Shown piece after piece: positions 1-64,000 of a DNA stretch of 64,000 bases (positions are counted from its first letter, which is position 1; each line of letters begins with the position of its first letter). Source of the DNA: Rhodoluna sp. (GTDB lineage: Bacteria > Actinomycetota > Actinomycetes > Actinomycetales > Microbacteriaceae); the NCBI GenBank assembly GCA_024641985.1, contig JAHEBZ010000001.1:202056-266055 (forward strand), in the 5' to 3' direction. The translations under genes were made by a program, and so were the position numbers. Under the pieces are notes generated by a model. It saw only the letters and a program-made list of their open reading frames with translations. It was not told where the DNA came from and did not search any database.

Positions 1-155
1 AACTTGAAGCCGTCTTTTTCCCAGATGTAGGCGCGGCCGCCAACTTTTTCGCGGGCCTCAAGAACCGTAACCTTCATGCCCGCCTTGGCCAAAAGAGCTG
101 CAGTCGACAAGCCCGCGATGCCGCCCCCGATCACTACTGCTTTTTTCTGGGTCAT
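1..155 (-). CDS. crtI: phytoene desaturase (CrtI family), N-terminal fragment
   Basis: Only the first 51 codons lie in the window; the gene runs off the left edge. The protein begins [18 protein letters not shown], a Rossmann dinucleotide-binding motif (GxGxxG at residues 10-15), followed by a beta strand ending in TVLEARE and then KVGGRA, the FAD-binding start typical of CrtI-type phytoene desaturases and related amine oxidases. Its ATG overlaps the TGA of the upstream phytoene synthase gene (ATGA), so the two are translationally coupled. CrtI desaturates phytoene towards lycopene at the membrane. The family is inferred from the FAD motif plus the crtB neighbour; from this fragment alone another FAD-dependent carotenoid enzyme cannot be excluded. 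Confidence 0.85.
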
Positions 156-1030
156 TTCGGGGTAACTCCAAGCAACGCTTTGACTAGAATCCAGAGCTTG
201 ACTGAATTGGGAACACTAATTCTTGTTTCGATTAATTTTTCGGCCGAGGTGTTGCTGATTCGGTCATTTAGGGCAGCAAAAAACATCTGGGCAGCGGCAA
301 CTGCTTTGCGTGCACCGCGTGGCAACAGGGGCAGGGTTCTAGCCGAAACCAAAAGATCTGCATCGATGTCGGCTACAAGCTTGGCCTTTTGGTTCTGGTT
401 AAAGCTGGCAACGTTAACCTGCGGAAAGTATGACCGACCAAGTTTTTTGAAATCGGCGGCGAGGTCTCGTAAAAAGTTGACCTTCTGGAACGCCGAGCCC
501 AGGGCGCGTGCGCCATCGACCATGGTTTTGTGCTGCTCTGCCGTGTAAGAACCCTGGGCAACAAATGCTTTGAGGCACATTAGGCCAACCACCTCGGCCG
601 ACCCATAAACATAGGCTTCAAAACTGGCTTGGTCGTGTTCGGTTGCGTGCAGATCCATCCGCATCGAGGCAAAAAAGGGCTCGATTATGTCGCGTTCAAT
701 GCCAACCTGGCGCGCGGTGTGGGCAAAGGCGTGCACCACAAGATTTGTGCTGAACCCATCGGCGAGAGCCCGATAGGTTTCTGCCTCGAGTTCATCGAGC
801 AAGGCTTCTGGCTGGCGGTGTTCTGAGCTCAGGCCTTCGAATGCCTCGGCTGCGGCCCCATCGACAATCTCGTCGGCCACGCGCACCAGTGCATAGATGT
901 TGCGAATTTGTTTGGCTGTTGCATTTGGCAGCAACCTGGTCGACCATCCAAAGCTGGTTGAATAAGCCGAAATAACCCGAGCCGCTGAGCTTTCCGCGGC
1001 GGCGGTATATCTTGCCAGGCTTTCGTTCAC
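152..1030 (-). CDS. crtB: phytoene synthase (squalene/phytoene synthase family)
   Basis: 292 residues, normal for the family. It condenses two geranylgeranyl diphosphates to phytoene, the first committed carotenoid step. The two aspartate-rich substrate/Mg sites are visible: DEIVD near residue 53 (in [12 protein letters not shown]) and [16 protein letters not shown] near residue 190. The start is a GTG at 1030. A TAGCCT hexamer lies exactly 7 bases upstream of it and no Shine-Dalgarno is present, so this looks like a leaderless mRNA. It is first in an operon with crtI (ATGA overlap). The promoter hexamer overlaps the last codon of the upstream corA gene. Confidence 0.95.
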
Positions 1031-1037
1031 GACTTAA

Positions 1038-1043
1038 AGGCTA
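1038..1043 (-). promoter_or_regulatory. -10 hexamer of crtB (leaderless)
   Basis: TAGCCT on the minus strand, 7 bases from the GTG start of crtB. It fits the TANNNT-6/7-start pattern seen throughout this window. Confidence 0.6.
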
Positions 1044-2039
1044 CAGCCAATCCTTGCGTTTGAAGGTGATGTAAAGAGCGGTCGAGAGCCCAATCATCAA
1101 CCCCGTCGATGCCCAAACGCCACCCTCGGTTCCGAACCCAAAATAGGGAATGTTCTGGCCATAAAACCCCGTTACCGCAGTTGGCACAGCAATGATTGCC
1201 GCCCACGAGGTAACTTTTTTCATGATCAGGTTCATGTTGTTGCCCTGAATGGTCAGGTTGGTTTCGAGCAGAGTGGTAATCAGGTCGCGCAGCGAGTCGG
1301 TCCAGTCGGCAACCCGAATCACATGGTCGTAGACATCTTGAAAATATGGAAACATGCCGCTGCCGAGCAGCCGAGTATCTTGCTTTACCAACGGGTTCAA
1401 CACTTCGCGCATCGGAACCGTGATGCGGCGCAAAAGCACAAGAGCTTTTCGTAATTCATAGGTGCGTTTTTGTATCTGAACGTCTATGCGGTTGCTCGAG
1501 AACATTAGCTCTTCGAGCGCCTCGATTTCTAAATCCAACGAGTCGACCGCGTCAAAATATGCATCCACAATTACGTCTAATGCGCCCCACAGCAAAAAGG
1601 CAACCCCGTGGTTTGCCAATTCAGAACTTTCATCCCACCTTTTGCAAATCGCTTCGATATCAAACGATTCATCATCGCGCACCGTAATGATGCCGTTGGC
1701 AGTGACAAAAATGGCAATTTCTTGATCGGTAAGTTCGCGAGTTGCCCTATCGAAGGCGGTTGCGTAGGCATTGATGAAAAGGTGTGATTCGTAGTGCTCT
1801 AACTTGGGTCGCTGGCGCCCTCGAAATGCGTCATCTAACGCCAGCTTATTCAACTGCAACTCGCGGCCAAGAAACTGCAGTTCGGCTTCGGTCGGGGCTA
1901 TCAGATCTATCCAAAAGAAGGTGTTCGGCCGAACTTTGATCGAAGCAACGCGGTCGAGGTCAAAATTGGTTTCAGAAACCCGACCGTTTTCATAAAGGCG
2001 ACTTTGACGCATGGGCTCATCATAGGCAATCACTGCCAC
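1041..2039 (-). CDS. corA: CorA-family divalent cation channel
   Basis: 332 residues with the CorA plan: a long alpha/beta and helical cytoplasmic domain, then two C-terminal membrane helices, the first ending at the loop YGQN (residues 293-296) and the second near residues 308-325, with a basic KRKDWL tail. CorA forms pentameric Mg/Co channels in the inner membrane. The signature tripeptide after the first helix is normally GMN; here it reads GQN. I believe GQN variants occur in actinobacterial members, so function is probably retained, but ion selectivity is uncertain. The start chosen is GTG 2039; a downstream ATG at 2012 is possible. No clear promoter hexamer was found. Confidence 0.85.
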
Positions 2040-2056
2040 CTAAGCCAGCCAAGCCT

Positions 2057-2062
2057 TAGACT
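2057..2062 (+). promoter_or_regulatory. -10 hexamer of ilvD (leaderless)
   Basis: TAGACT with a 7-base spacer to the ATG at 2070. There is no Shine-Dalgarno before that ATG, which supports transcription starting at the start codon. Confidence 0.6.
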
Positions 2063-2069
2063 TATAGGC

Positions 2070-3761
2070 ATGTCTGTAGATATCAAGCCGCGTTCACGCG
2101 CCGTTACCGATGGAATTGAAAAGGCCGCTTCACGAGGCATGCTTCGTGCTGTTGGCATGGGCGACGAAGACTGGGTTAAACCCCAGATCGGCGTTGCAAG
2201 TTCGTGGAGCGAGGTGACCCCTTGCAACCTTTCGCTCGACCGATTGGCCGATGCTGCCAAGCAGGGAGTGCACGCCGGTGGAGGTTATCCGCTTGAGTTC
2301 GGAACCATTTCTGTTTCTGATGGCATCTCTATGGGCCACGAGGGCATGCACTTTTCTTTGGTCTCGCGCGAGGTTATCGCCGACTCTGTCGAAACCGTTA
2401 TGCAGGCCGAGCGCCTCGATGGTTCGGTGTTGCTTGCTGGTTGCGACAAGTCGCTGCCTGGCATGCTGATGGCCGCCGCTCGCCTAAACCTTTCGTCTGT
2501 GTTCCTTTATGCCGGTTCGATCATGCCTGGCTGGGTAAAGCTCGAAGACGGCACCGAAAAGCAGGTCACCATTATCGATGCTTTCGAAGCCGTTGGTGCT
2601 TGCAAGGCCGGCAAGATGTCTGAAGAAGACCTAACCCGAATCGAAAAGGCAATTTGCCCAGGTGAGGGTGCCTGCGGTGGCATGTATACGGCAAACACAA
2701 TGGCATCGGCCGCCGAGGCACTCGGCATGAGCCTGCCTGGTTCGGCTGCCCCACCGGCTGCCGACCGCCGCCGCGACAACTGGGCGCACCGCTCGGGCGA
2801 GGCCGTAGTTAACCTGCTTCGCCTTGGCATCACCGCTCGCGACATTCTTACCAAAAAGGCTTTCGAGAACGCAATCGCCGTAACCATGGCGTTCGGTGGC
2901 TCAACCAACGCAGTGCTTCACCTTTTGGCAATCGCTCGCGAGGCCGAGGTAGACCTAACTCTCGATGACTTCAACCGCATCGCCGACAAGGTTCCTCACC
3001 TCGGCGACCTAAAGCCGTTCGGTCAATATGTCATGACCGATGTCGACCGCATTGGTGGCGTTCCGGTGATGATGAAGGCGCTGCTCGACGCAGGCCTAAT
3101 TCACGGCGATGCCCTCACCGTTACCGGCAAAACCGTTGCCGAAAACTTGGCTGACGTAAACACTCCAGACCCAGACGGCAAGATCATCCGTGCAATGAAC
3201 AACCCAATTCACAAAAACGGTGGCCTGGCAGTTCTTCGCGGTTCGATGGCACCCGAGGGCGCAGTTGTTAAGACTGCTGGCTTCGACCTCGAAGATTTCA
3301 CCGGCCCTGCCCGCGTTTTTGAGCGCGAGCGCGAAGCCATGGATGCCCTGACCGAAGGCAAAATCACCAAGGGCGATGTAGTGGTAATTCGCTACGAAGG
3401 CCCTAAGGGTGGCCCGGGCATGCGAGAAATGCTTGCCATCACCGCAGCAATTAAGGGTGCGGGTTTGGGCAAGGATGTTCTACTATTGACTGACGGACGA
3501 TTCTCAGGCGGCACAACCGGCCTTTGCATCGGACACATTGCACCAGAGGCCACCGAAGGTGGACCAATTGCTCTGGTTCGCGATGGCGACTTGATTCGAG
3601 TCAACATCGCTTCTCGATCGCTCGAACTACTCGTTGAGCCTGAAGAGTTGGCTGCCCGCAAGCAAAATTGGCAGCCTCTTCCACCGCGCTACACCCGCGG
3701 CGTTCTCGCGAAATATTCGAAGCTAGTGCACTCTGCAGCAGAGGGCGCATACTGCGGCTAA
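2070..3761 (+). CDS. ilvD: dihydroxy-acid dehydratase
   Basis: 563 residues. It dehydrates dihydroxy-isovalerate and dihydroxy-methylvalerate, the penultimate step of valine and isoleucine synthesis, using an Fe-S cluster and Mg. The three expected cysteine contexts are present: [20 protein letters not shown] and [14 protein letters not shown]; the C-terminal [13 protein letters not shown] motif is also intact. An in-frame upstream start would add 22 residues that overlap the corA start and do not resemble the family, so ATG 2070, which has a well-placed TAGACT hexamer, is preferred. It is followed by ilvB after 60 bases on the same strand. Confidence 0.97.
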
Positions 3762-3769
3762 TTCGCTAA

Positions 3770-3793
3770 AGCAAAAATCACCTGGTTTTTGCT
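3770..3793 (+). other. inverted repeat before ilvB
   Basis: An 8-base perfect stem, AGCAAAAA (3770-3777) with TTTTTGCT (3786-3793), encloses an 8-base loop in the ilvD-ilvB gap. It has no T-run after it, so it is more likely a processing or pausing hairpin than a terminator. I found no leader peptide rich in branched-chain residues beside it. Confidence 0.4.
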
Positions 3794-3821
3794 CGCAAAA
3801 GCTAACGAGAGAAGTATTCAG

Positions 3822-5576
3822 ATGACTAACGAGGTCCTTACCGGAGCCCAGGCTATTGTTCGCAGCCTGGAGATGCTCGGTATCGAAGACATCTTTGGTT
3901 TGCCTGGTGGCGCAATTTTGCCCACCTACGACCCGCTGATGGATTCAAAAAAGATTCGCCACATTTTGGTTCGCCACGAGCAGGGCGCCGGTCACGCGGC
4001 CGAAGGCTATGCCTCGGCTTCGGGCAAACTTGGCGTTTGCATCGCAACCTCTGGCCCGGGTGCAACCAACCTTGTTACAGCAATCGCCGATGCCTACATG
4101 GATTCGGTTCCACTGCTTGCCATCACCGGCCAGGTTGGCTCAAAGCTAATCGGAACCGATGCATTTCAAGAGGCCGACATCGTTGGCATCACAATGCCAA
4201 TCACCAAGCACTCATTCTTGGTTACTCGCCCCGAAGACATCCCAGAGGTTATGGCAGCAGCCGTAATGATTGCGACAACCGGTCGCCCGGGGCCAGTTTT
4301 GGTTGACATCACCAAAGATGCACAGCAGGGCAAGGCCGAGTTTGTTTGGCCACCAAAGGTTGATTTGCCTGGCTACAAACCGGTTACCAAGCCACACGGC
4401 AAGCAAATTCAGGCCGCAGCCCAAATGATTAAAGAGGCAAAGCGCCCGGTTCTATATGTTGGTGGTGGCGTTGTTCGCGCCGGCGCTCACAAAGAGTTGC
4501 TAAAACTGGCCGAGCTAATCGGTGCCCCGGTGGTCACCACACTCATGGCTCGCGGTGCGTTCCCCGATTCACACAAGCAAAACCTGGGCATGCCAGGCAT
4601 GCACGGCACAGTGCCTGCAGTTACCGCATTGCAAAAGAGTGACCTTCTAATCACTCTGGGTGCTCGTTTCGACGACCGTGTAACCGGCGATGTAAAGGGC
4701 TTTGCCATTGGCGCAAAGGTTATTCACGTAGACATCGACCCGGCCGAGATTGGCAAGATTCGTTTTGCCGATGTGCCTATTGTTGGCGATGCCCGCGAGG
4801 TTATCGACGAACTGAACCAAGAACTTAAATCAGGCATTGTCGCTGGCGATCTAGACATCGCCGACTGGTGGGTCTTCCTAAACGGCCTGCTCGAGCGCTA
4901 CCCGCTTGGCTACACCTCGGCCAACGACGGCAAACTTTCACCGCAACACGTGATCAGCCGCATCGGCGAGCTTTCTGGCCCAGAGGCAATTTATGCCGCT
5001 GGCGTTGGTCAGCACCAAATGTGGTCGGCGCAGTTCATCAAATATGAGCGACCAAACGCATGGCTCAATTCGGGCGGCGCGGGCACAATGGGTTATTCGG
5101 TTCCGGCTGCTATGGGCGCCAAGGTTGGCCAGCCAGATCGCCTGGTTTGGGCAATCGATGGCGATGGCTGTTTTCAGATGACCAACCAAGAGTTGGCTAC
5201 CTGTGCGATCAACAACATCCCAATCAAGGTTGCAATCATCAACAACTCTTCGCTTGGCATGGTTCGCCAGTGGCAAACCCTGTTCTATAACGAGCGTTAT
5301 TCAAACACCGATCTAAACACCGGCACCGACACCATCATGATTCCCGATTTCGTCAAGTTGGCCGAGGCTTATGGATGCTTGGCAATCCGGGTTGAAAAAG
5401 AAGAAGACATCGATAAGGCAATCAAGTTGGCAATCGAAACCAACGACCGCCCAGTGGTCATCGATTTCATTGTTAGCCGCGATGCCATGGTTTGGCCAAT
5501 GGTTGCCGCTGGTCTAACCAACGACGAAGTTCAATATGCGCGCGATGCCGCGCCGGTTTGGGATGGGGTGGAGTAG
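3822..5576 (+). CDS. ilvB: acetolactate synthase large (catalytic) subunit
   Basis: 584 residues. A ThDP-dependent enzyme making acetolactate or acetohydroxybutyrate, the first common step of valine/leucine/isoleucine synthesis. Visible are the Pyr-domain catalytic glutamate context [14 protein letters not shown], the GATNLVT segment, and the C-terminal ThDP-binding motif starting [17 protein letters not shown] start at 3789 would add 11 residues; ATG 3822 is preferred because a GAGAGAAG purine run lies 8 bases upstream and the protein then begins close to the conserved LTGAQA. The regulatory subunit ilvN starts 3 bases after the stop, so the two subunits are co-translated. Confidence 0.97.
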
Positions 5577-5579
5577 AAA

Positions 5580-6086
5580 ATGTCAAAGCACGTACTTTCA
5601 CTTCTAGTAGAAGACAAGCCGGGAATCCTTACTCGTGTTGCAGCTCTGTTTGCGCGCCGCGGGTTCAACATTGAGTCTCTGGCCGTTGGCACCAGTGAGG
5701 TGCAGGGCCTTTCGCGCATGACCGTGGTTGTGAACGTTGAGGGCGCCCCGCTTGAGCAGGTGACCAAGCAGCTAAACAAATTGATCAACGTGATCAAGAT
5801 TGTTGAGCTCGAAGCCGACCAGGCCGTTCAGCGTGACCACATGTTGATCAAAGTAAAAACCGACTCGGCAACTCGCTCTCAGGTGCTCGAGGCAGTAACC
5901 TTATTCCGTGCGCGCGTTATCGACGTTGTGAGCGATGCACTGATTATCGAGGTCACCGGCGACACTGCAAAGTGCGCGGCTTTCATCAAAGTTCTCGAAC
6001 CTTTCGGCATCAAAGAATTGGTGCAGTCGGGTGTCTTGGCTATGGGCCGCGGCTCGAAATCAATCACCGAAAAGGTGCTCAAGTAA
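5580..6086 (+). CDS. ilvN: acetolactate synthase small (regulatory) subunit
   Basis: 168 residues, the usual length. The N-terminal ACT domain begins HVLSLLVEDKPGILTRVAAL and contains RRGFNIESLAVG; a second, C-terminal ALS-type ACT-like domain follows from about residue 80. It confers valine feedback inhibition on IlvB and raises its activity. It sits 3 bases downstream of ilvB with a GGTGGAG ribosome site overlapping the end of ilvB, so dosage is coupled to the catalytic subunit. Confidence 0.96.
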   Translation: MSKHVLSLLVEDKPGILTRVAALFARRGFNIESLAVGTSEVQGLSRMTVVVNVEGAPLEQVTKQLNKLINVIKIVELEADQAVQRDHMLIKVKTDSATRSQVLEAVTLFRARVIDVVSDALIIEVTGDTAKCAAFIKVLEPFGIKELVQSGVLAMGRGSKSITEKVLK

Positions 6087-6092
6087 AAGCTT

Positions 6093-6110
6093 CGAATGAT
6101 CATTCATTCG
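6093..6110. other. inverted repeat in the ilvN-ilvC gap
   Basis: CGAATGA (6093-6099), TCAT loop, TCATTCG (6104-6110): a perfect 7-base stem just after the ilvN stop. It is A/T-rich and lacks a strong T tail. It could mark the 3' end of a processed ilvBN message or slow polymerase before ilvC. Confidence 0.4.
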
Positions 6111-6140
6111 TTTGAACCAACAAACCAAATCGCTTTCTAA

Positions 6141-7193
<1,053 letters not shown>

Positions 7194-7220
7194 TTCGAGC
7201 TCGTTTCTTTGAAACGTCGA

Positions 7221-7249
7221 AACCCCGCATCGAAAGGTGCGGGGTTTTT
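7221..7249 (+). terminator. rho-independent terminator after ilvC
   Basis: Stem AACCCCGCA (7221-7229) with TGCGGGGTT (7238-7246), 8-base loop, T-run to 7249. It ends the ilv transcript; the facing minus-strand gene ends at 7307. Confidence 0.85.
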
Positions 7250-7306
7250 CTTTGCTCAAATTTTTAGTTGCCCCGCCTCGCCGGGCCTAGTTGGGTTTCA
7301 TGCTTG

Positions 7307-7888
7307 CTAAGGAACCAGTTGCAGTTCAACCAGTGCGTTTTGCTTGATGTCTCGCACAAAATCAGATTCGCCACGCTGCCATTCGATCGCCGAGGCAAAT
7401 TGCACGTTCACTTCGCGACCAAGCAAATCTTCGGCCCTGGCGGCGGCCCGCGATGCCTCGATTCGGCTAACGTTGCCAATCAACAGCAAGTCAACTTCTT
7501 TTGGCGCCGCGGCGGTTTGTCTTGAAAGCCTGGCGGCCCAAACTCCAAAAAGAAACGCGTGCTCGATGCCGTCTAGGCCAATTAGAAGTGGCGGAAGCAC
7601 CGCTGCCGGCCCATAGCTGAAGGCGATGATTTGGCTCACCGAATCGAACAGGAGGTGCTCTTTGTTGGCCTGAATAAACCTGGCCCTGCCCGAGGTTTTT
7701 TGAATCACAAGCTGGCCATCTAGCAACCGATCTACCTCGCGCATGGCTGTGGGCAAGCTGGTGCCAGCAAATTGGGCGAGGTGGCTAATCGAGAACAATT
7801 CATCGGAATTCATGAAGAGTTCGGCCAAAATCAGGCCCTGAGCATCGCTTTTGAGCAACGGGGACAGTTTTGCGGCGGCTACTTTCAC
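7307..7888 (-). CDS. winged-helix regulator fused to a nucleotidyltransferase-like domain
   Basis: 193 residues from GTG 7888 (an in-frame TTG at 7894 lies closer to the promoter hexamer). Residues about 15-75 form an ArsR/MarR-like winged helix (SISHLAQFAGTSLPTAMREV as recognition region). Residues about 80-193 resemble the small MNT/KNTase-type nucleotidyltransferase fold: FGVWAARLS at 114-122 sits where these enzymes have GSRARG, and EVDLLLIG at 131-138 where they have DxDLLV. The GS is lost and the first metal-binding aspartate is glutamate, so catalysis is doubtful. It is divergent from serA, so it may regulate serA or itself. Function not known; fusions of this kind are found in bacteria and archaea. 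Confidence 0.75.
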   Translation of the reverse strand: MKVAAAKLSPLLKSDAQGLILAELFMNSDELFSISHLAQFAGTSLPTAMREVDRLLDGQLVIQKTSGRARFIQANKEHLLFDSVSQIIAFSYGPAAVLPPLLIGLDGIEHAFLFGVWAARLSRQTAAAPKEVDLLLIGNVSRIEASRAAARAEDLLGREVNVQFASAIEWQRGESDFVRDIKQNALVELQLVP

Positions 7889-7895
7889 ATTCAAT

Positions 7896-7901
7896 AGTCT
7901 A
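7896..7901 (-). promoter_or_regulatory. -10 hexamer of the wHTH-nucleotidyltransferase gene (leaderless)
   Basis: TAGACT on the minus strand, 7 bases from GTG 7888; it decides that start over TTG 7894. A CAATA...TATTG inverted pair flanks the site (7892-7916), a possible operator for autoregulation. Confidence 0.55.
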
Positions 7902-8004
7902 AATAATGTTTATTGAAAATTACTAGCACAATTTCTGCGAATTGCGGTTCTAAACTTGTTTTCGTTGCCAAATCTTGGCACCCACAAACCACGAGGATGT
8001 AGCA

Positions 8005-9594
8005 ATGACTAAGCCAGTTGTTCTAATTGCCGAAGAGCTTTCGCCAGCCACCGTTGAGGCGCTTGGCCCAGATTTCGAAGTTGTAAACGTTGACGGCACC
8101 GACCGCCCGGCATTGCTTTCGGCGCTGGCAAACGCCGATGCCATCTTGGTGCGTTCGGCAACCCAGGTTGATGCCGAGGCAATCGCGGCTGCACCAAAAC
8201 TAAAGGTCGTGGCACGCGCAGGTGTTGGCCTCGACAACGTAGACATCAAGGCGGCAACCGCTGCCGGCGTTATGGTGGTCAACGCACCTACCTCAAACGT
8301 AATCTCGGCCGCCGAGTTGGCCATTTCACAGATGCTGGGCCTAGCCCGTCACATTCCAGATGCAAACCACTCGCTCAAGGCTGGCGAATGGAAGCGTTCG
8401 CAGTTCACCGGCACCGAGCTGTATGAGAAGACCGTGGGAATTGTGGGCCTTGGCCGCATCGGTGGTTTGGTTGCCCAGCGCCTTGCCGGTTTTGGCGTTG
8501 AGCTAATCGGTTACGACCCATACATCACGCCGGCTCGCGCCGAGCAGATGGGCGTCAAGCTGGCCACCCTCGACGAGGTTATGCAGCAGTCAGATTTCAT
8601 CACCATTCACATTCCAAAAACTCCAGAGACCACCGGCATGATCTCGACCGCACAGTTTGCGATCGCCAAGCCAAACCTTCGCATCGTCAACTGCTCACGC
8701 GGTGGCATCATCGACGAAGAAGCGCTTTTCACAGCACTTAGCACCAACCAAATTGCTGGCGCTGGCCTCGATGTGTTTGTTCAAGAGCCACCAAAGGGCA
8801 ACCCGCTGCTTGGCCTCAAAAACATTTTGGTCACGCCTCACCTTGGTGCCTCAACAGACGAAGCCCAAGAGAAGGCCGGCATCTCGGTGGCAAAATCGGT
8901 TCGCTTGGCACTTGCCGGCGATCTAGTGCCAGATGCCGTAAACGTGGCCGGTGGCAACATCGATTCTTCGGTGAAGCCTGGCATTAGCCTGATCGAAAAG
9001 CTTGGCCAGGTTCTGTTCGGCATTTCGGGTGGCAACGTGAGCGCGATCGAGGTTGAGGTTCGCGGCGAGATCGCGGTTCACGATGTTTCGGTGCTAAAGC
9101 TTGCCGGCCTAAAGGGGTTCTTCCAAAACGCAGTGACCGAGCAGGTCTCTTATGTGAACGCGCCTCTGATGGCCGACCAGCGCGGCATCGACGTAAAGCT
9201 CACAGTCGACACCAACTCAGATGAGTACCGCAACGTAACCACCATCAAGGCAACTCTTGCCGATGGCACCAGCGCTTCGGTGTCGGGCACTGTTATCGGC
9301 CCTAAGCTGCACCAAAAGATCACCAACATCAACGGCTATGACGTTGAATTGGCGATTGCCGAGCACCTGGTGTTGATGGTTTATGGCGACCGCCCAGGCA
9401 TCGTGGCAATCTATGGCAAGGCTTTTGCCGATGCCGGCATCAACATTGCAGCGATGCAAATTGCTCGCCAGCAAAAGGGCGGCAAGGCTCTATCTGTAAT
9501 CACCGTTGACTCGCCGGTTGATGCTGCAGTTCTTGAGGCCGTTCGCGTTGCGATCGAAGCCGATGTGATGAAGGCAATCGAAATCAACATCTAA
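8005..9594 (+). CDS. serA: D-3-phosphoglycerate dehydrogenase
   Basis: 529 residues, the long actinobacterial form. It oxidises 3-phosphoglycerate with NAD, the first step of serine synthesis. Order: split substrate domain, NAD-binding domain with GLGRIGG (about residue 148), catalytic arginine in NCSRGGIIDE, glutamate in VFVQEPP, histidine in TPHLGAST, then an intervening (ASB) domain and a C-terminal ACT domain (VYGDRPGIVAIYGKAFADAG) for serine feedback. A TTG 30 bases upstream is in frame, but ATG 8005 has a GAGG ribosome site 8 bases before it. A possible -10 TAAACT lies at 7951. It ends at a bidirectional terminator. Confidence 0.97.
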   Translation: MTKPVVLIAEELSPATVEALGPDFEVVNVDGTDRPALLSALANADAILVRSATQVDAEAIAAAPKLKVVARAGVGLDNVDIKAATAAGVMVVNAPTSNVISAAELAISQMLGLARHIPDANHSLKAGEWKRSQFTGTELYEKTVGIVGLGRIGGLVAQRLAGFGVELIGYDPYITPARAEQMGVKLATLDEVMQQSDFITIHIPKTPETTGMISTAQFAIAKPNLRIVNCSRGGIIDEEALFTALSTNQIAGAGLDVFVQEPPKGNPLLGLKNILVTPHLGASTDEAQEKAGISVAKSVRLALAGDLVPDAVNVAGGNIDSSVKPGISLIEKLGQVLFGISGGNVSAIEVEVRGEIAVHDVSVLKLAGLKGFFQNAVTEQVSYVNAPLMADQRGIDVKLTVDTNSDEYRNVTTIKATLADGTSASVSGTVIGPKLHQKITNINGYDVELAIAEHLVLMVYGDRPGIVAIYGKAFADAGINIAAMQIARQQKGGKALSVITVDSPVDAAVLEAVRVAIEADVMKAIEINI

Positions 9595-9609
9595 GCGTTT
9601 TTACACAAT

Positions 9610-9640
9610 AAAAAACCCCGACCACCGGTCGGGGTTTTTT
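9610..9640. terminator. bidirectional terminator between serA and the rhodanese gene
   Basis: A perfect 14-base inverted repeat with a 3-base loop: six A, CCCCGACC, ACC loop, GGTCGGGG, six T. The A- and T-runs let it stop both converging transcripts. The same stem recurs at 38664-38694. Confidence 0.9.
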
Positions 9641-9662
9641 GCTTGCGGTTAACCGCTAAAAA

Positions 9663-9980
9663 TTACAAACTTTCGGCAAACGAAACTTCGCGGCCCGAAT
9701 CAATCCAACCCATGGTTCCACCAGCAACCGAGGTTGCGTCATAGCCCTGACTTAGCAAATAGTCGGCACCCGACTGGCTGCGTGCGCCAGAACGGCAAAC
9801 CACAAAGATCTTTTCATCCTTTGGAATCAGGTGAAACTTGTCGGGCAATTGGCCAAGTGGAATGTGGTGAACGCCCGGCACATGGCCATCGGCGAACTCG
9901 TCGTTTTCGCGCACATCAAGAACCCAAGCGCCGGTCTGAAGTTCGAGGGCTAGGTCTGAAACGGTTATCTCGTTGGCCAT
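9663..9980 (-). CDS. single-domain rhodanese-like protein
   Basis: 105 residues, one rhodanese domain of the GlpE/PspE size class. The active-site loop is CRSGARS with catalytic Cys62, preceded by the conserved LDVRENDEFADGHVPG (residues 21-36). Such proteins transfer sulfane sulfur or act as thiol carriers; the physiological partner is unknown. The start ATG 9980 has a GAAAGGA ribosome site. It is divergent from the methyltransferase gene, 37 bases apart, and convergent with serA. Confidence 0.9.
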   Translation of the reverse strand: MANEITVSDLALELQTGAWVLDVRENDEFADGHVPGVHHIPLGQLPDKFHLIPKDEKIFVVCRSGARSQSGADYLLSQGYDATSVAGGTMGWIDSGREVSFAESL

Positions 9981-10005
9981 TTTTGGGTCCTTTCAAAAGA
10001 AGCAT

Positions 10006-10011
10006 TACATT
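10006..10011 (+). promoter_or_regulatory. promoter of the methyltransferase gene (leaderless)
   Basis: TACATT -10 with a 6-base spacer to ATG 10018. A possible -35 TTGGGT lies at 9983-9988 with a 17-base spacer. Confidence 0.5.
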
Positions 10012-10017
10012 TCAAGT

Positions 10018-10638
10018 ATGGATTCTTCTTACTGGGACGCAAAATTCGACACCGACGACTACATCTACACAACCGTGGTGAATCGGTTTGTTAAAGAATA
10101 TTGCGAACCGCTGATCGCCGCCCAATCAAAGGGCAAAATGATCGATCTAGCCGGGGGAGAGGGCCGCAATGCGGTTTGGTTTAGCGAGCAGGGTTGGCAG
10201 TCAGAAAACATCGATTGGTCGCGCACCGCGTTGACCAAGTCGCTCAAACTTGCCGAAGATCGTGGGGTGTCACAGCTGCACTTTGCCCACGTGGCCGATG
10301 CCACCGGCTTCGAATCGGTGCTCACGCCCGTCGATATCGGGGTGGTCGCCTACCTTCAGGTTCCGCAGGCCGATTTGGCCGATGCGCTCGACACCCTCGT
10401 CGACAACATCCGTGTTGGTGGGCACCTGCTTGGCGTTTGGCACGCGCGCGAAAACCTTGGCGGCGGTTATGGCGGCCCGCAGAACCCCGATGTGCTGCCA
10501 ACCATTGAAAGCCTGAAAGAGATTTGCGCCGATTTGCCACTCGAGATTGAAGTTGTGACTAACCGTGAGGGCCAAGTGCAAACCAAGGATGGCCTAAAGC
10601 CTTCGATCACCGTGATTCTTTTGGCCAAACGCCTATAA
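10018..10638 (+). CDS. class I SAM-dependent methyltransferase
   Basis: 206 residues. Motif I reads MIDLAGGEGRNAVWFSEQGW (about residues 41-60), with the acidic end of strand 2 at ENIDWS and motif IV-like VDIGVVAYLQVP, typical of TehB-like or UbiE-like class I methyltransferases. The substrate is unknown. A reading from 9973 would add 15 residues that overlap the divergent rhodanese start, so ATG 10018, placed 6 bases after TACATT, is used. It stands alone between the rhodanese gene and leuB, 68 bases upstream of the latter. Confidence 0.85.
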   Translation: MDSSYWDAKFDTDDYIYTTVVNRFVKEYCEPLIAAQSKGKMIDLAGGEGRNAVWFSEQGWQSENIDWSRTALTKSLKLAEDRGVSQLHFAHVADATGFESVLTPVDIGVVAYLQVPQADLADALDTLVDNIRVGGHLLGVWHARENLGGGYGGPQNPDVLPTIESLKEICADLPLEIEVVTNREGQVQTKDGLKPSITVILLAKRL

Positions 10639-10706
10639 ACCGCCAAGATTCGAGTAGTGGTTGCGAGTAAAGTTGAGAGCAATCAATAGCGCTTGGGAGC
10701 ATCATC

Positions 10707-11744
10707 TTGACTCGTGAATACAAAATTGCAGTAATCGGCGGCGACGGCATTGGCCCCGAGGTTACCAACATCGCATTAGAGGCGATGAATCGAGCCACCC
10801 TTGGGTCTGGCGTAAGTTTCAAGACCACCGATTTTGACCTTGGCGCAAGGCGCTATTTGGCTACCGGCGAAACCCTCACCGATGCCGACATGGATGCCCT
10901 CAAGCAAAACGATGCGATTCTTTTGGGTGCCATCGGCGACCCTCGAGTTCCATCTGGTGTGCTTGAGCGTCAACTATTGCTTAAGCTGCGATTTTCATTT
11001 GACCACTATGTAAACCTTCGCCCAACCAAGCTCTACCCGGGTGTTGTAAGCCCACTGGCAGACCCGGGCAAGTTTGATTTTGTAGTGGTTCGAGAAGGCA
11101 CCGAAGGCCCTTATGTGGGCAACGGTGGCGCAATTCGTGTTGGCACGCCCGCCGAAGTTGCAAACGAGGTTTCGGTAAACACGGCTTTTGGCGTGGAGCG
11201 TTTGGTTCGCTATGCCTTCGAGTTGGCCTCAACTCGCGACCGCAAAAAAGTAACTTTGGTGCACAAGCACAATGTTTTGGTTCACGCCGGTTGGCTTTGG
11301 CAGCGCACGGTCAATAAGGTGGCCGAAGAGTTCCCCGGCATCACCCACGACTACCTCCACATCGATGCCGCAACCATTTTTATGGTCACCGACCCAGAGC
11401 GATTCGATGTGATCGTGACTGATAACCTATTCGGAGACATCATCACTGATCTAGCTGCAGCCATCGGCGGCGGCATTGGGCTCGGAGCCTCTGGAAACAT
11501 CAATCCAGACGGAACCTTCCCGAGTATGTTCGAACCGGTACATGGTTCGGCTCCTGACATTGCAGGCAAAAACCTTGCCGACCCAACCGCGGCCATTCTG
11601 TCGGCCGCACTGCTGCTCAACCACCTCAAAAACCCGGTTGCCGCAGCGCGCATCGAACATGCCGTGGCAGCCGACCTGGCCAGCCGAGGCACCAAAAAGC
11701 GTTCAACTACCGAGGTTGCCGAGAGCATCTTCGCTCTCCTATAA
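10707..11744 (+). CDS. leuB: 3-isopropylmalate dehydrogenase
   Basis: 345 residues; the actinobacterial-type short LeuB. It oxidatively decarboxylates 3-isopropylmalate in leucine synthesis. Visible: [10 protein letters not shown] at the N-terminus, the substrate/metal segment [10 protein letters not shown], the conserved [14 protein letters not shown], catalytic lysine region [11 protein letters not shown], the metal aspartates in [14 protein letters not shown], and the nucleotide loop [20 protein letters not shown]. The start is TTG 10707 with GGGAG 7 bases upstream; TAAAGT at 10668 is a possible -10. ilvE follows after 32 bases, probably co-transcribed. Confidence 0.96.
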
Positions 11745-11776
11745 ACCCATCCTAGGTTTCAAGAAAGAAGCAGATC

Positions 11777-12871
11777 ATGGCTGATCTAGAGTTCAAAATA
11801 ACGCGCAACTCAAACCCGCTGCCTGCAGCCGAGCGTCAGCAAATTCTTGATGCGCCGGTCTTTGGTGCAAACCTAACCGACCACCAGGTGGTTTGTGTCT
11901 GGGAGAAAGACAAGGGTTGGGTCTCTGCCGAGGTGCTTCCATACGGTCCAATAATGATGGATCCATCGGCGGCCGTTTTGCACTATGGCCAAGAGATCTT
12001 CGAGGGCATCAAGGCCTACCGCCACCAAGACGGATCAATCTGGACATTCCGCCCCGAAGCCAACGCTAAGCGCCTACAGCTTTCGGCTCATCGCATGGCT
12101 TTGCCTGAGGTGCCGGTTGAGCTCTTTGTTGAATCTTTGAAGCAGCTGATTGCTGTTGATGGAGCCTGGGTGCCAGAGCCAGTTAACGAAAAGACCCTAT
12201 ACATTCGACCGTTTGAAATTGCAGCCGAAAACTTTTTGGGTGTTCGTGCCGCTCACCGCGCCGAATACCGCGTAATCGCCTCTCCGGTTGGCCCATATTT
12301 CACCGGCGGCCTAAAGCCAGTGTCAATCTGGATTGCCCTCGATTCGTCTCGCGCCGGCAAGCACGGAACCGGCGAAGCCAAGACCGGTGGCAACTATGCC
12401 GCATCGCTATTGGCTCAAAATGAGGGCTACGAAAATGGCTGCTCTCAGGTAATGTTCCTCGATGCCGAATCGTCGACATACATCGAAGAGCTCGGTGGCA
12501 TGAACCTGTTCTTCGTTTATAAAGATGGCCACGTTGCCACTCCGTCACTCGATGGCACCATTCTTCGTGGAATCACTCGCGATTCGGTGTGCACCCTGAT
12601 TCGCGACCGTGGCATCAACCTTGAAGAGCGCAAAATTACCTTGGATGAAGTTCGCGCCGGAATCAACTCGGGAGAAATCGTTGAGGTGTTTGCCTGCGGC
12701 ACAGCCGCGGTTATCACGCCGATTGGTCAGTTCAAGAGCCGCGAGGAAACAATCGGTGCAGCCGATTCTGATGCCGGCGAGCTAACCGCCAGCCTGCGTG
12801 CCGAACTAACCGGAATTCAATATGGCACCGTTGCCGATCGCCACAACTGGCTCGTCAAGCTAGCCGACTAA
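11777..12871 (+). CDS. ilvE: branched-chain amino acid aminotransferase
   Basis: 364 residues, class IV PLP aminotransferase. It carries out the last step of valine, leucine and isoleucine synthesis with glutamate as donor. The PLP lysine lies in GEAKTGGNYAASLLAQ (about residue 205), and the ExxGxMN segment reads EELGGMNLFFV, both diagnostic for BCATs. It belongs to a run leuB-ilvE-FAH hydrolase; its TAA overlaps the next ATG (TAATG), so translation is coupled to the hydrolase. Confidence 0.96.
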   Translation: MADLEFKITRNSNPLPAAERQQILDAPVFGANLTDHQVVCVWEKDKGWVSAEVLPYGPIMMDPSAAVLHYGQEIFEGIKAYRHQDGSIWTFRPEANAKRLQLSAHRMALPEVPVELFVESLKQLIAVDGAWVPEPVNEKTLYIRPFEIAAENFLGVRAAHRAEYRVIASPVGPYFTGGLKPVSIWIALDSSRAGKHGTGEAKTGGNYAASLLAQNEGYENGCSQVMFLDAESSTYIEELGGMNLFFVYKDGHVATPSLDGTILRGITRDSVCTLIRDRGINLEERKITLDEVRAGINSGEIVEVFACGTAAVITPIGQFKSREETIGAADSDAGELTASLRAELTGIQYGTVADRHNWLVKLAD

Positions 12872-13626
12872 TGCGCGTTGCACGTTTCAGCCTGAACGGC
12901 GAACCTCGCTTTGGCATCGTTGATGGGCCAGAGCTAGTTGTGCTTGCCGGTCACCCGCTGGTCGCCGGCTACGAAACCACCGGCGAACGTGTGCCAATCA
13001 AAGAGGTCAAGTTGCTGGCGCCAAGCATTCCATCAAAGGTGGTTTGTGTTGGCAAAAACTATGCCGATCACGTTGCCGAGATGAACCTCTCAACCGAGGC
13101 CGAACCCACTCTGTTTTTGAAACCCTCGTCTTCGATTGTTGGCCCCGGCGATGCCATCATTTTGCCGCCGCAGAGCCAGCAGGTAGACCTCGAGGTTGAA
13201 TTGGCGATTGTGATGGGGCAGATCGCCAAAAACGTAACCGAGGCCGATGCCCTGAACTATGTTTGGGGCTACACCGTGGCCAACGATGTCACGGCTCGCG
13301 ATCTGCAGTTCAGCGACGACCAATGGGCTCGCTCAAAGTCTTTCGACAGCTTTTGCCCGCTTGGCCCATGGATCGAAACCGAATTTTTGCCCGAAGATCA
13401 GGTGCTCGAGAGCCGGGTCAACGGCGAGGTTCGGCAAAACTCGACCCTTACGCACATGCTTCACAATGTGCCCAAGATCATCAGCTACATCAGCCAAAAC
13501 ATGACCCTATTGCCTGGCGATGTTGTGCTAACCGGAACTCCCGCGGGAATTTCGCCGATTCGTTCCGGCGAAATTGTCGAGTGCGAAATCGAAGGCATCG
13601 GCACTCTGGTCAACCCGGTCGTTTAG
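12871..13626 (+). CDS. fumarylacetoacetate hydrolase-family protein
   Basis: 251 residues. The FAH fold metal site is clear: [11 protein letters not shown], the E-x-E motif in [11 protein letters not shown] (about residue 110), [10 protein letters not shown], and the C-terminal TGTPAGISP. Members cleave or decarboxylate oxo-acids (acylpyruvase, oxaloacetate decarboxylase). A FAH-family gene between the leu/ilv genes and gltX is a known actinobacterial arrangement, so a housekeeping role in disposing of keto-acid by-products is plausible but not shown. It overlaps ilvE by one base; gltX begins 11 bases later. Confidence 0.9.
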
Positions 13627-13629
13627 GCT
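13624..13629 (+). promoter_or_regulatory. possible -10 hexamer of gltX
   Basis: TAGGCT overlaps the stop codon of the preceding gene and lies 8 bases before ATG 13638, one base longer than the usual spacing here. It may give gltX its own leaderless or near-leaderless transcript. Confidence 0.4.
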
Positions 13630-13637
13630 TGAGCATT

Positions 13638-15152
13638 ATGTCTTCAGCAATCACAGCACCATTTTCAACAGCAACCGGCGCCGATGTTAAGGTGCGGTTT
13701 TGCCCGTCGCCAACCGGCACACCACACGTTGGTCTAATTCGCACAGCCCTATTCAACTGGGCTTATGCGCGCCACACCGGTGGTTCTTTTCTGTTTCGCA
13801 TCGAAGACACCGATGCCGAGCGCGACAGCGAAGAATCTTTCGACATGATTCTCGACGCCCTAGGCTGGCTTGGTTTGAACTGGGATGAAGGCGTAAACAT
13901 TGGTGGCCCGGCCGAACCATACCGCCAAAGCGAGCGCAGCCACATTTATCTCGATGTGATCGAAAAGCTCAAGGCTTCGGGCCACATCTATGAGAGTTTC
14001 TTGACCGGCGAAGAGCTCGATGAGCGCAACAAGGCCGCCGGCCGTGCGGTTCAGCTTGGCTACGACAACTCAGAGCGCGATCTATCCATCGAACAGCGCG
14101 ATGCCTACCGTGCCGAGGGCCGCAGCCCGGCGCTTCGCCTTCGAGTTCCTGAGGTCGACATCACCTTTACCGACTTGGTTCGCGGCGACATAACCTTTCC
14201 GGCTGGTTCGTTCCCCGACTTCGTAGTGGTTCGCCCAAACGGTCAGCCTCTCTACACGCTGGTTAACCCGGTTGACGATGCGCTGATGGGTGTTACCCAC
14301 GTGCTTCGCGGCGAAGACCTGTTGTCATCAACGCCTCGCCAAATTGCGCTTTACAACGCCATGTTTGAGGCTGGTATTACCAAGTTCATTCCGCAGTTTG
14401 GCCACCTGCCATATGTGATGGGTGAGGGCAACAAAAAGCTTTCCAAACGTGATCCAGAAGCAAATCTTTTTCACCACCGCGACAGAGGTTTTATTCCTGA
14501 GGGCCTACTCAACTATCTGGCCTTGCTTGGCTGGGGTTTGAGTGCCGATCAAGACATCTTTACGCTCGATGAGTTGGCCGCTGCGTTTGATGTTAAAAAC
14601 GTGAACCCCAACCCGGCTCGCTTTGACCTCAAGAAGGCCGAGTCGATCAATGCATCGCACATTCGCCTGCTTTCGGCCGATGAGTTCAAATCGCGACTAA
14701 TGCCATATTTGCAAAGTGCGGGCATTGTTGGCGCAGAACCGACCGCTGAGCAAAACGATATTCTTGCAGCGGCAGCACCGCTAATTCAAGAACGCCTTCA
14801 GGTGCTTAGCGAAGCACCGGCGCTGTTGGGTTTCTTATTTGTTAGCGGCGATCAAATTGTGATCGAAGATGATGCCAAGACCGGCATGCCCGAAAACGTT
14901 GTCGATGTTCTGAACGCTGCAATTGCTGCGCTCGAGCCGATTGCCGAGGCAAACTTTAAGACCGAACCGGTTCAAGCTGCGCTTCAGGCCGCACTGATTG
15001 AAGGTCTCGAGCTAAAGCCGCGCTTGGCCTTTGGCCCGCTTCGCACAGCAATTTCGGGCCGACGCATTTCGCCACCGCTATTTGAATCGATCGAAATTCT
15101 GGGCAAGGCCGAAACCCTCGCTCGACTTCAGGCGTTTGCTCAGACCGCCTAA
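13638..15152 (+). CDS. gltX: glutamyl-tRNA synthetase
   Basis: 504 residues, bacterial class I GluRS. The HIGH motif reads HVGL (residues 30-33, in [13 protein letters not shown]) and the KMSKS loop reads KLSKR (residues 267-271). The anticodon-binding helical domain fills the C-terminal third. A longer reading starting at 13263 would run over the preceding gene in another frame and its first 125 residues are not GluRS-like. In actinobacteria this enzyme also misacylates tRNA-Gln for later amidation by GatCAB, so the tRNA-Gln gene 43 bases downstream and tRNA-Glu about 3.5 kb away make functional sense. Confidence 0.96.
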
Positions 15153-15164
15153 CAAGGCTAAGAT
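15136..15164 (+). promoter_or_regulatory. promoter of tRNA-Gln
   Basis: -35 TTGCTC (15136-15141), 17-base spacer, -10 TAAGAT (15159-15164). Transcription would start near 15171, about 25 bases before the tRNA. The elements overlap the end of gltX. Confidence 0.45.
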
Positions 15165-15172
15165 TGAGAGTC

Positions 15173-15186
15173 GAGCCCTAGGGCTC
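15173..15186. other. 14-base perfect palindrome before tRNA-Gln
   Basis: GAGCCCTAGGGCTC lies at the predicted transcription start of tRNA-Gln. It could be a small 5' hairpin on the pre-tRNA or a protein site; no known regulator is assigned. Confidence 0.45.
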
Positions 15187-15195
15187 AAGCCATAT

Positions 15196-15267
15196 TGGGA
15201 TATGGTGTAATTGGCAACACGAGGGTTTCTGGTACCTTTGTTCTAGGTTCGAGTCCTGGTATCCCAG
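15196..15267 (+). tRNA. tRNA-Gln (anticodon CTG)
   Basis: Cloverleaf read by eye: acceptor TGGGATA/TATCCCA, D-arm GTGT/ACAC, anticodon stem AGGGT/ACCTT with loop TTCTGGT (anticodon CTG), T-arm CTAGG-TTCGAGT-CCTGG, discriminator G at 15267. No CCA is encoded. It decodes CAG. Confidence 0.95.
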
Positions 15268-15271
15268 CTTT

Positions 15272-15304
15272 GAAAACGGTCCGATTTATCGGGCCGTTTT
15301 CGCT
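15272..15304. terminator. terminator after tRNA-Gln
   Basis: GAAAACGGTCCGA / TCGGGCCGTTTTC with a TTTA loop and one G-U pair. Four A on one side and four T on the other let it serve both the tRNA and the converging minus-strand gene ending at 15317. Confidence 0.8.
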
Positions 15305-15316
15305 TTAACTGCTCTT

Positions 15317-15964
15317 CTAAACGGTTGTGCTCTGGCCAGGTTGCAAAAATTCAAAGCTGCCGCCGGCGGCCTCTGTTACGGCTTGAATTCGACCATTATT
15401 CATGGTGTGGCCAAGTTCACTCAGGTGCACATTGTGCGTGGCCATCGATCGTTTTGGCTTAACCGCCGCAACAAAATCCATCACTTCGCTAATTTTTAGC
15501 CAAGGTGCCGAAGAAGGGCAAGCCAATAGCTCAACCTCGCGGTCGGGTTGGGTGAAACTGTCGCCAGGGTAATACAGTTTCGAATTGATCATCACGCCAC
15601 AGTTTTGAATCAGTGGAATCGAACGGTGAATTTCGGCGTGCATATCGCCAAAGAACTCGAGGGTAAAGGCCCCAACCTCATAAAAATCGCCATGGTGAAC
15701 CGCCGTTGTGGCCAGGCCTGGTCTAGATTTTGCAAGTCGCTCTCGAACCTCGTCGGTGCCAAAAATCTTAACGTTCGGGTTTAGGGCAACAATGCGATCG
15801 AGCTGCTCTTCAAAGCAGTGATCATCGTGCATGTGGGTGAGCACAACGGCCGCAACATCGGCTTGGCCCTCGATTGGCCGGGTATAAACCCCCGGATCGA
15901 CAATCAGTTTGTCGCCATCTTGCTCTAGAACTAAGCAGGCGTGCTCGTATTTTGTGATCTGCAT
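15317..15964 (-). CDS. metallo-beta-lactamase-fold hydrolase (UlaG-like)
   Basis: 215 residues. The metal-binding motif HMHDDH (H44, H46, D48, H49) is intact, preceded by DPG and followed by distal histidine contexts GDMHAEIH and a late MATHNVH. The spacing fits the UlaG/beta-lactamase_2-like group of soluble MBL hydrolases rather than lactamases proper. The substrate is unknown. It converges on tRNA-Gln and is divergent from the P-type ATPase gene. No leaderless hexamer or clear ribosome site was found, so the start ATG 15964 rests on family length. Confidence 0.85.
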   Translation of the reverse strand: MQITKYEHACLVLEQDGDKLIVDPGVYTRPIEGQADVAAVVLTHMHDDHCFEEQLDRIVALNPNVKIFGTDEVRERLAKSRPGLATTAVHHGDFYEVGAFTLEFFGDMHAEIHRSIPLIQNCGVMINSKLYYPGDSFTQPDREVELLACPSSAPWLKISEVMDFVAAVKPKRSMATHNVHLSELGHTMNNGRIQAVTEAAGGSFEFLQPGQSTTV

Positions 15965-16006
15965 GCAATCATTCTGCCAACAATGTGCTGCCTAGGCAGT
16001 GGCGGC

Positions 16007-16012
16007 TAAGAT
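16007..16012 (+). promoter_or_regulatory. -10 hexamer of the P-type ATPase-like gene (leaderless)
   Basis: TAAGAT, 6 bases before GTG 16019; it favours that start over the in-frame TTG at 16013. Confidence 0.55.
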
Positions 16013-16018
16013 TTGAGG

Positions 16019-17635
16019 GTGCTAGACGACATCGAAGAGCTATTCACCGGGGCAATTGAGCTGCCCGATGAAGGCGCTAGCCAGAGCCATAAGGGCAGGC
16101 GCGCGGCCGAGATTCAAACCGAACTGGCAAATTCGCACTTTCTGACCAGAGTGCAAAACATTTGGTATCTGCGCACAGCAGGAATTCTGATTTTTGTAGG
16201 TTTTGGCATTGTTCAAAACCTCTCGGGCGCTATCAACAATTCAACTCGCGACATGACCGGTTTTTGGTGGCAATTGGGCATCATGGCGGTCGTTCTTGGT
16301 GCTAGCGCCTGGTTTGAACCCAGGCTTTTGGCGGCGGTGCAGCTGCCATTTTCGGGGCGCAAACTTGAAGAGCATGTAGCCGAGGCCCTGGCGAATGCCG
16401 AAAATCAAAAGTCTGCGATTCAAACTCGAGCCGAGCGAGCCGCCGGGCCGATTTATTTCATTGCGGTGGCAATCGCCTTGGCTGTCACTGGCATCAGCCT
16501 GCTCGTGGGTGCTGCATCGATCACCGAAAACGTGATGCGCTTCAGCGCGGTTTTGCTTGTGATTAGCCCGGCGGCATTTTCGCTAGCTGTGGGCTTGATT
16601 AGCGAAACTGCACTTGGCCGCTTGGCCGGCGCCGGAACCTTGGTTAAAAACCGGGCAGCGTTTGAGGCTCTGGCCAACATCGATGTTGTTGTTTTTGACA
16701 AAACCGGCACACTAACCACCGACGAGCGCACATTTGTGTCGGCACTTTTAGCCCATGGCTCAAACCTCGAGTCGACCGAAGATCTGATCACTATCGCGGC
16801 TGCGCTAGAGACGCCATCGCAGCACTCACTTGGCAAGGCAATCGTTGCAGAGGCAGGCAGACGAGGTCTCAATTTGCCCACAGTGGTTGATTTTAGAACC
16901 ATACCTGGGCAGGGCGTTACCGGTCTGCTCGACAACACCACCGTAATTCTGGGTGGCCCGATCTTGCTTACCTCTCGCAACATCGAGATCGATGTAACCG
17001 ATCTGGTGCGAGCCGACGCAGCAAATCAAAATGGCAACACCGTTTTGTTTTTGGTGCGCGAAGGTGTGCTGTTGGGCACCATCGAAATTGCCGATGTGCT
17101 TCGACCTACCGCCAAGAAGGCCATATTTGGCTTGCAGCTGTTGCGCAAGCGCGTGGCTCTGCTAACTGCCGATGCAACCGGTGTTGCGGCCAAGTTGGCC
17201 CGCGAGCTAGAAATAGCTGAGGTAATTGCCGAGGTATTGCCGCATCAAAAGGCATCCGCGATCGAATCGCTGCAAGCCGACTCTTCAAGGGTGGCAATGG
17301 TTGGCAATGCTCGAGAAGATGCTTTGGCCTTAGCGGCAGCAGACGTTTCGATCGCCATCGACGCAACCCTAGAAGACCTAGAGACAGAGAACGACATCTT
17401 GGTTAACGGGCAAGACCCGGTTGCGGTTGCCAACCTTGTAAAACTGGCGACCAGGGCAAAAAAGATGACCACTCAAAACGTTGTGGTTGCCTTTGCGGCA
17501 AACATCGGAGGAGTTATGTTGGCTTCGGGGCTGCTTGCACCGATCGGAATCAGTTTGAACCCGGCTACAGCCGTTGCGATTTCTTGCCTGTCATCGATGT
17601 TTGTGATCAATAACGCCAGATTGCTGCGTCGCTAA
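16019..17635 (+). CDS. eroded P-type (HAD-IC) ATPase-like membrane protein
   Basis: 538 residues, well below the 640-800 usual for heavy-metal P1B ATPases. The phosphorylation motif DKTGTLT is intact (D227). The others are altered: after the membrane segments about 50-70 and 85-105 there is no room for an actuator domain and no TGE; the membrane CPC becomes SPA (183-185); the N-domain HP becomes HS (269-270); TGDN becomes TADA; the hinge GDGxND becomes GNARED (429-434). At least six hydrophobic segments remain. It could phosphorylate but not complete a normal transport cycle, so it may be a pseudo-transporter or regulator. The DGK-family gene follows after 3 bases. Confidence 0.8.
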   Translation: MLDDIEELFTGAIELPDEGASQSHKGRRAAEIQTELANSHFLTRVQNIWYLRTAGILIFVGFGIVQNLSGAINNSTRDMTGFWWQLGIMAVVLGASAWFEPRLLAAVQLPFSGRKLEEHVAEALANAENQKSAIQTRAERAAGPIYFIAVAIALAVTGISLLVGAASITENVMRFSAVLLVISPAAFSLAVGLISETALGRLAGAGTLVKNRAAFEALANIDVVVFDKTGTLTTDERTFVSALLAHGSNLESTEDLITIAAALETPSQHSLGKAIVAEAGRRGLNLPTVVDFRTIPGQGVTGLLDNTTVILGGPILLTSRNIEIDVTDLVRADAANQNGNTVLFLVREGVLLGTIEIADVLRPTAKKAIFGLQLLRKRVALLTADATGVAAKLARELEIAEVIAEVLPHQKASAIESLQADSSRVAMVGNAREDALALAAADVSIAIDATLEDLETENDILVNGQDPVAVANLVKLATRAKKMTTQNVVVAFAANIGGVMLASGLLAPIGISLNPATAVAISCLSSMFVINNARLLRR

Positions 17636-17638
17636 GTT

Positions 17639-18529
17639 ATGCGACTCGGAATAATAGTTAACCCCACCGCCGGCGGTGGCGCGGCGAAAGAGGCTGGCCG
17701 CCAGGCAATCGAAGTGTTTGAGAGTGCCGACCTGACGCCAATCGACCTCTCAGGCAACAGTTTGGCAGCGGCTAGGTTGAACGCCGAGGTTGCCATATCG
17801 GCTAATCAAATCGATGGGCTCGTTGTTGTTGGTGGCGACGGCATCATGCACCTTGGCGTGAACCTTTGTGCCGGCACCGACCTGCCGCTGGGCCTGATTG
17901 CTGCTGGCACCGGAAACGATGCGGCGCGAACACTTGAAATGCCGGTTGGTGATGCCGTGGCTGCAGCCAACCTAATTGTCAGCACGTTGGCCTCGCCACG
18001 CAGGGTAGACGCTGTGAAAGCCCGCACAACCGCCGGGTCATTCTGGTTCATCGGCAGCATTTCGGCCGGTTTCGATGCTTTGGTGGCCAGGCGCGCCTAC
18101 CGCATGAAGTGGCCCAAAGGCCCGGCCAAATACACCATCGCCATGCTGCTCGAATTGGCCTCATTTAAGTCGATTCATTTCGATGCCGTAATTGATGGAA
18201 CTCTTCGAAGTTTTGATGCCATGCTGTGCGCGGCTTGCAACACCAAGGGGTTTGGCGGAGGTTTGCTGGTTGCTCCAGATGCTCAGGTAGACGATGGTTT
18301 GCTAGATCTTTTCATCGTGCACAAAATTAGCCGGCTCGAGCTGATCAAGGTCTATCCGAAGGCCTACACGGGTGCACACATTGGTCACCCGGCGGTCGAA
18401 ATTGTGCGGGCTAGCAAAGTGCAGCTAACCTCGGGGGCGATGCCCGCGTTTGCCGATGGTGAATCTGTCGGAAGTTCGCCAATCGAGGCCGAGGTTGTTG
18501 CCGGCGCATTGCGCATGTTTTGCAAATAA
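17639..18529 (+). CDS. diacylglycerol kinase-family lipid kinase
   Basis: 296 residues of the YegS/DgkB type. Seen: NPTAGGG (residues 8-14), nucleotide-binding VVVGGDGIMHLGVN (GGDG near residue 63), and AAGTGNDAARTL. The C-terminal beta-sandwich contains DDGLLDLFIV and FADGES, also typical. Substrates in the family are diacylglycerol, sphingoid lipids or related prenyl lipids. It lies 3 bases after the P-type ATPase-like gene, so they are co-transcribed. Actinobacteria use such kinases to recycle diacylglycerol, but the exact lipid here is inference. Confidence 0.9.
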   Translation: MRLGIIVNPTAGGGAAKEAGRQAIEVFESADLTPIDLSGNSLAAARLNAEVAISANQIDGLVVVGGDGIMHLGVNLCAGTDLPLGLIAAGTGNDAARTLEMPVGDAVAAANLIVSTLASPRRVDAVKARTTAGSFWFIGSISAGFDALVARRAYRMKWPKGPAKYTIAMLLELASFKSIHFDAVIDGTLRSFDAMLCAACNTKGFGGGLLVAPDAQVDDGLLDLFIVHKISRLELIKVYPKAYTGAHIGHPAVEIVRASKVQLTSGAMPAFADGESVGSSPIEAEVVAGALRMFCK

Positions 18530-18560
18530 GCTGCCACCACTAAACCCAGGCCCAAGGGCA

Positions 18561-18608
18561 ACCAGCGGCAGAGCCCCAAAGCCGACTAGCGGCAAGGCGC
18601 CAAATGTG
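18561..18608 (+). repeat. two imperfect 24-base direct repeats upstream of tRNA-Glu
   Basis: Copies at 18561-18584 and 18585-18608 share ACYAGCGGCA and a CCAAA block. They sit between the DGK-family gene and the tRNA, just before a CATAAT -10-like hexamer at 18610. Confidence 0.5.
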
Positions 18609-18609
18609 G

Positions 18610-18615
18610 CATAAT
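18610..18615 (+). promoter_or_regulatory. possible -10 of tRNA-Glu
   Basis: CATAAT, 18 bases before the tRNA 5' end. I see no convincing -35 at the right distance; the repeat region takes that place. Confidence 0.35.
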
Positions 18616-18633
18616 CGAGAGGTTGCAAAAAAC

Positions 18634-18706
18634 GGTCCCATCGTTTAGCGGCCTAGGACACCGCCCTCTCACGGCGGCAGCAGGGGTTCAAATCCCCTTG
18701 GGATCA
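18634..18706 (+). tRNA. tRNA-Glu (anticodon CTC)
   Basis: Acceptor GGTCCCA/TGGGATC (one G-U), D-arm with TTTAGCGGCCTAGGA, anticodon stem CCGCC/GGCGG with loop CTCTCAC (anticodon CTC), T-arm GGGG-TTCAAAT-CCCC, discriminator A. 73 bases, no CCA encoded. It decodes GAG. Confidence 0.95.
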
Positions 18707-18711
18707 CAATC

Positions 18712-18750
18712 CTCCCCATCGATGACTTGTCTCGGTGGGGAGTTTTATTT
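18712..18750 (+). terminator. terminator after tRNA-Glu
   Basis: An 11-base stem CTCCCCATCGA / TCGGTGGGGAG with one G-U pair, 9-base loop, then TTTT. It abuts the stop codon of the converging MFS gene. Confidence 0.8.
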
Positions 18751-19990
18751 AACTGGCCTTGGCGCTGAGTCTTGAGATTCCGGCGAAGATAACAATCAAT
18801 GTGACCGGAGCAAAGGCTGCCGCGTTGACGCCACCAAAGGTGAAGGCGGTCAAAATTGAGCCAGCCACTGCGCCACCGAAAGCGCCTGATAGGTTCATCA
18901 GGGAGTCGCTTAGGCCCTGAACGTTTGTTTTTTGATCAACCGGCAAGCTGGTAGCCAGCAGGGCAGAGCCCGCCACGGTTGAAGCCGACCAGCCAAGACC
19001 AAGCAGAAACAAACCGATGGTGACCAGGGTGCGATCGTGTTGACCAAACCCAGCAATCATTAGCGCAAACACGTAAATGCCTTGACCAAGCAGCACCGTT
19101 TGAATCTTGCCAAACTTGTCGGTTAGCCAACCAAAAATCGGGCTAAAGGCATACATGCCGGCAATGTGAAGGCTGATGGTGAACCCCACAATCACCAGGT
19201 CGGCGCCCATCTCGTGTTGCATGTGAACCGGGGTCATCGCCATCACCGAAACCATCACCATGTGGCTTAGCGCAATTGCCGAAACCGCAAATGCTGCCAC
19301 CGGATGCTCTTTTAGTGTTGTGAAGGCGCTGCCAAATGAAACCTTGGGCTTATTTTTGCCGTCGGAGGCGTTGAGTTGCTTGGCCACCAAGAGCGGGTCG
19401 GGGCGAAGCCCAAACCAAAACACCGATGTTGCCAACAGTTGTGCGGTGATGGTGAACAAAAATGGGCCGGTCATGGTTGGCAAGCCAAGCCAGGCGCCAA
19501 CAATTTCGCCTGGACCAAAAAGATTTGGGCCCACAACGGCACCGATTGTGGTGGCCCAAACCACAATCGAAAGATCACGGCCGGCCGATTTTAGGCTTGG
19601 CAGGTCTGTGGCTGCGAACCTTGCTTGAAGGCCGGTTGCCGAGCCGGCCCCCAATAGAAAAAGTGCAACTAACAGGAGTGGAAAGAAATGCACGGCGGCC
19701 GCAGTGATAACCAGGCTGGCGCCGCAGATTGCTAGCCCGGCGCCGCTGGCAAGCGATACGCGCCTGCCGCGCGCAAAGGCCAATCGAGCAAGCGGAACGG
19801 CCCAGATGGCGGCACCAAGTGTGCTGAAAGTTGCTGCAGAGCCAGCCCAGGCCGCCGAGCCCGAAAGGTCTGCTGCAAGAAGTGAACCGATCGAAAGGGT
19901 TGAACCCAAACCAAAGCCCGAAAGCACCTGCCCCGCGGTTAGAACTTTGATGGTTTTGCGCTGCAGAAATTCGATGCCGTTATCGCTCAT
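18749..19990 (-). CDS. MFS transporter
   Basis: 413 residues with about 12 hydrophobic segments in two halves separated by a polar loop near residues 205-225 (PLLVAKQLNASDGKNKPKVS). An MFS motif A-like loop, FGWLTDKFGKIQ, follows helix 8; the N-half equivalent is VPLARLAFARGRRVS. Export of a small molecule or drug is likely, substrate unknown. The start ATG 19990 sits 6 bases after TAGGCT, a leaderless promoter. It is divergent from leuC, the place where many actinobacteria carry an IclR-type regulator of leuCD. Confidence 0.85.
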   Translation of the reverse strand: MSDNGIEFLQRKTIKVLTAGQVLSGFGLGSTLSIGSLLAADLSGSAAWAGSAATFSTLGAAIWAVPLARLAFARGRRVSLASGAGLAICGASLVITAAAVHFFPLLLVALFLLGAGSATGLQARFAATDLPSLKSAGRDLSIVVWATTIGAVVGPNLFGPGEIVGAWLGLPTMTGPFLFTITAQLLATSVFWFGLRPDPLLVAKQLNASDGKNKPKVSFGSAFTTLKEHPVAAFAVSAIALSHMVMVSVMAMTPVHMQHEMGADLVIVGFTISLHIAGMYAFSPIFGWLTDKFGKIQTVLLGQGIYVFALMIAGFGQHDRTLVTIGLFLLGLGWSASTVAGSALLATSLPVDQKTNVQGLSDSLMNLSGAFGGAVAGSILTAFTFGGVNAAAFAPVTLIVIFAGISRLSAKAS

Positions 19991-19996
19991 TTCGCC

Positions 19997-20002
19997 AGCC
20001 TA
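19997..20002 (-). promoter_or_regulatory. -10 hexamer of the MFS gene (leaderless)
   Basis: TAGGCT on the minus strand, 6-base spacer to ATG 19990. Confidence 0.6.
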
Positions 20003-20050
20003 ACCCACCTCGAGTGAGCCGCAAGCCAGGCTGAACTCGCATAAAACGGG

Positions 20051-20056
20051 TAAACT
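20051..20056 (+). promoter_or_regulatory. possible -10 of leuCD
   Basis: TAAACT, 28 bases before the leuC ATG, which would give a short leader carrying the GAGGTG ribosome site. The -35 is weak (a TTGACA-like sequence is not obvious). Confidence 0.35.
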
Positions 20057-20084
20057 TGAGGTTCAATCTTTTTGAGGTGTATGC

Positions 20085-21503
20085 ATGACAAATAAGCCGT
20101 TGACTCTTGCCGAAAAGGTCTGGAACGACCACCTGGTTACCAAGGGCGAAAATGGTTCACCCGACCTGCTCTACATCGACCTGCACCTGGTGCATGAGGT
20201 AACTAGCCCGCAGGCTTTCGACGGCCTTCGCTTGGCTGGCCGCCCGGTTCGACGCCTAGATTTGACCATCGCCACCGAAGATCACAACACCCCAACCTGG
20301 GATATCGACAAGCCCATCGCCGACCTGACCAGCCGCACCCAAATCAACGCACTTCGCACCAACGCCGAAGAGTTTGGTGTTCGCATCCACTCGCTCGGCG
20401 ACAAAGAGCAGGGCATTGTGCACGTGGTTGGCCCGCAGCTTGGCCTAACCATGCCCGGCATCACTGTGGTTTGCGGCGATTCGCACACCTCAACCCACGG
20501 CGCATTCGGTGCGCTTGCCATGGGCATCGGCACATCAGAGGTTGAGCATGTGCTTGCCACCCAAACTTTGCCGCTCAAGGCCTTTAAGACCATGGCCATC
20601 AACGTCGAAGGAACCCTGCGGCCGGGGGTGACGGCAAAAGACATCATTCTTGCGGTAATTGCCAAAATTGGCACCGGTGGCGGCCAGGGTTATGTTCTCG
20701 AATATCGCGGCAGCGCGATTCGCGCTCTTTCGATGGAAGCACGCATGACCATCTGCAACATGTCGATCGAGGCTGGTGCCCGTGCCGGCATGGTTGCGCC
20801 AGACCAAATCACCTACGACTATTTGCAGGGGCGCGCGCACGCGCCAGCAGGTGCAGATTGGGATTCGGCCGTTGCCTATTGGAACACCTTGCCAACCGAT
20901 GATGGGGCCAAGTTTGACGCCGAGGTATTTCTTGACGCCAACACCCTCGACCCGTTTGTAACCTGGGGCACCAACCCTGGCCAAGGTGTGAGCCTGAACG
21001 ACACTGTGCCAAGCCCAGATGACTTCACCGACCCGAATGACAAAGCGGCTGCGGTTCGAGCGCTCGAATACATGGATCTAAAGGCCGGAACCCGCATGAA
21101 AGACATTGCGGTGAACACGGTTTTCTTGGGTTCGTGCACCAACAGTCGCATCGAAGACCTCAGAGCCGCAGCGGCAATCATCGAAGGCAAAAAGAAGGCC
21201 GATGGCGTTCGGTTCATGGTTGTGCCTGGCTCTGCTCGCGTGCGTTTGCAAGCCGAGGCCGAGGGGCTCGACAAAATCTTCAAAGATTTCGGTGCCGAGT
21301 GGCGATTTGCCGGTTGTTCGATGTGTCTTGGCATGAACCCCGATCAACTTGCTCCCGGCGAGCGCTCTGCATCAACCTCGAACCGCAACTTTGAGGGCCG
21401 CCAGGGCAAGGGCGCCCGCACCCACCTGGTCTCGCCTCTGGTAGCCGCCGCCACCGCAATTCGCGGAACCCTTTCAGCACCCGCCGACTTGGAGTCAAAC
21501 TAA
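20085..21503 (+). CDS. leuC: 3-isopropylmalate dehydratase large subunit
   Basis: 472 residues. With LeuD it isomerises 2- to 3-isopropylmalate using a [4Fe-4S] cluster. The aconitase signatures are intact: [19 protein letters not shown] (about residue 128), first cluster cysteine in [12 protein letters not shown], and the CxxC pair in [21 protein letters not shown] ribosome site precedes ATG 20085. Its TAA overlaps the leuD ATG (TAATG), so the two subunits are coupled. Confidence 0.97.
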
Positions 21504-22102
21504 TGGAAAAGTTCGAAGTATTCACCGGAGTCGGCGCACCGCTTAGACGCAGCAATGTTGACACCGACCAGATAATTCCAGCGGTTTATTTGAAGCGCAT
21601 CACCAAGACCGGCTTCGAAGATGCCTTGTTTGCCGCGTGGCGCAACGACCCCGAGTTTGTGCTGAACCAAGCTGCCTATGCGGCGGCTCAGGTTTTAGTT
21701 GCCGGCCCCGATTTTGGCACTGGCTCTAGCCGCGAACACGCCGTTTGGGCGCTTCGTGACTATGGCTTCAAGTGTGTGCTTTCGAGCAAATTCGCCGATA
21801 TTTTCAGGGGAAACTCTGGCAAGCAGGGCCTCATCGCAGGCGAAATCACCGAAGCCGACACCGAGGCGCTTTGGGTGGCTCTAGAGGCCAACCCGGGCGC
21901 TCAAATCACCGTAAACCTGATCGAGCAGACCGCCACGATTGGCGACCTATCGGTGCACTTCGAGATAGACGAATACACTAAGTGGCGTCTGCTTGAAGGC
22001 CTCGATGACATCGGGCTAACGTTGCGTGACGAACAGGCCATCACCGATTTTGAGGCAAAGCGTCCGAGCTGGATGCCCAAGACGCTTCCGGCGAAGCACT
22101 AA
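21503..22102 (+). CDS. leuD: 3-isopropylmalate dehydratase small subunit
   Basis: 199 residues, usual length. The aconitase swivel domain shows [15 protein letters not shown] near the N-terminus and the substrate loop [21 protein letters not shown]. It starts within the stop codon of leuC. murA starts 9 bases after its TAA, so leuC-leuD-murA form one transcription unit joining leucine and cell-wall synthesis. Confidence 0.97.
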
Positions 22103-22110
22103 GGAGACCC

Positions 22111-23424
22111 ATGAGTCAGATCACCGTTCACGGTGGCAAGCCACTTATTGGTCGAGTTGACGTAAAGGGCGCTAAAAACCTGGTCACAAAGGCAATGGTT
22201 GCCGCGCTGTTGGGCGAAAGCCCTAGCGTTCTAAAAGACGTGCCTTACATCAGCGATGTCGAGATCGTTTCGCGCTTGCTTCAGCTTCACGGTGTGGCAA
22301 TCGGTCACAGCGCCGATGGCGTTATGACTCTCGACCCAACTCAAGTTGCCGCGGCTCACATGGCCGATATCGATGCGCACGCCGGTTCTTCCAGAATTCC
22401 AATTCTTTTCTGTGGCCCACTGCTGCACCGATTAGGGGAGGCCTTTATTCCGGGTCTTGGCGGCTGCCACATTGGCGATCGCCCAATCGATTTTCACTTC
22501 GAGGTGCTTCGCAACTTTGGTGCCGTAATCGAAGAACTTGAAAACGGAACCAGACTTTCTGCGCCAAAGGGTTTGCATGGCGCCAAAATCAAGCTTCCAT
22601 ACCCATCGGTTGGCGCAACCGAGCAGGTGCTTCTAACCGCAACACGCGCCGAGGGCCTTACTGAGCTATCGGGTGCCGCAATCGAGCCAGAAATCATGGA
22701 TTTGATTGCAATCTTGCAGAAGATGGGCGCAATTATTTCGGTAGACACCGACCGCGTGATTCGCATCGAAGGCGTTAAAGAGCTCAAGGGCTATACCCAC
22801 CGAGCGATCTTTGATCGCAACGAGGCAGCATCGTGGGCTTGTGCAGCGTTGGCAACCAATGGCAACATCTTTGTCGGCGGCGCAAGGCAGCAAGACATGA
22901 CAACTTTTTTGAATGTTTTTCGCAAGGTGGGCGGTGCGTTTGAGATCGAAGACGATGGCATTCGCTTCTATCACCCTGGCGGCGACCTAAAGCCGGTGGT
23001 TCTTGAAACCGATGTGCACCCTGGTTTTATGACCGATTGGCAGCAGCCGCTTGTGGTTGCCCTAACCCAGGCCAAGGGTCTTTCGATTATTCACGAAACG
23101 GTTTATGAAAACCGCTTTGGTTTCACAGATGCGCTGGTGCAAATGGGCGCTCAAATTCAAATCTACAGAGAGTGCCTCGGCGGAACCGCTTGCCGTTTTG
23201 GCCAACGCAACTTCAACCACTCTGCGGTTATCTCGGGGCCAACCGAATTGCATGCCGCCGACATTCGGGTGCCAGATCTTCGCGGCGGCTTTAGCCACAT
23301 GGTTGCGGCTTTGGCGGCAAAGGGCACATCTCACGTGACTAATGTTCAGCTCATTTCGCGTGGTTACGAGCATTTCTTGCAAAAGCTCACCGACCTTGGC
23401 GCCGACTTTAGCTTCTCAGAATAG
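22111..23424 (+). CDS. murA: UDP-N-acetylglucosamine 1-carboxyvinyltransferase
   Basis: 437 residues, EPSP-synthase fold. It transfers enolpyruvate from PEP to UDP-GlcNAc, the first committed step of peptidoglycan synthesis. Visible: VKGAKNLVTKAM near residue 18 (the KN pair of the active site) and the catalytic-loop cysteine C119 in LGGCHIGDRPIDFH, the residue alkylated by fosfomycin in the family. An AAGGAG ribosome site overlaps the leuD stop region. The acyltransferase gene follows after 10 bases. Confidence 0.95.
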   Translation: MSQITVHGGKPLIGRVDVKGAKNLVTKAMVAALLGESPSVLKDVPYISDVEIVSRLLQLHGVAIGHSADGVMTLDPTQVAAAHMADIDAHAGSSRIPILFCGPLLHRLGEAFIPGLGGCHIGDRPIDFHFEVLRNFGAVIEELENGTRLSAPKGLHGAKIKLPYPSVGATEQVLLTATRAEGLTELSGAAIEPEIMDLIAILQKMGAIISVDTDRVIRIEGVKELKGYTHRAIFDRNEAASWACAALATNGNIFVGGARQQDMTTFLNVFRKVGGAFEIEDDGIRFYHPGGDLKPVVLETDVHPGFMTDWQQPLVVALTQAKGLSIIHETVYENRFGFTDALVQMGAQIQIYRECLGGTACRFGQRNFNHSAVISGPTELHAADIRVPDLRGGFSHMVAALAAKGTSHVTNVQLISRGYEHFLQKLTDLGADFSFSE

Positions 23425-23434
23425 GCATTCGCGC

Positions 23435-24226
23435 ATGGCAATTAAAGCAAAGAGCGAATACCTCAAGATGCCAAAAATTAACCCACGCGAGCACCACTTT
23501 GTGTTGGCGTTGGTCGCCTCGGTTTTAATTCCGGCGGTTCGCCTTTTGTTCAAAACTCGAGCAACCGGTGTCGAAAAGCTTCCCAAAAAAGGCGCTTACG
23601 TGTTGGTCTCCAATCACGTAACCAACGTCGATGCGCTGGCGGTTGCCTACTTCGTTTATGTGATTTTGAAGCGTGCCCCGCACTTTTTGGCCAAGGGCAG
23701 CCTGTTCAAGATTCCATTTATTGGCACCTGTCTGCGCGCCGCCGGCCAGATTCCGGTATACCGTGGCGGCCAACGCAACGATGAGCAGCTTCGGGCGGCC
23801 CACGCGTTTCTAGATGCCGGCCACACCATCACAATTTTTCCGGAGGGCACTTTGACGCGCGAGCCAGACCTTTGGCCGATGCGGGGCAAAACCGGTGCCG
23901 TTCGCCTTGCTCTCGAGACCAATGTGCCGGTTTACCCAATTGCACACTGGGGCAGCCAACAGATTTTGCCTCAATACGGCAGCAAGTTTCGGCCAGGCTT
24001 CTGGAAGCCAGTAGACATCGTGGTTGGTGACGAGATCGACCTAAGCCGGTTCAGGGGCAAGAAGCTAACCTCGGTAGAAGTTCACGAGGCCACCGAAGTT
24101 GTGATGAGTGAAATCACTCGTTTGGTTGAGAGGCTGCGCGGCCAGATAGCGCCGCGAGAACTGTGGGACCCGATTCGAGCGGGGCAAACCGAAACCGGTA
24201 ACTTCAACAAAAAGGATGCAAAGTGA
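23435..24226 (+). CDS. plsC: 1-acyl-sn-glycerol-3-phosphate acyltransferase family protein
   Basis: 263 residues from ATG 23435. The acyltransferase motif HX4D is NHVTNVD (H61, D66), and the phosphate-binding block is FPEGTLTR; one membrane-associated helix lies near residues 22-38. It acylates lysophosphatidate or a related acceptor at the membrane. A start at 23342 would add 31 residues overlapping murA and is rejected. TAGGCA, a one-base variant of the local -10, lies 7 bases before this ATG. Its TGA overlaps the gpsA GTG (GTGA). The exact acyl acceptor is not proven. Confidence 0.88.
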   Translation: MAIKAKSEYLKMPKINPREHHFVLALVASVLIPAVRLLFKTRATGVEKLPKKGAYVLVSNHVTNVDALAVAYFVYVILKRAPHFLAKGSLFKIPFIGTCLRAAGQIPVYRGGQRNDEQLRAAHAFLDAGHTITIFPEGTLTREPDLWPMRGKTGAVRLALETNVPVYPIAHWGSQQILPQYGSKFRPGFWKPVDIVVGDEIDLSRFRGKKLTSVEVHEATEVVMSEITRLVERLRGQIAPRELWDPIRAGQTETGNFNKKDAK

Positions 24227-25233
24227 GCCTGACCAAGATTGCCGTTATGGGCGCTGGTAGCTGGGGAACCACTTTCGCAAAAGTGCTTTCTGACAACCAA
24301 GAAAACCAAGTGCAGCTTTGGGCTCGCCGCGAAGACGTGGTCGAAGAAATCAACAACTCTCATCGCAACGGCGATTATTTGCCTGGCGTAAAACTGCCAA
24401 ACGCTCTTATGGCCTCGAGCGTGGTTTCAGAGGTTCTCGATGGCGCAGCGATGGTGTTTCTGGCTGTTCCTTCGCAAACATTGCGCAGCAATCTTGAGCA
24501 GTGGGCTGCGCTTCTGCCCAAAAATGCAATCTTGGTGAGCCTGATGAAAGGCGTCGAAAAAGACACCGGCCTTCGCATGAGCGAAGTCATCGCTCAGGTA
24601 ACCGGTTTTAGTGCAGATCAAATTGCAGTTGTGTCGGGCCCAAACTTGTCGCTCGAGATTGCCGCCGAACAGCCGGCAGCCTCGGTGGCTGCCTCTGCAA
24701 GTGCCGCAACCGCGGCCAAAGTGGCCAAGGCCTCAACCAACGGCTACTTCACCACTTTTACCAACAAAGATGTGATTGGCACCGAGTTTGGTGGCATTCT
24801 CAAAAACCTAATTGCAGTGGCCATCGGCATTGTGAACGGTGTTGGCTACGGCGAAAACACCAAGGCATCGATCATGACTCGAGGCCTTGCCGAAATTTCT
24901 AGATTTGCCGTCGCCTATGGGGCCAAACCCACCACCATGGTTGGCTTGGCCGGCCTTGGCGACCTCATCGCAACCTCAGAGTCTCCGTTGTCACGCAACC
25001 ATCGAGCCGGCGAGATGCTAGGCAAGGGTTACACCCTTCGCGAGGTTCTCAAGCGCATGTCGCAGACAGCCGAAGGCCTTTCTTCGGTTGCTCCAATTCT
25101 GCAATTGGCAGCAGCCAAGGGTGTTTCGATGCCGATCGTCGAGCAGGTGCAGATGGTGTTGCAAGGCAAAATGAACCCGCGCGATATTGCGCCGCACCTA
25201 ACCCACGAGACCGACGGCCCACAGGGCGAATAA
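24223..25233 (+). CDS. gpsA: glycerol-3-phosphate dehydrogenase [NAD(P)+]
   Basis: 336 residues. It reduces dihydroxyacetone phosphate to sn-glycerol 3-phosphate for phospholipid synthesis. Rossmann motif MGAGSWGTTFA (about residues 9-19), VSGPNLSLEIA, catalytic lysine in GGILKNLIAVAIG, and the C-terminal GLAGLGDLIATSESPLSRN are all canonical. The GTG start overlaps the stop of plsC, and its TAA overlaps the ddl ATG (TAATG): a tightly coupled plsC-gpsA-ddl run. Confidence 0.97.
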   Translation: MSLTKIAVMGAGSWGTTFAKVLSDNQENQVQLWARREDVVEEINNSHRNGDYLPGVKLPNALMASSVVSEVLDGAAMVFLAVPSQTLRSNLEQWAALLPKNAILVSLMKGVEKDTGLRMSEVIAQVTGFSADQIAVVSGPNLSLEIAAEQPAASVAASASAATAAKVAKASTNGYFTTFTNKDVIGTEFGGILKNLIAVAIGIVNGVGYGENTKASIMTRGLAEISRFAVAYGAKPTTMVGLAGLGDLIATSESPLSRNHRAGEMLGKGYTLREVLKRMSQTAEGLSSVAPILQLAAAKGVSMPIVEQVQMVLQGKMNPRDIAPHLTHETDGPQGE

Positions 25234-26321
25234 TGGCAAAACTAAAAGTCGTTCTGCTTTTTGGTGGCCGCTCAAGCGAGCACTCAATTTCTTGCGCTAC
25301 AGCCGCCGGCGTTATGGGCGCGATCGATCGCACCAAATACGATCTAATACCGGTTGGCATTACCCCGTCTGGCCTTTTTGTTCCAGCCGAAGACAACGCT
25401 CAAAAATGGGCGCTTCGCAAGGGTCAACTGGCCACCGTTAGCGATGATGGCGCTCGAATCGAATTTGCCATGGATGGCAGCCGCAACATCACTCGGGTAA
25501 ACCTAGATGGCACCCGAGCATCTCTCGGCGCTGCCGACGTGGTTTTTCCGGTGTTACACGGCCCATTTGGCGAAGACGGCACCATGCAAGGGTTGCTCGA
25601 GTTGATTGGTGTTCCATACGTTGGAAATGGCGTGCTGGCATCGGCTGCAGGCATGGACAAAGAGTTCACCAAAGCTCTTTTTGTTGCGGCCGGCGTGCCG
25701 GTTACCCCTCACGTTGTGATTCGAGAACAAGACTGGATGAACGACCCCGAATCGGCGCTCGAGGCTGTGCGCAGCCTGGGCGGGCTGCCGCTTTTTGTAA
25801 AGCCGGCTCGCGCGGGCTCATCCGTTGGTGTTTCAAAAGTCAAAGACATGGATCAATTTGCCGATGCCGTGGCCATCGCTTTCGAGAATGACAACAAATT
25901 GGTGGTTGAGCGAGGGTTGGTTGGCCGCGAGGTTGAGTGTGCCGCCTTGTCTTCGCGAAGCTCTAGAGTGCGCATCTCGGTTGCCGGTGAAATTGTGGTT
26001 AAGGGGCGCGAGTTTTATGACTTTGAGGCCAAATACCAAGACGAAGATTCGGTCGACCTAATCATTCCGGCAGAGCTAAGTGAGCATCAACTGAACCAAA
26101 TGCAGTCGATAGCCCGAACGGCCTTCGATGCTTTGGGTTGCGAGGGATTAGCGCGAGTCGACTTCTTCTTGACCGCCGATGGTTTCTTTGTCAACGAGAT
26201 CAACACGATGCCAGGCTTTACGCCGCTTTCGATGTTTCCATCGCTCTGGCAGGCATCGGGCATCGAATACCCCCAATTGATCGACGAACTAATTCAGCTT
26301 GCCCTAACGGCTAAACGCTAA
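25233..26321 (+). CDS. ddl: D-alanine--D-alanine ligase
   Basis: 362 residues, ATP-grasp. It joins two D-alanines for the peptidoglycan stem peptide. The N-terminus LLFGGRSSEHSISC is the family signature, with HGPFGEDGTMQGLLE, the ATP-binding FVKPARAGSSVGVSKV, and the metal/ATP block ARVDFFLTADGFFVNEINTMPG. Coupled to gpsA by a one-base overlap. It is followed by a short palindrome-containing gap and a converging lipoprotein gene. Confidence 0.97.
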   Translation: MAKLKVVLLFGGRSSEHSISCATAAGVMGAIDRTKYDLIPVGITPSGLFVPAEDNAQKWALRKGQLATVSDDGARIEFAMDGSRNITRVNLDGTRASLGAADVVFPVLHGPFGEDGTMQGLLELIGVPYVGNGVLASAAGMDKEFTKALFVAAGVPVTPHVVIREQDWMNDPESALEAVRSLGGLPLFVKPARAGSSVGVSKVKDMDQFADAVAIAFENDNKLVVERGLVGREVECAALSSRSSRVRISVAGEIVVKGREFYDFEAKYQDEDSVDLIIPAELSEHQLNQMQSIARTAFDALGCEGLARVDFFLTADGFFVNEINTMPGFTPLSMFPSLWQASGIEYPQLIDELIQLALTAKR

Positions 26322-26335
26322 CGCTAACGGCTCAA

Positions 26336-26351
26336 CGCTAAGCGCTTAGCG
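26336..26351. repeat. 16-base perfect palindrome plus CTAACG-like repeats between ddl and the DUF3515 gene
   Basis: CGCTAAGCGCTTAGCG at 26336-26351. Just before it (26305-26335) the sequence repeats CTAACGG, CTAAACG, CTAACG, CTAACGG and CTCAACG around the ddl stop. There is no T-run, so it is not a classical terminator, though it lies where two transcripts converge. Confidence 0.55.
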
Positions 26352-26358
26352 CTGAAAC

Positions 26359-26811
26359 CTAGCCGGTGCAGCGTTTGCTAGCGGCAATGTTTTGAACGGC
26401 CCCCGCGAGGGCTTCGAGCGCGGTCACGCCGGCCATCTGCTCTGAATCAACAATAACTTCGGTGGCGGGGTTAGTGCCAAAGGTGATGAATCGATATTTT
26501 GGTTTTGCTGAGTCATCGACTAGCCAATCGATTCCAGCGGCGCTTACGCAGGTGAGGGTGCTCGCGGCAACCGGTTCGAGCCCGCATCGCAGCAACACCG
26601 CTGCTGGTTCACCCCATGCCGCGGTTGATTGAGCGTTTGTGGTGCGCTTTTTGGCCTCGCCAATTCGATCTGGCAGGCGCACAATTATTTCGGCGCAACC
26701 CGGGTCGTTGGCCAGGGCAGCCACCTCAAGGTTTATGGCCGGCGCGCAACCCGACAATCCCGCGGCCAAAATAGTCGCCATGCAGCCGGTTATCCATCTC
26801 GAAGTTTTCAT
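26359..26811 (-). CDS. DUF3515 family lipoprotein
   Basis: 150 residues from ATG 26811. The N-terminus MKTSRWITGC, a hydrophobic stretch and the lipobox LSGC mark a lipoprotein anchored at about Cys22. The mature domain has four further cysteines in two close contexts (DPGCAEII, LLRCGLEP, TLTCVSAAG, SKRCTG) likely forming disulfides. Its place between ddl and thiL is the conserved actinobacterial site of DUF3515, whose function is unknown. The upstream ATG at 26859 is rejected because TAGCCT lies 7 bases before 26811. Divergent from thiL. Confidence 0.85.
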   Translation of the reverse strand: MKTSRWITGCMATILAAGLSGCAPAINLEVAALANDPGCAEIIVRLPDRIGEAKKRTTNAQSTAAWGEPAAVLLRCGLEPVAASTLTCVSAAGIDWLVDDSAKPKYRFITFGTNPATEVIVDSEQMAGVTALEALAGAVQNIAASKRCTG

Positions 26812-26818
26812 CGATTCA

Positions 26819-26824
26819 AGGCTA
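26819..26824 (-). promoter_or_regulatory. -10 hexamer of the DUF3515 gene (leaderless)
   Basis: TAGCCT on the minus strand with a 7-base spacer to ATG 26811; decides the start. Confidence 0.6.
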
Positions 26825-26880
26825 CTGGAGACCGAATGATTCTGGCTCGCATGCGCCAAGCGGCAATGCCTCGGGCAGGG

Positions 26881-26886
26881 TAGTTT
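26881..26886 (+). promoter_or_regulatory. -10 hexamer of thiL (leaderless)
   Basis: TAGTTT, 6 bases before GTG 26893. The 15 bases at 26874-26888 are identical to the adnA promoter at 41555-41569. Confidence 0.6.
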
Positions 26887-26892
26887 TGAGTT

Positions 26893-27870
26893 GTGAACAC
26901 TGCAGAGACCATCGCCTCGATTGGCGAAAACGAAAGCCTAAAGCGAACCATTTCACGCCTTAACGCATCGAGCAGTGCCTTGGTTGGCCCAGGCGATGAT
27001 TCGGCAGTGATTAGCGCGCCGGATGGCCGGTTTGTGGTTACCACAGACACGCTCGTCGAAGACCACGATTTCAGGCTCGATTGGTCAAGTGCCTATGACC
27101 TTGGCTGGAAGGCGGTTGCCTCGAACATTGCGGATGTGGCCGCTATGGGTGCTGTGCCGACGGCGCTGGTTGTTGCCGTTACGGCACCCGGCCACACCCA
27201 AGTTAGTTGGCTAGAGGCTTTTGCCGATGGTTTGCGCGCCGCCTGCGAGCGCTTGGCGCCGGGTTGCGGAGTGGTTGGGGGAGACCTTGCGGCGAGCGAT
27301 CAAATGGTGATTTCGGTGGCGGCTCACGGCTCGCTCGAGGGTCGAGAACCGGTTTTGCGTTCTGGCGCACAGGTAGGCGATCAAATCGCTGTGGCAGGCA
27401 CCTTGGGGCGCGCGGCGGCGGGCTTAACTCTGCTTCAAAGCGGCAATTCAGATGCCGTTTCGGCATACGACGAATTGGTGAACCTTCAACGTCGGCCAAA
27501 CCCACCAATTGCTGCCGGTGTTGCGGCCGCTGTCGCCGATGCAACCTCGATGCTCGATGTGTCTGATGGTTTAGCCCGAGATGCGGCGCGAATCGCAACG
27601 GCCTCTGCTGTGACTTTGCAATTAGACCCAATGCAGCTTCAGGGTTTCGAGGCAGTGCTCGAAGAGGCGGCCATGGCTATTGGGCATGACGCCAAAATCT
27701 GGGTGCTGTCAGGTGGCGAAGACCACTCGCTTTTGGCAACCTTCCCGGCTGGTGCCGCAATTCCGAGGGCGTTTAAACCGATCGGTGTTGTTGTTCCGCA
27801 GGGGCCATCGCCGGTGATGCTGGGCGCGCAGCCATTGCCCGAATCTGGTTGGGATTCGGTTCGCGGTTAA
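26893..27870 (+). CDS. thiL: thiamine-monophosphate kinase
   Basis: 325 residues, PurM-like fold. It phosphorylates thiamine monophosphate to the diphosphate cofactor, which IlvB uses. Signatures: GPGDDSAVI (about residue 33), TTDTLVEDHDF, the Mg/ATP aspartates of VVGGDLAASD, and LDVSDGLARDAARIA. GTG start with a leaderless promoter. The protein is of normal length. It ends 5 bases before a terminator shared with the converging dapD. Confidence 0.95.
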   Translation: MNTAETIASIGENESLKRTISRLNASSSALVGPGDDSAVISAPDGRFVVTTDTLVEDHDFRLDWSSAYDLGWKAVASNIADVAAMGAVPTALVVAVTAPGHTQVSWLEAFADGLRAACERLAPGCGVVGGDLAASDQMVISVAAHGSLEGREPVLRSGAQVGDQIAVAGTLGRAAAGLTLLQSGNSDAVSAYDELVNLQRRPNPPIAAGVAAAVADATSMLDVSDGLARDAARIATASAVTLQLDPMQLQGFEAVLEEAAMAIGHDAKIWVLSGGEDHSLLATFPAGAAIPRAFKPIGVVVPQGPSPVMLGAQPLPESGWDSVRG

Positions 27871-27874
27871 AGCT

Positions 27875-27905
27875 AAACGCCCCCGAAATAATCGGAGGCG
27901 TTTTT
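27875..27905. terminator. terminator between thiL and dapD
   Basis: AAACGCCCCCGA / TCGGAGGCGTTT with an AATAA loop and one mismatch, followed by TTTTT. The A side gives a short U-run for dapD in the other direction. Confidence 0.8.
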
Positions 27906-27913
27906 GAGCCTGT

Positions 27914-28855
27914 TTAGCCGTGCAGCAGGGTGTTGAGCACAATGCCAACGCCCTCGCGAGGCAACACCTCAACCCGGCCATTCACCGAGTTTCGACGGAA
28001 TAGCAAGTTGGCAACGCCAGAAAGATCTGAAGCCTTCACCGATCGAGGCTCGCCGCCGTCGACGATCGTCACCTTGGTGCCTGCGGTTACATAAAGTCCG
28101 GCTTCGACAACCGAGTCGTCGCCAATCGAAATGCCAACACCGGCATTTGCGCCAAGCAGTGCGCGGGCACCAATCACCACGCGCTCTTTGCCGCCACCCG
28201 AGAGAGTTCCCATGATCGAGGCTCCGCCGCCAATGTCGCTTCCGTTGCCGACCACAACACCCTGCGAAATGCGGCCTTCAACCATCGATGAGCCCAGGGT
28301 GCCAGCATTAAAGTTCACAAAACCTTCGTGCATGATGGTGGTGCCAGGGCTTAGGTGTGCGCCGAGGCGAACCCGCGAGGCATCTGCAATTCGCACTTTG
28401 CGCGGGGTCACATAATCAACCAAACGCGGAAATTTGTCGATTGCATAAACCGATATTCCGGCTCGAGTAAGCGCGGGGCGTAGGTCATCGAGGTCGTCGA
28501 GTGCAATGGGGCCAACGTTGGTAAAGGCCACGATAGGAAGTGCCGGAATTAGGCCTTCGAGGTTGATGCTATTTGGCTTTACCAAAAGCGTTGAAAGCAA
28601 GTGCAGGCGCAAATAGGCATCTTCTGTGCCCGACACCGGCTGGCTTAGGTCGATCTGGGTGCGAATCGCCTCGATTTTCACGCGGCGGCGCTCATCGGTG
28701 CCGGTTAGGGCAGCCACCTCGGGAGCCAGCGCAGAGCCGTCGTCTGCGCCCAATGCGGGGCTTGGATACCACACGTCAAGAACGGTGCCGTCGTGAGAGA
28801 TGGTGGCGAGGCCGAGGCCCCACGCTTTGGAATCAATAAAGCCTGCTTGAGTCAT
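27914..28855 (-). CDS. dapD: tetrahydrodipicolinate N-succinyltransferase (actinobacterial type)
   Basis: 313 residues. It succinylates tetrahydrodipicolinate in the succinylase branch of lysine and meso-diaminopimelate synthesis. The C-terminal half is a left-handed beta-helix with hexapeptide repeats (RLGAHLSPGTTIMHEGFVNF, then SDIGGGASIMGTLSGGG, ARALLGANAGVGISIGD). The N-terminal half is the actinobacterial form. Start ATG 28855 with TAACCT 7 bases upstream. It is divergent from dapE, whose product acts two steps later; the promoters are 5 bases apart. Confidence 0.95.
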   Translation of the reverse strand: MTQAGFIDSKAWGLGLATISHDGTVLDVWYPSPALGADDGSALAPEVAALTGTDERRRVKIEAIRTQIDLSQPVSGTEDAYLRLHLLSTLLVKPNSINLEGLIPALPIVAFTNVGPIALDDLDDLRPALTRAGISVYAIDKFPRLVDYVTPRKVRIADASRVRLGAHLSPGTTIMHEGFVNFNAGTLGSSMVEGRISQGVVVGNGSDIGGGASIMGTLSGGGKERVVIGARALLGANAGVGISIGDDSVVEAGLYVTAGTKVTIVDGGEPRSVKASDLSGVANLLFRRNSVNGRVEVLPREGVGIVLNTLLHG

Positions 28856-28862
28856 GAGAATA

Positions 28863-28868
28863 AGGTTA
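28863..28868 (-). promoter_or_regulatory. -10 hexamer of dapD (leaderless)
   Basis: TAACCT on the minus strand, 7-base spacer to ATG 28855. Confidence 0.6.
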
Positions 28869-28873
28869 CAAGT

Positions 28874-28879
28874 TAGGCT
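28874..28879 (+). promoter_or_regulatory. -10 hexamer of dapE (leaderless)
   Basis: TAGGCT, 6-base spacer to ATG 28886. The dapD and dapE hexamers are back to back, so the 30-base gap holds both core promoters, whose -35 regions must lie inside the opposite genes. Confidence 0.6.
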
Positions 28880-28885
28880 CGATAC

Positions 28886-29965
28886 ATGGCGCCCGTAACC
28901 CTAAATCTTGAAGCAGATGTTGTTGAACTGACCCGTCAAATCTGCGATATCGAATCTGTCTCTGGCAACGAAACCGAACTTGCCGATGCCATCGAAGCGG
29001 CGTTGAGAAACTATTCTCACCTCGAGGTGCTTCGAGATGGCGATGCCGTAGTGGCCGCCACCAATCTTGGCCGAGCCTCACGCGTAGTAATTGCCGGGCA
29101 TATCGACACCGTTCCGGTTGCCAACAACCTGCCGGTCAAATTTCTGCAGACGGAGCAAGAGCAAATGCTGTGGGGGCGCGGAACCGTTGACATGAAGGCT
29201 GGTGTTGCGGTTCAGTTAAAGCTCGCCGCCACCGTTGCCGAGCCAAACACCGATGTCACCTGGATTTTCTATGACCACGAAGAGGTCGAGGCCAGCAAGA
29301 ATGGCCTTGGGCGGCTGGCCAAAAATCATCCTCGGCTTTTAGAGGCCAGCTTTGCAGTTCTTTGCGAACCGACGAGCGCTCAGGTTGAAGGCGGCTGCAA
29401 CGGCACCATGCGCATCGAGATTCGCACCCACGGCGTTAAGGCTCACTCGGCCAGGCCCTGGATGGGCAAAAACGCAATTCACGCAACCGCCGAAATTTTG
29501 ACCATTTTGGCCAACCACGAAACCGATGAAGTCGAGGTTGACGGCCTGGTTTATCGCGAGAGCCTGAATGCCGTTTTGATCTCGGGTGGCATAGCCACAA
29601 ACGTGATTCCCGATGCCGCTGTGATCACGGTTAACTATCGCTTCGCCCCAAGCAAATCGGTGCAAGATGCCGAGGCTCACTTGCGCAATATTTTTGCCGG
29701 TTTCGATGTAAGCGTCACAGATGCGGCTGCCGGTGCGCGGCCAGGTTTAGACCGCCCAGAGGCCAAGGCATTTGTGGCGGCAACCGCAACCACGGCCAAG
29801 CCCAAGTATGGCTGGACAGACGTGGCGCGCTTTAGCGACCTTGGTGTGCCAGCCGTGAATTATGGGCCGGGTGACCCAAGCAAAGCTCACGCCGATGACG
29901 AAGGCGTGCCGGTTAGCCAAATTTATGCGTGCGAAAACGGCCTTAGGGCATGGTTAATCGCCTAG
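28886..29965 (+). CDS. dapE: succinyl-diaminopimelate desuccinylase
   Basis: 359 residues, M20 metallohydrolase. It removes succinate from N-succinyl-LL-diaminopimelate. Zinc-site motifs: AGHIDTVPV (about residue 70), GRGTVDMKAGVAVQ, YDHEEVEA with the catalytic and bridging glutamates, LCEPTS, and a late NYGPGDPSKAHADDE. The lid/dimer domain begins near GGCNGTMRIEI and holds GVKAHSARPW. Divergent from dapD, so both lysine-branch genes can respond together. Confidence 0.95.
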   Translation: MAPVTLNLEADVVELTRQICDIESVSGNETELADAIEAALRNYSHLEVLRDGDAVVAATNLGRASRVVIAGHIDTVPVANNLPVKFLQTEQEQMLWGRGTVDMKAGVAVQLKLAATVAEPNTDVTWIFYDHEEVEASKNGLGRLAKNHPRLLEASFAVLCEPTSAQVEGGCNGTMRIEIRTHGVKAHSARPWMGKNAIHATAEILTILANHETDEVEVDGLVYRESLNAVLISGGIATNVIPDAAVITVNYRFAPSKSVQDAEAHLRNIFAGFDVSVTDAAAGARPGLDRPEAKAFVAATATTAKPKYGWTDVARFSDLGVPAVNYGPGDPSKAHADDEGVPVSQIYACENGLRAWLIA

Positions 29966-30022
29966 ATTCAGTCACCCTTTCATCTCGATTTGGTCAAAAG
30001 TAGCTATTAAACAAATTTTCGG

Positions 30023-30050
30023 TTTACGACTCATTTGCCCGTGAGATAAT
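30023..30050 (+). promoter_or_regulatory. promoter of the DUF3117 gene
   Basis: -35 TTTACG (30023-30028), 16-base spacer, -10 GATAAT (30045-30050) with an upstream TGA. Unlike its neighbours it has a leader of about 35 bases and a ribosome site. Confidence 0.5.
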
Positions 30051-30092
30051 AGAAGTTCGGCAGTGAAGCCAGTAATTCAAGGAGTTTTATCA

Positions 30093-30266
30093 ATGGCAGC
30101 AATGAAGCCACGCACCGGCGACGGGCCAATGGAGGCAGAACGCGAACCTCGCGGTCTAATTATTCTTCGAGTTCCTCTAGAAGGCGGCGGCCGTCTTGTA
30201 GTCTCTGTGAACGAAGAAGAAGCAAAAAACCTTCACCAGGTTCTAGCGGGAGTCGTAAAGCAGTAG
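30093..30266 (+). CDS. DUF3117 small protein
   Basis: 57 residues from ATG 30093, starting MAAMKPRTGDGPMEAE, the near-invariant opening of DUF3117, followed by RVPLEGGGRLVVSVNEEE. It is a tiny beta-rich protein found almost throughout actinobacteria; function unknown. A GGAG ribosome site lies upstream; an earlier in-frame start at 30063 would break the conserved N-terminus. It is flanked by dapE upstream and a strong bidirectional terminator downstream, so it is its own transcription unit and probably well expressed. Confidence 0.93.
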   Translation: MAAMKPRTGDGPMEAEREPRGLIILRVPLEGGGRLVVSVNEEEAKNLHQVLAGVVKQ

Positions 30267-30275
30267 TCCGTTCTA

Positions 30276-30317
30276 ATCAAAAAAACCGGTCAGTGATGAC
30301 CGGTTTTTTTTTGATTT
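30276..30317. terminator. strong bidirectional terminator after the DUF3117 gene
   Basis: AATCAAAAAAACCGGTCA paired with TGACCGGTTTTTTTTTGATT around a GTGA loop. Long A and T runs on both sides serve DUF3117 and the converging O-methyltransferase gene. Confidence 0.92.
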
Positions 30318-30340
30318 AACTCTTGGTGTGCTTTTGACTC

Positions 30341-30973
30341 TTAGCGAACGCGTTTGCTGGCAATCAGTAGGCCATCGCCTACAGGCGAAAGAACGGTTAC
30401 GAAGTCATCGTTGCTATTGAAGAATCGAAGCACGTCGCGGTAAACCCCAGTTGCGTCATCGCGCATGGCAGGGTCTGGCACTCTGTCTCGCCAAAGGGCG
30501 TGGGCGATAACCACAACCCCGCCCGGGCGAAGCAATCTAGAGGCCTCGTGCAACTGAGCTTCGAGGCTCTCGCGGTCGGCGTCCAGAAACACCAGGTCAT
30601 AGGCGGCGTCGGCCATGTTCGACATAACTTCGTTTGCTTTACCCGTGATGATTCGGGTGCGATTCGCGGCAATCTTGGCTTCTGCGAAGGCGTGTCTGGC
30701 GGCATCCTGGGTTTCTGGTTCGCTATCGATTGTTGCCAGAACGGCGTTTGCAGAGCCGCTTAGCAGCCAAAAGCCCGAAACACCTGTGCCTGTGCCAGCC
30801 TCGACGATGGCTTTAGCGCCAAGCGCCGAAACCAAAAGAGCAAGGTGAGCGCCAACGCTTGGCGTGATGCACTCAACGCCTAGTTCTTCCGCCCGACCTC
30901 GAGCAAGCGTGATCGGTTCGTTCTCAGAAACGAAGTCTTCGCTGAATTTCCAGCTGCTGATTTTGTCTACCAT
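30341..30973 (-). CDS. class I O-methyltransferase (SAM-dependent)
   Basis: 210 residues from ATG 30973, which has AAGGAG 7 bases upstream; an earlier start at 31075 would overlap tatB. Features of the catechol-OMT-like family: ITPSVGAHLALLV, motif I IVEAGTGTGVSGFWLL (about residue 58), LATIDSEPE, and the metal-binding DLVFLDADRESLEAQL. The substrate is unknown. In Mycobacterium the orthologous gene is followed by sigE, rseA, htrA and then tatB; here it is directly divergent from tatB. Confidence 0.9.
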   Translation of the reverse strand: MVDKISSWKFSEDFVSENEPITLARGRAEELGVECITPSVGAHLALLVSALGAKAIVEAGTGTGVSGFWLLSGSANAVLATIDSEPETQDAARHAFAEAKIAANRTRIITGKANEVMSNMADAAYDLVFLDADRESLEAQLHEASRLLRPGGVVVIAHALWRDRVPDPAMRDDATGVYRDVLRFFNSNDDFVTVLSPVGDGLLIASKRVR

Positions 30974-31031
30974 TGGCACTCCTTGCTCAAAGCATAGAGC
31001 GGCAGATGCTCTTTGCTCGTCAGCTAAGCGG

Positions 31032-31037
31032 TAATCT
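31032..31037 (+). promoter_or_regulatory. -10 hexamer of tatB (leaderless)
   Basis: TAATCT, 6 bases before GTG 31044. Confidence 0.6.
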
Positions 31038-31043
31038 GAAAGG

Positions 31044-31391
31044 GTGTTTGGACTAAGCGGCGAGAAACTCCTCATCTTGGGGCTAATTGCCGTGTTTGTT
31101 TTGGGCCCAGACCGCCTGCCAACCTATGCCAAACAGTTTGCCAATTTGGTTAAGTCGGTTCGGCGCATGGCAGAGGGCGCCAAAGGCCAGTTAGAAAACG
31201 AGATTGGCGAAGAGCTCGACTGGAAGAAACTCGACCCTCGCCAATACGACCCGCGTCGAATTATTCGCGAAGCGTTGGTCGAAGATATTGAGCCAGCGGC
31301 ACCCTCGACTGCGCTGAACAAACCTAAGGTTCAGGCTCAGCCGCCGCTAGGCCAGGGTGAACGCGCGCCGTTCGACTCTGAGGCTACTTAG
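31044..31391 (+). CDS. tatB: Sec-independent protein translocase subunit TatB
   Basis: 115 residues. The short N-terminal membrane helix starts MFGLSGEKLLILGLIAVFVL and ends with GPDRLP, followed by an amphipathic helix (YAKQFANLVKSVRRMAEGAK) and a polar, disordered tail. Glu at position 7 and the GP hinge are TatB hallmarks. With TatC it recognises twin-arginine substrates for folded-protein export. Leaderless GTG start. The last 4 bases overlap the end of the converging aldehyde dehydrogenase gene. No tatC or tatA is in the window. Confidence 0.92.
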   Translation: MFGLSGEKLLILGLIAVFVLGPDRLPTYAKQFANLVKSVRRMAEGAKGQLENEIGEELDWKKLDPRQYDPRRIIREALVEDIEPAAPSTALNKPKVQAQPPLGQGERAPFDSEAT

Positions 31392-32911
31392 CCAATTCGC
31401 TTCAAAATCTTTTGTAAGGCATTCATCAAAGGTGCCATGCGGTTGTAGTCGCGACCGCGCGTGGGAAGTTTGAGTAACCCGCTGGCAACACCAATTGTTT
31501 TGGCTTCGGTGAATTTGAGTAGACCGCCCGGGCCATTGCGGCGCCCCAGGCCAGATGCCTTCATGCCGCCCATCGGCGACTCCATCGAGGCAAAGCTGGC
31601 TCGGAAGCCTTCGTTAATATTTATGCTGCCGGCATGCAGCTGAGCGGCAACTTTTAGAGCCTCTTTTTTGGGGCCGACCACCGAGGCGTTGAGGCCATAT
31701 TCGGTGTCGTTGGCCAACTCGATTGCCTCTTCGATGCCTTCGTAACCTTCAACATCTAGCACCGGGCCGAACACCTCTTGGCGAGCCATTTTTGCGATCT
31801 GTCTGACCTCTGAAACGACAGTGGGCGCATAGAAATATGGGCCAAGCTCGGGCAAGGCTTTGCCTCCGGAAACCACCACGGCTCCGTTTTCGACCGCATC
31901 TTCGATGAAGCCCGAGACGCGCGCTAATTGGGCTGCGCTGGTGAGAGAACCAACATCGAAGCTGAAGTCGCTTGAGCGACCCACCTTGAGCGACTCGGTG
32001 GTGACTCTAAGTGCATCGATGAATTCGGCCTTTAGCTCGTTTGGAACATAAACGCGTTCTATCGAAACGCAAAGTTGGCCGGCCGAGCCGAATGCGCCGG
32101 CAGCCACCAATTCAGCCGTTTTCTTAAGGTTTGCGCCTCGCAAAATGATCATTGGGTTTTTGCCGCCGAGCTCGAGCGAGCAACCAATTAGGCGGCTAGC
32201 CGCCCGCTGGGCAACCCTGCGCCCGGTTGCGGTAGAGCCGGTGAACGCAACATAGTCGACGTGGTCGACAAGTGCATTGCCCACGAGCTCACCATCGCCA
32301 ACCACGATTTGCCAAAGGTCGTGCGGGATGCCTGCCTCGATGGCCAAATGCCTGGCAAACAAGACAGTTAAAGCGGTTTGATTATCGGCCTTTTGAACCA
32401 CGGCATTACCGGCAACCAGGGCTGGCACAACATCGAGCATGGTTAGGGCCAATGGGTAGTTCCACGGGGTAACCACGCCAACGGTGCCTACCGGAACCTG
32501 ATCTACGAAGGTTTTGGTAAGCGCCGGAATGCCTGCTTTGGTGCGGCGCTGGCCAAGAGTTTTGCCGGCGATTTTGGCAAAGTAACGTGGTGCCGAAATT
32601 GCACCCGAGCACTCTTCGAACGCGTGCGCCCGGGTTTTGCCGGTTTCTAGTTGAAGGAGGTCGAGCAATTTGGCCTGATTTTCGAGCAACAGATCGGTGA
32701 GGCGCAGCATAATTTTGCTGCGTTCGAAAATTGGTGTTTGGGCCCAACTTTGCGCTGCCGATCGAGCGATTGCAACTGTGTCGACAACTTGATCAAGATC
32801 GAGTTGCGGCAAATCATATATTTTTTTGCCGTTGTTGGGGTTGATCACAGCGTGTGTTGTGGTGGTCTCAGGGAGGTGCCTAAGCAGGGTTGCAATGCTG
32901 GTTTCGCTCAT
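31388..32911 (-). CDS. succinate-semialdehyde dehydrogenase-type aldehyde dehydrogenase
   Basis: 507 residues, NAD(P)-dependent aldehyde dehydrogenase superfamily. Catalytic glutamate context LELGGKNPMI and catalytic cysteine in GSAGQLCVSIERV are intact, as are VTPWNYPLALTM and AFTGSTATGRRVA. The overall resemblance is to actinobacterial succinic-semialdehyde dehydrogenases (GabD2-like), which feed succinate into the TCA cycle; the substrate is inference. A leaderless TAGAGT lies 6 bases before ATG 32911. Separated by 35 bases from mrp on the same strand; it has its own promoter. Confidence 0.85.
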   Translation of the reverse strand: MSETSIATLLRHLPETTTTHAVINPNNGKKIYDLPQLDLDQVVDTVAIARSAAQSWAQTPIFERSKIMLRLTDLLLENQAKLLDLLQLETGKTRAHAFEECSGAISAPRYFAKIAGKTLGQRRTKAGIPALTKTFVDQVPVGTVGVVTPWNYPLALTMLDVVPALVAGNAVVQKADNQTALTVLFARHLAIEAGIPHDLWQIVVGDGELVGNALVDHVDYVAFTGSTATGRRVAQRAASRLIGCSLELGGKNPMIILRGANLKKTAELVAAGAFGSAGQLCVSIERVYVPNELKAEFIDALRVTTESLKVGRSSDFSFDVGSLTSAAQLARVSGFIEDAVENGAVVVSGGKALPELGPYFYAPTVVSEVRQIAKMARQEVFGPVLDVEGYEGIEEAIELANDTEYGLNASVVGPKKEALKVAAQLHAGSININEGFRASFASMESPMGGMKASGLGRRNGPGGLLKFTEAKTIGVASGLLKLPTRGRDYNRMAPLMNALQKILKRIG

Positions 32912-32917
32912 GCCACA

Positions 32918-32923
32918 ACTCTA
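32918..32923 (-). promoter_or_regulatory. -10 hexamer of the aldehyde dehydrogenase gene (leaderless)
   Basis: TAGAGT on the minus strand, 6-base spacer to ATG 32911. Confidence 0.55.
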
Positions 32924-32946
32924 AGCATCAGAGGCGACATTTCGAC

Positions 32947-34032
32947 CTAAAGAACCGAGAGTCCCAGCTTTTTTCCGGCTAGGCCAATGCGATCGGCGGC
33001 AATTTTTTTTGCAACATCGATAATCACTTTGGCGGCAGGGTCGAGAGCATCTGAAACCACAATCGGCACGCCGTCATCCGAACCTTCACGCAAGGCGATA
33101 GAAAGCGGAATTTGGCCAAGTAGCTCAACCGGGCCACCCGAAATTGCGCTAAGTCTGGATGCGACCGCCTGACCTCCGCCAGAGCCGAAGAGTTCTAATC
33201 TTGAGCCATCGGGCTGCACAAGCCAAGCCATGTTTTCGATCACGCCAAACACTGTTTGACCGGTTTGCAAGCCAACCGAGCCCGAGCGCTCGGCAACCTC
33301 GGCTGCGGCAACCTGCGGTGTTGTAACAACGATGGTTTTGGCGGTCGGCAAAAGCTGACCAAGGCTGATTGCAACATCACCGGTGCCCGGTGGCAAATCG
33401 ACCAGCAAAAAATCGAGGTCGCCCCAATAAACATCGCACAAAAATTGTTCGATGGCGCGGTGTAGCATTGGGCCGCGCCAGGCCACCGGCGCATTGTTTT
33501 CAAGAAACATTCCGATCGAGATTACTTTTAGGCCGGTTGCCGTAACCGGCGGCAAAATCATCTCGTCAACCCGAGTCGGTTTATCGGTTAGGCCCAGCTG
33601 CCCCGGAATTGAAAATCCAAAAATATCGGCGTCTACCAAGCCAACTCGATGCCCAAATTGGCTCAGCGCAACCGCCAAATTGGCAGTAACCGAAGACTTG
33701 CCAACCCCGCCTTTGCCCGAACCAACAAGATAGACCCGAGTTAAAGTTTCTTGGCCAAAAGGGTTGGTTCTTGGCGGTTTGCCGGCCCTCAGCTTGGTCT
33801 TTAAAGCATCACGCTCGGCCTGGTTCATCACCGCCATTTTTACCGTAAGGCCAAGCGGCCTCACTGCGGCAATCACATCTGCTTCAATTCTTTTTGCGGC
33901 TGGGCAACCGGCCACAGTCAACTTAACTGTTACGCAGTCGCCATCAATCTCGATCATGTCGAGTTCGGTGAGTGGCAGTCGAAGCTCGGGGTCGATCACC
34001 TGCGACAAAGCACCAAGGGCGGCCTCGGTCAT
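32947..34032 (-). CDS. mrp: Mrp/NBP35-family iron-sulfur carrier ATPase
   Basis: 361 residues: an N-terminal MIP18-like domain (VIDPELRLPLTELDMI and AGCPAAKRIEADV, one cysteine) and a C-terminal P-loop domain with the deviant Walker A GSGKGGVGKSSVTANLA (about residues 103-119) and LLVDLPPGTGDVAISL. The protein carries or delivers Fe-S clusters, relevant to IlvD and LeuC here. The CxxC usual in proteobacterial Mrp after ENM is absent (ENMAWLVQPDGS), which I believe is normal for actinobacteria. ATG overlaps the stop of the DUF1003 gene (ATGA). Confidence 0.93.
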   Translation of the reverse strand: MTEAALGALSQVIDPELRLPLTELDMIEIDGDCVTVKLTVAGCPAAKRIEADVIAAVRPLGLTVKMAVMNQAERDALKTKLRAGKPPRTNPFGQETLTRVYLVGSGKGGVGKSSVTANLAVALSQFGHRVGLVDADIFGFSIPGQLGLTDKPTRVDEMILPPVTATGLKVISIGMFLENNAPVAWRGPMLHRAIEQFLCDVYWGDLDFLLVDLPPGTGDVAISLGQLLPTAKTIVVTTPQVAAAEVAERSGSVGLQTGQTVFGVIENMAWLVQPDGSRLELFGSGGGQAVASRLSAISGGPVELLGQIPLSIALREGSDDGVPIVVSDALDPAAKVIIDVAKKIAADRIGLAGKKLGLSVL

Positions 34033-34544
34033 TTGGCTTTTTTGGTTGGCTTGGTGCTCTCGCCGCGCAGTTCTTCCAAGAGTTCGGCCATCAAGTCGCG
34101 CAACTCATCGCGCACAAAATCTTTGGTGGCAAGTTCTTCCATGCCAATCCGCAGGGCAACCACTTCGCGCGCCAAATATTCGGTGTCGGCCAGGTTGCGT
34201 TCCGCTCGCTGGCGATCTTGCTCAAACTGCACGCGGTCGCGGTCATCCTGGCGGTTTTGCGCCAACAAAATTAGCGGCGCTGCATAGGATGCCTGCATCG
34301 AAAGAATCAATGTCAAAAGCGTGAAGTTGGTGGCTCGCGGGTCAAACTGGCTTGGGCCGGGCATCAGGGTGTTCCAGGTTAGCCAGATCACCACAATCAG
34401 GGTCATCCAAATTAAAAATTGACCGGTGCCCATGGCGCGCGCAAATGATTCGGACGCGCGACCAAATTGTTCGGCGTTGAATGCAACCTTAGGAACCAGG
34501 CGCTGACGAGCACGCAGTGGAGAATCTAGGCGGTCTTTAGCCAT
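34029..34544 (-). CDS. DUF1003 membrane protein
   Basis: 171 residues with two membrane helices: about 41-60 (FLIWMTLIVVIWLTWNTL) and about 72-94 (NFTLLTLILSMQASYAAPLI), the second ending in the conserved ILLAQNRQDDRDR. A charged coiled-coil-like cytoplasmic tail follows. Function unknown. It is locked between the MgtE_N/CBS gene and mrp by one- and four-base overlaps, a conserved actinobacterial trio, which suggests a link to magnesium or cation homeostasis. Confidence 0.9.
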   Translation of the reverse strand: MAKDRLDSPLRARQRLVPKVAFNAEQFGRASESFARAMGTGQFLIWMTLIVVIWLTWNTLMPGPSQFDPRATNFTLLTLILSMQASYAAPLILLAQNRQDDRDRVQFEQDRQRAERNLADTEYLAREVVALRIGMEELATKDFVRDELRDLMAELLEELRGESTKPTKKAK

Positions 34545-35785
34545 CAGTGCGCCTCCTCTTCGGTGCGCCAGTCGTCGGGCAATAGGTGGTCGAGCACGTC
34601 GTCTACGGTAACCACGCCAATTAGGTGGTGCTGGTCGTCGACAACTGGCAGAGCAACCAGGTTGTAGTTTGCAAAGGTTCGGTGAATTACCGAGATGTGG
34701 GTGTCAGCCTTGACCGGCTCAAGTTCGGTGTCGAGAAGAGAACCTAGGCGTTCGTGTGGCGGGTAGCGCAGCATCTTTTGAAAGTGCACGGTGCCCAAAT
34801 ACCGGCCAGTCGCCACCTCGTAGGGCGGCAAAGTCACAAATACTGATGCGGCAAGAACTGGTGAAACATCTTTGCGGCGAATTAGCGCCATCGCTTCGGC
34901 AACGGTTGCATCGGCGGCACAAATGATCGGTTCGGTGGTCATCAAACCGCCGGCAGTAAATTCATCGAACTGCATCAACATACGAATGTCGTCGGCTTCT
35001 TCTTCATCCATCAGATCAAGAATTGCCTCGGTTCGCTCGGCCGGCAGGTTTGCCATAAGGTCGGCTGCATCGTCGGGCTCCATCAGGTCAAGAACTTCGG
35101 CGGCACGTTCGTCGTCGAGTTCCGTGATGATGTCAATCTGCTCGTCTTCGGGCAACTCTTCGAGAACATCGGCCAAGCGCTCGTCATCGAGCTCTTCGGC
35201 AACCTCGATCATGCGCTCATCTGGCAGGTCAAGCAGCGCACTAGCCAAGTCGGCAGGGCGCATTTCTGAATAGGTGGCAATCAGTGCCTGCGCGCTTTGG
35301 CCCTCTTCGCCCTTGTCTTCTTCGGTTACCTGTTCCCAGGCGGCAAACAACGTGGCACCCCGGGCAAACGGCGATGAAGAGGTTTTGGGGCGGCGAAGAA
35401 ACAGCTCAGAGATGAGCCAATCGCGGGTTTTGTTTTGTTCAACGGCCAAATCTTCGATGCCGGCTTCGCCAGACCCATCGAGCAGTCGAACTTTGCGGCC
35501 CAAAATTTCGGCAATAACCCGAACCTCTTGGCCGCGTTGAGTAAAGCGGCGAAGGTCAATCAGGCCAGTTGTAATAACCTGGCCGGGGTTGATCGATGTA
35601 ACTCGGCTGATCGGCACAAACACTCGTCGGCGACCGCTAATTTCGACAAGCAGGCCAGAAACCTTAGGGGCACCCGATTTACGGTAGGCCACAAGAACGT
35701 CGATGACTTTTCCTACGCGGTCTCCCGCTGGGTCAAAGACGCCACAGCCAGCCAATCTGGCCACGAATACTCGCGTTGCGCTCAC
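34544..35785 (-). CDS. soluble MgtE_N-CBS domain protein with PRC-barrel-like N-terminus
   Basis: 413 residues. Residues about 1-110 look like a PRC-barrel region (VFDPAGDRVGKVIDV, VFVPISRV). Residues about 165-275 are the MgtE intracellular superhelix, rich in ELDDERLADVLEELPEDE-type repeats. Residues about 280-405 are a CBS pair (GGLMTTEPI, VVDDQHHLIGVVTVDDVLDH). It has the Mg-sensing part of MgtE but no membrane channel, so it should act as a cytosolic Mg sensor or partner, perhaps of the adjacent DUF1003 protein (inference). GTG 35785 with a leaderless TAAGGT 6 bases away. Confidence 0.88.
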   Translation of the reverse strand: MSATRVFVARLAGCGVFDPAGDRVGKVIDVLVAYRKSGAPKVSGLLVEISGRRRVFVPISRVTSINPGQVITTGLIDLRRFTQRGQEVRVIAEILGRKVRLLDGSGEAGIEDLAVEQNKTRDWLISELFLRRPKTSSSPFARGATLFAAWEQVTEEDKGEEGQSAQALIATYSEMRPADLASALLDLPDERMIEVAEELDDERLADVLEELPEDEQIDIITELDDERAAEVLDLMEPDDAADLMANLPAERTEAILDLMDEEEADDIRMLMQFDEFTAGGLMTTEPIICAADATVAEAMALIRRKDVSPVLAASVFVTLPPYEVATGRYLGTVHFQKMLRYPPHERLGSLLDTELEPVKADTHISVIHRTFANYNLVALPVVDDQHHLIGVVTVDDVLDHLLPDDWRTEEEAH

Positions 35786-35791
35786 CCTTCA

Positions 35792-35797
35792 ACCTTA
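35792..35797 (-). promoter_or_regulatory. -10 hexamer of the MgtE_N/CBS-DUF1003-mrp operon (leaderless)
   Basis: TAAGGT on the minus strand, 6-base spacer to GTG 35785. Confidence 0.55.
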
Positions 35798-35830
35798 GAC
35801 GAGTAGCCACTGCCGTGCCAGAATGGTTAG

Positions 35831-36334
35831 GTGAACAACAATCGACGAAGCGCCAAAAGCCAGCCAACCGTTATGCCGCAGGGTGAGGTGGTTGCCGATT
35901 TCAAAGATTATCAAGCTGCAGTTGCGTTCGTCGAAAACTTGATTGCACACAACTTTCCGGCGGGTGCCGTGGCAATCGTTGGCTCAGACCTTCGAACCGT
36001 AGAACGGGTTCGAGCAAAAATGAGTTACGCCAAGGTGGCGCTCGGTGGTGCCACCACCGGAGCATGGCTTGGTTTGATTATCGGTTTGATTTTTGGTTCG
36101 GGCGCTTCCGACCCAGCTAACGCAGGCGAACTGACCTCGGTTGAGTCGGCATTTTCGGCCGTAATTATTGGAGCCGGCATCGGCATGCTGTTCAACGTGA
36201 TTCGCTTTGCGATGGCGCGCAACAAGCGCGGATTCATTTCAAGTTCAAACGTGGTGGCAAGCAAATACCAGGTGCAGGTTCCGGGAGACTTAGCCGATCA
36301 AGCTAAGGCCATTCCAGATCATTCCGCTAACTGA
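35831..36334 (+). CDS. general stress protein 17M-like membrane protein
   Basis: 167 residues. The N-terminal segment GEVVADFKDYQAAVAFVENL and VAIVGSDLRTVERV resembles the YflT/GSP17M domain of heat-induced stress proteins. A glycine-rich hydrophobic pair follows (about 72-90 GATTGAWLGLIIGLIFG and 108-124), as in actinobacterial membrane versions. Function unknown. GTG start; CAGAAT, a one-base variant of the local -10, lies 6 bases upstream. Divergent from the MgtE_N/CBS gene; its last 8 bases overlap the end of the converging aminopeptidase gene. Confidence 0.8.
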   Translation: MNNNRRSAKSQPTVMPQGEVVADFKDYQAAVAFVENLIAHNFPAGAVAIVGSDLRTVERVRAKMSYAKVALGGATTGAWLGLIIGLIFGSGASDPANAGELTSVESAFSAVIIGAGIGMLFNVIRFAMARNKRGFISSSNVVASKYQVQVPGDLADQAKAIPDHSAN

Positions 36335-37745
36335 AGTTCGCTAACCAGGCTTCAACATCGTCGGCCGAGCGAGGCAGTGCCGAGCTCAAATTCTCGACAC
36401 CGGTTTCGGTAACCAACACGTCGTCTTCGATTCGCACACCAATTCCGCGCAACTCTTCAGGCACCAACAGGTCATCCGGCTGAAAATATAAACCCGGTTC
36501 GATCGTGAAAATCATGCCTGGCTTTAGCTCCGAATCGAGATACATTTCGCGTCGAGCCTGCGCGCAGTCGTGAACATCGATGCCGAGGTGGTGGCTGGTG
36601 CCGTGAACCATCCAGCGGCGATGAAATTGCTTGTCTTGTTCGAGAGATTCTTGCGCGCTAACTGGCAAAAGTCCAAGCTCGGCAGTCTTTTGGGCAATCA
36701 CTTTCATGGCGGTTGCGTGCAAATCTCTAAATTTTAGGCCCGGCTTGGCAACGGCAAAAACCGCATCGGCGGCCTCGCGAACGGCCTCATAAATATGGCG
36801 CTGAACATCGGTGAACTTGCCATTGATCGGCAGCGTTCTAGTGATGTCGGCCGTATAAAAACTGTCAACCTCAACGCCCGCATCAACCAAAATTAGCTCG
36901 CCGTCGCGAACCTCGCCGTTGTTCACAATCCAGTGCAATGTGCAGGCATGCGAACCCGCTGCGGCGATGGTGTCGTAACCCAGGTCGTTGCCCTCTGCAC
37001 GTGCCTTTGCAAAAAATGCGGTTTCTACAATTCGCTCGCCTCGAGGGTGCTTGGTGGCCGGTTTTAGGCTGCGAGCCACCGCTTCAAAACCCTCAATAGA
37101 AGCGGCAATTGCTTTGCGCATCTCAGCAATCTCGTAATCGTCTTTTATTAGGCGCAACTCTGAAACGAATTCGGCAAGCGCCGGGTTAGACAGCTCGATT
37201 GTGTGTGCGGCGGCGGTTTCGACGAACAAATCTAAATCGCGAATCGATCGGGTTTCAAGGCCAAGCAACGCGGCAACCTGAGCAAGGCCAGGTCTGGCGC
37301 CAACCCAGAATTCACCGATGGCCGGATTGGCAAAAAACTCTTCGCTGTCGCGCCCGGCTGTTTCTCTAAAAAACAAAATTTCTTTGATGCTGCCACCGCG
37401 GGTGTCGATTGCCAAAACCGAGTCGGGCACGGTTGCAGAGCCCCATCCGGTTAGGTGTGCAAACGCGGCGTGCGGGCGATAGCGATATTCTGTGTCGTTT
37501 GAGCGAGTAACCGCAGGCCCGGCGGCAATCAAAATCACGCGCTCAACAAAGGCTTCGGCAACTGCCTTTCGGCGCTTGGCAGCAAAGGGCGCGGCCTCGT
37601 GCAGTGCCGGCAGCGAGGCATTGGGCTCGGCCCAGTTTGAGCCAATGTAGGCCAAAAACTCGGGGCTATTTGGCGTGCGCGATCGGTTGGTGCCGCGACT
37701 CTCAATTTGTTGTTCTGGCTTAGCTTCGTTGCTCATGGTTTTCAT
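36327..37745 (-). CDS. pepP: Xaa-Pro aminopeptidase (M24B)
   Basis: 472 residues from ATG 37745; an ATG at 37736 is equally possible. It removes N-terminal residues before proline. An aminopeptidase-P N-domain (about 40-175) precedes the pita-bread catalytic domain with all metal ligands: DAGVEVDSFYTADITRT (two Asp), HGTSHHLGIDVHD (His), FTIEPGLYF (Glu), GVRIEDDVLV (Glu). An open frame reaches back to 37985 but would lie wholly inside the divergent PHP gene. Divergent from that gene, 23 bases apart. Confidence 0.93.
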   Translation of the reverse strand: MKTMSNEAKPEQQIESRGTNRSRTPNSPEFLAYIGSNWAEPNASLPALHEAAPFAAKRRKAVAEAFVERVILIAAGPAVTRSNDTEYRYRPHAAFAHLTGWGSATVPDSVLAIDTRGGSIKEILFFRETAGRDSEEFFANPAIGEFWVGARPGLAQVAALLGLETRSIRDLDLFVETAAAHTIELSNPALAEFVSELRLIKDDYEIAEMRKAIAASIEGFEAVARSLKPATKHPRGERIVETAFFAKARAEGNDLGYDTIAAAGSHACTLHWIVNNGEVRDGELILVDAGVEVDSFYTADITRTLPINGKFTDVQRHIYEAVREAADAVFAVAKPGLKFRDLHATAMKVIAQKTAELGLLPVSAQESLEQDKQFHRRWMVHGTSHHLGIDVHDCAQARREMYLDSELKPGMIFTIEPGLYFQPDDLLVPEELRGIGVRIEDDVLVTETGVENLSSALPRSADDVEAWLANFS

Positions 37746-37768
37746 TCTGCCATTACCCTTAGATACAA

Positions 37769-38650
37769 ATGCGCATCGATCTTCACAGTCACTCAACCCG
37801 CTCAGACGGCAAAGAATCGCCAACCGAGGTGTTCGAGCACGCGGCGGCGGCCGGGCTTGACGTTCTTGCGTTGACCGATCACGACACCACTTCTGGATGG
37901 GCCGAGGCGGCAGAGGCTGCAAGTCGTTTGGGCGTGGGGTTTGTGCCGGGCATAGAGGTGACCACGGTTGCCAAAGTGACCACAAATCAGCGCAGCCACA
38001 ACATCAGTGTGCACATGCTTGCCTATTTGCCAGACCCAAAACACTCGGCACTCGAGCAAATTTTGGGCGATTCGGTTTCGACCCGCCAAACCAGGGCCAT
38101 GGCCATGGTTGAGTTGCTTGCCAAAGATTTCGACATCACTTGGGATTTGGTTTTGAAACAAATCGACGAGGGTGCAACCATCGGCCGCCCTGCGCTGGCA
38201 GATGCTTTGGTAGAAATTGGTGTGGTGCCAAACCGAACCGCAGCTTTCGAATCGATTCTTTCGAAGAATGGCGGTTACTACCTGCCAACCGAAACCGTGG
38301 ATGTGTTTGACGCGATCAGCTTGATTCGCGAGGCCGGGGGAGTGCCGGTGATTGCGCACCCACTTGGCGGTGCAAAAGACAATCTCGATCGAGGCGATTT
38401 GCCCCACGAGCACTTTGATCGATTGATAGCCGGGGGCCTTGCCGGCTTTGAGGTCTATCACCGCGAGGTGCCACAGGTGGCGCGTGACTGGCTGCTTTCG
38501 CTGGCCAAAAAGCACGACCTAATCGTGACTGGCTCGAGTGATTATCACGGCGTTCATGGCAAGCCCAATCGCCTTGGCGAGCATACAACTTCGCCAGAGA
38601 TGCTGAATCGAATCATCGAGCTGGCTAGCGGTTCGCAAGCCATTCTTTAG
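37769..38650 (+). CDS. PHP-domain phosphoesterase (YciV/RNase AM-like)
   Basis: 293 residues. PHP metal motifs: RIDLHSHSTRSDG at the N-terminus, LALTDHDTT, VPGIEVTT, and the late HPLGG and TGSSDYHG. The insert near residues 95-150 (SVSTRQTRAMAMVELL, GATIGRPALADAL) is typical of YciV/TrpH-like enzymes that hydrolyse 3',5'-nucleoside bisphosphates or trim RNA 5' ends. A DNA polymerase III-type PHP is unlikely given the stand-alone length. Only a poorly spaced TACCCT lies upstream. It ends at a bidirectional terminator. Confidence 0.88.
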   Translation: MRIDLHSHSTRSDGKESPTEVFEHAAAAGLDVLALTDHDTTSGWAEAAEAASRLGVGFVPGIEVTTVAKVTTNQRSHNISVHMLAYLPDPKHSALEQILGDSVSTRQTRAMAMVELLAKDFDITWDLVLKQIDEGATIGRPALADALVEIGVVPNRTAAFESILSKNGGYYLPTETVDVFDAISLIREAGGVPVIAHPLGGAKDNLDRGDLPHEHFDRLIAGGLAGFEVYHREVPQVARDWLLSLAKKHDLIVTGSSDYHGVHGKPNRLGEHTTSPEMLNRIIELASGSQAIL

Positions 38651-38663
38651 GTGCAAGTGCAGC

Positions 38664-38694
38664 AAAAAACCCCGACCTCTGGTCGGGGTTTTTT
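38664..38694. terminator. bidirectional terminator between the PHP and DEAD-box genes
   Basis: Six A, CCCCGACC, TCT loop, GGTCGGGG, six T: a perfect 14-base stem, the same as at 9610-9640 except for the loop. It lies 7 bases from the end of the DEAD-box gene. Confidence 0.9.
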
Positions 38695-38700
38695 ATTGAA

Positions 38701-40170
38701 CTATGCGGTTGGCGCGCCACCGCGAGTGCGGTTGCGGGTGCGGTTGCGAGGTGGTCTCGGGTGTTCGCCACCACCGTGGTTTTCGCTCTTTGCCGCGCCA
38801 TCGGTGCTCGGGGCAGCCTTGTGAGGTCGCTCGCCACCATTTCTGCGATCTTTGTCACCGCGGCCAGCGCCATCCTTGTGGTTTCTGCCTGCTTGGCCAC
38901 CGCTGCGGCCCGAGTTGGCGCGTGCGCCATCGCGGCCACCGCGAGGCTTTTCGTCATCGCCAGGCTTCCATCCTTCGGGTCTCTTGCTCTTGGCAATGCG
39001 CCCCTTGGTGCCTTCGGCAATGCTTAGGTCGGCGAACAGGTGCTTAGAGCTCGAATAGGTTTCAAGTGGCTCTGGTTGACCAAAATCTAGCGCGGTGTTG
39101 ATGTGTCCCCATCGGGTCATGTCTTCCCAGTCAACAAAAGTTACCGCAATGCCAAGGCGGCCGGCGCGGCCGGTGCGGCCAACGCGGTGCAGGTAGGCCT
39201 TCTCGTCTTCGGGAATTGTGTAGTTGATCACGTGGGTCACGTCGTCAACATCGATGCCTCGCGCAGCAACTTCGGTGGCAACCAAAATATCGCGTTTGCC
39301 AGAGCGGAATGCCGCCATCGACTTTTCGCGAGCCTCTTGGGTCATGTCGCCGTGAAGCGCTGTGGCATTAAAGCCGCGGTCGACAAGTTCTTCAGAAACC
39401 TTTGATGCAGAGCGCTTGGTTTTGGTAAAGATAACGGTCTTGCCGCGGCCCTCGGCCTGCAGAATTCGACCCACAACTTCGTCTTTATCAAGTGCGTGGG
39501 CGCGATAAACGAACTGCTTGATGTCGGCTTTGGTCTGGCCCTCATCGGGGTCGTTGGTGCGAATGTGCACCGGGCGGTTTTGGTATTTGCGCGCCATTGT
39601 CACGATGGTGCCCGGCATGGTTGCCGAGAAAAGCATGGTTTGGCGGCCGTCAGGGGTGTAGGCAAAAAGTTTTTCTACGTCAGGCAAGAACCCGAGGTCA
39701 AGCATTTCATCGGCCTCATCGAGAACCATGAATCGAATGTTGCCTAGGTCGAGCAGTTTTTGTTTTGACAGGTCAATTAAGCGGCCAGGGGTGCCAACAA
39801 TAACCTGGGCGCCAGCGTTAATTTCGGCAACCTGCTCTTCGTAGGCCTTGCCGCCATAAATCGCGGCAACCATGGTCGAACGATTAGATGATGCAATCTT
39901 TAGGTCATCGGCAACCTGAATTGCCAGCTCGCGTGTGGGCACAACAACCAGCGCCTTGGCGCCCTTTTCGGGGTTCTTGCCCAAACTCTGCAGCAGTGGC
40001 AACCCAAAGCCAAGGGTTTTACCGGTTCCGGTTTTAGCCTGGCCAATAACGTCTTGTCCGGTTAGCGCAACCGGGATGGCCTCCTCCTGAATCGGAAAAG
40101 GGCTGGTGATGCCTCGGGTGGCGAGGGCTTCAACGATGTCTTCATCGATGCCTAATTCGGCGAAATTCAA
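38701..40170 (-). CDS. DEAD-box RNA helicase
   Basis: 489 residues. Full RecA-like pair: Q-motif FPIQEEAIP, Walker A AKTGTGKT (45-52), PTREL, GTPGR, DEAD (151-154), FSATMP, and HRVGRTGRAGR. From about residue 400 a low-complexity basic tail rich in Gly, Arg, Lys, Asn and Pro (RGG and RNRTR repeats) probably binds RNA non-specifically. RhlE/CsdA-like roles in ribosome assembly or mRNA decay are likely. TTG start 40170 with AGGAG 6 bases before it. Neighbouring ferritin-like and DUF3107 genes match the mycobacterial rhlE locus. Confidence 0.95.
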   Translation of the reverse strand: MNFAELGIDEDIVEALATRGITSPFPIQEEAIPVALTGQDVIGQAKTGTGKTLGFGLPLLQSLGKNPEKGAKALVVVPTRELAIQVADDLKIASSNRSTMVAAIYGGKAYEEQVAEINAGAQVIVGTPGRLIDLSKQKLLDLGNIRFMVLDEADEMLDLGFLPDVEKLFAYTPDGRQTMLFSATMPGTIVTMARKYQNRPVHIRTNDPDEGQTKADIKQFVYRAHALDKDEVVGRILQAEGRGKTVIFTKTKRSASKVSEELVDRGFNATALHGDMTQEAREKSMAAFRSGKRDILVATEVAARGIDVDDVTHVINYTIPEDEKAYLHRVGRTGRAGRLGIAVTFVDWEDMTRWGHINTALDFGQPEPLETYSSSKHLFADLSIAEGTKGRIAKSKRPEGWKPGDDEKPRGGRDGARANSGRSGGQAGRNHKDGAGRGDKDRRNGGERPHKAAPSTDGAAKSENHGGGEHPRPPRNRTRNRTRGGAPTA

Positions 40171-40230
40171 TAGTGCTCCTAAGTCTTCTCAAGTCTACCC
40201 GCGCTTTGCGTGAAGCCCTAGGGAGGTGAG

Positions 40231-40236
40231 TATTCT
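40231..40236 (+). promoter_or_regulatory. -10 hexamer of the ferritin-like gene (leaderless)
   Basis: TATTCT, 6 bases before GTG 40243. Confidence 0.55.
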
Positions 40237-40242
40237 AGAACT

Positions 40243-41016
40243 GTGTTTGATTGGTTCAAGAAATTTAAGACGAGCGCCCGCAAGCTTGCGCTGCCGCCAC
40301 GCGATGAGCGCGTTGCCCGCAACACCCAGGCCGTAAACCTCAAGCCATACACGCCAGAGCCGCGTGAATTTTTGGGCCAGCTTGCCTACCTGCAGTTGAG
40401 CCAATTCGAGATTCTGACCAACGAACTCAAGTATTCGCCAAACACTCAGTACAAGGCAGAGCTATCAGAGGCCGCAGCAAAAAGCTTTGAAAAATATCGC
40501 TCGGTATCTAAAAAAATTGCCGCACTTGGCATCGACCCAACCGATGCTATGGACCCATTCGTTGAGCGCATCGAAACTTTTCACTCTCGAACAAACGGCA
40601 TCGACTGGCACGAAAGCGTAATTAAGGTTTATTTGGTTTCGGGTCTGCTCGACGATTTTTATCGTCGTTTGGCGGTTGGCCTTGACCCAATTTTGCGAGC
40701 CGAGATTGAAAAGGCTCTGAGTGACAAAAAGTTTGAGGCCTTTGCCAAGCGAGTTCTAACCGAGTCGATGGCTAAAGATCCGCGGCTCGCTTCGCGTTTG
40801 GCGCTTTGGGGTCGCCGCCTCATGGGCGATGTGTTGCTCGAACTGCGTGCTGCTTTTGACAATCGCAAACTCGCGGGCATTGCAAAGAGCAAAAAGCTTT
40901 CGGTGGCCGAAGAGCGCGAGGTTAACCTTGCGTCTTATTCAAAGATCGAGCCGCTAATTACCGAGCTAATTGGTGCGCATACAGTGCGCATGGATGCCCT
41001 GGGGCTAACCGCTTAG
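40243..41016 (+). CDS. ferritin-like fold protein (MiaE-like)
   Basis: 257 residues, mostly helical. Candidate di-iron ligands of a ferritin-like four-helix bundle are in QLSQFEILTNEL, DWHESVIKVYLVSGLLDDFYRRL and the later ADALIE-like acidic helices. It matches the actinobacterial ferritin-like/MiaE_2 proteins encoded beside DEAD-box helicase and DUF3107 genes; a tRNA hydroxylase role has been proposed for the family from similarity to MiaE but is not established. GTG leaderless start. Its final 4 bases overlap the end of the converging small membrane protein gene. Confidence 0.8.
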   Translation: MFDWFKKFKTSARKLALPPRDERVARNTQAVNLKPYTPEPREFLGQLAYLQLSQFEILTNELKYSPNTQYKAELSEAAAKSFEKYRSVSKKIAALGIDPTDAMDPFVERIETFHSRTNGIDWHESVIKVYLVSGLLDDFYRRLAVGLDPILRAEIEKALSDKKFEAFAKRVLTESMAKDPRLASRLALWGRRLMGDVLLELRAAFDNRKLAGIAKSKKLSVAEEREVNLASYSKIEPLITELIGAHTVRMDALGLTA

Positions 41017-41282
41017 GCGCGTTTTTTGGCAATCAGGCGAGTGTCGAACCACATGGCCGCCGGCATGCCAAGCATTACGATCAACCAAATCCAAGCTTCG
41101 TCATAGTGCAGCCCAGACCAGGTTCCCAATATCCAGAGGGCCGAACCCGAAACAACTGCTGCGGCCGTTGGCACATAGCTGCCATAATTTTTGCTGGCGA
41201 TGCCAACATAAGGCGCCACTAGCCCAAGCAGGCCTGCATAAATAACGATGAACAGAAGATTTAGTAGCGAAAGCATGTCCAT
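41013..41282 (-). CDS. small membrane protein of unknown function
   Basis: 89 residues, three hydrophobic segments: about 5-24 (SLLNLLFIVIYAGLLGLVAP), 37-53 (TAAAVVSGSALWILGTW) and 63-78 (AWIWLIVMLGMPAAMWF), with a basic end IAKKRA. I do not recognise a named family. Its ATG lies inside the TAA of the DUF3107 gene (TAATG), so it is coupled to it, and the pairing may be meaningful. Confidence 0.8.
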   Translation of the reverse strand: MDMLSLLNLLFIVIYAGLLGLVAPYVGIASKNYGSYVPTAAAVVSGSALWILGTWSGLHYDEAWIWLIVMLGMPAAMWFDTRLIAKKRA

Positions 41283-41506
41283 TAGGCGATGAACCCAACT
41301 CGACGAGTCTCTTCGGCACCGATTTCGACATAGGCGAGAGCGTCGGTAGGCACAATGAAAAGTCGACCCTTGTTGTCGGTGAGCTTCAGGGTTTTGGCAC
41401 CAGACTCTAGGCAGGCAGCAACCTGCGCCTCAACTTCGGCCGAGGTCTGGGCCGATTCAAAACTTATTTCGCGAGCACTCTGGCGAACGCCGATTCTGAT
41501 GTCCAT
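41282..41506 (-). CDS. DUF3107 small protein
   Basis: 74 residues, MDIRIGVRQSAREISFES at the start and the conserved DNKGRLFIVPTDALAYVEIG near the end, closely matching DUF3107 (the TB9.4 family of mycobacteria). ATP-binding-like or regulatory roles have been guessed; function unknown. GGAAGG lies a few bases before ATG 41506. Two-gene operon with the membrane protein; divergent from adnA. Confidence 0.92.
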   Translation of the reverse strand: MDIRIGVRQSAREISFESAQTSAEVEAQVAACLESGAKTLKLTDNKGRLFIVPTDALAYVEIGAEETRRVGFIA

Positions 41507-41561
41507 TGAAAGCCTTCCGTCTTCATTCCTAGATTACGTCATCAATGTCGGTGAGGCAGGG

Positions 41562-41567
41562 TAGTTT
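41562..41567 (+). promoter_or_regulatory. -10 hexamer of adnAB (leaderless)
   Basis: TAGTTT, 6 bases before ATG 41574. Confidence 0.6.
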
Positions 41568-41573
41568 TGCTGC

Positions 41574-44500
41574 ATGAGCCAGGTTCACTTCAAGTTGCCG
41601 TCACCTCCGGTGCCGCAGTCGTTTGAGCTAACCGCGGGCCAAAAAGCAGTTGAGGCACTTGCTTTTAACTCAATCGCGGTTGTGCTGGGTGCGCCTGCAT
41701 CTGGCAAAACTACCGCCGTTCGCGCGCTGGTTAAATCGGCATTGGCGCGGGGTTTAGCCGCCGAGCAAATCTTGGTGTTAGCCGCCAACCGCGAGGCGGC
41801 CAATGCGCTTCGCGATCAAATAGCACTCGAGCTGCAAACCGCAACTCCCGGCCCAATGGCACGCACCATTTCTTCTTTTGCGTTCGGCATTCTTCGGCAG
41901 CAGGCAATTTCGCTCGGGCAAAAACTGCCCGAGCTCATTAGCGGCAGCGAGCAAGACCGCATTCTTGCCACAGTTTTAGAGCAAGCTTCGGCTCAGGGCG
42001 CTCAACAGCTTGGCTTTCCAAAACACATCAATCAACTGGTGTTAGGGCTAAACGGTTTCAGAGCCGAACTCCGCGATCTCATCACGGTTGCACTCGAGCA
42101 CGGTGTTTCACCCAGTCAACTCGGCCAGCTTGGTGCCCAACATTCCAAGCCCGAGTGGCAGGCATCGGCCAAAATTTTCAGCCTTTATTTACAGGCGGTT
42201 TCGGCTCCTGGTTTTGAGGGTCGGTTCGATTCGTCAATGCTGCTTCGCCAGGCCGCCACAATTTTGTCTGGCGGTCAGCCCGAGCCAGTTGCTCTACTAA
42301 TAGTCGACGACGCCCAAGAGCTAACCCCCGCCGCGGCCGAGCTTCTAAAGGTTATTTGCAAACCCGGCACCGGGCTCATCTTGCTAGGCGACCCAGATTC
42401 GTCAACGCTAGGCTTTCGCGCCGCCGATCCAAGAGCCATGACAAATTTGGCTGAGGCCGTTGCACAAGGTGGGCAAGTTTCATCGCAAACCATAGTTCTC
42501 GAGGCCTTGGCCTCGGCAAGGCCGCCTTCAATCTCTGCTCTGCTTGGCAAAGTTTCGCGCCAAATTGATACGGCCCGAGCTGGCAGGCAGCGCAAGGGTT
42601 TGGCAGTGCAAGCGCAGTCTCAAACCACAGATCAAAGTGTCGAGGGCATCGTTTTAAATTCGCCGCAAGCCGAGGTCGCCTGGTTGGCAAGGCGCTTGCG
42701 CGAGTTGCACCTCTACGAGGGCATCGAATGGTCGCAAATGGCCGTTGTTGCTCGTTCACGAAGCAATCTCGAGCAATACTCGGTTGCACTCGCCCACGAG
42801 TCGGTGCCAGTCGAGGTCTTGGGTGCTCAAAGTGCACTCCGAGACGAATTCGCCTCGCGAATATTGCTTCGCTTCGCCAACCACCTCTACTGCGCCCAAC
42901 CCATCGATGTCGCTTTGGCTCTCGAGCTACTCGGCTCGCCAATCTGCGGGCTCGATTCACTTGGCTTGCGTCGCTTGCGTCGCGCCCTCCGCCGCGAAGA
43001 ACTCACCGCCGAAGGCACGCGCAACAGTGACGAACTCATCGTTGCCCTTTTCGATGCCGAGGGGTCGGTGGCCACAATCAAAAGCCAAGAGGGCAAGCGC
43101 GTCGATAAATTCTTAAAGCTCTACTTTGCGGCCGCACAAATTGCAGCCAATCCAAGCAAAAGCATCGAAGATCTGCTCTGGCACATCTGGTCGGCAAGTG
43201 GCCTCGAGCGCCAGTGGGGCGAGTTAGCCAAGGGCGTTGGCGAGGTGGCGCTGCAAGCCAACCGAAATCTCGATGCCGTGGTTGCTCTCTTTGCTGCCGC
43301 CAACCGATTCGTCGAACGCAATCCAAATGGCAGTTCGGCTCAATTCGTCGAATCTCAACTCGCCTTGGGCCTCCCCGAAGACTCGCTGGCTCTAAACAAT
43401 CAAAGTCACTCAAGCGTTGCCTTAGTCACGCCGTCGGGCCTAATTTCAAAGCGATTCAAAGTGCTAGCTATGCCAGGCTTAATCGAAGGCGTCTGGCCAA
43501 ACCTTCGCCCGCGCAGTTCACTTTTGGGTGCCTCATCACTCGACGGTCTTCTTACGGGGCGTTTGCAAAACCCAAACGAGCTAAGCCGCTCCGAGCTACC
43601 CAACGAATTGCGCATGCTCTATAAAACCATCGGAGCCGCCAGCGAACGCCTTCTCATATCGGCCCCCGATTCCCAAGAGAATCAACTTTCACAGTTTGTT
43701 GGGTTGCTTCTTGGTCATGTTCCCGAGTCGGTTGGCTTCGATTCAACATCGCTAACTCTTCGTGGTTTGGCGGGCACATTGCGGCGCACCTTGGCCAGTT
43801 CGGCTAACCAAGAGTCAACGGCCTCGGCTGCGCTTGGGCTGGCAAGGCTAGCCGCCGCGGGCGTTGCGGGCGCTCATCCATCTAGTTGGCAGGGCTTGCT
43901 GCCGCTCTCAACTGTCGAACCGCTTACCGATTTAACCGATCCCGAATCCTCTGTATATTTGCGTCCGTCTCAACTCGAAAGTTATCTCAAGTGCCCGCTT
44001 CACTGGTTCTTAAATGCTCATGGCGGCAGCGATTCAACATTCTCGGCAAACCTTGGCAGCCTGGTGCACAGCGTCTTCGAAACGGCCAACATCAGCACTC
44101 AAACCGAAGAACAGCTTTGGTCTATGGTCGAGTCAAAATGGCACACTCTGTCCTTCGAATCGGCATGGTTGGCTCAGGCGGGCGAACGCAAGGCTAAACG
44201 TATGGTCTCAAACCTGGTTCAATACCTCCGCACCTTCCAAGCCCAAGGCGCCGCCGTTATCGGGCGCGAGGTTAGTTTTCAATTTCAGGCCGGTCAGGCA
44301 ACAGTTAGCGGTCAAGTCGATCGACTCGAGCTATACCCAAATGGCAGAGTCATGATCGTCGATCTCAAAACCGGGTCACGCAACATCACTAAAGACCAAG
44401 CCGCCGAGCACGCTCAATTGGCTATGTATCAACTCGCATTCGAAAATGGTGCTTTCGACCACCTAGAGGGCTTACCTGCCAATGCCACTTTGGCCGGGGC

Positions 44501-44723
44501 CAAGTTGCTCTTGATCTCGGGCGAAAAGCCTCAAGAGCGCATGCAAGAATCCCTGGCGCAAAACAGCTCGGCAAAGGTTCAATTTGAAGACATGATTCGT
44601 GCGGCCACCAGGGGCATGGCCGATAGCGTTTTTGTGGCACAAGTGGGTTCGCACTGTGAGAACGAAAACGAATATGGCACTTGCCAAATTCACTTGGTCA
44701 AGGCGGTTACCTATGTCGGCTAA
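41574..44723 (+). CDS. adnA: AdnA-type helicase-nuclease subunit with a degenerate motor
   Basis: 1049 residues. An N-terminal UvrD-like motor (Walker A GAPASGKT, 39-46; Walker B VDDAQE) is joined to a C-terminal RecB-like nuclease (D916 in GQVDRLE, D930-x-K932 in IVDLKTG). Motor motifs III to VI are worn: GDPDSSTLGF for GDPDQSIYGF, no TIHxAKG, and motif VI without its TR arginine. The nuclease Fe-S cysteines are C807, C1028 and C1037; the expected one at 1031 is Glu. AdnAB resects double-strand breaks, and in mycobacteria AdnB drives the motor. The 11-base overlap with adnB fits a heterodimer. Confidence 0.88.
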   Translation: MSQVHFKLPSPPVPQSFELTAGQKAVEALAFNSIAVVLGAPASGKTTAVRALVKSALARGLAAEQILVLAANREAANALRDQIALELQTATPGPMARTISSFAFGILRQQAISLGQKLPELISGSEQDRILATVLEQASAQGAQQLGFPKHINQLVLGLNGFRAELRDLITVALEHGVSPSQLGQLGAQHSKPEWQASAKIFSLYLQAVSAPGFEGRFDSSMLLRQAATILSGGQPEPVALLIVDDAQELTPAAAELLKVICKPGTGLILLGDPDSSTLGFRAADPRAMTNLAEAVAQGGQVSSQTIVLEALASARPPSISALLGKVSRQIDTARAGRQRKGLAVQAQSQTTDQSVEGIVLNSPQAEVAWLARRLRELHLYEGIEWSQMAVVARSRSNLEQYSVALAHESVPVEVLGAQSALRDEFASRILLRFANHLYCAQPIDVALALELLGSPICGLDSLGLRRLRRALRREELTAEGTRNSDELIVALFDAEGSVATIKSQEGKRVDKFLKLYFAAAQIAANPSKSIEDLLWHIWSASGLERQWGELAKGVGEVALQANRNLDAVVALFAAANRFVERNPNGSSAQFVESQLALGLPEDSLALNNQSHSSVALVTPSGLISKRFKVLAMPGLIEGVWPNLRPRSSLLGASSLDGLLTGRLQNPNELSRSELPNELRMLYKTIGAASERLLISAPDSQENQLSQFVGLLLGHVPESVGFDSTSLTLRGLAGTLRRTLASSANQESTASAALGLARLAAAGVAGAHPSSWQGLLPLSTVEPLTDLTDPESSVYLRPSQLESYLKCPLHWFLNAHGGSDSTFSANLGSLVHSVFETANISTQTEEQLWSMVESKWHTLSFESAWLAQAGERKAKRMVSNLVQYLRTFQAQGAAVIGREVSFQFQAGQATVSGQVDRLELYPNGRVMIVDLKTGSRNITKDQAAEHAQLAMYQLAFENGAFDHLEGLPANATLAGAKLLLISGEKPQERMQESLAQNSSAKVQFEDMIRAATRGMADSVFVAQVGSHCENENEYGTCQIHLVKAVTYVG

Positions 44724-47700
44724 ACACAAATATTCAGCCAACGATGTCTACCGGGTCATCAAACCCTTCGAGCTCACCGCCGAGCAAGAGGCCGCGGTGC
44801 AAGAGGCCCCAATTGATTCGCCATCGCTGGTAGTTGCCGGGGCAGGCAGTGGCAAAACCGAGTTGATGGCCGTGCGCGTGCTTTGGCTTGTTGCAAATGG
44901 TTATGCAAAACCCGAGCAAATTCTTGGCCTAACCTTCACGCGCAAAGCGGCGGCCGAGTTGTCGAAGCGCATTTACGAAAGTCTGCTAAAGCTCAGGGCC
45001 AGCGATTTGTGGCCCGAAGACCTCGATTACGATTTCACCGCACCAACAATCTCAACCTACAACGCCTATGCCAACGGGTTGTTCCGAGATTTCGCGCTTG
45101 CCATCGGCTACGAGCCAGAGGCGGCACTGCTCACCGAAGCGGCCGCCTACCAACTGGCGCGCGAGGTGATAGTCAAACAGGGCGCCGATGTCGACTCGCG
45201 CCTAACCGACCTCGAGGTCAACCTAAACCCACTCGTTGAGGCGGTGCTGGCACTTGCTCAAAGCCTCAACGACAACATCGCAAGCGCCGAGCAGGTAGAG
45301 AGTGTCATCCAAGACATCATCGACACAATCTCAAACCTTCCCAAAAAGGTGGGCGGCAGCGATACAACTCAGTTTGGCTATATGGCAAAACTAATCACGC
45401 CGCTTTTAGGAACCCCAGTTGTAGCAAAGCTTGCCGAAGCCTACGCCCTAGAAAAACAACGTCTGGGCTATGTCGATTATTCAGATCAGGTTTCGCTAGC
45501 AGAGCGGGCGGTTCGAGAGGTTCCAGGGGCGCGAGCCCGCGAACAGGCAACCTATAGCCAAGTGTTACTCGACGAATATCAAGACACCTCATTCCTTCAA
45601 ACTCGCCTTCTTAAAAACCTTTTCGCGGGTCAGTCGGTTTTTGCAGTCGGCGACCCAAATCAAAGCATTTATGGTTGGCGCGGCGCCAGTTCTTCAAACC
45701 TCGCGCAGTTCCACTCAGATTTTGGCGCCAAGCCAGAGGCAAAGCACTTCACCCTTTCAACCTCCTGGAGAAACCCTGCATCTGTTCTGCGCCTTGCTAA
45801 TCACCTGGTGGGCGAGTTAAAGGTTGTCGAGCTCAGGCCGCGCGCAGATTCAGGCGAAGGCCAAGTTAGCATCGAGTTTTCTCAAGATTTGGTTCAAGAG
45901 GCCAAAGGGGTTGCCGCCTGGTTTAAGTCGCGCATGACCGGCGAGCAAACCGCAGCCCTCTTGCTTCGCAAACGCAGCCAAATGCACCTCTATGTCGAGG
46001 CTCTCGAGTCTCTTGGCCTAGAAGTCGAAGTGGTGGGCTTGGGCGGGCTGCTCGAAACCCCCGAAATAGTTGATCTGGTTAGTGCACTTCGAGTGGTGCA
46101 CTATCCGCAGGCAGGGTCACAGTTAATTCGCCTGTTGGCCGGCCCAAGGTGGCGCATCGGCGCTAAAGACCTAGAGCGCTTGAGCCGCTACGCCAGCCTA
46201 AAATCAAGGCCCAAAGACGACGAACTAAAGGCAAAAATTCGCGAAAGCCTTGCCCCCGAAGATGCGGTTTCTATTGTCGACGCACTCGACCTCTTGGCCG
46301 ATGAGCAAAATCCCGAGTTCACCGGCATCAGCGAAGTCGGTTTAGTTCGAATGCGCGATGCCGCGTTGTTGCTGCGCAACCTGCGCAGGCGCACCGGCAT
46401 GCCGCTGCTTGATTTTGTGAGGGCAGTCGAGCAAGAGCTGTGGCTTGACATCGAAGTAACTGCAAATCCGCGACGCAAAAACCCAATGGCCCACCTAAAT
46501 GCATTCGCTAACATCGTTGCAAATTACGCGGCAAGCAATCATCGGCCCTATCTTGGTGGCTTTCTAGAATGGCTCGAATTTGCCGACCAACGCGAACGTT
46601 TCGAAGTGCCAAACACCAATCCCGAACGCGGTGTTGTTCAGGTTCTCACAATTCACGCCGCAAAGGGGCTCGAATGGAACAACGTTGCGGTAGCAAACCT
46701 CATTGAGGGAGATTTTCCCGGGGATGGCAATTCGGCTGGTTGGCTTGGCTTCGGCCGGCTCCCATATCCGCTACGCGGCGATAAAGATTCGTTGCCCGTC
46801 TGGAACTACAAGAATGCGCAGAGTCAGCCCGAGGCACGCGACAGCCAGGATGCGTTCAAAGAGGCTGCCAAGGCGCACCAGCTAAACGAAGAATTGCGCC
46901 TGATGTATGTTGCGGTGACTAGGCCAAAAAACGAGTTGTTGCTTGCTGGTTCCTACTGGAAGCCAGCAAACAAGAATCCCCGTGAACCATCGAGATTTTT
47001 GTTGACTGCCGCCGAACTTTTGGGCATACAAATCGCCGAGCTGGTTGAATCAGAAAACCCTCTGACACAGATCGAAACCATCGAAACCTGGCCACTAGAT
47101 CCTTTTGGTGAGAGGCACCGTCTCGCAATCTCGACGGCGGCAGATCTCACTCGTGCAGCCATCGAAACTCTTAATCCAGAAGAAGTCGCCAACCAGATTA
47201 GCCAAGGGCTGGCCTTGGGTGATCAAATTCAAAAACAAATCAACCTGCTCTTAGCCGAAAAAGACGCTGCTGTGTCTGAGCGCTCATTTGTGCAATTGCC
47301 GGTTCGCATACCGGCATCAAGATTCAAAGATTTCGTGTCAGATACGGCTGCCGTTGCCGAGCGCATTGCCAGGCCAATGCCGCAAAAGCCATACCAACAA
47401 ACCCGAACGGGCACGTTGTTTCACGGGTGGGTCGAGCAACGTTTTGCGTTGGCTGCTTCACTCGAGCAAGCGGCCTCCGAAGACAACGCCGACGAAACGC
47501 TCGAAGGCGAAGTGTTTGAAACTCTCAAACAGAATTTCGAATCCTCACGCTGGGCCAACCTGGAGCCACAAGAAATCGAACGCGAAATTCATCTCACAGT
47601 GGGCGCAAACACATTCATCTGCAAACTCGATGCAGTTTTCAAGACCGAAACAGGCTACGAACTCATCGACTGGAAAACCGGCAAACCGCCAACGGATGAC

Positions 47701-47898
47701 CTCGACATCGTTGCTCGCACTTTGCAGCTGGCCCTTTATCGCGTGGCTTACTCGCGGTTCGCCTCAATACCGATCGAGCAGATTTCGGTTAGTTTCTATT
47801 TTGTCGCCGACAACCTAGAGCTCAAGCCAAGTTACGTTCCATCCGAAACCGAAGTGCTCGATCTTTGGGCTGCGGCTCTTGCTAACCAGGCCGTTTAA
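44713..47898 (+). CDS. adnB: AdnB-type helicase-nuclease subunit
   Basis: 1061 residues from ATG 44713. The SF1A motor is complete: Walker A GAGSGKT (43-49), FTRKAAAEL, LLDEYQDTS, VGDPNQSIYGWRGAS, VLTIHAAKGLEWN and VAVTRPKNELLLA. The C-terminal RecB-like nuclease has GTLFHGWVE, KLDAVF and LIDWKTGKPP and no Fe-S cysteine set. It is the driving subunit of the resection machine with AdnA. A start at 44599 would overlap adnA by over 120 bases and adds unlike sequence. It ends 3 bases from the converging kinase-like gene with no terminator between. Confidence 0.92.
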   Translation: MSAKHKYSANDVYRVIKPFELTAEQEAAVQEAPIDSPSLVVAGAGSGKTELMAVRVLWLVANGYAKPEQILGLTFTRKAAAELSKRIYESLLKLRASDLWPEDLDYDFTAPTISTYNAYANGLFRDFALAIGYEPEAALLTEAAAYQLAREVIVKQGADVDSRLTDLEVNLNPLVEAVLALAQSLNDNIASAEQVESVIQDIIDTISNLPKKVGGSDTTQFGYMAKLITPLLGTPVVAKLAEAYALEKQRLGYVDYSDQVSLAERAVREVPGARAREQATYSQVLLDEYQDTSFLQTRLLKNLFAGQSVFAVGDPNQSIYGWRGASSSNLAQFHSDFGAKPEAKHFTLSTSWRNPASVLRLANHLVGELKVVELRPRADSGEGQVSIEFSQDLVQEAKGVAAWFKSRMTGEQTAALLLRKRSQMHLYVEALESLGLEVEVVGLGGLLETPEIVDLVSALRVVHYPQAGSQLIRLLAGPRWRIGAKDLERLSRYASLKSRPKDDELKAKIRESLAPEDAVSIVDALDLLADEQNPEFTGISEVGLVRMRDAALLLRNLRRRTGMPLLDFVRAVEQELWLDIEVTANPRRKNPMAHLNAFANIVANYAASNHRPYLGGFLEWLEFADQRERFEVPNTNPERGVVQVLTIHAAKGLEWNNVAVANLIEGDFPGDGNSAGWLGFGRLPYPLRGDKDSLPVWNYKNAQSQPEARDSQDAFKEAAKAHQLNEELRLMYVAVTRPKNELLLAGSYWKPANKNPREPSRFLLTAAELLGIQIAELVESENPLTQIETIETWPLDPFGERHRLAISTAADLTRAAIETLNPEEVANQISQGLALGDQIQKQINLLLAEKDAAVSERSFVQLPVRIPASRFKDFVSDTAAVAERIARPMPQKPYQQTRTGTLFHGWVEQRFALAASLEQAASEDNADETLEGEVFETLKQNFESSRWANLEPQEIEREIHLTVGANTFICKLDAVFKTETGYELIDWKTGKPPTDDLDIVARTLQLALYRVAYSRFASIPIEQISVSFYFVADNLELKPSYVPSETEVLDLWAAALANQAV

Positions 47899-47901
47899 AA
47901 A

Positions 47902-49089
47902 CTAAAAAAGCTCGTTGTCAGACTTCTCAGGCAACTCAATTGGGCGAGTCTTGTCATCGACTACAGCTATCTCGCCCGAATCAATTTCGCCCTCATCAAT
48001 GGCGACCCAATCAACGTCGACCGCATCAATGTCAATCTCGACCGAATCAATCTCGATCTCTTCGATTTCGATAACCTCAAGACCCCGATCTTCAAGGCCT
48101 TCGAAGTGTGCATCGTCTTGTGCTGATGCAGATGCTGATGCAGATGCAAAGTTGGCACCGGTTAGCCTGCCGACAACCCCGGTTGAAACATCTTCAGCCA
48201 GATCGCCAAGCATGCCAAGAGCATCATCGATGATATCTTGGTTGCTCTTGCTCACCCCGTGCAGCAGCCAGCGGCCAACCTCGAGTTCTTTATAGAGCGT
48301 TGCGCGCGACGCAAGCGTTGAATCTGATGCCGCCCGGTGAGCGCTGTAAGTCTTGATGATGCTGTCGAGCAAATCAAAGTTTCCCGATTCAGCGATCCAG
48401 GCAAAATCTTCGGCTGGGTCGCCGATTCGAAGGGCGCTCCAGGCCAACACGCCTGACACAGCGCGGTCTTGCCCCAAAACATTCTCACCCGACAAGCCGC
48501 CGTGAATTACCGAAGGTGTGAATCTAAAAACGCTGGTGTCTTCGAGGGCCGATTCCCAGCGTTCGAGCAGAACCGCGGGAACCTTGCCGGTTGCGGCCAT
48601 GCGATCAAGTTCGGCAACTCGAACGCGGGTTACTTCGGCGAGGTCGTATTCGGGCAAATGGGCTTCGGTAACAACTGCGCGATCAAGATTGTGTATTGCA
48701 GCGATGGCTTTTCCGATGCTCATCGAAAATTCGCTGTCTGGGGCAACCGAGCCAATGTCGATTGGGCTGCCATAGACGAACTCCAAAATAAGCGCACGGT
48801 GCCCCTTGAGGTCTTTGGATTCGCCAACCACGCTGCTAATGGCAAACGGAAGCGTTGCCCTGTGAGCAGCAGAAATCGCCTTGAATGCGCGAAGTTCTAC
48901 CTCTTGCTCGGTGCCGGCCGCTTGGGTGTTAGCAACGCGAACAACGTAGTGTCGATCGTCGACTGCGGTGAGAAGTGCTGTGTCGAAAGCGCCGCCCGCG
49001 CCGCTAGAAAGGCTGTTAACTTGCTTGAAGTCAACATGGGGGACAGCGTCTTTAGCTAACGCAGCTAAAATCAAGGGAGATTTGGCCAT
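47902..49089 (-). CDS. kinase-fold (APH-like) protein, probable pseudokinase with acidic tail
   Basis: 395 residues. Residues about 1-300 follow the aminoglycoside/choline phosphotransferase fold: VNSLSSGAGGAFDTALL as the ATP loop, YVVRVAN with a weak lysine equivalent, ALILEFVYG hinge. The catalytic HGD reads HGG (196-198), the catalytic base lost, and the metal-binding IDW reads LAW. Residues about 315-395 are a low-complexity tail: an SA repeat, then a strongly acidic I/E/D-rich stretch. It should not be an antibiotic kinase. ATG 49089 is set by TAACCT 7 bases upstream. A phosphotransferase gene beside adnB is common in actinobacteria; its role is unknown. Confidence 0.75.
   Translation of the reverse strand: MAKSPLILAALAKDAVPHVDFKQVNSLSSGAGGAFDTALLTAVDDRHYVVRVANTQAAGTEQEVELRAFKAISAAHRATLPFAISSVVGESKDLKGHRALILEFVYGSPIDIGSVAPDSEFSMSIGKAIAAIHNLDRAVVTEAHLPEYDLAEVTRVRVAELDRMAATGKVPAVLLERWESALEDTSVFRFTPSVIHGGLSGENVLGQDRAVSGVLAWSALRIGDPAEDFAWIAESGNFDLLDSIIKTYSAHRAASDSTLASRATLYKELEVGRWLLHGVSKSNQDIIDDALGMLGDLAEDVSTGVVGRLTGANFASASASASAQDDAHFEGLEDRGLEVIEIEEIEIDSVEIDIDAVDVDWVAIDEGEIDSGEIAVVDDKTRPIELPEKSDNELF
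48121..48147. repeat. 12-base tandem repeat inside the kinase-like gene
   Basis: TGCTGATGCAGA twice in tandem plus a partial third copy, coding for the SASASA stretch that links the kinase fold to the acidic tail. Length may vary between strains. Confidence 0.6.
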
Positions 49090-49096
49090 GTGTTTC

Positions 49097-49102
49097 AGGT
49101 TA
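49097..49102 (-). promoter_or_regulatory. -10 hexamer of the kinase-like gene (leaderless)
   Basis: TAACCT on the minus strand with a 7-base spacer to ATG 49089; decides this start over ATG 49107. Confidence 0.6.
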
Positions 49103-49157
49103 GACAATGTCTGGCCCTGAAGCCGGCACCGCCACGCGAATCAAGACAGAGGCTCCG

Positions 49158-50120
49158 ATGAATGCACCTTTGAACCTGCCACTAGCTCGCTCGGCTGTCG
49201 ATCGCGACTATCTGAGCAGGCTGAAGCCTGAACTGCTTGCCGAATTGATCGCTGAACCTACAACCATGGTGTTGCCAGTCTTCGACGGCAAGGTTCTACT
49301 GCAAGGCGAATTGCATCATCCAGACCCTGCGCTCAAATTGTTTGCCTTCAAGCAAATCGACAACTTCGAATTTTGGGCCTATCTGGGCCGCACAACCGAG
49401 GCGCAGAATGAGCAGCCAAAAGGCTCGGCAGTGATTATGGTTTCGCTTACGCGCGAGCAGGCAGCAGGTCTCGAGCCAAATGTTGCTGCTTGGCATGTGC
49501 TTCGCCGAACCGGTGGCGGCCTGAGCGATCGCGATTCTGGCATTTATGTACAGGGGCTTGCGCTAGCCAACTGGCATCAGTCGCACCAACACTGTTCAAA
49601 ATGCGGTTCGGAAACCCAGATTACGCAGGCTGGTTGGGTTCGAGTTTGCTCGCGTGATGGCAACAGCCTATTTCCGCGAACCGACCCAGCTGTCATCGTG
49701 GCCGTGATTGACCAGCAAGACCGAATTTTGCTTGGTTCACAAGGTGTCTGGGAAGACAACCGCTGGTCTGTGCTTGCCGGTTTTGTTGAGCCGGGCGAGT
49801 CGCTAAATGCCGCCGTGATTCGCGAGATGCACGAAGAGGCCGGGGTTCATGTCGTTGACCCGCACTATCTGGGAAGTCAATCTTGGCCTTTTCCATACTC
49901 ATTGATGATGGGTTTCAGCGCCACAATCGACCCAGCCCGGCCCGAGATTGACCTGGTTCCGGATGGCGACGAAATCGAAAAACTTCGTTGGTTTAGCCGC
50001 GCCGAACTTGCAGCCGAAGCCAAAAACATGTTGTTGCCGGGGCGCATCACAATTGCTAGGTCGCTAATCGAGCACTGGTATGGCGGTTTGCTCGAATCGG
50101 CTTCGGAGGCAAAGGCCTAG
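49158..50120 (+). CDS. nudC: NADH pyrophosphatase / NAD-cap hydrolase (NudC)
   Basis: 320 residues from ATG 49158, which has AGAGG 7 bases upstream; ATG 49107 would add 17 residues and is possible. The zinc ribbon is CSKCG plus CSRDG (the fourth ligand position is Asp). FPRTDPAVIV leads into the Nudix box GFVEPGESLNAAVIREMHEEAGV (read as GX5EX7REMHEEXG), followed by the NudC tail motif SQSWPFPYS. It hydrolyses NADH and, in other bacteria, removes NAD caps from RNA. uvrD2 follows after 16 bases; the adnAB-nudC-uvrD2 order matches mycobacteria. Confidence 0.93.
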   Translation: MNAPLNLPLARSAVDRDYLSRLKPELLAELIAEPTTMVLPVFDGKVLLQGELHHPDPALKLFAFKQIDNFEFWAYLGRTTEAQNEQPKGSAVIMVSLTREQAAGLEPNVAAWHVLRRTGGGLSDRDSGIYVQGLALANWHQSHQHCSKCGSETQITQAGWVRVCSRDGNSLFPRTDPAVIVAVIDQQDRILLGSQGVWEDNRWSVLAGFVEPGESLNAAVIREMHEEAGVHVVDPHYLGSQSWPFPYSLMMGFSATIDPARPEIDLVPDGDEIEKLRWFSRAELAAEAKNMLLPGRITIARSLIEHWYGGLLESASEAKA

Positions 50121-50136
50121 AGCCGGGTGAAAAAAC

Positions 50137-51822
50137 ATGAACCCTGAAGATATCCTCGAAAATTTAGACCCCGAACAACGCCAGGCGGCGCAGGCTCTGA
50201 TTGGCCCCACTTGCATTTTGGCTGGCGCTGGCACGGGCAAAACTCGAACCGTCACGCATCGAATCGCATACGGCATAGCCAAGGGTGAGTTCTCTGCGAA
50301 CCGCGTGCTTGCGCTCACGTACACAAATCGAGCGGCCGGCGAACTTCGCGCCCGCGCTCGCCAGCTTGGCATAGGTGCAGTTTCGGTGAAAACATTTCAC
50401 GCAGCGGCTTTGGCTCAGCTCGAATTTTTTTGGCCACAGTTTGCCGGTGTGCCGGCGCCTAGCGTGATCGAATCTAAGGCTCGGCTTATTTCACAGGCTG
50501 CCGAAGGCCTTCAACTTCGCCTCGATACGGGGTCGGTGCGCGACATCGCGGCTGAAATCGAGTGGCGCAAATATTCGATGCTCAGCCTCGACGAATATTC
50601 AGCGATTGTGGCCTCTCGACCAAAGGTCGCGGGTTTAAGCCCAGCCAAAAACCTCGCGCTGCAAACCGCATACGAAGACATCAAAATTAGAGCCCAAAGG
50701 GTTGACTGGGAGGATGTTTTGGTTTTGACTCTCGGCCTGCTTCGCTCTGAGCCGCGCGCCCTTGCTCACGTTCACCAGCAATATCGGTTTTTCACAGTCG
50801 ATGAGTATCAAGATATTTCGCCGCTGCAACATGCGCTGCTTGATGCCTGGTTGGGCAACCGCTCAGATTTGTGCGTTGTTGGCGACCCAAATCAAACCAT
50901 CTACTCGTTCACCGGTGCGACTAGCGAATACCTGCGAAATTTTTCGAACAGATTTCCCGACGCCAATGTGATCACGCTTACCCGCAACTACCGTTCGACC
51001 CAGCAAATCGTCAATTTTGCCAACCGACTCACTGCCGGCAACGATAGCGTTGAACCGCTCGAGTCGCAGGGCGAAATCGGCCTCGCTCCGCGAATGCGCC
51101 AGTTCGAAACCATCCAGGATGAGTGTTCGGCTGTGGCTTTTGATATTCGCAGTCGCATCGATCAGGGCGAGAAGCCAAGTGAAATCGCCATTTTGTATCG
51201 GGTTAATGGGCAGTCAGAGGCAATCGAAAACGCGCTATCGCAGGCTTCGATCGACTATCAGGTTCGCGGCGGTGAGCGCTTTTTTAAGCGAGTCGAAATT
51301 CAGAATGCCATTCGTGGCGTGCGTGCCGAATTGGTGTCGCCCAGCGGCAAAAGTGTTTATCAATCAGTCACCGATGTGATTAGAACTTTGGGCTGGCAAT
51401 CCCAGCAGCCAATCGAACAAGGAGCCGCCCGCGAAAAGTGGGAGTCGCTGAATTCGCTGCTAGCTATTGTTGAAGAACTTCCCGCGGGTGCAACTTTGGC
51501 TGACTTTGCCAAAGAGCTCGACGAGCGCCAACGCTCTCAGCACGAACCGGTTAAGGCGGCGGTTACGCTATCGACCATCCACGCGGCCAAAGGCCTCGAG
51601 TGGGGTTCTGTTTATTTGGTTGGCTTAACCGAGGGATATTTGCCGATCAGCTATGCCCAAACCCCATCTCAAATCGCCGAAGAGCGCAGGCTGCTTTATG
51701 TTGGCCTAACCAGAGCAAAAAGATGGTTGAGTTTGAGTTGGGCTAAACGCGATTCGAGCGGGTTTGCCGGCCGAGATCGAGAGGCGTCAAGGTTCCTCGC
51801 TGCTCTGCAGCCTCGCCACTGA
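50137..51822 (+). CDS. uvrD2: UvrD2-like SF1 helicase without C-terminal domains
   Basis: 561 residues. All SF1A motifs are present: Walker A GAGTGKT (30-36), LTYTNRAAGEL, VDEYQDIS, VGDPNQTIYSFTGA, LTRNYRS, STIHAAKGLEWGSV, YVGLTRAKRWL. Mycobacterial UvrD2 is about 700 residues, with a tetracysteine zinc module and an HRDC domain after the motor; this protein stops soon after motif VI, so both are missing. It may therefore rely on a partner, as is reported for mycobacterial UvrD2 pieces lacking the zinc module (family knowledge, inference here). Its last 36 bases overlap the converging E1-like gene. Confidence 0.9.
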   Translation: MNPEDILENLDPEQRQAAQALIGPTCILAGAGTGKTRTVTHRIAYGIAKGEFSANRVLALTYTNRAAGELRARARQLGIGAVSVKTFHAAALAQLEFFWPQFAGVPAPSVIESKARLISQAAEGLQLRLDTGSVRDIAAEIEWRKYSMLSLDEYSAIVASRPKVAGLSPAKNLALQTAYEDIKIRAQRVDWEDVLVLTLGLLRSEPRALAHVHQQYRFFTVDEYQDISPLQHALLDAWLGNRSDLCVVGDPNQTIYSFTGATSEYLRNFSNRFPDANVITLTRNYRSTQQIVNFANRLTAGNDSVEPLESQGEIGLAPRMRQFETIQDECSAVAFDIRSRIDQGEKPSEIAILYRVNGQSEAIENALSQASIDYQVRGGERFFKRVEIQNAIRGVRAELVSPSGKSVYQSVTDVIRTLGWQSQQPIEQGAAREKWESLNSLLAIVEELPAGATLADFAKELDERQRSQHEPVKAAVTLSTIHAAKGLEWGSVYLVGLTEGYLPISYAQTPSQIAEERRLLYVGLTRAKRWLSLSWAKRDSSGFAGRDREASRFLAALQPRH

Positions 51823-52860
51823 TCGGCAGCCGCAAGCTGGCCAAATTGGCCAAGTGAACTCGGTAATCTGGCCGCCTTTGCTTTCGAGGCGGTAGCCCGA
51901 TCTTTCATCGTGGCTGAGTGAAAAATCGCCAAACCCATCGAGTCGACTCAATATTTTTTGTATGGCAAGCCCGGCGGCAAACATTGTGCTTGCGGCATCG
52001 TCGGTGCGCCTTGTTGCCTGAATCAGCTGGCTGGCAATTACGGGCCATGCAGCATCTTTAGAGGTTCTAAGTTCTTCGAGGCACATCAAGCATGAGCTCA
52101 ACCCCGGAACCACCATGGGGCTAATCGAAGTGCCATCGTTGTCAAAGCCCAGCGCAAGGTGCGCCACATCGCGGTTTAGCCACCTTGCATAGCGGCGCGG
52201 TTCAATCACCTGTTGGCCAATCAGCACTGCGCAATCTATCGAGTCGAGGTGCTTCTCACTTAATCGCTGGCCAAGCGACACATAACTGTGGTTCGGCGAG
52301 GCGGCCAAAAGTGCTCGTAGTGCTTCGATGCGGGGTTGACCACCGAGTTGGCTCGGATATCCTGTCGGGCCGAGGTCTTCGCGGGCAACAAGCCCTTGGT
52401 CGTGAGTGACAATGTGGCCAACTCCAGCCGCTGCCAAACCAAGAGCAACCGCTAAACCGGGCTTCGAAAGGTCTTCTATGTGCACGCTGCGCTTTGACCT
52501 TGCTGCCAAAACCTGTCGGCCATCAACTCCATGAACCAAACTTGCGCGAATTATCTCTGAGAATGCCGATGCAATATATTCGCTTGAGAGCTCAGGTTCA
52601 AGGCTTTGTTGCTCTGGTTGCCTTAGCAGCAGTGGGCCAACTTGATCGATAACCTCATCTGATTCGGTTTGAGACAGCCCAAGATGGCGGTTCATCTCGG
52701 GTAGTGATTCGTCGGCTATTCCTCGATACAGCAAACCGATTAGTTGTTCTTGAGCTTTGGTTAGGTTTTTTAGCACCAGCTGGTCGTTGCCAACACCAAG
52801 TTGCATGCGTTTTGGGTCGCGCCAGAGAGCCGGTTGATTGGGGTTAATTCGAAGCACCAT
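51787..52860 (-). CDS. ThiF/E1-like (cyclodehydratase-type) protein
   Basis: 357 residues from ATG 52860; an in-frame start at 52929 adds 23 residues. The N-terminal third has RINPNQPALWRDP, a docking-type domain seen in TOMM-like E1 homologues. The middle keeps the E1 outline GLAAAGVGHIVTHDQGLVAREDLG but lacks the GxGxxG ATP loop. Four zinc-type cysteines remain: C257, C260, C343, C345 (CLMC, CGC). No YcaO, dehydrogenase or precursor peptide gene is near. A ThiF-like gene at this place is conserved in actinobacteria; function unknown. TAACAA lies 7 bases upstream, a weak -10. Confidence 0.75.
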   Translation of the reverse strand: MVLRINPNQPALWRDPKRMQLGVGNDQLVLKNLTKAQEQLIGLLYRGIADESLPEMNRHLGLSQTESDEVIDQVGPLLLRQPEQQSLEPELSSEYIASAFSEIIRASLVHGVDGRQVLAARSKRSVHIEDLSKPGLAVALGLAAAGVGHIVTHDQGLVAREDLGPTGYPSQLGGQPRIEALRALLAASPNHSYVSLGQRLSEKHLDSIDCAVLIGQQVIEPRRYARWLNRDVAHLALGFDNDGTSISPMVVPGLSSCLMCLEELRTSKDAAWPVIASQLIQATRRTDDAASTMFAAGLAIQKILSRLDGFGDFSLSHDERSGYRLESKGGQITEFTWPIWPACGCRSVARLQSSEEP

Positions 52861-52956
52861 GCCCCGATTGTTATCGAAGCAAAAAACTGGCGCCCAAGTT
52901 ATCCCCAACCTTCGGGCAAAGTTCAGCAACTCGAGGCTTGATGCCCAAGCGGGCGG

Positions 52957-54285
52957 TCATTCGCCAAGCAGGTCGCGCAAGGCCCTATCAAGTTCATCGC
53001 CATCCGAGTTGTCGCCAGATAACTTTGCGATCAGGGCACCAGGGTCGGCAATATCTTCGGCGCGCGGCAGCAAATCTACGTGATCCCAAAGTGAATCGCG
53101 TTTTTCGGCGCCAACCGCCTGGCCGATAGCTCGCCACATGCTGGCAGCCTCGCGCAACTTGCGAGGCCTAAGTTCTAGGCCCAATAGCGTGCCAAAGGTT
53201 TGTTCGGCGGGGCCACCGGTGGCTCTGCGGCGCCTTATGGCCTCGGCCAACGATGCTGCCTTGGGCAATAGTTTGGTGGCGTCTTCGGTAACCACATCAA
53301 CCCAGCCCTCGATAAGAGCGAGGGTGGTTTCGATTCGATCTAGCGCAAGGTTTTGCTCGGTGGTGCGCTCAGCAATAAACGCGCCAGACTCGAGCGCGCG
53401 TCTTAGCTCATCGGTGTTATTCGGGTCAAAGTCTTCTGCAATCTCGGTAATTCTTGAGTTGTCGATAGTTATGCCCGCGGCGTAGCCGCTAATTTGCGAA
53501 ACAACGGCATCGGCAAGCCACTTGCTGTGCTTAAACAAACGTGCATGCGCCATCTCGCGAACCGCCAAATAGATGTAAGCCTGGTCTTGCTCAATTTCGA
53601 GGCCGCCCACAAACGACTCAAGGTTTTGTGGAACAAAAGCGGCCCGCTGGTCTTTGAAGATTGGCAAACCGATGTCGCCGCCGGTCAGCACCTCGGCCGA
53701 AAGTTTGCCAAGGGCCTGGCCAAGTTGCATTGCAAACAGGGCGCCTCCGGCCGATTTCATCAGGCTGCTGGCATCGCCAAGCAAGGCGGCTAACTCTTCG
53801 GGGGCGTTCGCTTTCATGTTCTCGGATAGCGCTTCGCTCATGCGGTCGGCAACCGGTTGGGCAAGCGCCTGAAACAACACAGCGGCGTCAGCCACCCAGA
53901 TGTCACGCGACAAATACTTTGGCTCAGTGGTAAGTTCGGCAATTTGGGTGGCACCATTGAGCCAAAGAGTGCCAATAGAAATTGCATCAGAGATGGCCTT
54001 GCGGGTTGCCTCAGAAATCGGCCGGGCATCTTTCTTGGCTAACTCCCTGGCTTGTTTGGTTGCTAATTCCCAGTTAACTCCAGCGCCACTTTCGCCCGCC
54101 AAGCCGCCGATGGCAGCCTTCATCTGCTCAATCATTTTGGCCAACGCGGCAGGGTCGCTTGGCAACCCTGCAATTTTGGCAAGCTGGTCGGCATCCATGC
54201 CGTTTTGACCCGCAAGAAAATCACGCAGGAATGACTCAAAATCCTCGGGGCTCATTCCGCCGCCGTTAGTTGAGTTGTCGTTCAT
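52957..54285 (-). CDS. zincin-like metallopeptidase (DUF2342 family)
   Basis: 442 residues. A flexible N-terminus (MSPEDFESFLRDFLAGQNG) precedes a helical domain with a zincin-like site REMAH (243-247) followed by H253; this family commonly has Arg at the first position. The region YIYLAVREMAHARLFKH is the family signature. Some relatives are annotated as F420-associated hydrolases without proof. Start ATG 54285 has GAGGAGG just upstream. It lies divergent from the Lon-like gene, in the same neighbourhood as in mycobacteria. Confidence 0.88.
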   Translation of the reverse strand: MNDNSTNGGGMSPEDFESFLRDFLAGQNGMDADQLAKIAGLPSDPAALAKMIEQMKAAIGGLAGESGAGVNWELATKQARELAKKDARPISEATRKAISDAISIGTLWLNGATQIAELTTEPKYLSRDIWVADAAVLFQALAQPVADRMSEALSENMKANAPEELAALLGDASSLMKSAGGALFAMQLGQALGKLSAEVLTGGDIGLPIFKDQRAAFVPQNLESFVGGLEIEQDQAYIYLAVREMAHARLFKHSKWLADAVVSQISGYAAGITIDNSRITEIAEDFDPNNTDELRRALESGAFIAERTTEQNLALDRIETTLALIEGWVDVVTEDATKLLPKAASLAEAIRRRRATGGPAEQTFGTLLGLELRPRKLREAASMWRAIGQAVGAEKRDSLWDHVDLLPRAEDIADPGALIAKLSGDNSDGDELDRALRDLLGE

Positions 54286-54337
54286 TTCGCCTCCTCAACA
54301 ACGCTAACTCACCTAGGCTTAACCTCAACGAATCAGA

Positions 54338-55447
54338 GTGAGGTATTGGTTGAGCTTGTTCGACGATCAAGAATGGCAAAATCGCCGTCAGCACGGGCGC
54401 AATCGGCGCTTTTTCGGCTGGAGCCTGATGGGTCTGTTCTCTGCAGGCTTATTGATTGGCGTTTATTTGCCGACTCCTTACGTGATCGAGCAGCCGGGCC
54501 CAACCTTCAACGTTCTCGGTGACTCGGATGGCAAGCAGGTAATTTCGATCGATGGAGCTCAGAGCTTTGAGACCGCGGGAAATCTCGATCTGCTCACGGT
54601 TAGCCTGGTTGGCAATCGCCAAGAAACACCAAACTGGTTCGAACTTGGCGCCGCCTACCTAGACCCGGCAAAGATCATCATTCCAGTCGACGAGGCATTT
54701 CCTCAGCAACAAACGCAAGAGCAATACGAAGCTGAATCAAGCGCAATGATGGAGGAGTCGCAGCAAGACGCCATAGCGGCAGCTCTAACCAATCTGGGAT
54801 ACAAAATTCCTAGCCAGATTTACATCAGTGAGGTCACCAAGGGTGGCGCGGCCAGTGGCAAGTTGATAGCCGCCGATTTTGTTACAGCCGTCAACGGCAT
54901 AACTGTTGACACCATCGAAAAGCTACGAGCCGTTGTCGATACCTACGATGGCAAGACTCCGCTCAAGGTTCAGCTCAAGCGTGGTTCCAACATCGTGTTT
55001 CAAGACATCTCTCCCGTCAAGGATGAGACAGGGGCCTATCGACTTGGCATTCTGGTCGGCTATAAATACGACTTCCCTGTAAAAGTGACTTTGCAGCTCA
55101 GCGATGTTGGCGGCCCAAGCGGCGGAATGATGTTTGCCTTAGGCATAATCGACAAATTGACCCCGGGTTATCTAAACGGCGGAAAGTATGTGGCGGGAAC
55201 CGGAACCATCACCGCCGACGGAATCGTTGGGCCGATCGGCGGCATTCGACAAAAGCTTTATGGCGCTTACAACCAGGGAGCAAAATACTTTCTTGCTCCA
55301 GCAGAAAACTGTGATGAGGTTGTCGGGAACATCCCTGGAGATTTAAAGGTTTTCTCTGTGGCAAAGCTTTCTGATGCACTCAAGGTGCTTGGCAAAGTTA
55401 GCACCGGAGCCGATCTGAGCAAGCTTCAAACCTGCAAGACCAAGTAA
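54338..55447 (+). CDS. membrane-anchored PDZ / Lon-like (S16) protease
   Basis: 369 residues of the YlbL type. One membrane helix (about 25-44) then an extracytoplasmic region, a PDZ domain (about 155-225, TKGGAASGKLIAADFVTAVN) and a C-terminal Lon-type protease domain with the Ser-Lys dyad: S261 in GGPSGGMMFAL and K306 in GIRQKLYGAYN. It probably trims membrane or secreted proteins. The start GTG 54338 is uncertain: no ribosome site or well-spaced hexamer precedes it, and TTG 54350 is an alternative. UPF0182 follows after 24 bases. Confidence 0.88.
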   Translation: MRYWLSLFDDQEWQNRRQHGRNRRFFGWSLMGLFSAGLLIGVYLPTPYVIEQPGPTFNVLGDSDGKQVISIDGAQSFETAGNLDLLTVSLVGNRQETPNWFELGAAYLDPAKIIIPVDEAFPQQQTQEQYEAESSAMMEESQQDAIAAALTNLGYKIPSQIYISEVTKGGAASGKLIAADFVTAVNGITVDTIEKLRAVVDTYDGKTPLKVQLKRGSNIVFQDISPVKDETGAYRLGILVGYKYDFPVKVTLQLSDVGGPSGGMMFALGIIDKLTPGYLNGGKYVAGTGTITADGIVGPIGGIRQKLYGAYNQGAKYFLAPAENCDEVVGNIPGDLKVFSVAKLSDALKVLGKVSTGADLSKLQTCKTK

Positions 55448-55471
55448 CCAGGCAACAAATAGGAGCAAAAC

Positions 55472-58354
55472 GTGACCTCTGCAACAAACCTGCGCGCACC
55501 GAAGCGTCAAACCCCAGCCCGCATCGCAGTTTCGATCATCGTTGTTTTAGCGATTTTGCTGCTGAGCGCATCTGGGGTTTATACAGATCTGCTCTGGTTC
55601 GACCAGCTTGGGTTTGAAGAGGTCTTCACGACCCGCATTTACGCTCAGGTGGCAATCTTTGCTGCCGCTGCAATCGGGTTTGGTGGCTTAACCGGATTGG
55701 CCGTTTTCGCGGCTTTCAAAACCCGACCAATCTACCTAAAGTTCCCTGACGGTCGCGACCCGTTTGGTGCCTATCGCGCAATTCTCGACCAGCTTCGCAA
55801 GGTGATTTTGATTGGTGTGCCAACCCTGCTTGGTGTTTTTGCGGGTTTTGCCGCAACTAATTCGTGGTCGATGGTTTTGGCTTGGCTGAACCGCACCTAT
55901 ACCGGTGAAGTTGATGCTCAATTTGGCCTAGACATCGGTTTCTATCTATTCGACCTGCCTTTTCTTGGTGGCGTTGTAGGAATGCTCTCGGCAGCCGTTC
56001 TGCTCTCGGGGCTTTTGGCAGCTGGGGTGCACCTCATTTTTGGCGGCATTCGCTTGGCTGGTCGCGAGTCAAAGTTGACCAAGGCGGCTCGCGTGCAACT
56101 TGCGGTTACGGCCGCACTCTACCTTGTGGTTCAGGCTGCAAGTCTTTGGCTCGACCAATACCGAACCATGACAAGCGCTTCAGGGCTTTACACCGGTGCA
56201 ACCTACGCCGATGTAAACGCAACCATTCCCGGGTTCCAAATTTTGGCGATGATTTCTGTGGTGGTGGCCGTATTGTTCTTGGTGGCCGCGGTGATTGGTC
56301 GCTGGCGTTTGGCCATCACGGGAACCGGGCTGATGGTGATCAGTTCGATCGTTCTCGGCGGTGTTTACCCCTGGGTGGTTCAGAACTTTCAGGTTGGCCC
56401 TAACGAGCGCACACTCGAAGCCGAATACATCAATCGAAACATCGAGGCAACTCGCAAGGCCTATGGTCTCGACAAAGTTGAGGTTGTTGACTACAAAGCA
56501 ACCACCGATGCAACCTCTGGTGCTCTTCGAAGCGATGCCGAAACTACCGCGAACATTCGCATCATCGACCCCGCACTTGTCAGTGCGTCTTTCAAGCAGC
56601 TCGAGCAATACAAGCAGTATTACAACTTCGAGGCTCACCTCGATGTCGATCGCTACGAAATTAACGGCAAGGTTCAAGACACCGTGATTGCGGTTCGCGA
56701 GCTCGACCAATCTGGCCTCGGCGATTCACAATCTTGGTACAACAGCACCATCGTTTATACGCACGGCTACGGTGTAGTTGCGGCCTACGGAAACCAGGGT
56801 TCAACCGAGGGTCAGCCGGTTTTCTTGCAAAAGGGAATTCCAACCAATGGTTTGCTAGGCGCCTACGAACCTCGGGTTTACTTCGGTGAAAAATCACCTA
56901 CCTACTCAATCGTCGGTGCTCCGGCAAGCGCCGAGCCTCGCGAAATGGATTACCCAGCCGGTGATGGCGAAGCCGACCAGACCTACACAACGTTCAAGGG
57001 TGATGGTGGCCCAAAGCTCGATAATGTCTTTGCTCGTTTGGCGTATGCGCTCAAGTTCCAGAGCGAGCAGATTCTGCTGTCTGATGCAATCACAAACGAA
57101 TCGCAAATTCTCTACAATCGCACGCCCCGCGAGCGCGTTGCTGCGGTTGCGCCATACCTAACCCTCGATAGCGACAGCTACCCGGCGGTTGTCGACGGCC
57201 GTGTGGTTTGGATCGTCGATGGTTACACCACATCGGCCAACTACCCCTACTCTCGCGCCGAAAACCTAAGCGTTTCGGTTGCCGACAGCAACACCACAGA
57301 CCCCCTTGTTCGTGGCTCAATCAACTACATCCGCAACTCGGTCAAAGCCACGGTCGATGCCTACAGCGGCGCGGTCACGCTATACGCCTGGGATGAAAAA
57401 GATCCGATCCTAAAGACCTGGTCAAAGGTCTACCCAAACAGCATCAAGTCAATTTCTGAGATGTCTGGCGATCTGCTTAGCCACGTTCGCTATCCGGCCG
57501 ACTTGTTCAAAATGCAGCGCGCAATTCTTGGCCAATATCACGTCACCGAGGCGGGCGCCTTCTACTCCCAAGAAGATGCTTGGATGACTCCAAATGATCC
57601 TGTTGGCCAAGTTGCCGGGGCTACCGGCACCGAACAGCCGCCATACTTCTTGACTATGCAGGTGCCTGGCACCACAAGGCCAGCATTCTCGATTTACTCG
57701 AGCTTTATTCCGCGCTCAACGGGTGAGTCGACCCGCAACGTGCTGAAGGGCTATTTCGTTGCCGACTCTGATGCTGGTTCAAGTGCTGGAAAGGTGTCTG
57801 GCGAGTATGGCAAGTTGAGGCTCCTAAGTCTGCCTTCGAGCACAATTGTTCCCGGCCCAGGTCAGGTTCAGGCTTCCTTCAACGCCGACTCCGAAGTTTC
57901 GCGATTGCTAAACATTCTTCGCCAGGGTTCAACCAAGGTGCTAAACGGCAACTTGCTCACCCTTCCGGTTGGCGGCGGGTTGCTCTACGTGCAGCCCGTT
58001 TACATTCAGTCAACTGGCGAAACCAGCTTTCCGTTGCTCAAAAAGGTTTTGGTTGCCTTCGGCGACAAGATCGCCTTCGAAGACACACTTAGCCAGGCCC
58101 TAGATGTTCTATTCGGCGGCGACTCGGGTGCTGCTGCCGGCGACGGCGGTGCGGTCGTAACTCCAACTGAACCAGGCGCGAATACCCCTTCAACGGGTGG
58201 CGATAACGCTGCTCTAACCAAGGCGCTGCAGCAGGCTCGAACCGCAATTAGCGACAAAGAGGCTGCTCTTGCGGCCGGAGACTGGACAGCCTACGGCAAG
58301 GCCGAGAAGGCGTTGACTGCGGCTATCGCGGCGGCTTTGGCGGCAATTAAGTAG
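55472..58354 (+). CDS. UPF0182 large membrane protein
   Basis: 960 residues. Seven or so membrane segments occupy the first third (first at about 18-40, then ASGVYTDLLWFDQLG, the conserved opening). A large extracytoplasmic part follows, with WVVQNFQVGPNERTLEAEYI, YTHGYGVV and the SYPAVVDGRVVWIVDGYT segment typical of UPF0182. The C-terminus ends in a Gly/Pro linker and an Ala/Lys helix. Function unknown. Start GTG 55472 with AGGAG 6 bases upstream. It follows the Lon-like protease gene, as in mycobacteria, suggesting a shared envelope role. Confidence 0.92.
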   Translation: MTSATNLRAPKRQTPARIAVSIIVVLAILLLSASGVYTDLLWFDQLGFEEVFTTRIYAQVAIFAAAAIGFGGLTGLAVFAAFKTRPIYLKFPDGRDPFGAYRAILDQLRKVILIGVPTLLGVFAGFAATNSWSMVLAWLNRTYTGEVDAQFGLDIGFYLFDLPFLGGVVGMLSAAVLLSGLLAAGVHLIFGGIRLAGRESKLTKAARVQLAVTAALYLVVQAASLWLDQYRTMTSASGLYTGATYADVNATIPGFQILAMISVVVAVLFLVAAVIGRWRLAITGTGLMVISSIVLGGVYPWVVQNFQVGPNERTLEAEYINRNIEATRKAYGLDKVEVVDYKATTDATSGALRSDAETTANIRIIDPALVSASFKQLEQYKQYYNFEAHLDVDRYEINGKVQDTVIAVRELDQSGLGDSQSWYNSTIVYTHGYGVVAAYGNQGSTEGQPVFLQKGIPTNGLLGAYEPRVYFGEKSPTYSIVGAPASAEPREMDYPAGDGEADQTYTTFKGDGGPKLDNVFARLAYALKFQSEQILLSDAITNESQILYNRTPRERVAAVAPYLTLDSDSYPAVVDGRVVWIVDGYTTSANYPYSRAENLSVSVADSNTTDPLVRGSINYIRNSVKATVDAYSGAVTLYAWDEKDPILKTWSKVYPNSIKSISEMSGDLLSHVRYPADLFKMQRAILGQYHVTEAGAFYSQEDAWMTPNDPVGQVAGATGTEQPPYFLTMQVPGTTRPAFSIYSSFIPRSTGESTRNVLKGYFVADSDAGSSAGKVSGEYGKLRLLSLPSSTIVPGPGQVQASFNADSEVSRLLNILRQGSTKVLNGNLLTLPVGGGLLYVQPVYIQSTGETSFPLLKKVLVAFGDKIAFEDTLSQALDVLFGGDSGAAAGDGGAVVTPTEPGANTPSTGGDNAALTKALQQARTAISDKEAALAAGDWTAYGKAEKALTAAIAAALAAIK

Positions 58355-58359
58355 GCAGA

Positions 58360-58389
58360 TTCGCAACCACCTCAAAGGCGTGCTACACT
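58360..58389 (+). promoter_or_regulatory. promoter of the initiator tRNA
   Basis: -35 TTCGCA (58360-58365), 18-base spacer, -10 TACACT (58384-58389); transcription would start about 5 bases before the tRNA. Confidence 0.5.
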
Positions 58390-58400
58390 TGGAACTTCGC

Positions 58401-58474
58401 CGCGGGGTGGAGCAGTTCGGTAGCTCGCCGGGCTCATAACCCGGAGGTCGTAGGTTCAAATCCTGCCCCCGCAA
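58401..58474 (+). tRNA. initiator tRNA-fMet (anticodon CAT)
   Basis: Acceptor begins CGCGGGG and ends CCCCGCA, giving the unpaired C1/A72 of initiators; the anticodon stem has three G-C pairs (GGG/CCC) around loop CTCATAA; T-arm GTAGG-TTCAAAT-CCTGC. Discriminator A at 58474; CCA is not encoded. 74 bases. Confidence 0.96.
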
Positions 58475-58481
58475 CTAGAAA

Positions 58482-58519
58482 CAAAAGTTCGATCTCGAAA
58501 GAGGTCGAACTTTTGCTTT
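58482..58519 (+). terminator. terminator after tRNA-fMet
   Basis: A 15-base stem CAAAAGTTCGATCTC / GAGGTCGAACTTTTG with one G-U pair, closed by a GAAA tetraloop, followed by a T-rich CTTTA. Confidence 0.85.
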
Positions 58520-58563
58520 AACCGACCTTGTGAATAACTTCGGCACAATTTTTTGTCTGCACC

Positions 58564-58569
58564 TAATCT
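58564..58569 (+). promoter_or_regulatory. -10 hexamer of the repeat-bearing secreted protein gene (leaderless)
   Basis: TAATCT, 6 bases before ATG 58576. An ATG at 58572 is out of frame. Confidence 0.55.
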
Positions 58570-58575
58570 CGATGC

Positions 58576-59568
58576 ATGTTCCCTCGATGGTTAAATTCTC
58601 TGGCTGGCTTGGCCCTGGCATTTTCCCTGATTAGTTTTGCTCCGGTTCCAAGTTTTGCGGCCTGCCAAGCTGCGGGCGGGGCTGCATTCTCTTCCGGTTT
58701 CGAAATAACGGGCAATGTTGTCACTTTGTGCGGCAAGGCCGTCGAGGTGCAACCCGCGCGAAGTGCTGTGGTGGTTACAACCGTCATCCAGCCTGTCGCC
58801 CCAAAGCCAACTGTGGCCCCAAAGCCAACCGTGGCCCCAAAGCCAACCGTGGCCCCAAAGCCAAAGTTCACACCCAAACCTGTGGTCATAGTCAAAGCGC
58901 CCATCGTTCTCAAAATAATCATGGTCGATCGTTATGTTCCGCCACCTCCTGCCAAAACAATCGCAGTCGTGCCAACCCCCAGGCCAACCCCCAAGGCAAC
59001 GCCAAAGCCAACCTCAACTCCTCGGCCCGTCACTCCCACGCCCGCAGTCGTCACGCTTGTCAGCGTGATCACCACGCCTGAGGTCACCACCATCGACACA
59101 GGTTCGATTTCGTTCACTCCCGCAACAATGTCGGCAAACGTGTCCGACTCAAGTCTCAAAGTTGGTCAGCAAGCCACCTTTGCTGCAAATCCCTTCACCC
59201 ACTTTCGAACCGGCAACATCCTCGGCCGAGCCGCCGAGGTTAGCTTCACTGCCGGCTCGGTAACCTGGTCATTTGAGGGCGGTGGTTCGGCAAATGGTGT
59301 CACGGTGAGCCACGCCTTCTCAAATACCGGCACGTTCACGGCATTGGCATCGGTTAGCTACCAGGTGGCTTATCGCTTCGTCGGAGTCAGCGGTTGGGTC
59401 AATCAAGGGTCAATTGCCATGCAGGCTCAGGTCGAGGTGCAGGTTTCGGCCTCGGGGGCCATTGCGCCGCCAATCGATAACCCGCCGCCAGTTGGCAAAA
59501 AAATAGTCTTTTTGGTCGCGCGCAACTGCCTAGCCAACGCATCTGCGATTGGTTGTCTAAGCGGTTAG
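58576..59568 (+). CDS. secreted Pro/Lys/Thr-rich repeat protein with PKD-like domain
   Basis: 330 residues. A signal peptide (MFPRWLNSLAGLALAFSLIS, cleavage after SFA near residue 28) is followed by a short cysteine-bearing head, a Pro/Lys/Thr/Val-rich region with APKPTV repeats (about 75-100) and more PTPRPTPKATPKP sequence (about 135-160). Residues about 195-290 resemble a PKD/immunoglobulin-like fold (VTWSFEGGGSANGVTVSHAF, NTGTFTALASVSYQV). The end has a cysteine pair (CLANASAIGC). No LPXTG or membrane anchor. Probably an extended cell-surface or secreted protein; function unknown. Not similar to any named family that I recognise. Confidence 0.7.
   Translation: MFPRWLNSLAGLALAFSLISFAPVPSFAACQAAGGAAFSSGFEITGNVVTLCGKAVEVQPARSAVVVTTVIQPVAPKPTVAPKPTVAPKPTVAPKPKFTPKPVVIVKAPIVLKIIMVDRYVPPPPAKTIAVVPTPRPTPKATPKPTSTPRPVTPTPAVVTLVSVITTPEVTTIDTGSISFTPATMSANVSDSSLKVGQQATFAANPFTHFRTGNILGRAAEVSFTAGSVTWSFEGGGSANGVTVSHAFSNTGTFTALASVSYQVAYRFVGVSGWVNQGSIAMQAQVEVQVSASGAIAPPIDNPPPVGKKIVFLVARNCLANASAIGCLSG
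58798..58864. repeat. 18-base tandem repeat coding APKPTV units
   Basis: Three copies of GCCCCAAAGCCAACYGTG (58798, 58816, 58834) and a partial fourth to 58864. Near-identity at DNA level points to recent expansion by slippage. Confidence 0.85.
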
Positions 59569-59658
59569 CGATATTCAGATTTCTTTCAGTTTCCTTTCAT
59601 AAACTAATCAGACTTGCGTGCAAATCTTGAGTCAAGAAAAGCAAATGAAAGGCCAGCC

Positions 59659-60882
59659 TTGAGCGATTACAACCGCCAATTTTTGTTCAACACACCAACC
59701 GCTGCTTACCCGGTTCAAGCAAAGCTTTCGCTAAAGCAGCGACTAGCCAAAAAGACCACGGTTCTAAGCTTTGGCGCTGCAATCGCCCTTGGCGCTTTAA
59801 TCGGAGCAGCCTCGGGTGCTGCAGTTGGTGTTGGCTTTTACACATACATTTCAAAGCCGGCGCCAATAGTAGTAAACAATTCGGCTAACGTAACCTGGGT
59901 TACCGCTGCTGCGGCCGCCGCCTCGCCGTCTGTGGTTACCATCAATGTGTCTGGCGCATCTGGCGCAGGCAACGGCTCGGGCGTTGTTCTCAGTGCCGAC
60001 GGTTATGTGCTTACCAACGCGCACGTGGTCACGCTCGATGGTTCAGAGGCTTCCGTAAACATTGAAGTTAAAACCTCCGATGGCCACATTTATGGCGCAA
60101 CCGTGGTTGGCATCGACGCCACCAACGACCTAGCCGTAATCAAAGTCGCCAGCCCCATAGCAATGACCCCGATTGCATTCGCCGACTCAAACCGGCTAAA
60201 CGTGGGCGACGAAGTGGTTGCGTTGGGTGCTCCACTGGGGCTCTCAAACACCGTTACCCAGGGCATCGTGTCGGCGCTAAACCGAACCATTCAGGTGGCT
60301 TCATCTGAGGCACCTGAAAATTCAGATAACGGTGGGGGTGGCCTTCAATTCTTTAGCGGCTCGGGCAACGCAATAAATCTGCGCGTGATCCAAACGGATG
60401 CCGCAATCAACCCGGGCAACTCGGGCGGCGCACTGGTTAACCAGAGTGGTCAACTTATCGGCATCAACGTGGCAATTGCATCTGCCGGTTCAACTGGCAC
60501 ATCGGGCAGCATCGGTGTTGGGTTTGCAATTCCGGCAAACGTTGCTCAGCGTGTGGCCAACGAAATTATCAAAACCGGTTCGGCAAGCCACGGTTTGCTT
60601 GGTGCGGCCGTGGCCGATGCCACAAACTCAGATAACTCGGCAAGCTTTTCGGTAGGGGCCGAGGTTAAAGAGCTAACTGCAGGTGGAGCAGCCGAAAAAG
60701 GCGGCCTAAAGGTAGGCGATATTGTGACCAAATTCAACGGCGTAGTAGTTTCAAGCGCCAGTGAACTAACCGCGGCGGTGCGCCAAGAGCCAGCCGCAGC
60801 CATGGCAACCGTAGAGTTTTTGCGCGATGGCAAGACCCAAACTATTAAAGTAACTCTCGGCAACTCGGCCGACCTAAACTAG
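59659..60882 (+). CDS. HtrA/DegP-like membrane-anchored serine protease
   Basis: 407 residues from TTG 59659, which has GAAAGG 6 bases before it; an earlier in-frame start at 59614 is less likely. A cytoplasmic N-terminus is followed by one membrane helix (about 36-62), then a trypsin-like domain with the triad H122 (TNAHVV), D157 (ATNDLAVIKV), S255 (NPGNSGGAL), and a C-terminal PDZ domain (VKELTAGGAAEKGGLKVGDI). It degrades or processes misfolded envelope proteins. It lies 90 bases after the secreted repeat protein and 28 bases before the DUF3039 gene. Confidence 0.92.
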   Translation: MSDYNRQFLFNTPTAAYPVQAKLSLKQRLAKKTTVLSFGAAIALGALIGAASGAAVGVGFYTYISKPAPIVVNNSANVTWVTAAAAAASPSVVTINVSGASGAGNGSGVVLSADGYVLTNAHVVTLDGSEASVNIEVKTSDGHIYGATVVGIDATNDLAVIKVASPIAMTPIAFADSNRLNVGDEVVALGAPLGLSNTVTQGIVSALNRTIQVASSEAPENSDNGGGGLQFFSGSGNAINLRVIQTDAAINPGNSGGALVNQSGQLIGINVAIASAGSTGTSGSIGVGFAIPANVAQRVANEIIKTGSASHGLLGAAVADATNSDNSASFSVGAEVKELTAGGAAEKGGLKVGDIVTKFNGVVVSSASELTAAVRQEPAAAMATVEFLRDGKTQTIKVTLGNSADLN

Positions 60883-60910
60883 GCTCAACCGCTTCGAGAA
60901 AGGCAAATTC

Positions 60911-61198
60911 ATGGATGACTTCGGTCGCGATGGCGTAGGCGGGCAAACCGCAGGTTCGACCCTTCTCGAAGAGCAGGTTCAAAACGTAGAGCCCGGTGAC
61001 CACGAGCGAAACAGCCACTATGTGCGCAAAGAAAAAATCGTCGAGTCTGCGGTTCTGGGCACGCCGGTGGTTGCCCTCTGTGGCAAAATTTGGGTGCCTG
61101 GGCGCGATCCGCAAAAGTTTCCGGTTTGTCCAACCTGCAAAGATATTTACGATGGCCTTCGACCCGAAGACCCGAAGAGCTCCGAGCCTTCGAAATAG
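60911..61198 (+). CDS. DUF3039 small protein
   Basis: 95 residues. The conserved block VEPGDHERNSHYVRKEKIVE, then VALCGKIWVPGRDPQKFPVC and CPTCKDIY, defines DUF3039; the three or four cysteines suggest a zinc or metal site. Function unknown, restricted to actinobacteria. ATG 60911 has AAAGG upstream. murI follows after 24 bases but has its own leaderless promoter inside the gap. Confidence 0.92.
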   Translation: MDDFGRDGVGGQTAGSTLLEEQVQNVEPGDHERNSHYVRKEKIVESAVLGTPVVALCGKIWVPGRDPQKFPVCPTCKDIYDGLRPEDPKSSEPSK

Positions 61199-61209
61199 CA
61201 CTCCAAAGG

Positions 61210-61215
61210 TAGACT
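61210..61215 (+). promoter_or_regulatory. -10 hexamer of murI (leaderless)
   Basis: TAGACT, 7 bases before GTG 61223. Confidence 0.6.
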
Positions 61216-61222
61216 TGCGTTC

Positions 61223-62026
61223 GTGAATGACGCGCCAATTGGAATCTTTGACTCGGGAGTCGGCGGTCTTACCGTTGCTCGAGCCATTATCGACCAACTT
61301 CCTAACGAGTCGATCATCTATGTTGGCGACACGGCAAACACGCCCTATGGCCCCAAGAGCATTCCAGAGGTTCGCGAACTAGCCCTTGCCGTAATGGATC
61401 GGCTGGTTGATGAGGGCGTGAAACTCCTGGTAATCGCATGCAACTCAGCTTCGGCGGCGGTGCTTCGCGATGCTCGCGAGCGTTACACCGAAGGCCGCGG
61501 AATTCCAGTTGTCGAAGTTATTCAGCCTGCAGTTCGCCGTGCCGTGGCTGCAACGCGCAACCGCAAGGTAGGCGTGATTGGCACAAACGCAACCATCGCT
61601 TCAAAGGCATACGATGATGCCTTTGCCGCCGCCGTAGATCTGCAAATTTCGAGCGCAGCTTGCCCAGCATTTGTCGAGTTCGTTGAAAATGGCGTAACCT
61701 CGGGCCCAGAATTATTAGCCGCCGCCGAAACCTATCTCGGCCCAATTCGCGAGGCAGGGGTCGACACCCTGGTTCTTGGCTGCACCCACTACCCATTGCT
61801 CACAGGCGCAATTGCTTATGTGATGGGCGAAGATGTAACCCTGGTTTCGAGCGCCGAAGAGACCGCAAAAGACGTTTACAGAACTCTCGTTGCGCACAAC
61901 CTGTTGCGCACCGATGCCGCCAAGCCAAGCCTTCGGTTTCAGTCAACCGGCGATGCAGCGGCTTTTGAAAAACTTGCCCGTCGATTCTTAGGCCCAGAGG
62001 TGGCCAAGGTCGAACGTTTGGCATAA
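61223..62026 (+). CDS. murI: glutamate racemase
   Basis: 267 residues. It makes D-glutamate for the peptidoglycan stem. N-terminal [17 protein letters not shown] and the two catalytic cysteine contexts ACNSASA (about residue 74) and GCTHYPL (about residue 185) are canonical. Leaderless GTG start. rph follows after 23 bases and rdgB overlaps rph, a murI-rph-rdgB order shared with mycobacteria, where I recall an MBL-fold gene between murI and rph that is absent here. Confidence 0.96.
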
Positions 62027-62049
62027 ATAATCACAACACAAGGAGCATC

Positions 62050-62784
62050 ATGACAGTTCGCGCCGATGGCCGCACCCCAGACCAACTTCGCAAAGTAACC
62101 ATCGAGCGAGGCTGGAGCGAACACGCCGAGGGGTCGGCTCTAATCACTTTTGGTGGCACCAAGGTACTCTGCACAGCTTCATTCACCAGTGGAGTGCCGC
62201 GCTGGAAAGTTGGCAAGGGCGAGGGTTGGGTGACAGCAGAATATGCCATGTTGCCTCGCGCCACTCACACCCGCAACGACCGCGAAGCGGTAAAGGGCAA
62301 AATTGGTGGACGCACTCACGAAATTTCTCGACTCATTGGCCGCAGCCTAAGAGCGATTGTTGATGTTCGCGAGCTTGGCGAAAACACAATTGTGATTGAC
62401 TGCGATGTGTTGCAGGCCGACGGCGGCACCCGAACGGCGGCAATCACCGGAGCCTATGTTGCTCTCGTTGACGCTATCAATTGGGGCCGCGAAAAGAAGC
62501 TCATCCCGGCTAAAGCCAAGCCGCTAACCGGCAGTGTTGCGGCAATTTCCGTCGGCATTATCGACGGAGAGCCGATGCTCGATTTGGCCTATGTCGAAGA
62601 CGTTAGAGCACACACCGACATGAATGTTGTGGTTACTGGCGATGGCAAGTTTGTTGAGGTTCAGGGCACCGCCGAAGGCGTTCCGTTTGATCGTGACGAG
62701 CTAAATGCTCTGCTCGACATAGCACTCAAAGGCACCGCCGAATTAGCCCAAATTCAGCAAACATCCTTGGATGCGGCCCGCTAA
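62050..62784 (+). CDS. rph: ribonuclease PH
   Basis: 244 residues. A phosphorolytic 3' exoribonuclease that trims tRNA precursors. Signatures: [37 protein letters not shown] (arginines binding phosphate), [10 protein letters not shown], and [23 protein letters not shown] 62050 with AAGGAG upstream. Its TAA overlaps the rdgB ATG (TAATG). Confidence 0.97.
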
Positions 62785-63359
62785 TGCAACTTGTTGTTGC
62801 AACCCACAACGCCCACAAAGTAGAAGAACTAAACGCCATCCTGGGCGGCATGGTTGATGGTCTTGAGCTTTTGGGATACGACGGCCCAGAGCCGGTCGAA
62901 GATGGTTCTAGCTTTCTCGAAAACGCCCTGATCAAGGCACGTGCCGCTTTCGGGCATACGGGGTTGCCATCGATGGCTGACGACTCAGGAATCGCAGTAG
63001 AAATTCTTGGGGGAGCGCCCGGCATATTTAGCGCTCGCTGGGCGGGTGGTCGCGACAACGTCGAAAACCGAAGGCTGCTCTTGGCTCAACTGGCAGATGT
63101 GCCAGCCCGAAACCGCGCTGCATCTTTCGTTTGCACCATCGCACTGGTCACTGCCGACGCCGAAATTAGCTTCACCGGAATTTGGCCGGGTAGCGTTGCC
63201 TTCGCCGAGCACGGCGAACACGGATTCGGCTATGACCCGGTCTTTATTCCTGAAGGATTTGCGGTAACCGCGGCTGAGCTAGAGCCCGAAGTGAAGAATT
63301 CGATGAGCCATCGCAGCCTTGCCCTCGAACAACTCGCCAGCTACCTAAACGCCAACTAG
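62784..63359 (+). CDS. rdgB: RdgB/HAM1 non-canonical purine NTP pyrophosphatase
   Basis: 191 residues. It hydrolyses ITP, dITP and XTP to keep deaminated purines out of nucleic acids. VVATHNAHKVEELNAIL at the N-terminus, DGSSFLENALIKARAAF, ADDSGIAVEILGGAPGIFSA and FGYDPVF-like HGFGYDPVFIPEG are characteristic. Translationally coupled to rph. It ends 16 bases from the converging dedA with no obvious terminator. Confidence 0.96.
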   Translation: MQLVVATHNAHKVEELNAILGGMVDGLELLGYDGPEPVEDGSSFLENALIKARAAFGHTGLPSMADDSGIAVEILGGAPGIFSARWAGGRDNVENRRLLLAQLADVPARNRAASFVCTIALVTADAEISFTGIWPGSVAFAEHGEHGFGYDPVFIPEGFAVTAAELEPEVKNSMSHRSLALEQLASYLNAN

Positions 63360-63375
63360 GCGAACCGTCTTTTAG

Positions 63376-64000
63376 TTAGCTAATAATTTGCTCGGTCTTG
63401 TGTTCACGGCGAGCGCGAAGCACTTCGAGCGCAATCGGAATGGTTGAAATAATCACGAAACCGATGGTGAAATACTCGACGTGTTCGGCAACAAAGGGAA
63501 TCTTGCCAAGGAAGAAGCCCATGAGTGTGACACCGGTTCCCCAGCCAATCACGCCGATGAAGTTGTAGCGCAAAAACTTGCGGTAGGGCATTTCGCCAAT
63601 TCCGGCAGCAACGGGAACAAAGGTTCGCATCACGGGAACGAAGTGGGCCAAAATAATGGCTCTTGCGCCGTAGCGCTCAAAGAATGAGTTTGTTCTAGCA
63701 ACGTTGTCGTGGCTAAACAGTTTTGAATCGGGCTTGTTAAAGATGGCCGGCCCGCTTTTGCGACCAATTAGGTAACCGGTTTGATCGCCCAGCCAGGCGG
63801 CGAGCGAAATCATGAGGCAGGCCAGCCAGATTGGCACCACGAACGAAGAATCTCCGAGTGGAAATTGAATTGCACCAGCCGCGATCATCAAGCCGGTCAC
63901 GAACAAAAGTGAATCACCCGGAAGGAAGAAGCCAACCAATAGCCCGGTTTCTATGAAAACTATTAGGCAGACCCCGATCATGGCGAACGCGCCAAACGAG
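63376..64000 (-). CDS. dedA: DedA-family membrane protein, truncated by the window edge
   Basis: The C-terminal 208 or so codons are visible; the reading frame stays open to base 64000, so the N-terminus lies outside. DedA features: FIETGLLVGFFLPGDSLLF with the conserved E and GD, the GYLIGRKSGP segment, FFERYGARAIILAHFVPVMR and the FVPVAAGIGEMPYRKF half, plus several membrane helices. DedA proteins are envelope transporters or lipid scramblase-like proteins (undecaprenyl phosphate recycling for some). An ATG at 63981 could be read as a start but would remove the usual first helix. Confidence 0.9.
   Translation of the reverse strand, partial: SFGAFAMIGVCLIVFIETGLLVGFFLPGDSLLFVTGLMIAAGAIQFPLGDSSFVVPIWLACLMISLAAWLGDQTGYLIGRKSGPAIFNKPDSKLFSHDNVARTNSFFERYGARAIILAHFVPVMRTFVPVAAGIGEMPYRKFLRYNFIGVIGWGTGVTLMGFFLGKIPFVAEHVEYFTIGFVIISTIPIALEVLRARREHKTEQIIS

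Follow-up and report, generated by a model that had tools for sequence, protein, structure and literature searches.

The gene at positions 16019 to 17635 of the window, the 64,000-nucleotide stretch of Rhodoluna DNA analyzed here, is very likely a CopB-type copper pump that has turned into a pseudo-pump, and selection very likely acts on it here as in its relatives. The protein that is left probably has another, non-transport job. Judging from the sequence comparisons, the best explanation, which we consider rather probable, is that the pump has become a nucleotide-binding pseudo-ATPase with what may be a regulatory or scaffold role. Rhodoluna are tiny lake bacteria; the source genome comprises 1,380,622 bases in six contigs and is 91% complete. 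The features of the locus are given below in coordinates of the window.

15317..15964, minus strand: divergent metallo-beta-lactamase-fold gene, a conserved neighbor (profile match, synteny)
16007..16012, plus strand: TAAGAT, candidate -10 element for leaderless transcription, six bases ahead of the GTG
16019..17635, plus strand: derived CopB-type P1B-ATPase that lacks the actuator domain (538 aa; start codon GTG)
16166..16339, plus strand: membrane helices M1 and M2 (residues 50-107; AlphaFold model, in which a single helix is drawn over 25-73 and M1 is taken as 50-73)
16340..16414, plus strand: short M2-M3 link in place of the actuator domain (residues 108-132; AlphaFold model)
16415..16630, plus strand: membrane helices M3 and M4 (residues 133-204; AlphaFold model)
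16565..16573, plus strand: SPA, replacing the ancestral metal motif CPH (residues 183-185)
16697..16711, plus strand: DKTGT phosphorylation motif (residues 227-231)
16823..16828, plus strand: H269-S270 of the nucleotide-binding domain
16958..17026, plus strand: N-domain segment found in Rhodoluna copies of both states, canonical and derived, and different in other genera (residues 314-336)
17303..17320, plus strand: GNARED in place of GDGxND (residues 429-434)
17639..18529, plus strand: YegS/DAGK-type lipid kinase, three bases 3' of the ATPase stop (profile matches)

The frame of the window gene is open from 16013/16019 through 17635 (538 codons). Just the terminal part of the Pfam domain E1-E2_ATPase (PF00122) is present (profile positions 96-179 of 181), and this remnant scored 26.9 and 28.6 bits in two profile searches with a cut-off of 28.1. 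The NCBIfam profile ATPase-IB_hvy gave 260.8 bits, under the curated cut-off of 346.25 by which a functional pump is recognized. Among solved sequences, copper ATPases were the best matches of the protein, with CopB at the top. A fold search with its AlphaFold model (mean pLDDT 77.8, pTM 0.71, 11 rows) also returned copper ATPases best, with 3skx and 7r0g among the top matches. The model, whose membrane part is less certain than its P and N domains, contains M1, M2, M3, M4, P, N, M5, and M6; about 25 residues join M2 (80-107) to M3 (133-163), and residues 109-116 have a pLDDT <50. The actuator domain with the TGE motif of functional P1B pumps is absent from the window copy, which also lacks two further features of its canonical relatives, the first two helices (MA and MB) and a His-rich N-terminus. 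The missing actuator had already been proposed from the sequence alone, and the E1-E2_ATPase remnant, the alignment, and the structure prediction all bear this out. Descent from the CopB lineage is supported by syntenic orthology and by the sequence and fold similarity of the P and N domains. A contig scan with the single window sequence as query found 11 distant relatives, none of them from Rhodoluna.

An actuator encoded in trans was considered and rejected, since PF00122 matches in two places only in the source genome (91% complete), namely the remnant and one other ATPase. An assembly artefact was rejected as well; the architecture is common to five sister species, and derived copies also occur on single-contig genomes. 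Besides the window gene, a single P-type ATPase was found in the source genome (L215, contig 3 of G000); it is intact and has 626 residues with TPC and TGEP.

The motifs of the window copy are partly those of a pump. DKTGT is intact, as the sequence-only reading had stated, and the Asp that is phosphorylated in P1B pumps is retained. The same reading was right that the GDGxND hinge has become GNARED; in addition, TGD reads TAD. At the intramembrane metal site (CPC/CPH), SPA was correctly recognized, but the ancestral motif is CPH, not CPC. The claim that HP in the nucleotide-binding domain was lost to HS does not hold. Canonical Rhodoluna copies (n=20) carry HS in 12 cases, HV in 6, HA in 1, and HP in 1; HS is thus the commonest state in the canonical relatives and not a loss. 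Because the window copy has no actuator and no metal ligands, its pump cycle is disabled. The "good promoter" ascribed to the gene was recovered in part only: a sigma-70 scan found none on the plus strand and did not pick up TAAGAT, which would nevertheless suit a leaderless start. Letters similar to TAAGAT, as judged by eye, stand upstream in several relatives.

A match at 1e-10 was present in 58 of 67 Rhodoluna genomes, paralogues counted. At the ATPase locus, 20 of the 67 genomes are canonical, 30 are derived, and 4 are deleted; the 13 unscored genomes have no kinase or have contigs ending at the locus. The order of metallo-beta-lactamase, ATPase, and kinase genes is preserved, with at least one of both neighbors beside each of the 50 scored copies. 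These include two canonical copies cut at contig ends (G004, G059) and a derived one cut at its N-terminus (G063). A cut ATPase copy at the end of contig C37 of G020 (L216) was left out; it resembles group d1, and the other contigs place the genome elsewhere, so that the bin is perhaps mixed. In four genomes (L122, L123, L124, L126), the ATPase is cleanly deleted, and the metallo-beta-lactamase and kinase genes are adjacent. Since no trace is left at the locus in these four genomes, the gene is dispensable in some Rhodoluna.

The derived copies are reduced in different ways. The actuator is lost and DKTGT kept in the window copy and in G002, G005, G007, G046, and G079. In G040 and G017, the actuator is kept and TGE and CPH are gone; G009 is alike, with Glu for Asp. 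Asn replaces Asp, with the actuator present, in G044, G080, G008, G051, G074, G013, G063, and G072, and Asn is combined with a partly lost actuator in G012, G068, and G073. The actuator is gone and Thr is found in G011, G021, G070, and G081. G006, G010, and G053, which read NKAGT, and G019, which reads GKAGV, have lost the actuator along with most of M1-M4. Group c (the R. lacicola type) measures 326-358 aa; R. lacicola itself (G006; one contig, 1,430,433 bases) carries a 328-residue derived form with NKAGT. Derived forms of 382 residues are found in G022 and G060.

In other genera, 21 of the 22 scored copies are canonical among the matches listed, in which short forms may be under-represented. 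From about 30 genomes with ATPase and kinase matches side by side, 20 were picked by eye, several of which share a genus. All 20 are canonical in TGE, CPH, DKTGT, and GDGxND, and G137 is likewise. G116, a genome of another genus that was known to be odd and lies outside the chosen 20, has a copy from which the actuator is gone and in which DLTGT replaces DKTGT, with CPH kept; this locus (L147 5061-7013) is apparently a recent, independent case of actuator deletion outside Rhodoluna. G090 and a second G116 copy (L146), which look like upstream reading-frame breaks, were left unscored.

The residues kept by the 30 derived copies are unevenly distributed. The metal Cys and the metal His are each retained in one copy and the Asp in 8; the other 22 have N, E, T, G, A, or P at this position. 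The ATP-site His is retained in 26 copies, the two Gly of GxG in 26 and 29 (the second in 29), Gly495 in all 30, and the Asp of TGD in 27, and the ATP-contacting Glu is kept in 5 and lost in 25. The ATP-site and metal-site roles of these residues are presumably those known from work on CopA and ATP7B.

Constraint is inverted in the derived copies: the nucleotide-binding and P domains hold, and the membrane helices drift. Positions conserved in 18 canonical copies (15 in the N domain, 41 in M3-M4) are kept in 11 derived sets at fractions of 0.67-0.93 for the N domain versus 0.04-0.51 for M3-M4. Within-group identity, compared without the singletons G063 and G072 and without G017 and G019, is higher for the N domain than for M3-M4 in 9/9 derived comparisons (one with only 10 M3-M4 columns) and higher than for M5-M6 in 8/9, group f having a slightly higher value for M5-M6. 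In all three canonical sets, by contrast, N-domain identity is below that of both M3-M4 and M5-M6. The actuator is present in 11/30 derived copies. In the five derived sets that have it, its conserved positions are kept at 0.50-0.80, about equal to the N domain at 0.71-0.80; thus, not every lineage discards the actuator.

The N-domain segment at 16958-17026 has the pattern LLTxRNIxIxVxDLV, which is typical of canonical and derived Rhodoluna copies; copies of other genera differ. Over 23 columns, compared in 19/30 derived and 18/20 canonical Rhodoluna copies, identity is 0.41 between canonical and derived Rhodoluna versus 0.19 between canonical Rhodoluna and 21 canonical copies of other genera. 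Identity within canonical Rhodoluna is no better than within other genera (0.45 vs 0.42), which argues for a genus-specific change and not for stronger constraint. These values give a hint that the N-domain change may predate the losses.

Selection was measured by pairwise codon models. Purifying selection acts on the derived products wherever a derived group offers close pairs: w = 1 was rejected in 21/21 derived pairs tested (2dL 94-519), and w was 0.047-0.165 in the ten derived pairs with dS <3. Three canonical pairs with finite dS gave w = 0.021-0.049, the other four canonical pairs being saturated; measured against these three usable pairs, the w of derived copies is about 2-3 times as high. 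No pair involving the window species escapes saturation of dS, and its 2dL values against w = 1 (94 and 173) also take in the sister branch. A three-taxon test of the window branch gave a w of 0.10 and a 2dL of ~20 with saturated dS. The same test on canonical G052 gave a 2dL of 2.7, and since w = 1 was not rejected even for this canonical copy, the test of the window branch is weak.

No stop lies inside the 30 aligned derived frames, whereas neutral simulation predicts 9 to 16 at some 0.5-1 substitutions per site. Apparent internal stops in the search matches of G006 and G019 were rejected; the stop in G006 is the gene's own, as the kinase start indicates, and that in G019 was taken alike. 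When neutral drift of the window frame was simulated, 3.3% of runs left it open at 0.1 substitutions per site, compared with 0/1000 at 1.0. Stops, frameshifts, and a dN/dS near 1, the marks of a pseudogene, were not found, with the window branch saturated. The sequence-only reading had argued against random decay, and the open frames of all 30 derived orthologues and the rejection of w = 1 throughout agree with it. Against a retained role it had set full-length ATPases at this locus in close relatives, which do exist as the canonical copies, together with relaxed selection, which in the derived groups is only mild and on the window branch was tested under saturation. A retained non-transport role remains the best reading of these open and constrained derived orthologues. 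As a group, they have lost catalytic parts and kept the fold under selection, and the derived ATPase is a predicted pseudoenzyme; the window copy keeps its Asp, and its own branch test is weak.

From the trees, the derived state is read as having arisen five to eight times in Rhodoluna. The tree built from seven flanking proteins (59 of 60 input rows retained; 49/50 copies, G004 being dropped for too few columns) requires 8 canonical/derived changes, also when branches of support <95 are collapsed most favorably, with 6 changes for the actuator and 9 for the Asp. The ATPase P/N tree requires 5, 4, and 7 changes, respectively. The two trees conflict in places, placing G052 with G043 and G045 among G022 and G060; therefore, recombination may have moved ATPase copies. 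The canonical ATPases of G052 and G043 (L052, L053) are sisters in the gene tree and their genomes lie apart in the flanking tree, a possible transfer of an intact pump. Canonical G045 (L068) is nested within the derived pair G060 and G022 (L095, L096) in the flanking-protein tree.

A retained role has to be weighed against slow decay, in which clean lake water made copper export unnecessary, the gene is being lost, and residual selection only prevents toxicity of the membrane protein or keeps the kinase translated. Slow decay would fit the clean deletions in 4/67 Rhodoluna genomes and the higher w of the derived copies. It would also fit the distribution of second copper pumps, for which candidates were picked by eye from matches at 1e-10: they occur in 9/30 derived genomes versus 1/20 canonical ones (Fisher two-sided p 0.037, uncorrected for kinship and incomplete genomes). 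The nine extra pumps, eight CPC CopA and one additional CopB in G006, would explain why export was dispensable. Moreover, 20 further genomes chosen from other genera have the kinase and no canonical-ATPase match in the stretch upstream of it (1.3 kb only in L197). However, w values of 0.05-0.17, frames free of the stops that neutral drift predicts, N and P domains held more than the helices, and two genomes that keep the gene without the kinase make slow decay unlikely. Alternatively, the pseudo-pump might anchor or regulate the kinase encoded three bases 3' of it. The proposed link to the lipid kinase stood in part. The kinase starts -2 to +16 bases from the ATPase stop in 28/28 derived copies that have it, a tight spacing that slow decay would also accommodate, and the two genes lie side by side in the 20 chosen other-genus genomes. 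However, G040 (L059) and G017 (L062; 1,338,021 bases), both complete single-contig genomes, have no kinase match at 1e-40 at the locus or genome-wide, and their derived copy is constrained (w 0.11). Because these two genomes keep the derived protein without the kinase, the latter is not a required partner. The kinase also persists after deletion of the ATPase in four Rhodoluna genomes, and we regard a kinase regulator as quite unlikely.

The intact DKTGT of the window copy could alternatively belong to a stuck phospho-switch: DKTGT copies would autophosphorylate from ATP, would not be dephosphorylated without an actuator, and would signal by their phosphorylated state. In the window's group, DKTGT is kept by each of the 6 copies without actuator, and 5/6 keep GDxxND (exact GDGxND in 3 of those). 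However, the window copy has GNARED for GDGxND and TAD for TGD, and the Asp is gone in 22/30 derived copies; a phospho-switch would therefore be at best the role of one or two groups, and we find it very unlikely. Since the Asp is replaced so widely, the derived copies cannot have phospho-signalling as their common role, and the earlier emphasis on DKTGT as the key motif is not supported. A leaky channel, in which the six helices left in the window copy form a nucleotide-gated ion path, would recall CFTR, which arose from a pump-type ancestor. Such a channel is highly improbable, as most of M1-M4 is missing from group c, and in 9/9 derived comparisons the N domain is better conserved than M3-M4.

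The conversion of a CopB pump into a nucleotide-binding pseudo-ATPase would have proceeded as follows. Copper export was presumably lost, and a membrane-anchored, nucleotide-binding subunit with a regulatory or scaffold function would have been left. Its N domain may bind ATP or another nucleotide and transmit this state to a partner with no phosphorylation cycle; the downstream kinase is a candidate partner, not a necessary one. The shared N-domain segment suggests, more weakly, that the second role may have arisen in the canonical Rhodoluna pump, so that the loss of copper export would have left this role behind. A tentative extension, conceivable though on balance doubtful, is that the N domain acquired a nucleotide-dependent regulatory job in the canonical pump and that lineages then dropped pumping and phosphorylation. 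The result would be a new class of pseudo-P-type-ATPase regulators, of which several stages have been caught within one genus.

The window protein resembles a CopB-type P1B copper ATPase in its locus, the fold of its P and N domains, DKTGT, and M1-M6; it differs in having no actuator, MA-MB, His-rich N-terminus, or CPH, and in its altered GDGxND. It is well known that dead enzymes can take on new functions. The soluble P-type ATPase-like HAD proteins of archaea likewise have P and N domains without a pump, whereas the Rhodoluna protein is membrane-anchored and derived from a pump that is still present in sister species. The pineal night-specific ATPase is reportedly a short form of ATP7B without the first half, and thus also a copper ATPase without its first half; that form comes from an intact mammalian gene as an alternative product, whereas the Rhodoluna gene itself is reduced, and repeatedly so. 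In apicomplexan guanylyl cyclase alpha, a P4-ATPase-like module fused to the cyclase supports another activity, and the title of that study describes the module's own activity as essential (PMC7858053). By contrast, the Asp is lost in 22/30 derived Rhodoluna copies, and no fusion was seen. In the literature outside subscription papers and preprints, no paper was found on pseudoenzyme P-type ATPases or on P-type ATPases without an A domain. A search for Rhodoluna together with P-type ATPases yielded nothing related, papers on wider topics describe no such proteins in their titles or the openings of their abstracts, and the accessible part of a review (PMC10654040) does not mention them.

In sum, this study suggests that a copper pump of Rhodoluna has been turned, probably with a non-transport role retained, into a pseudo-pump. 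R. lacicola has been described as naturally transformable, with gene replacement (PMC11577799). As this species carries a derived copy, the function of the pseudo-pump is testable by deletion. Intact pumps, several degrees of reduction, and deletions all occur at this locus within a single genus, so that the order of loss can be read directly.
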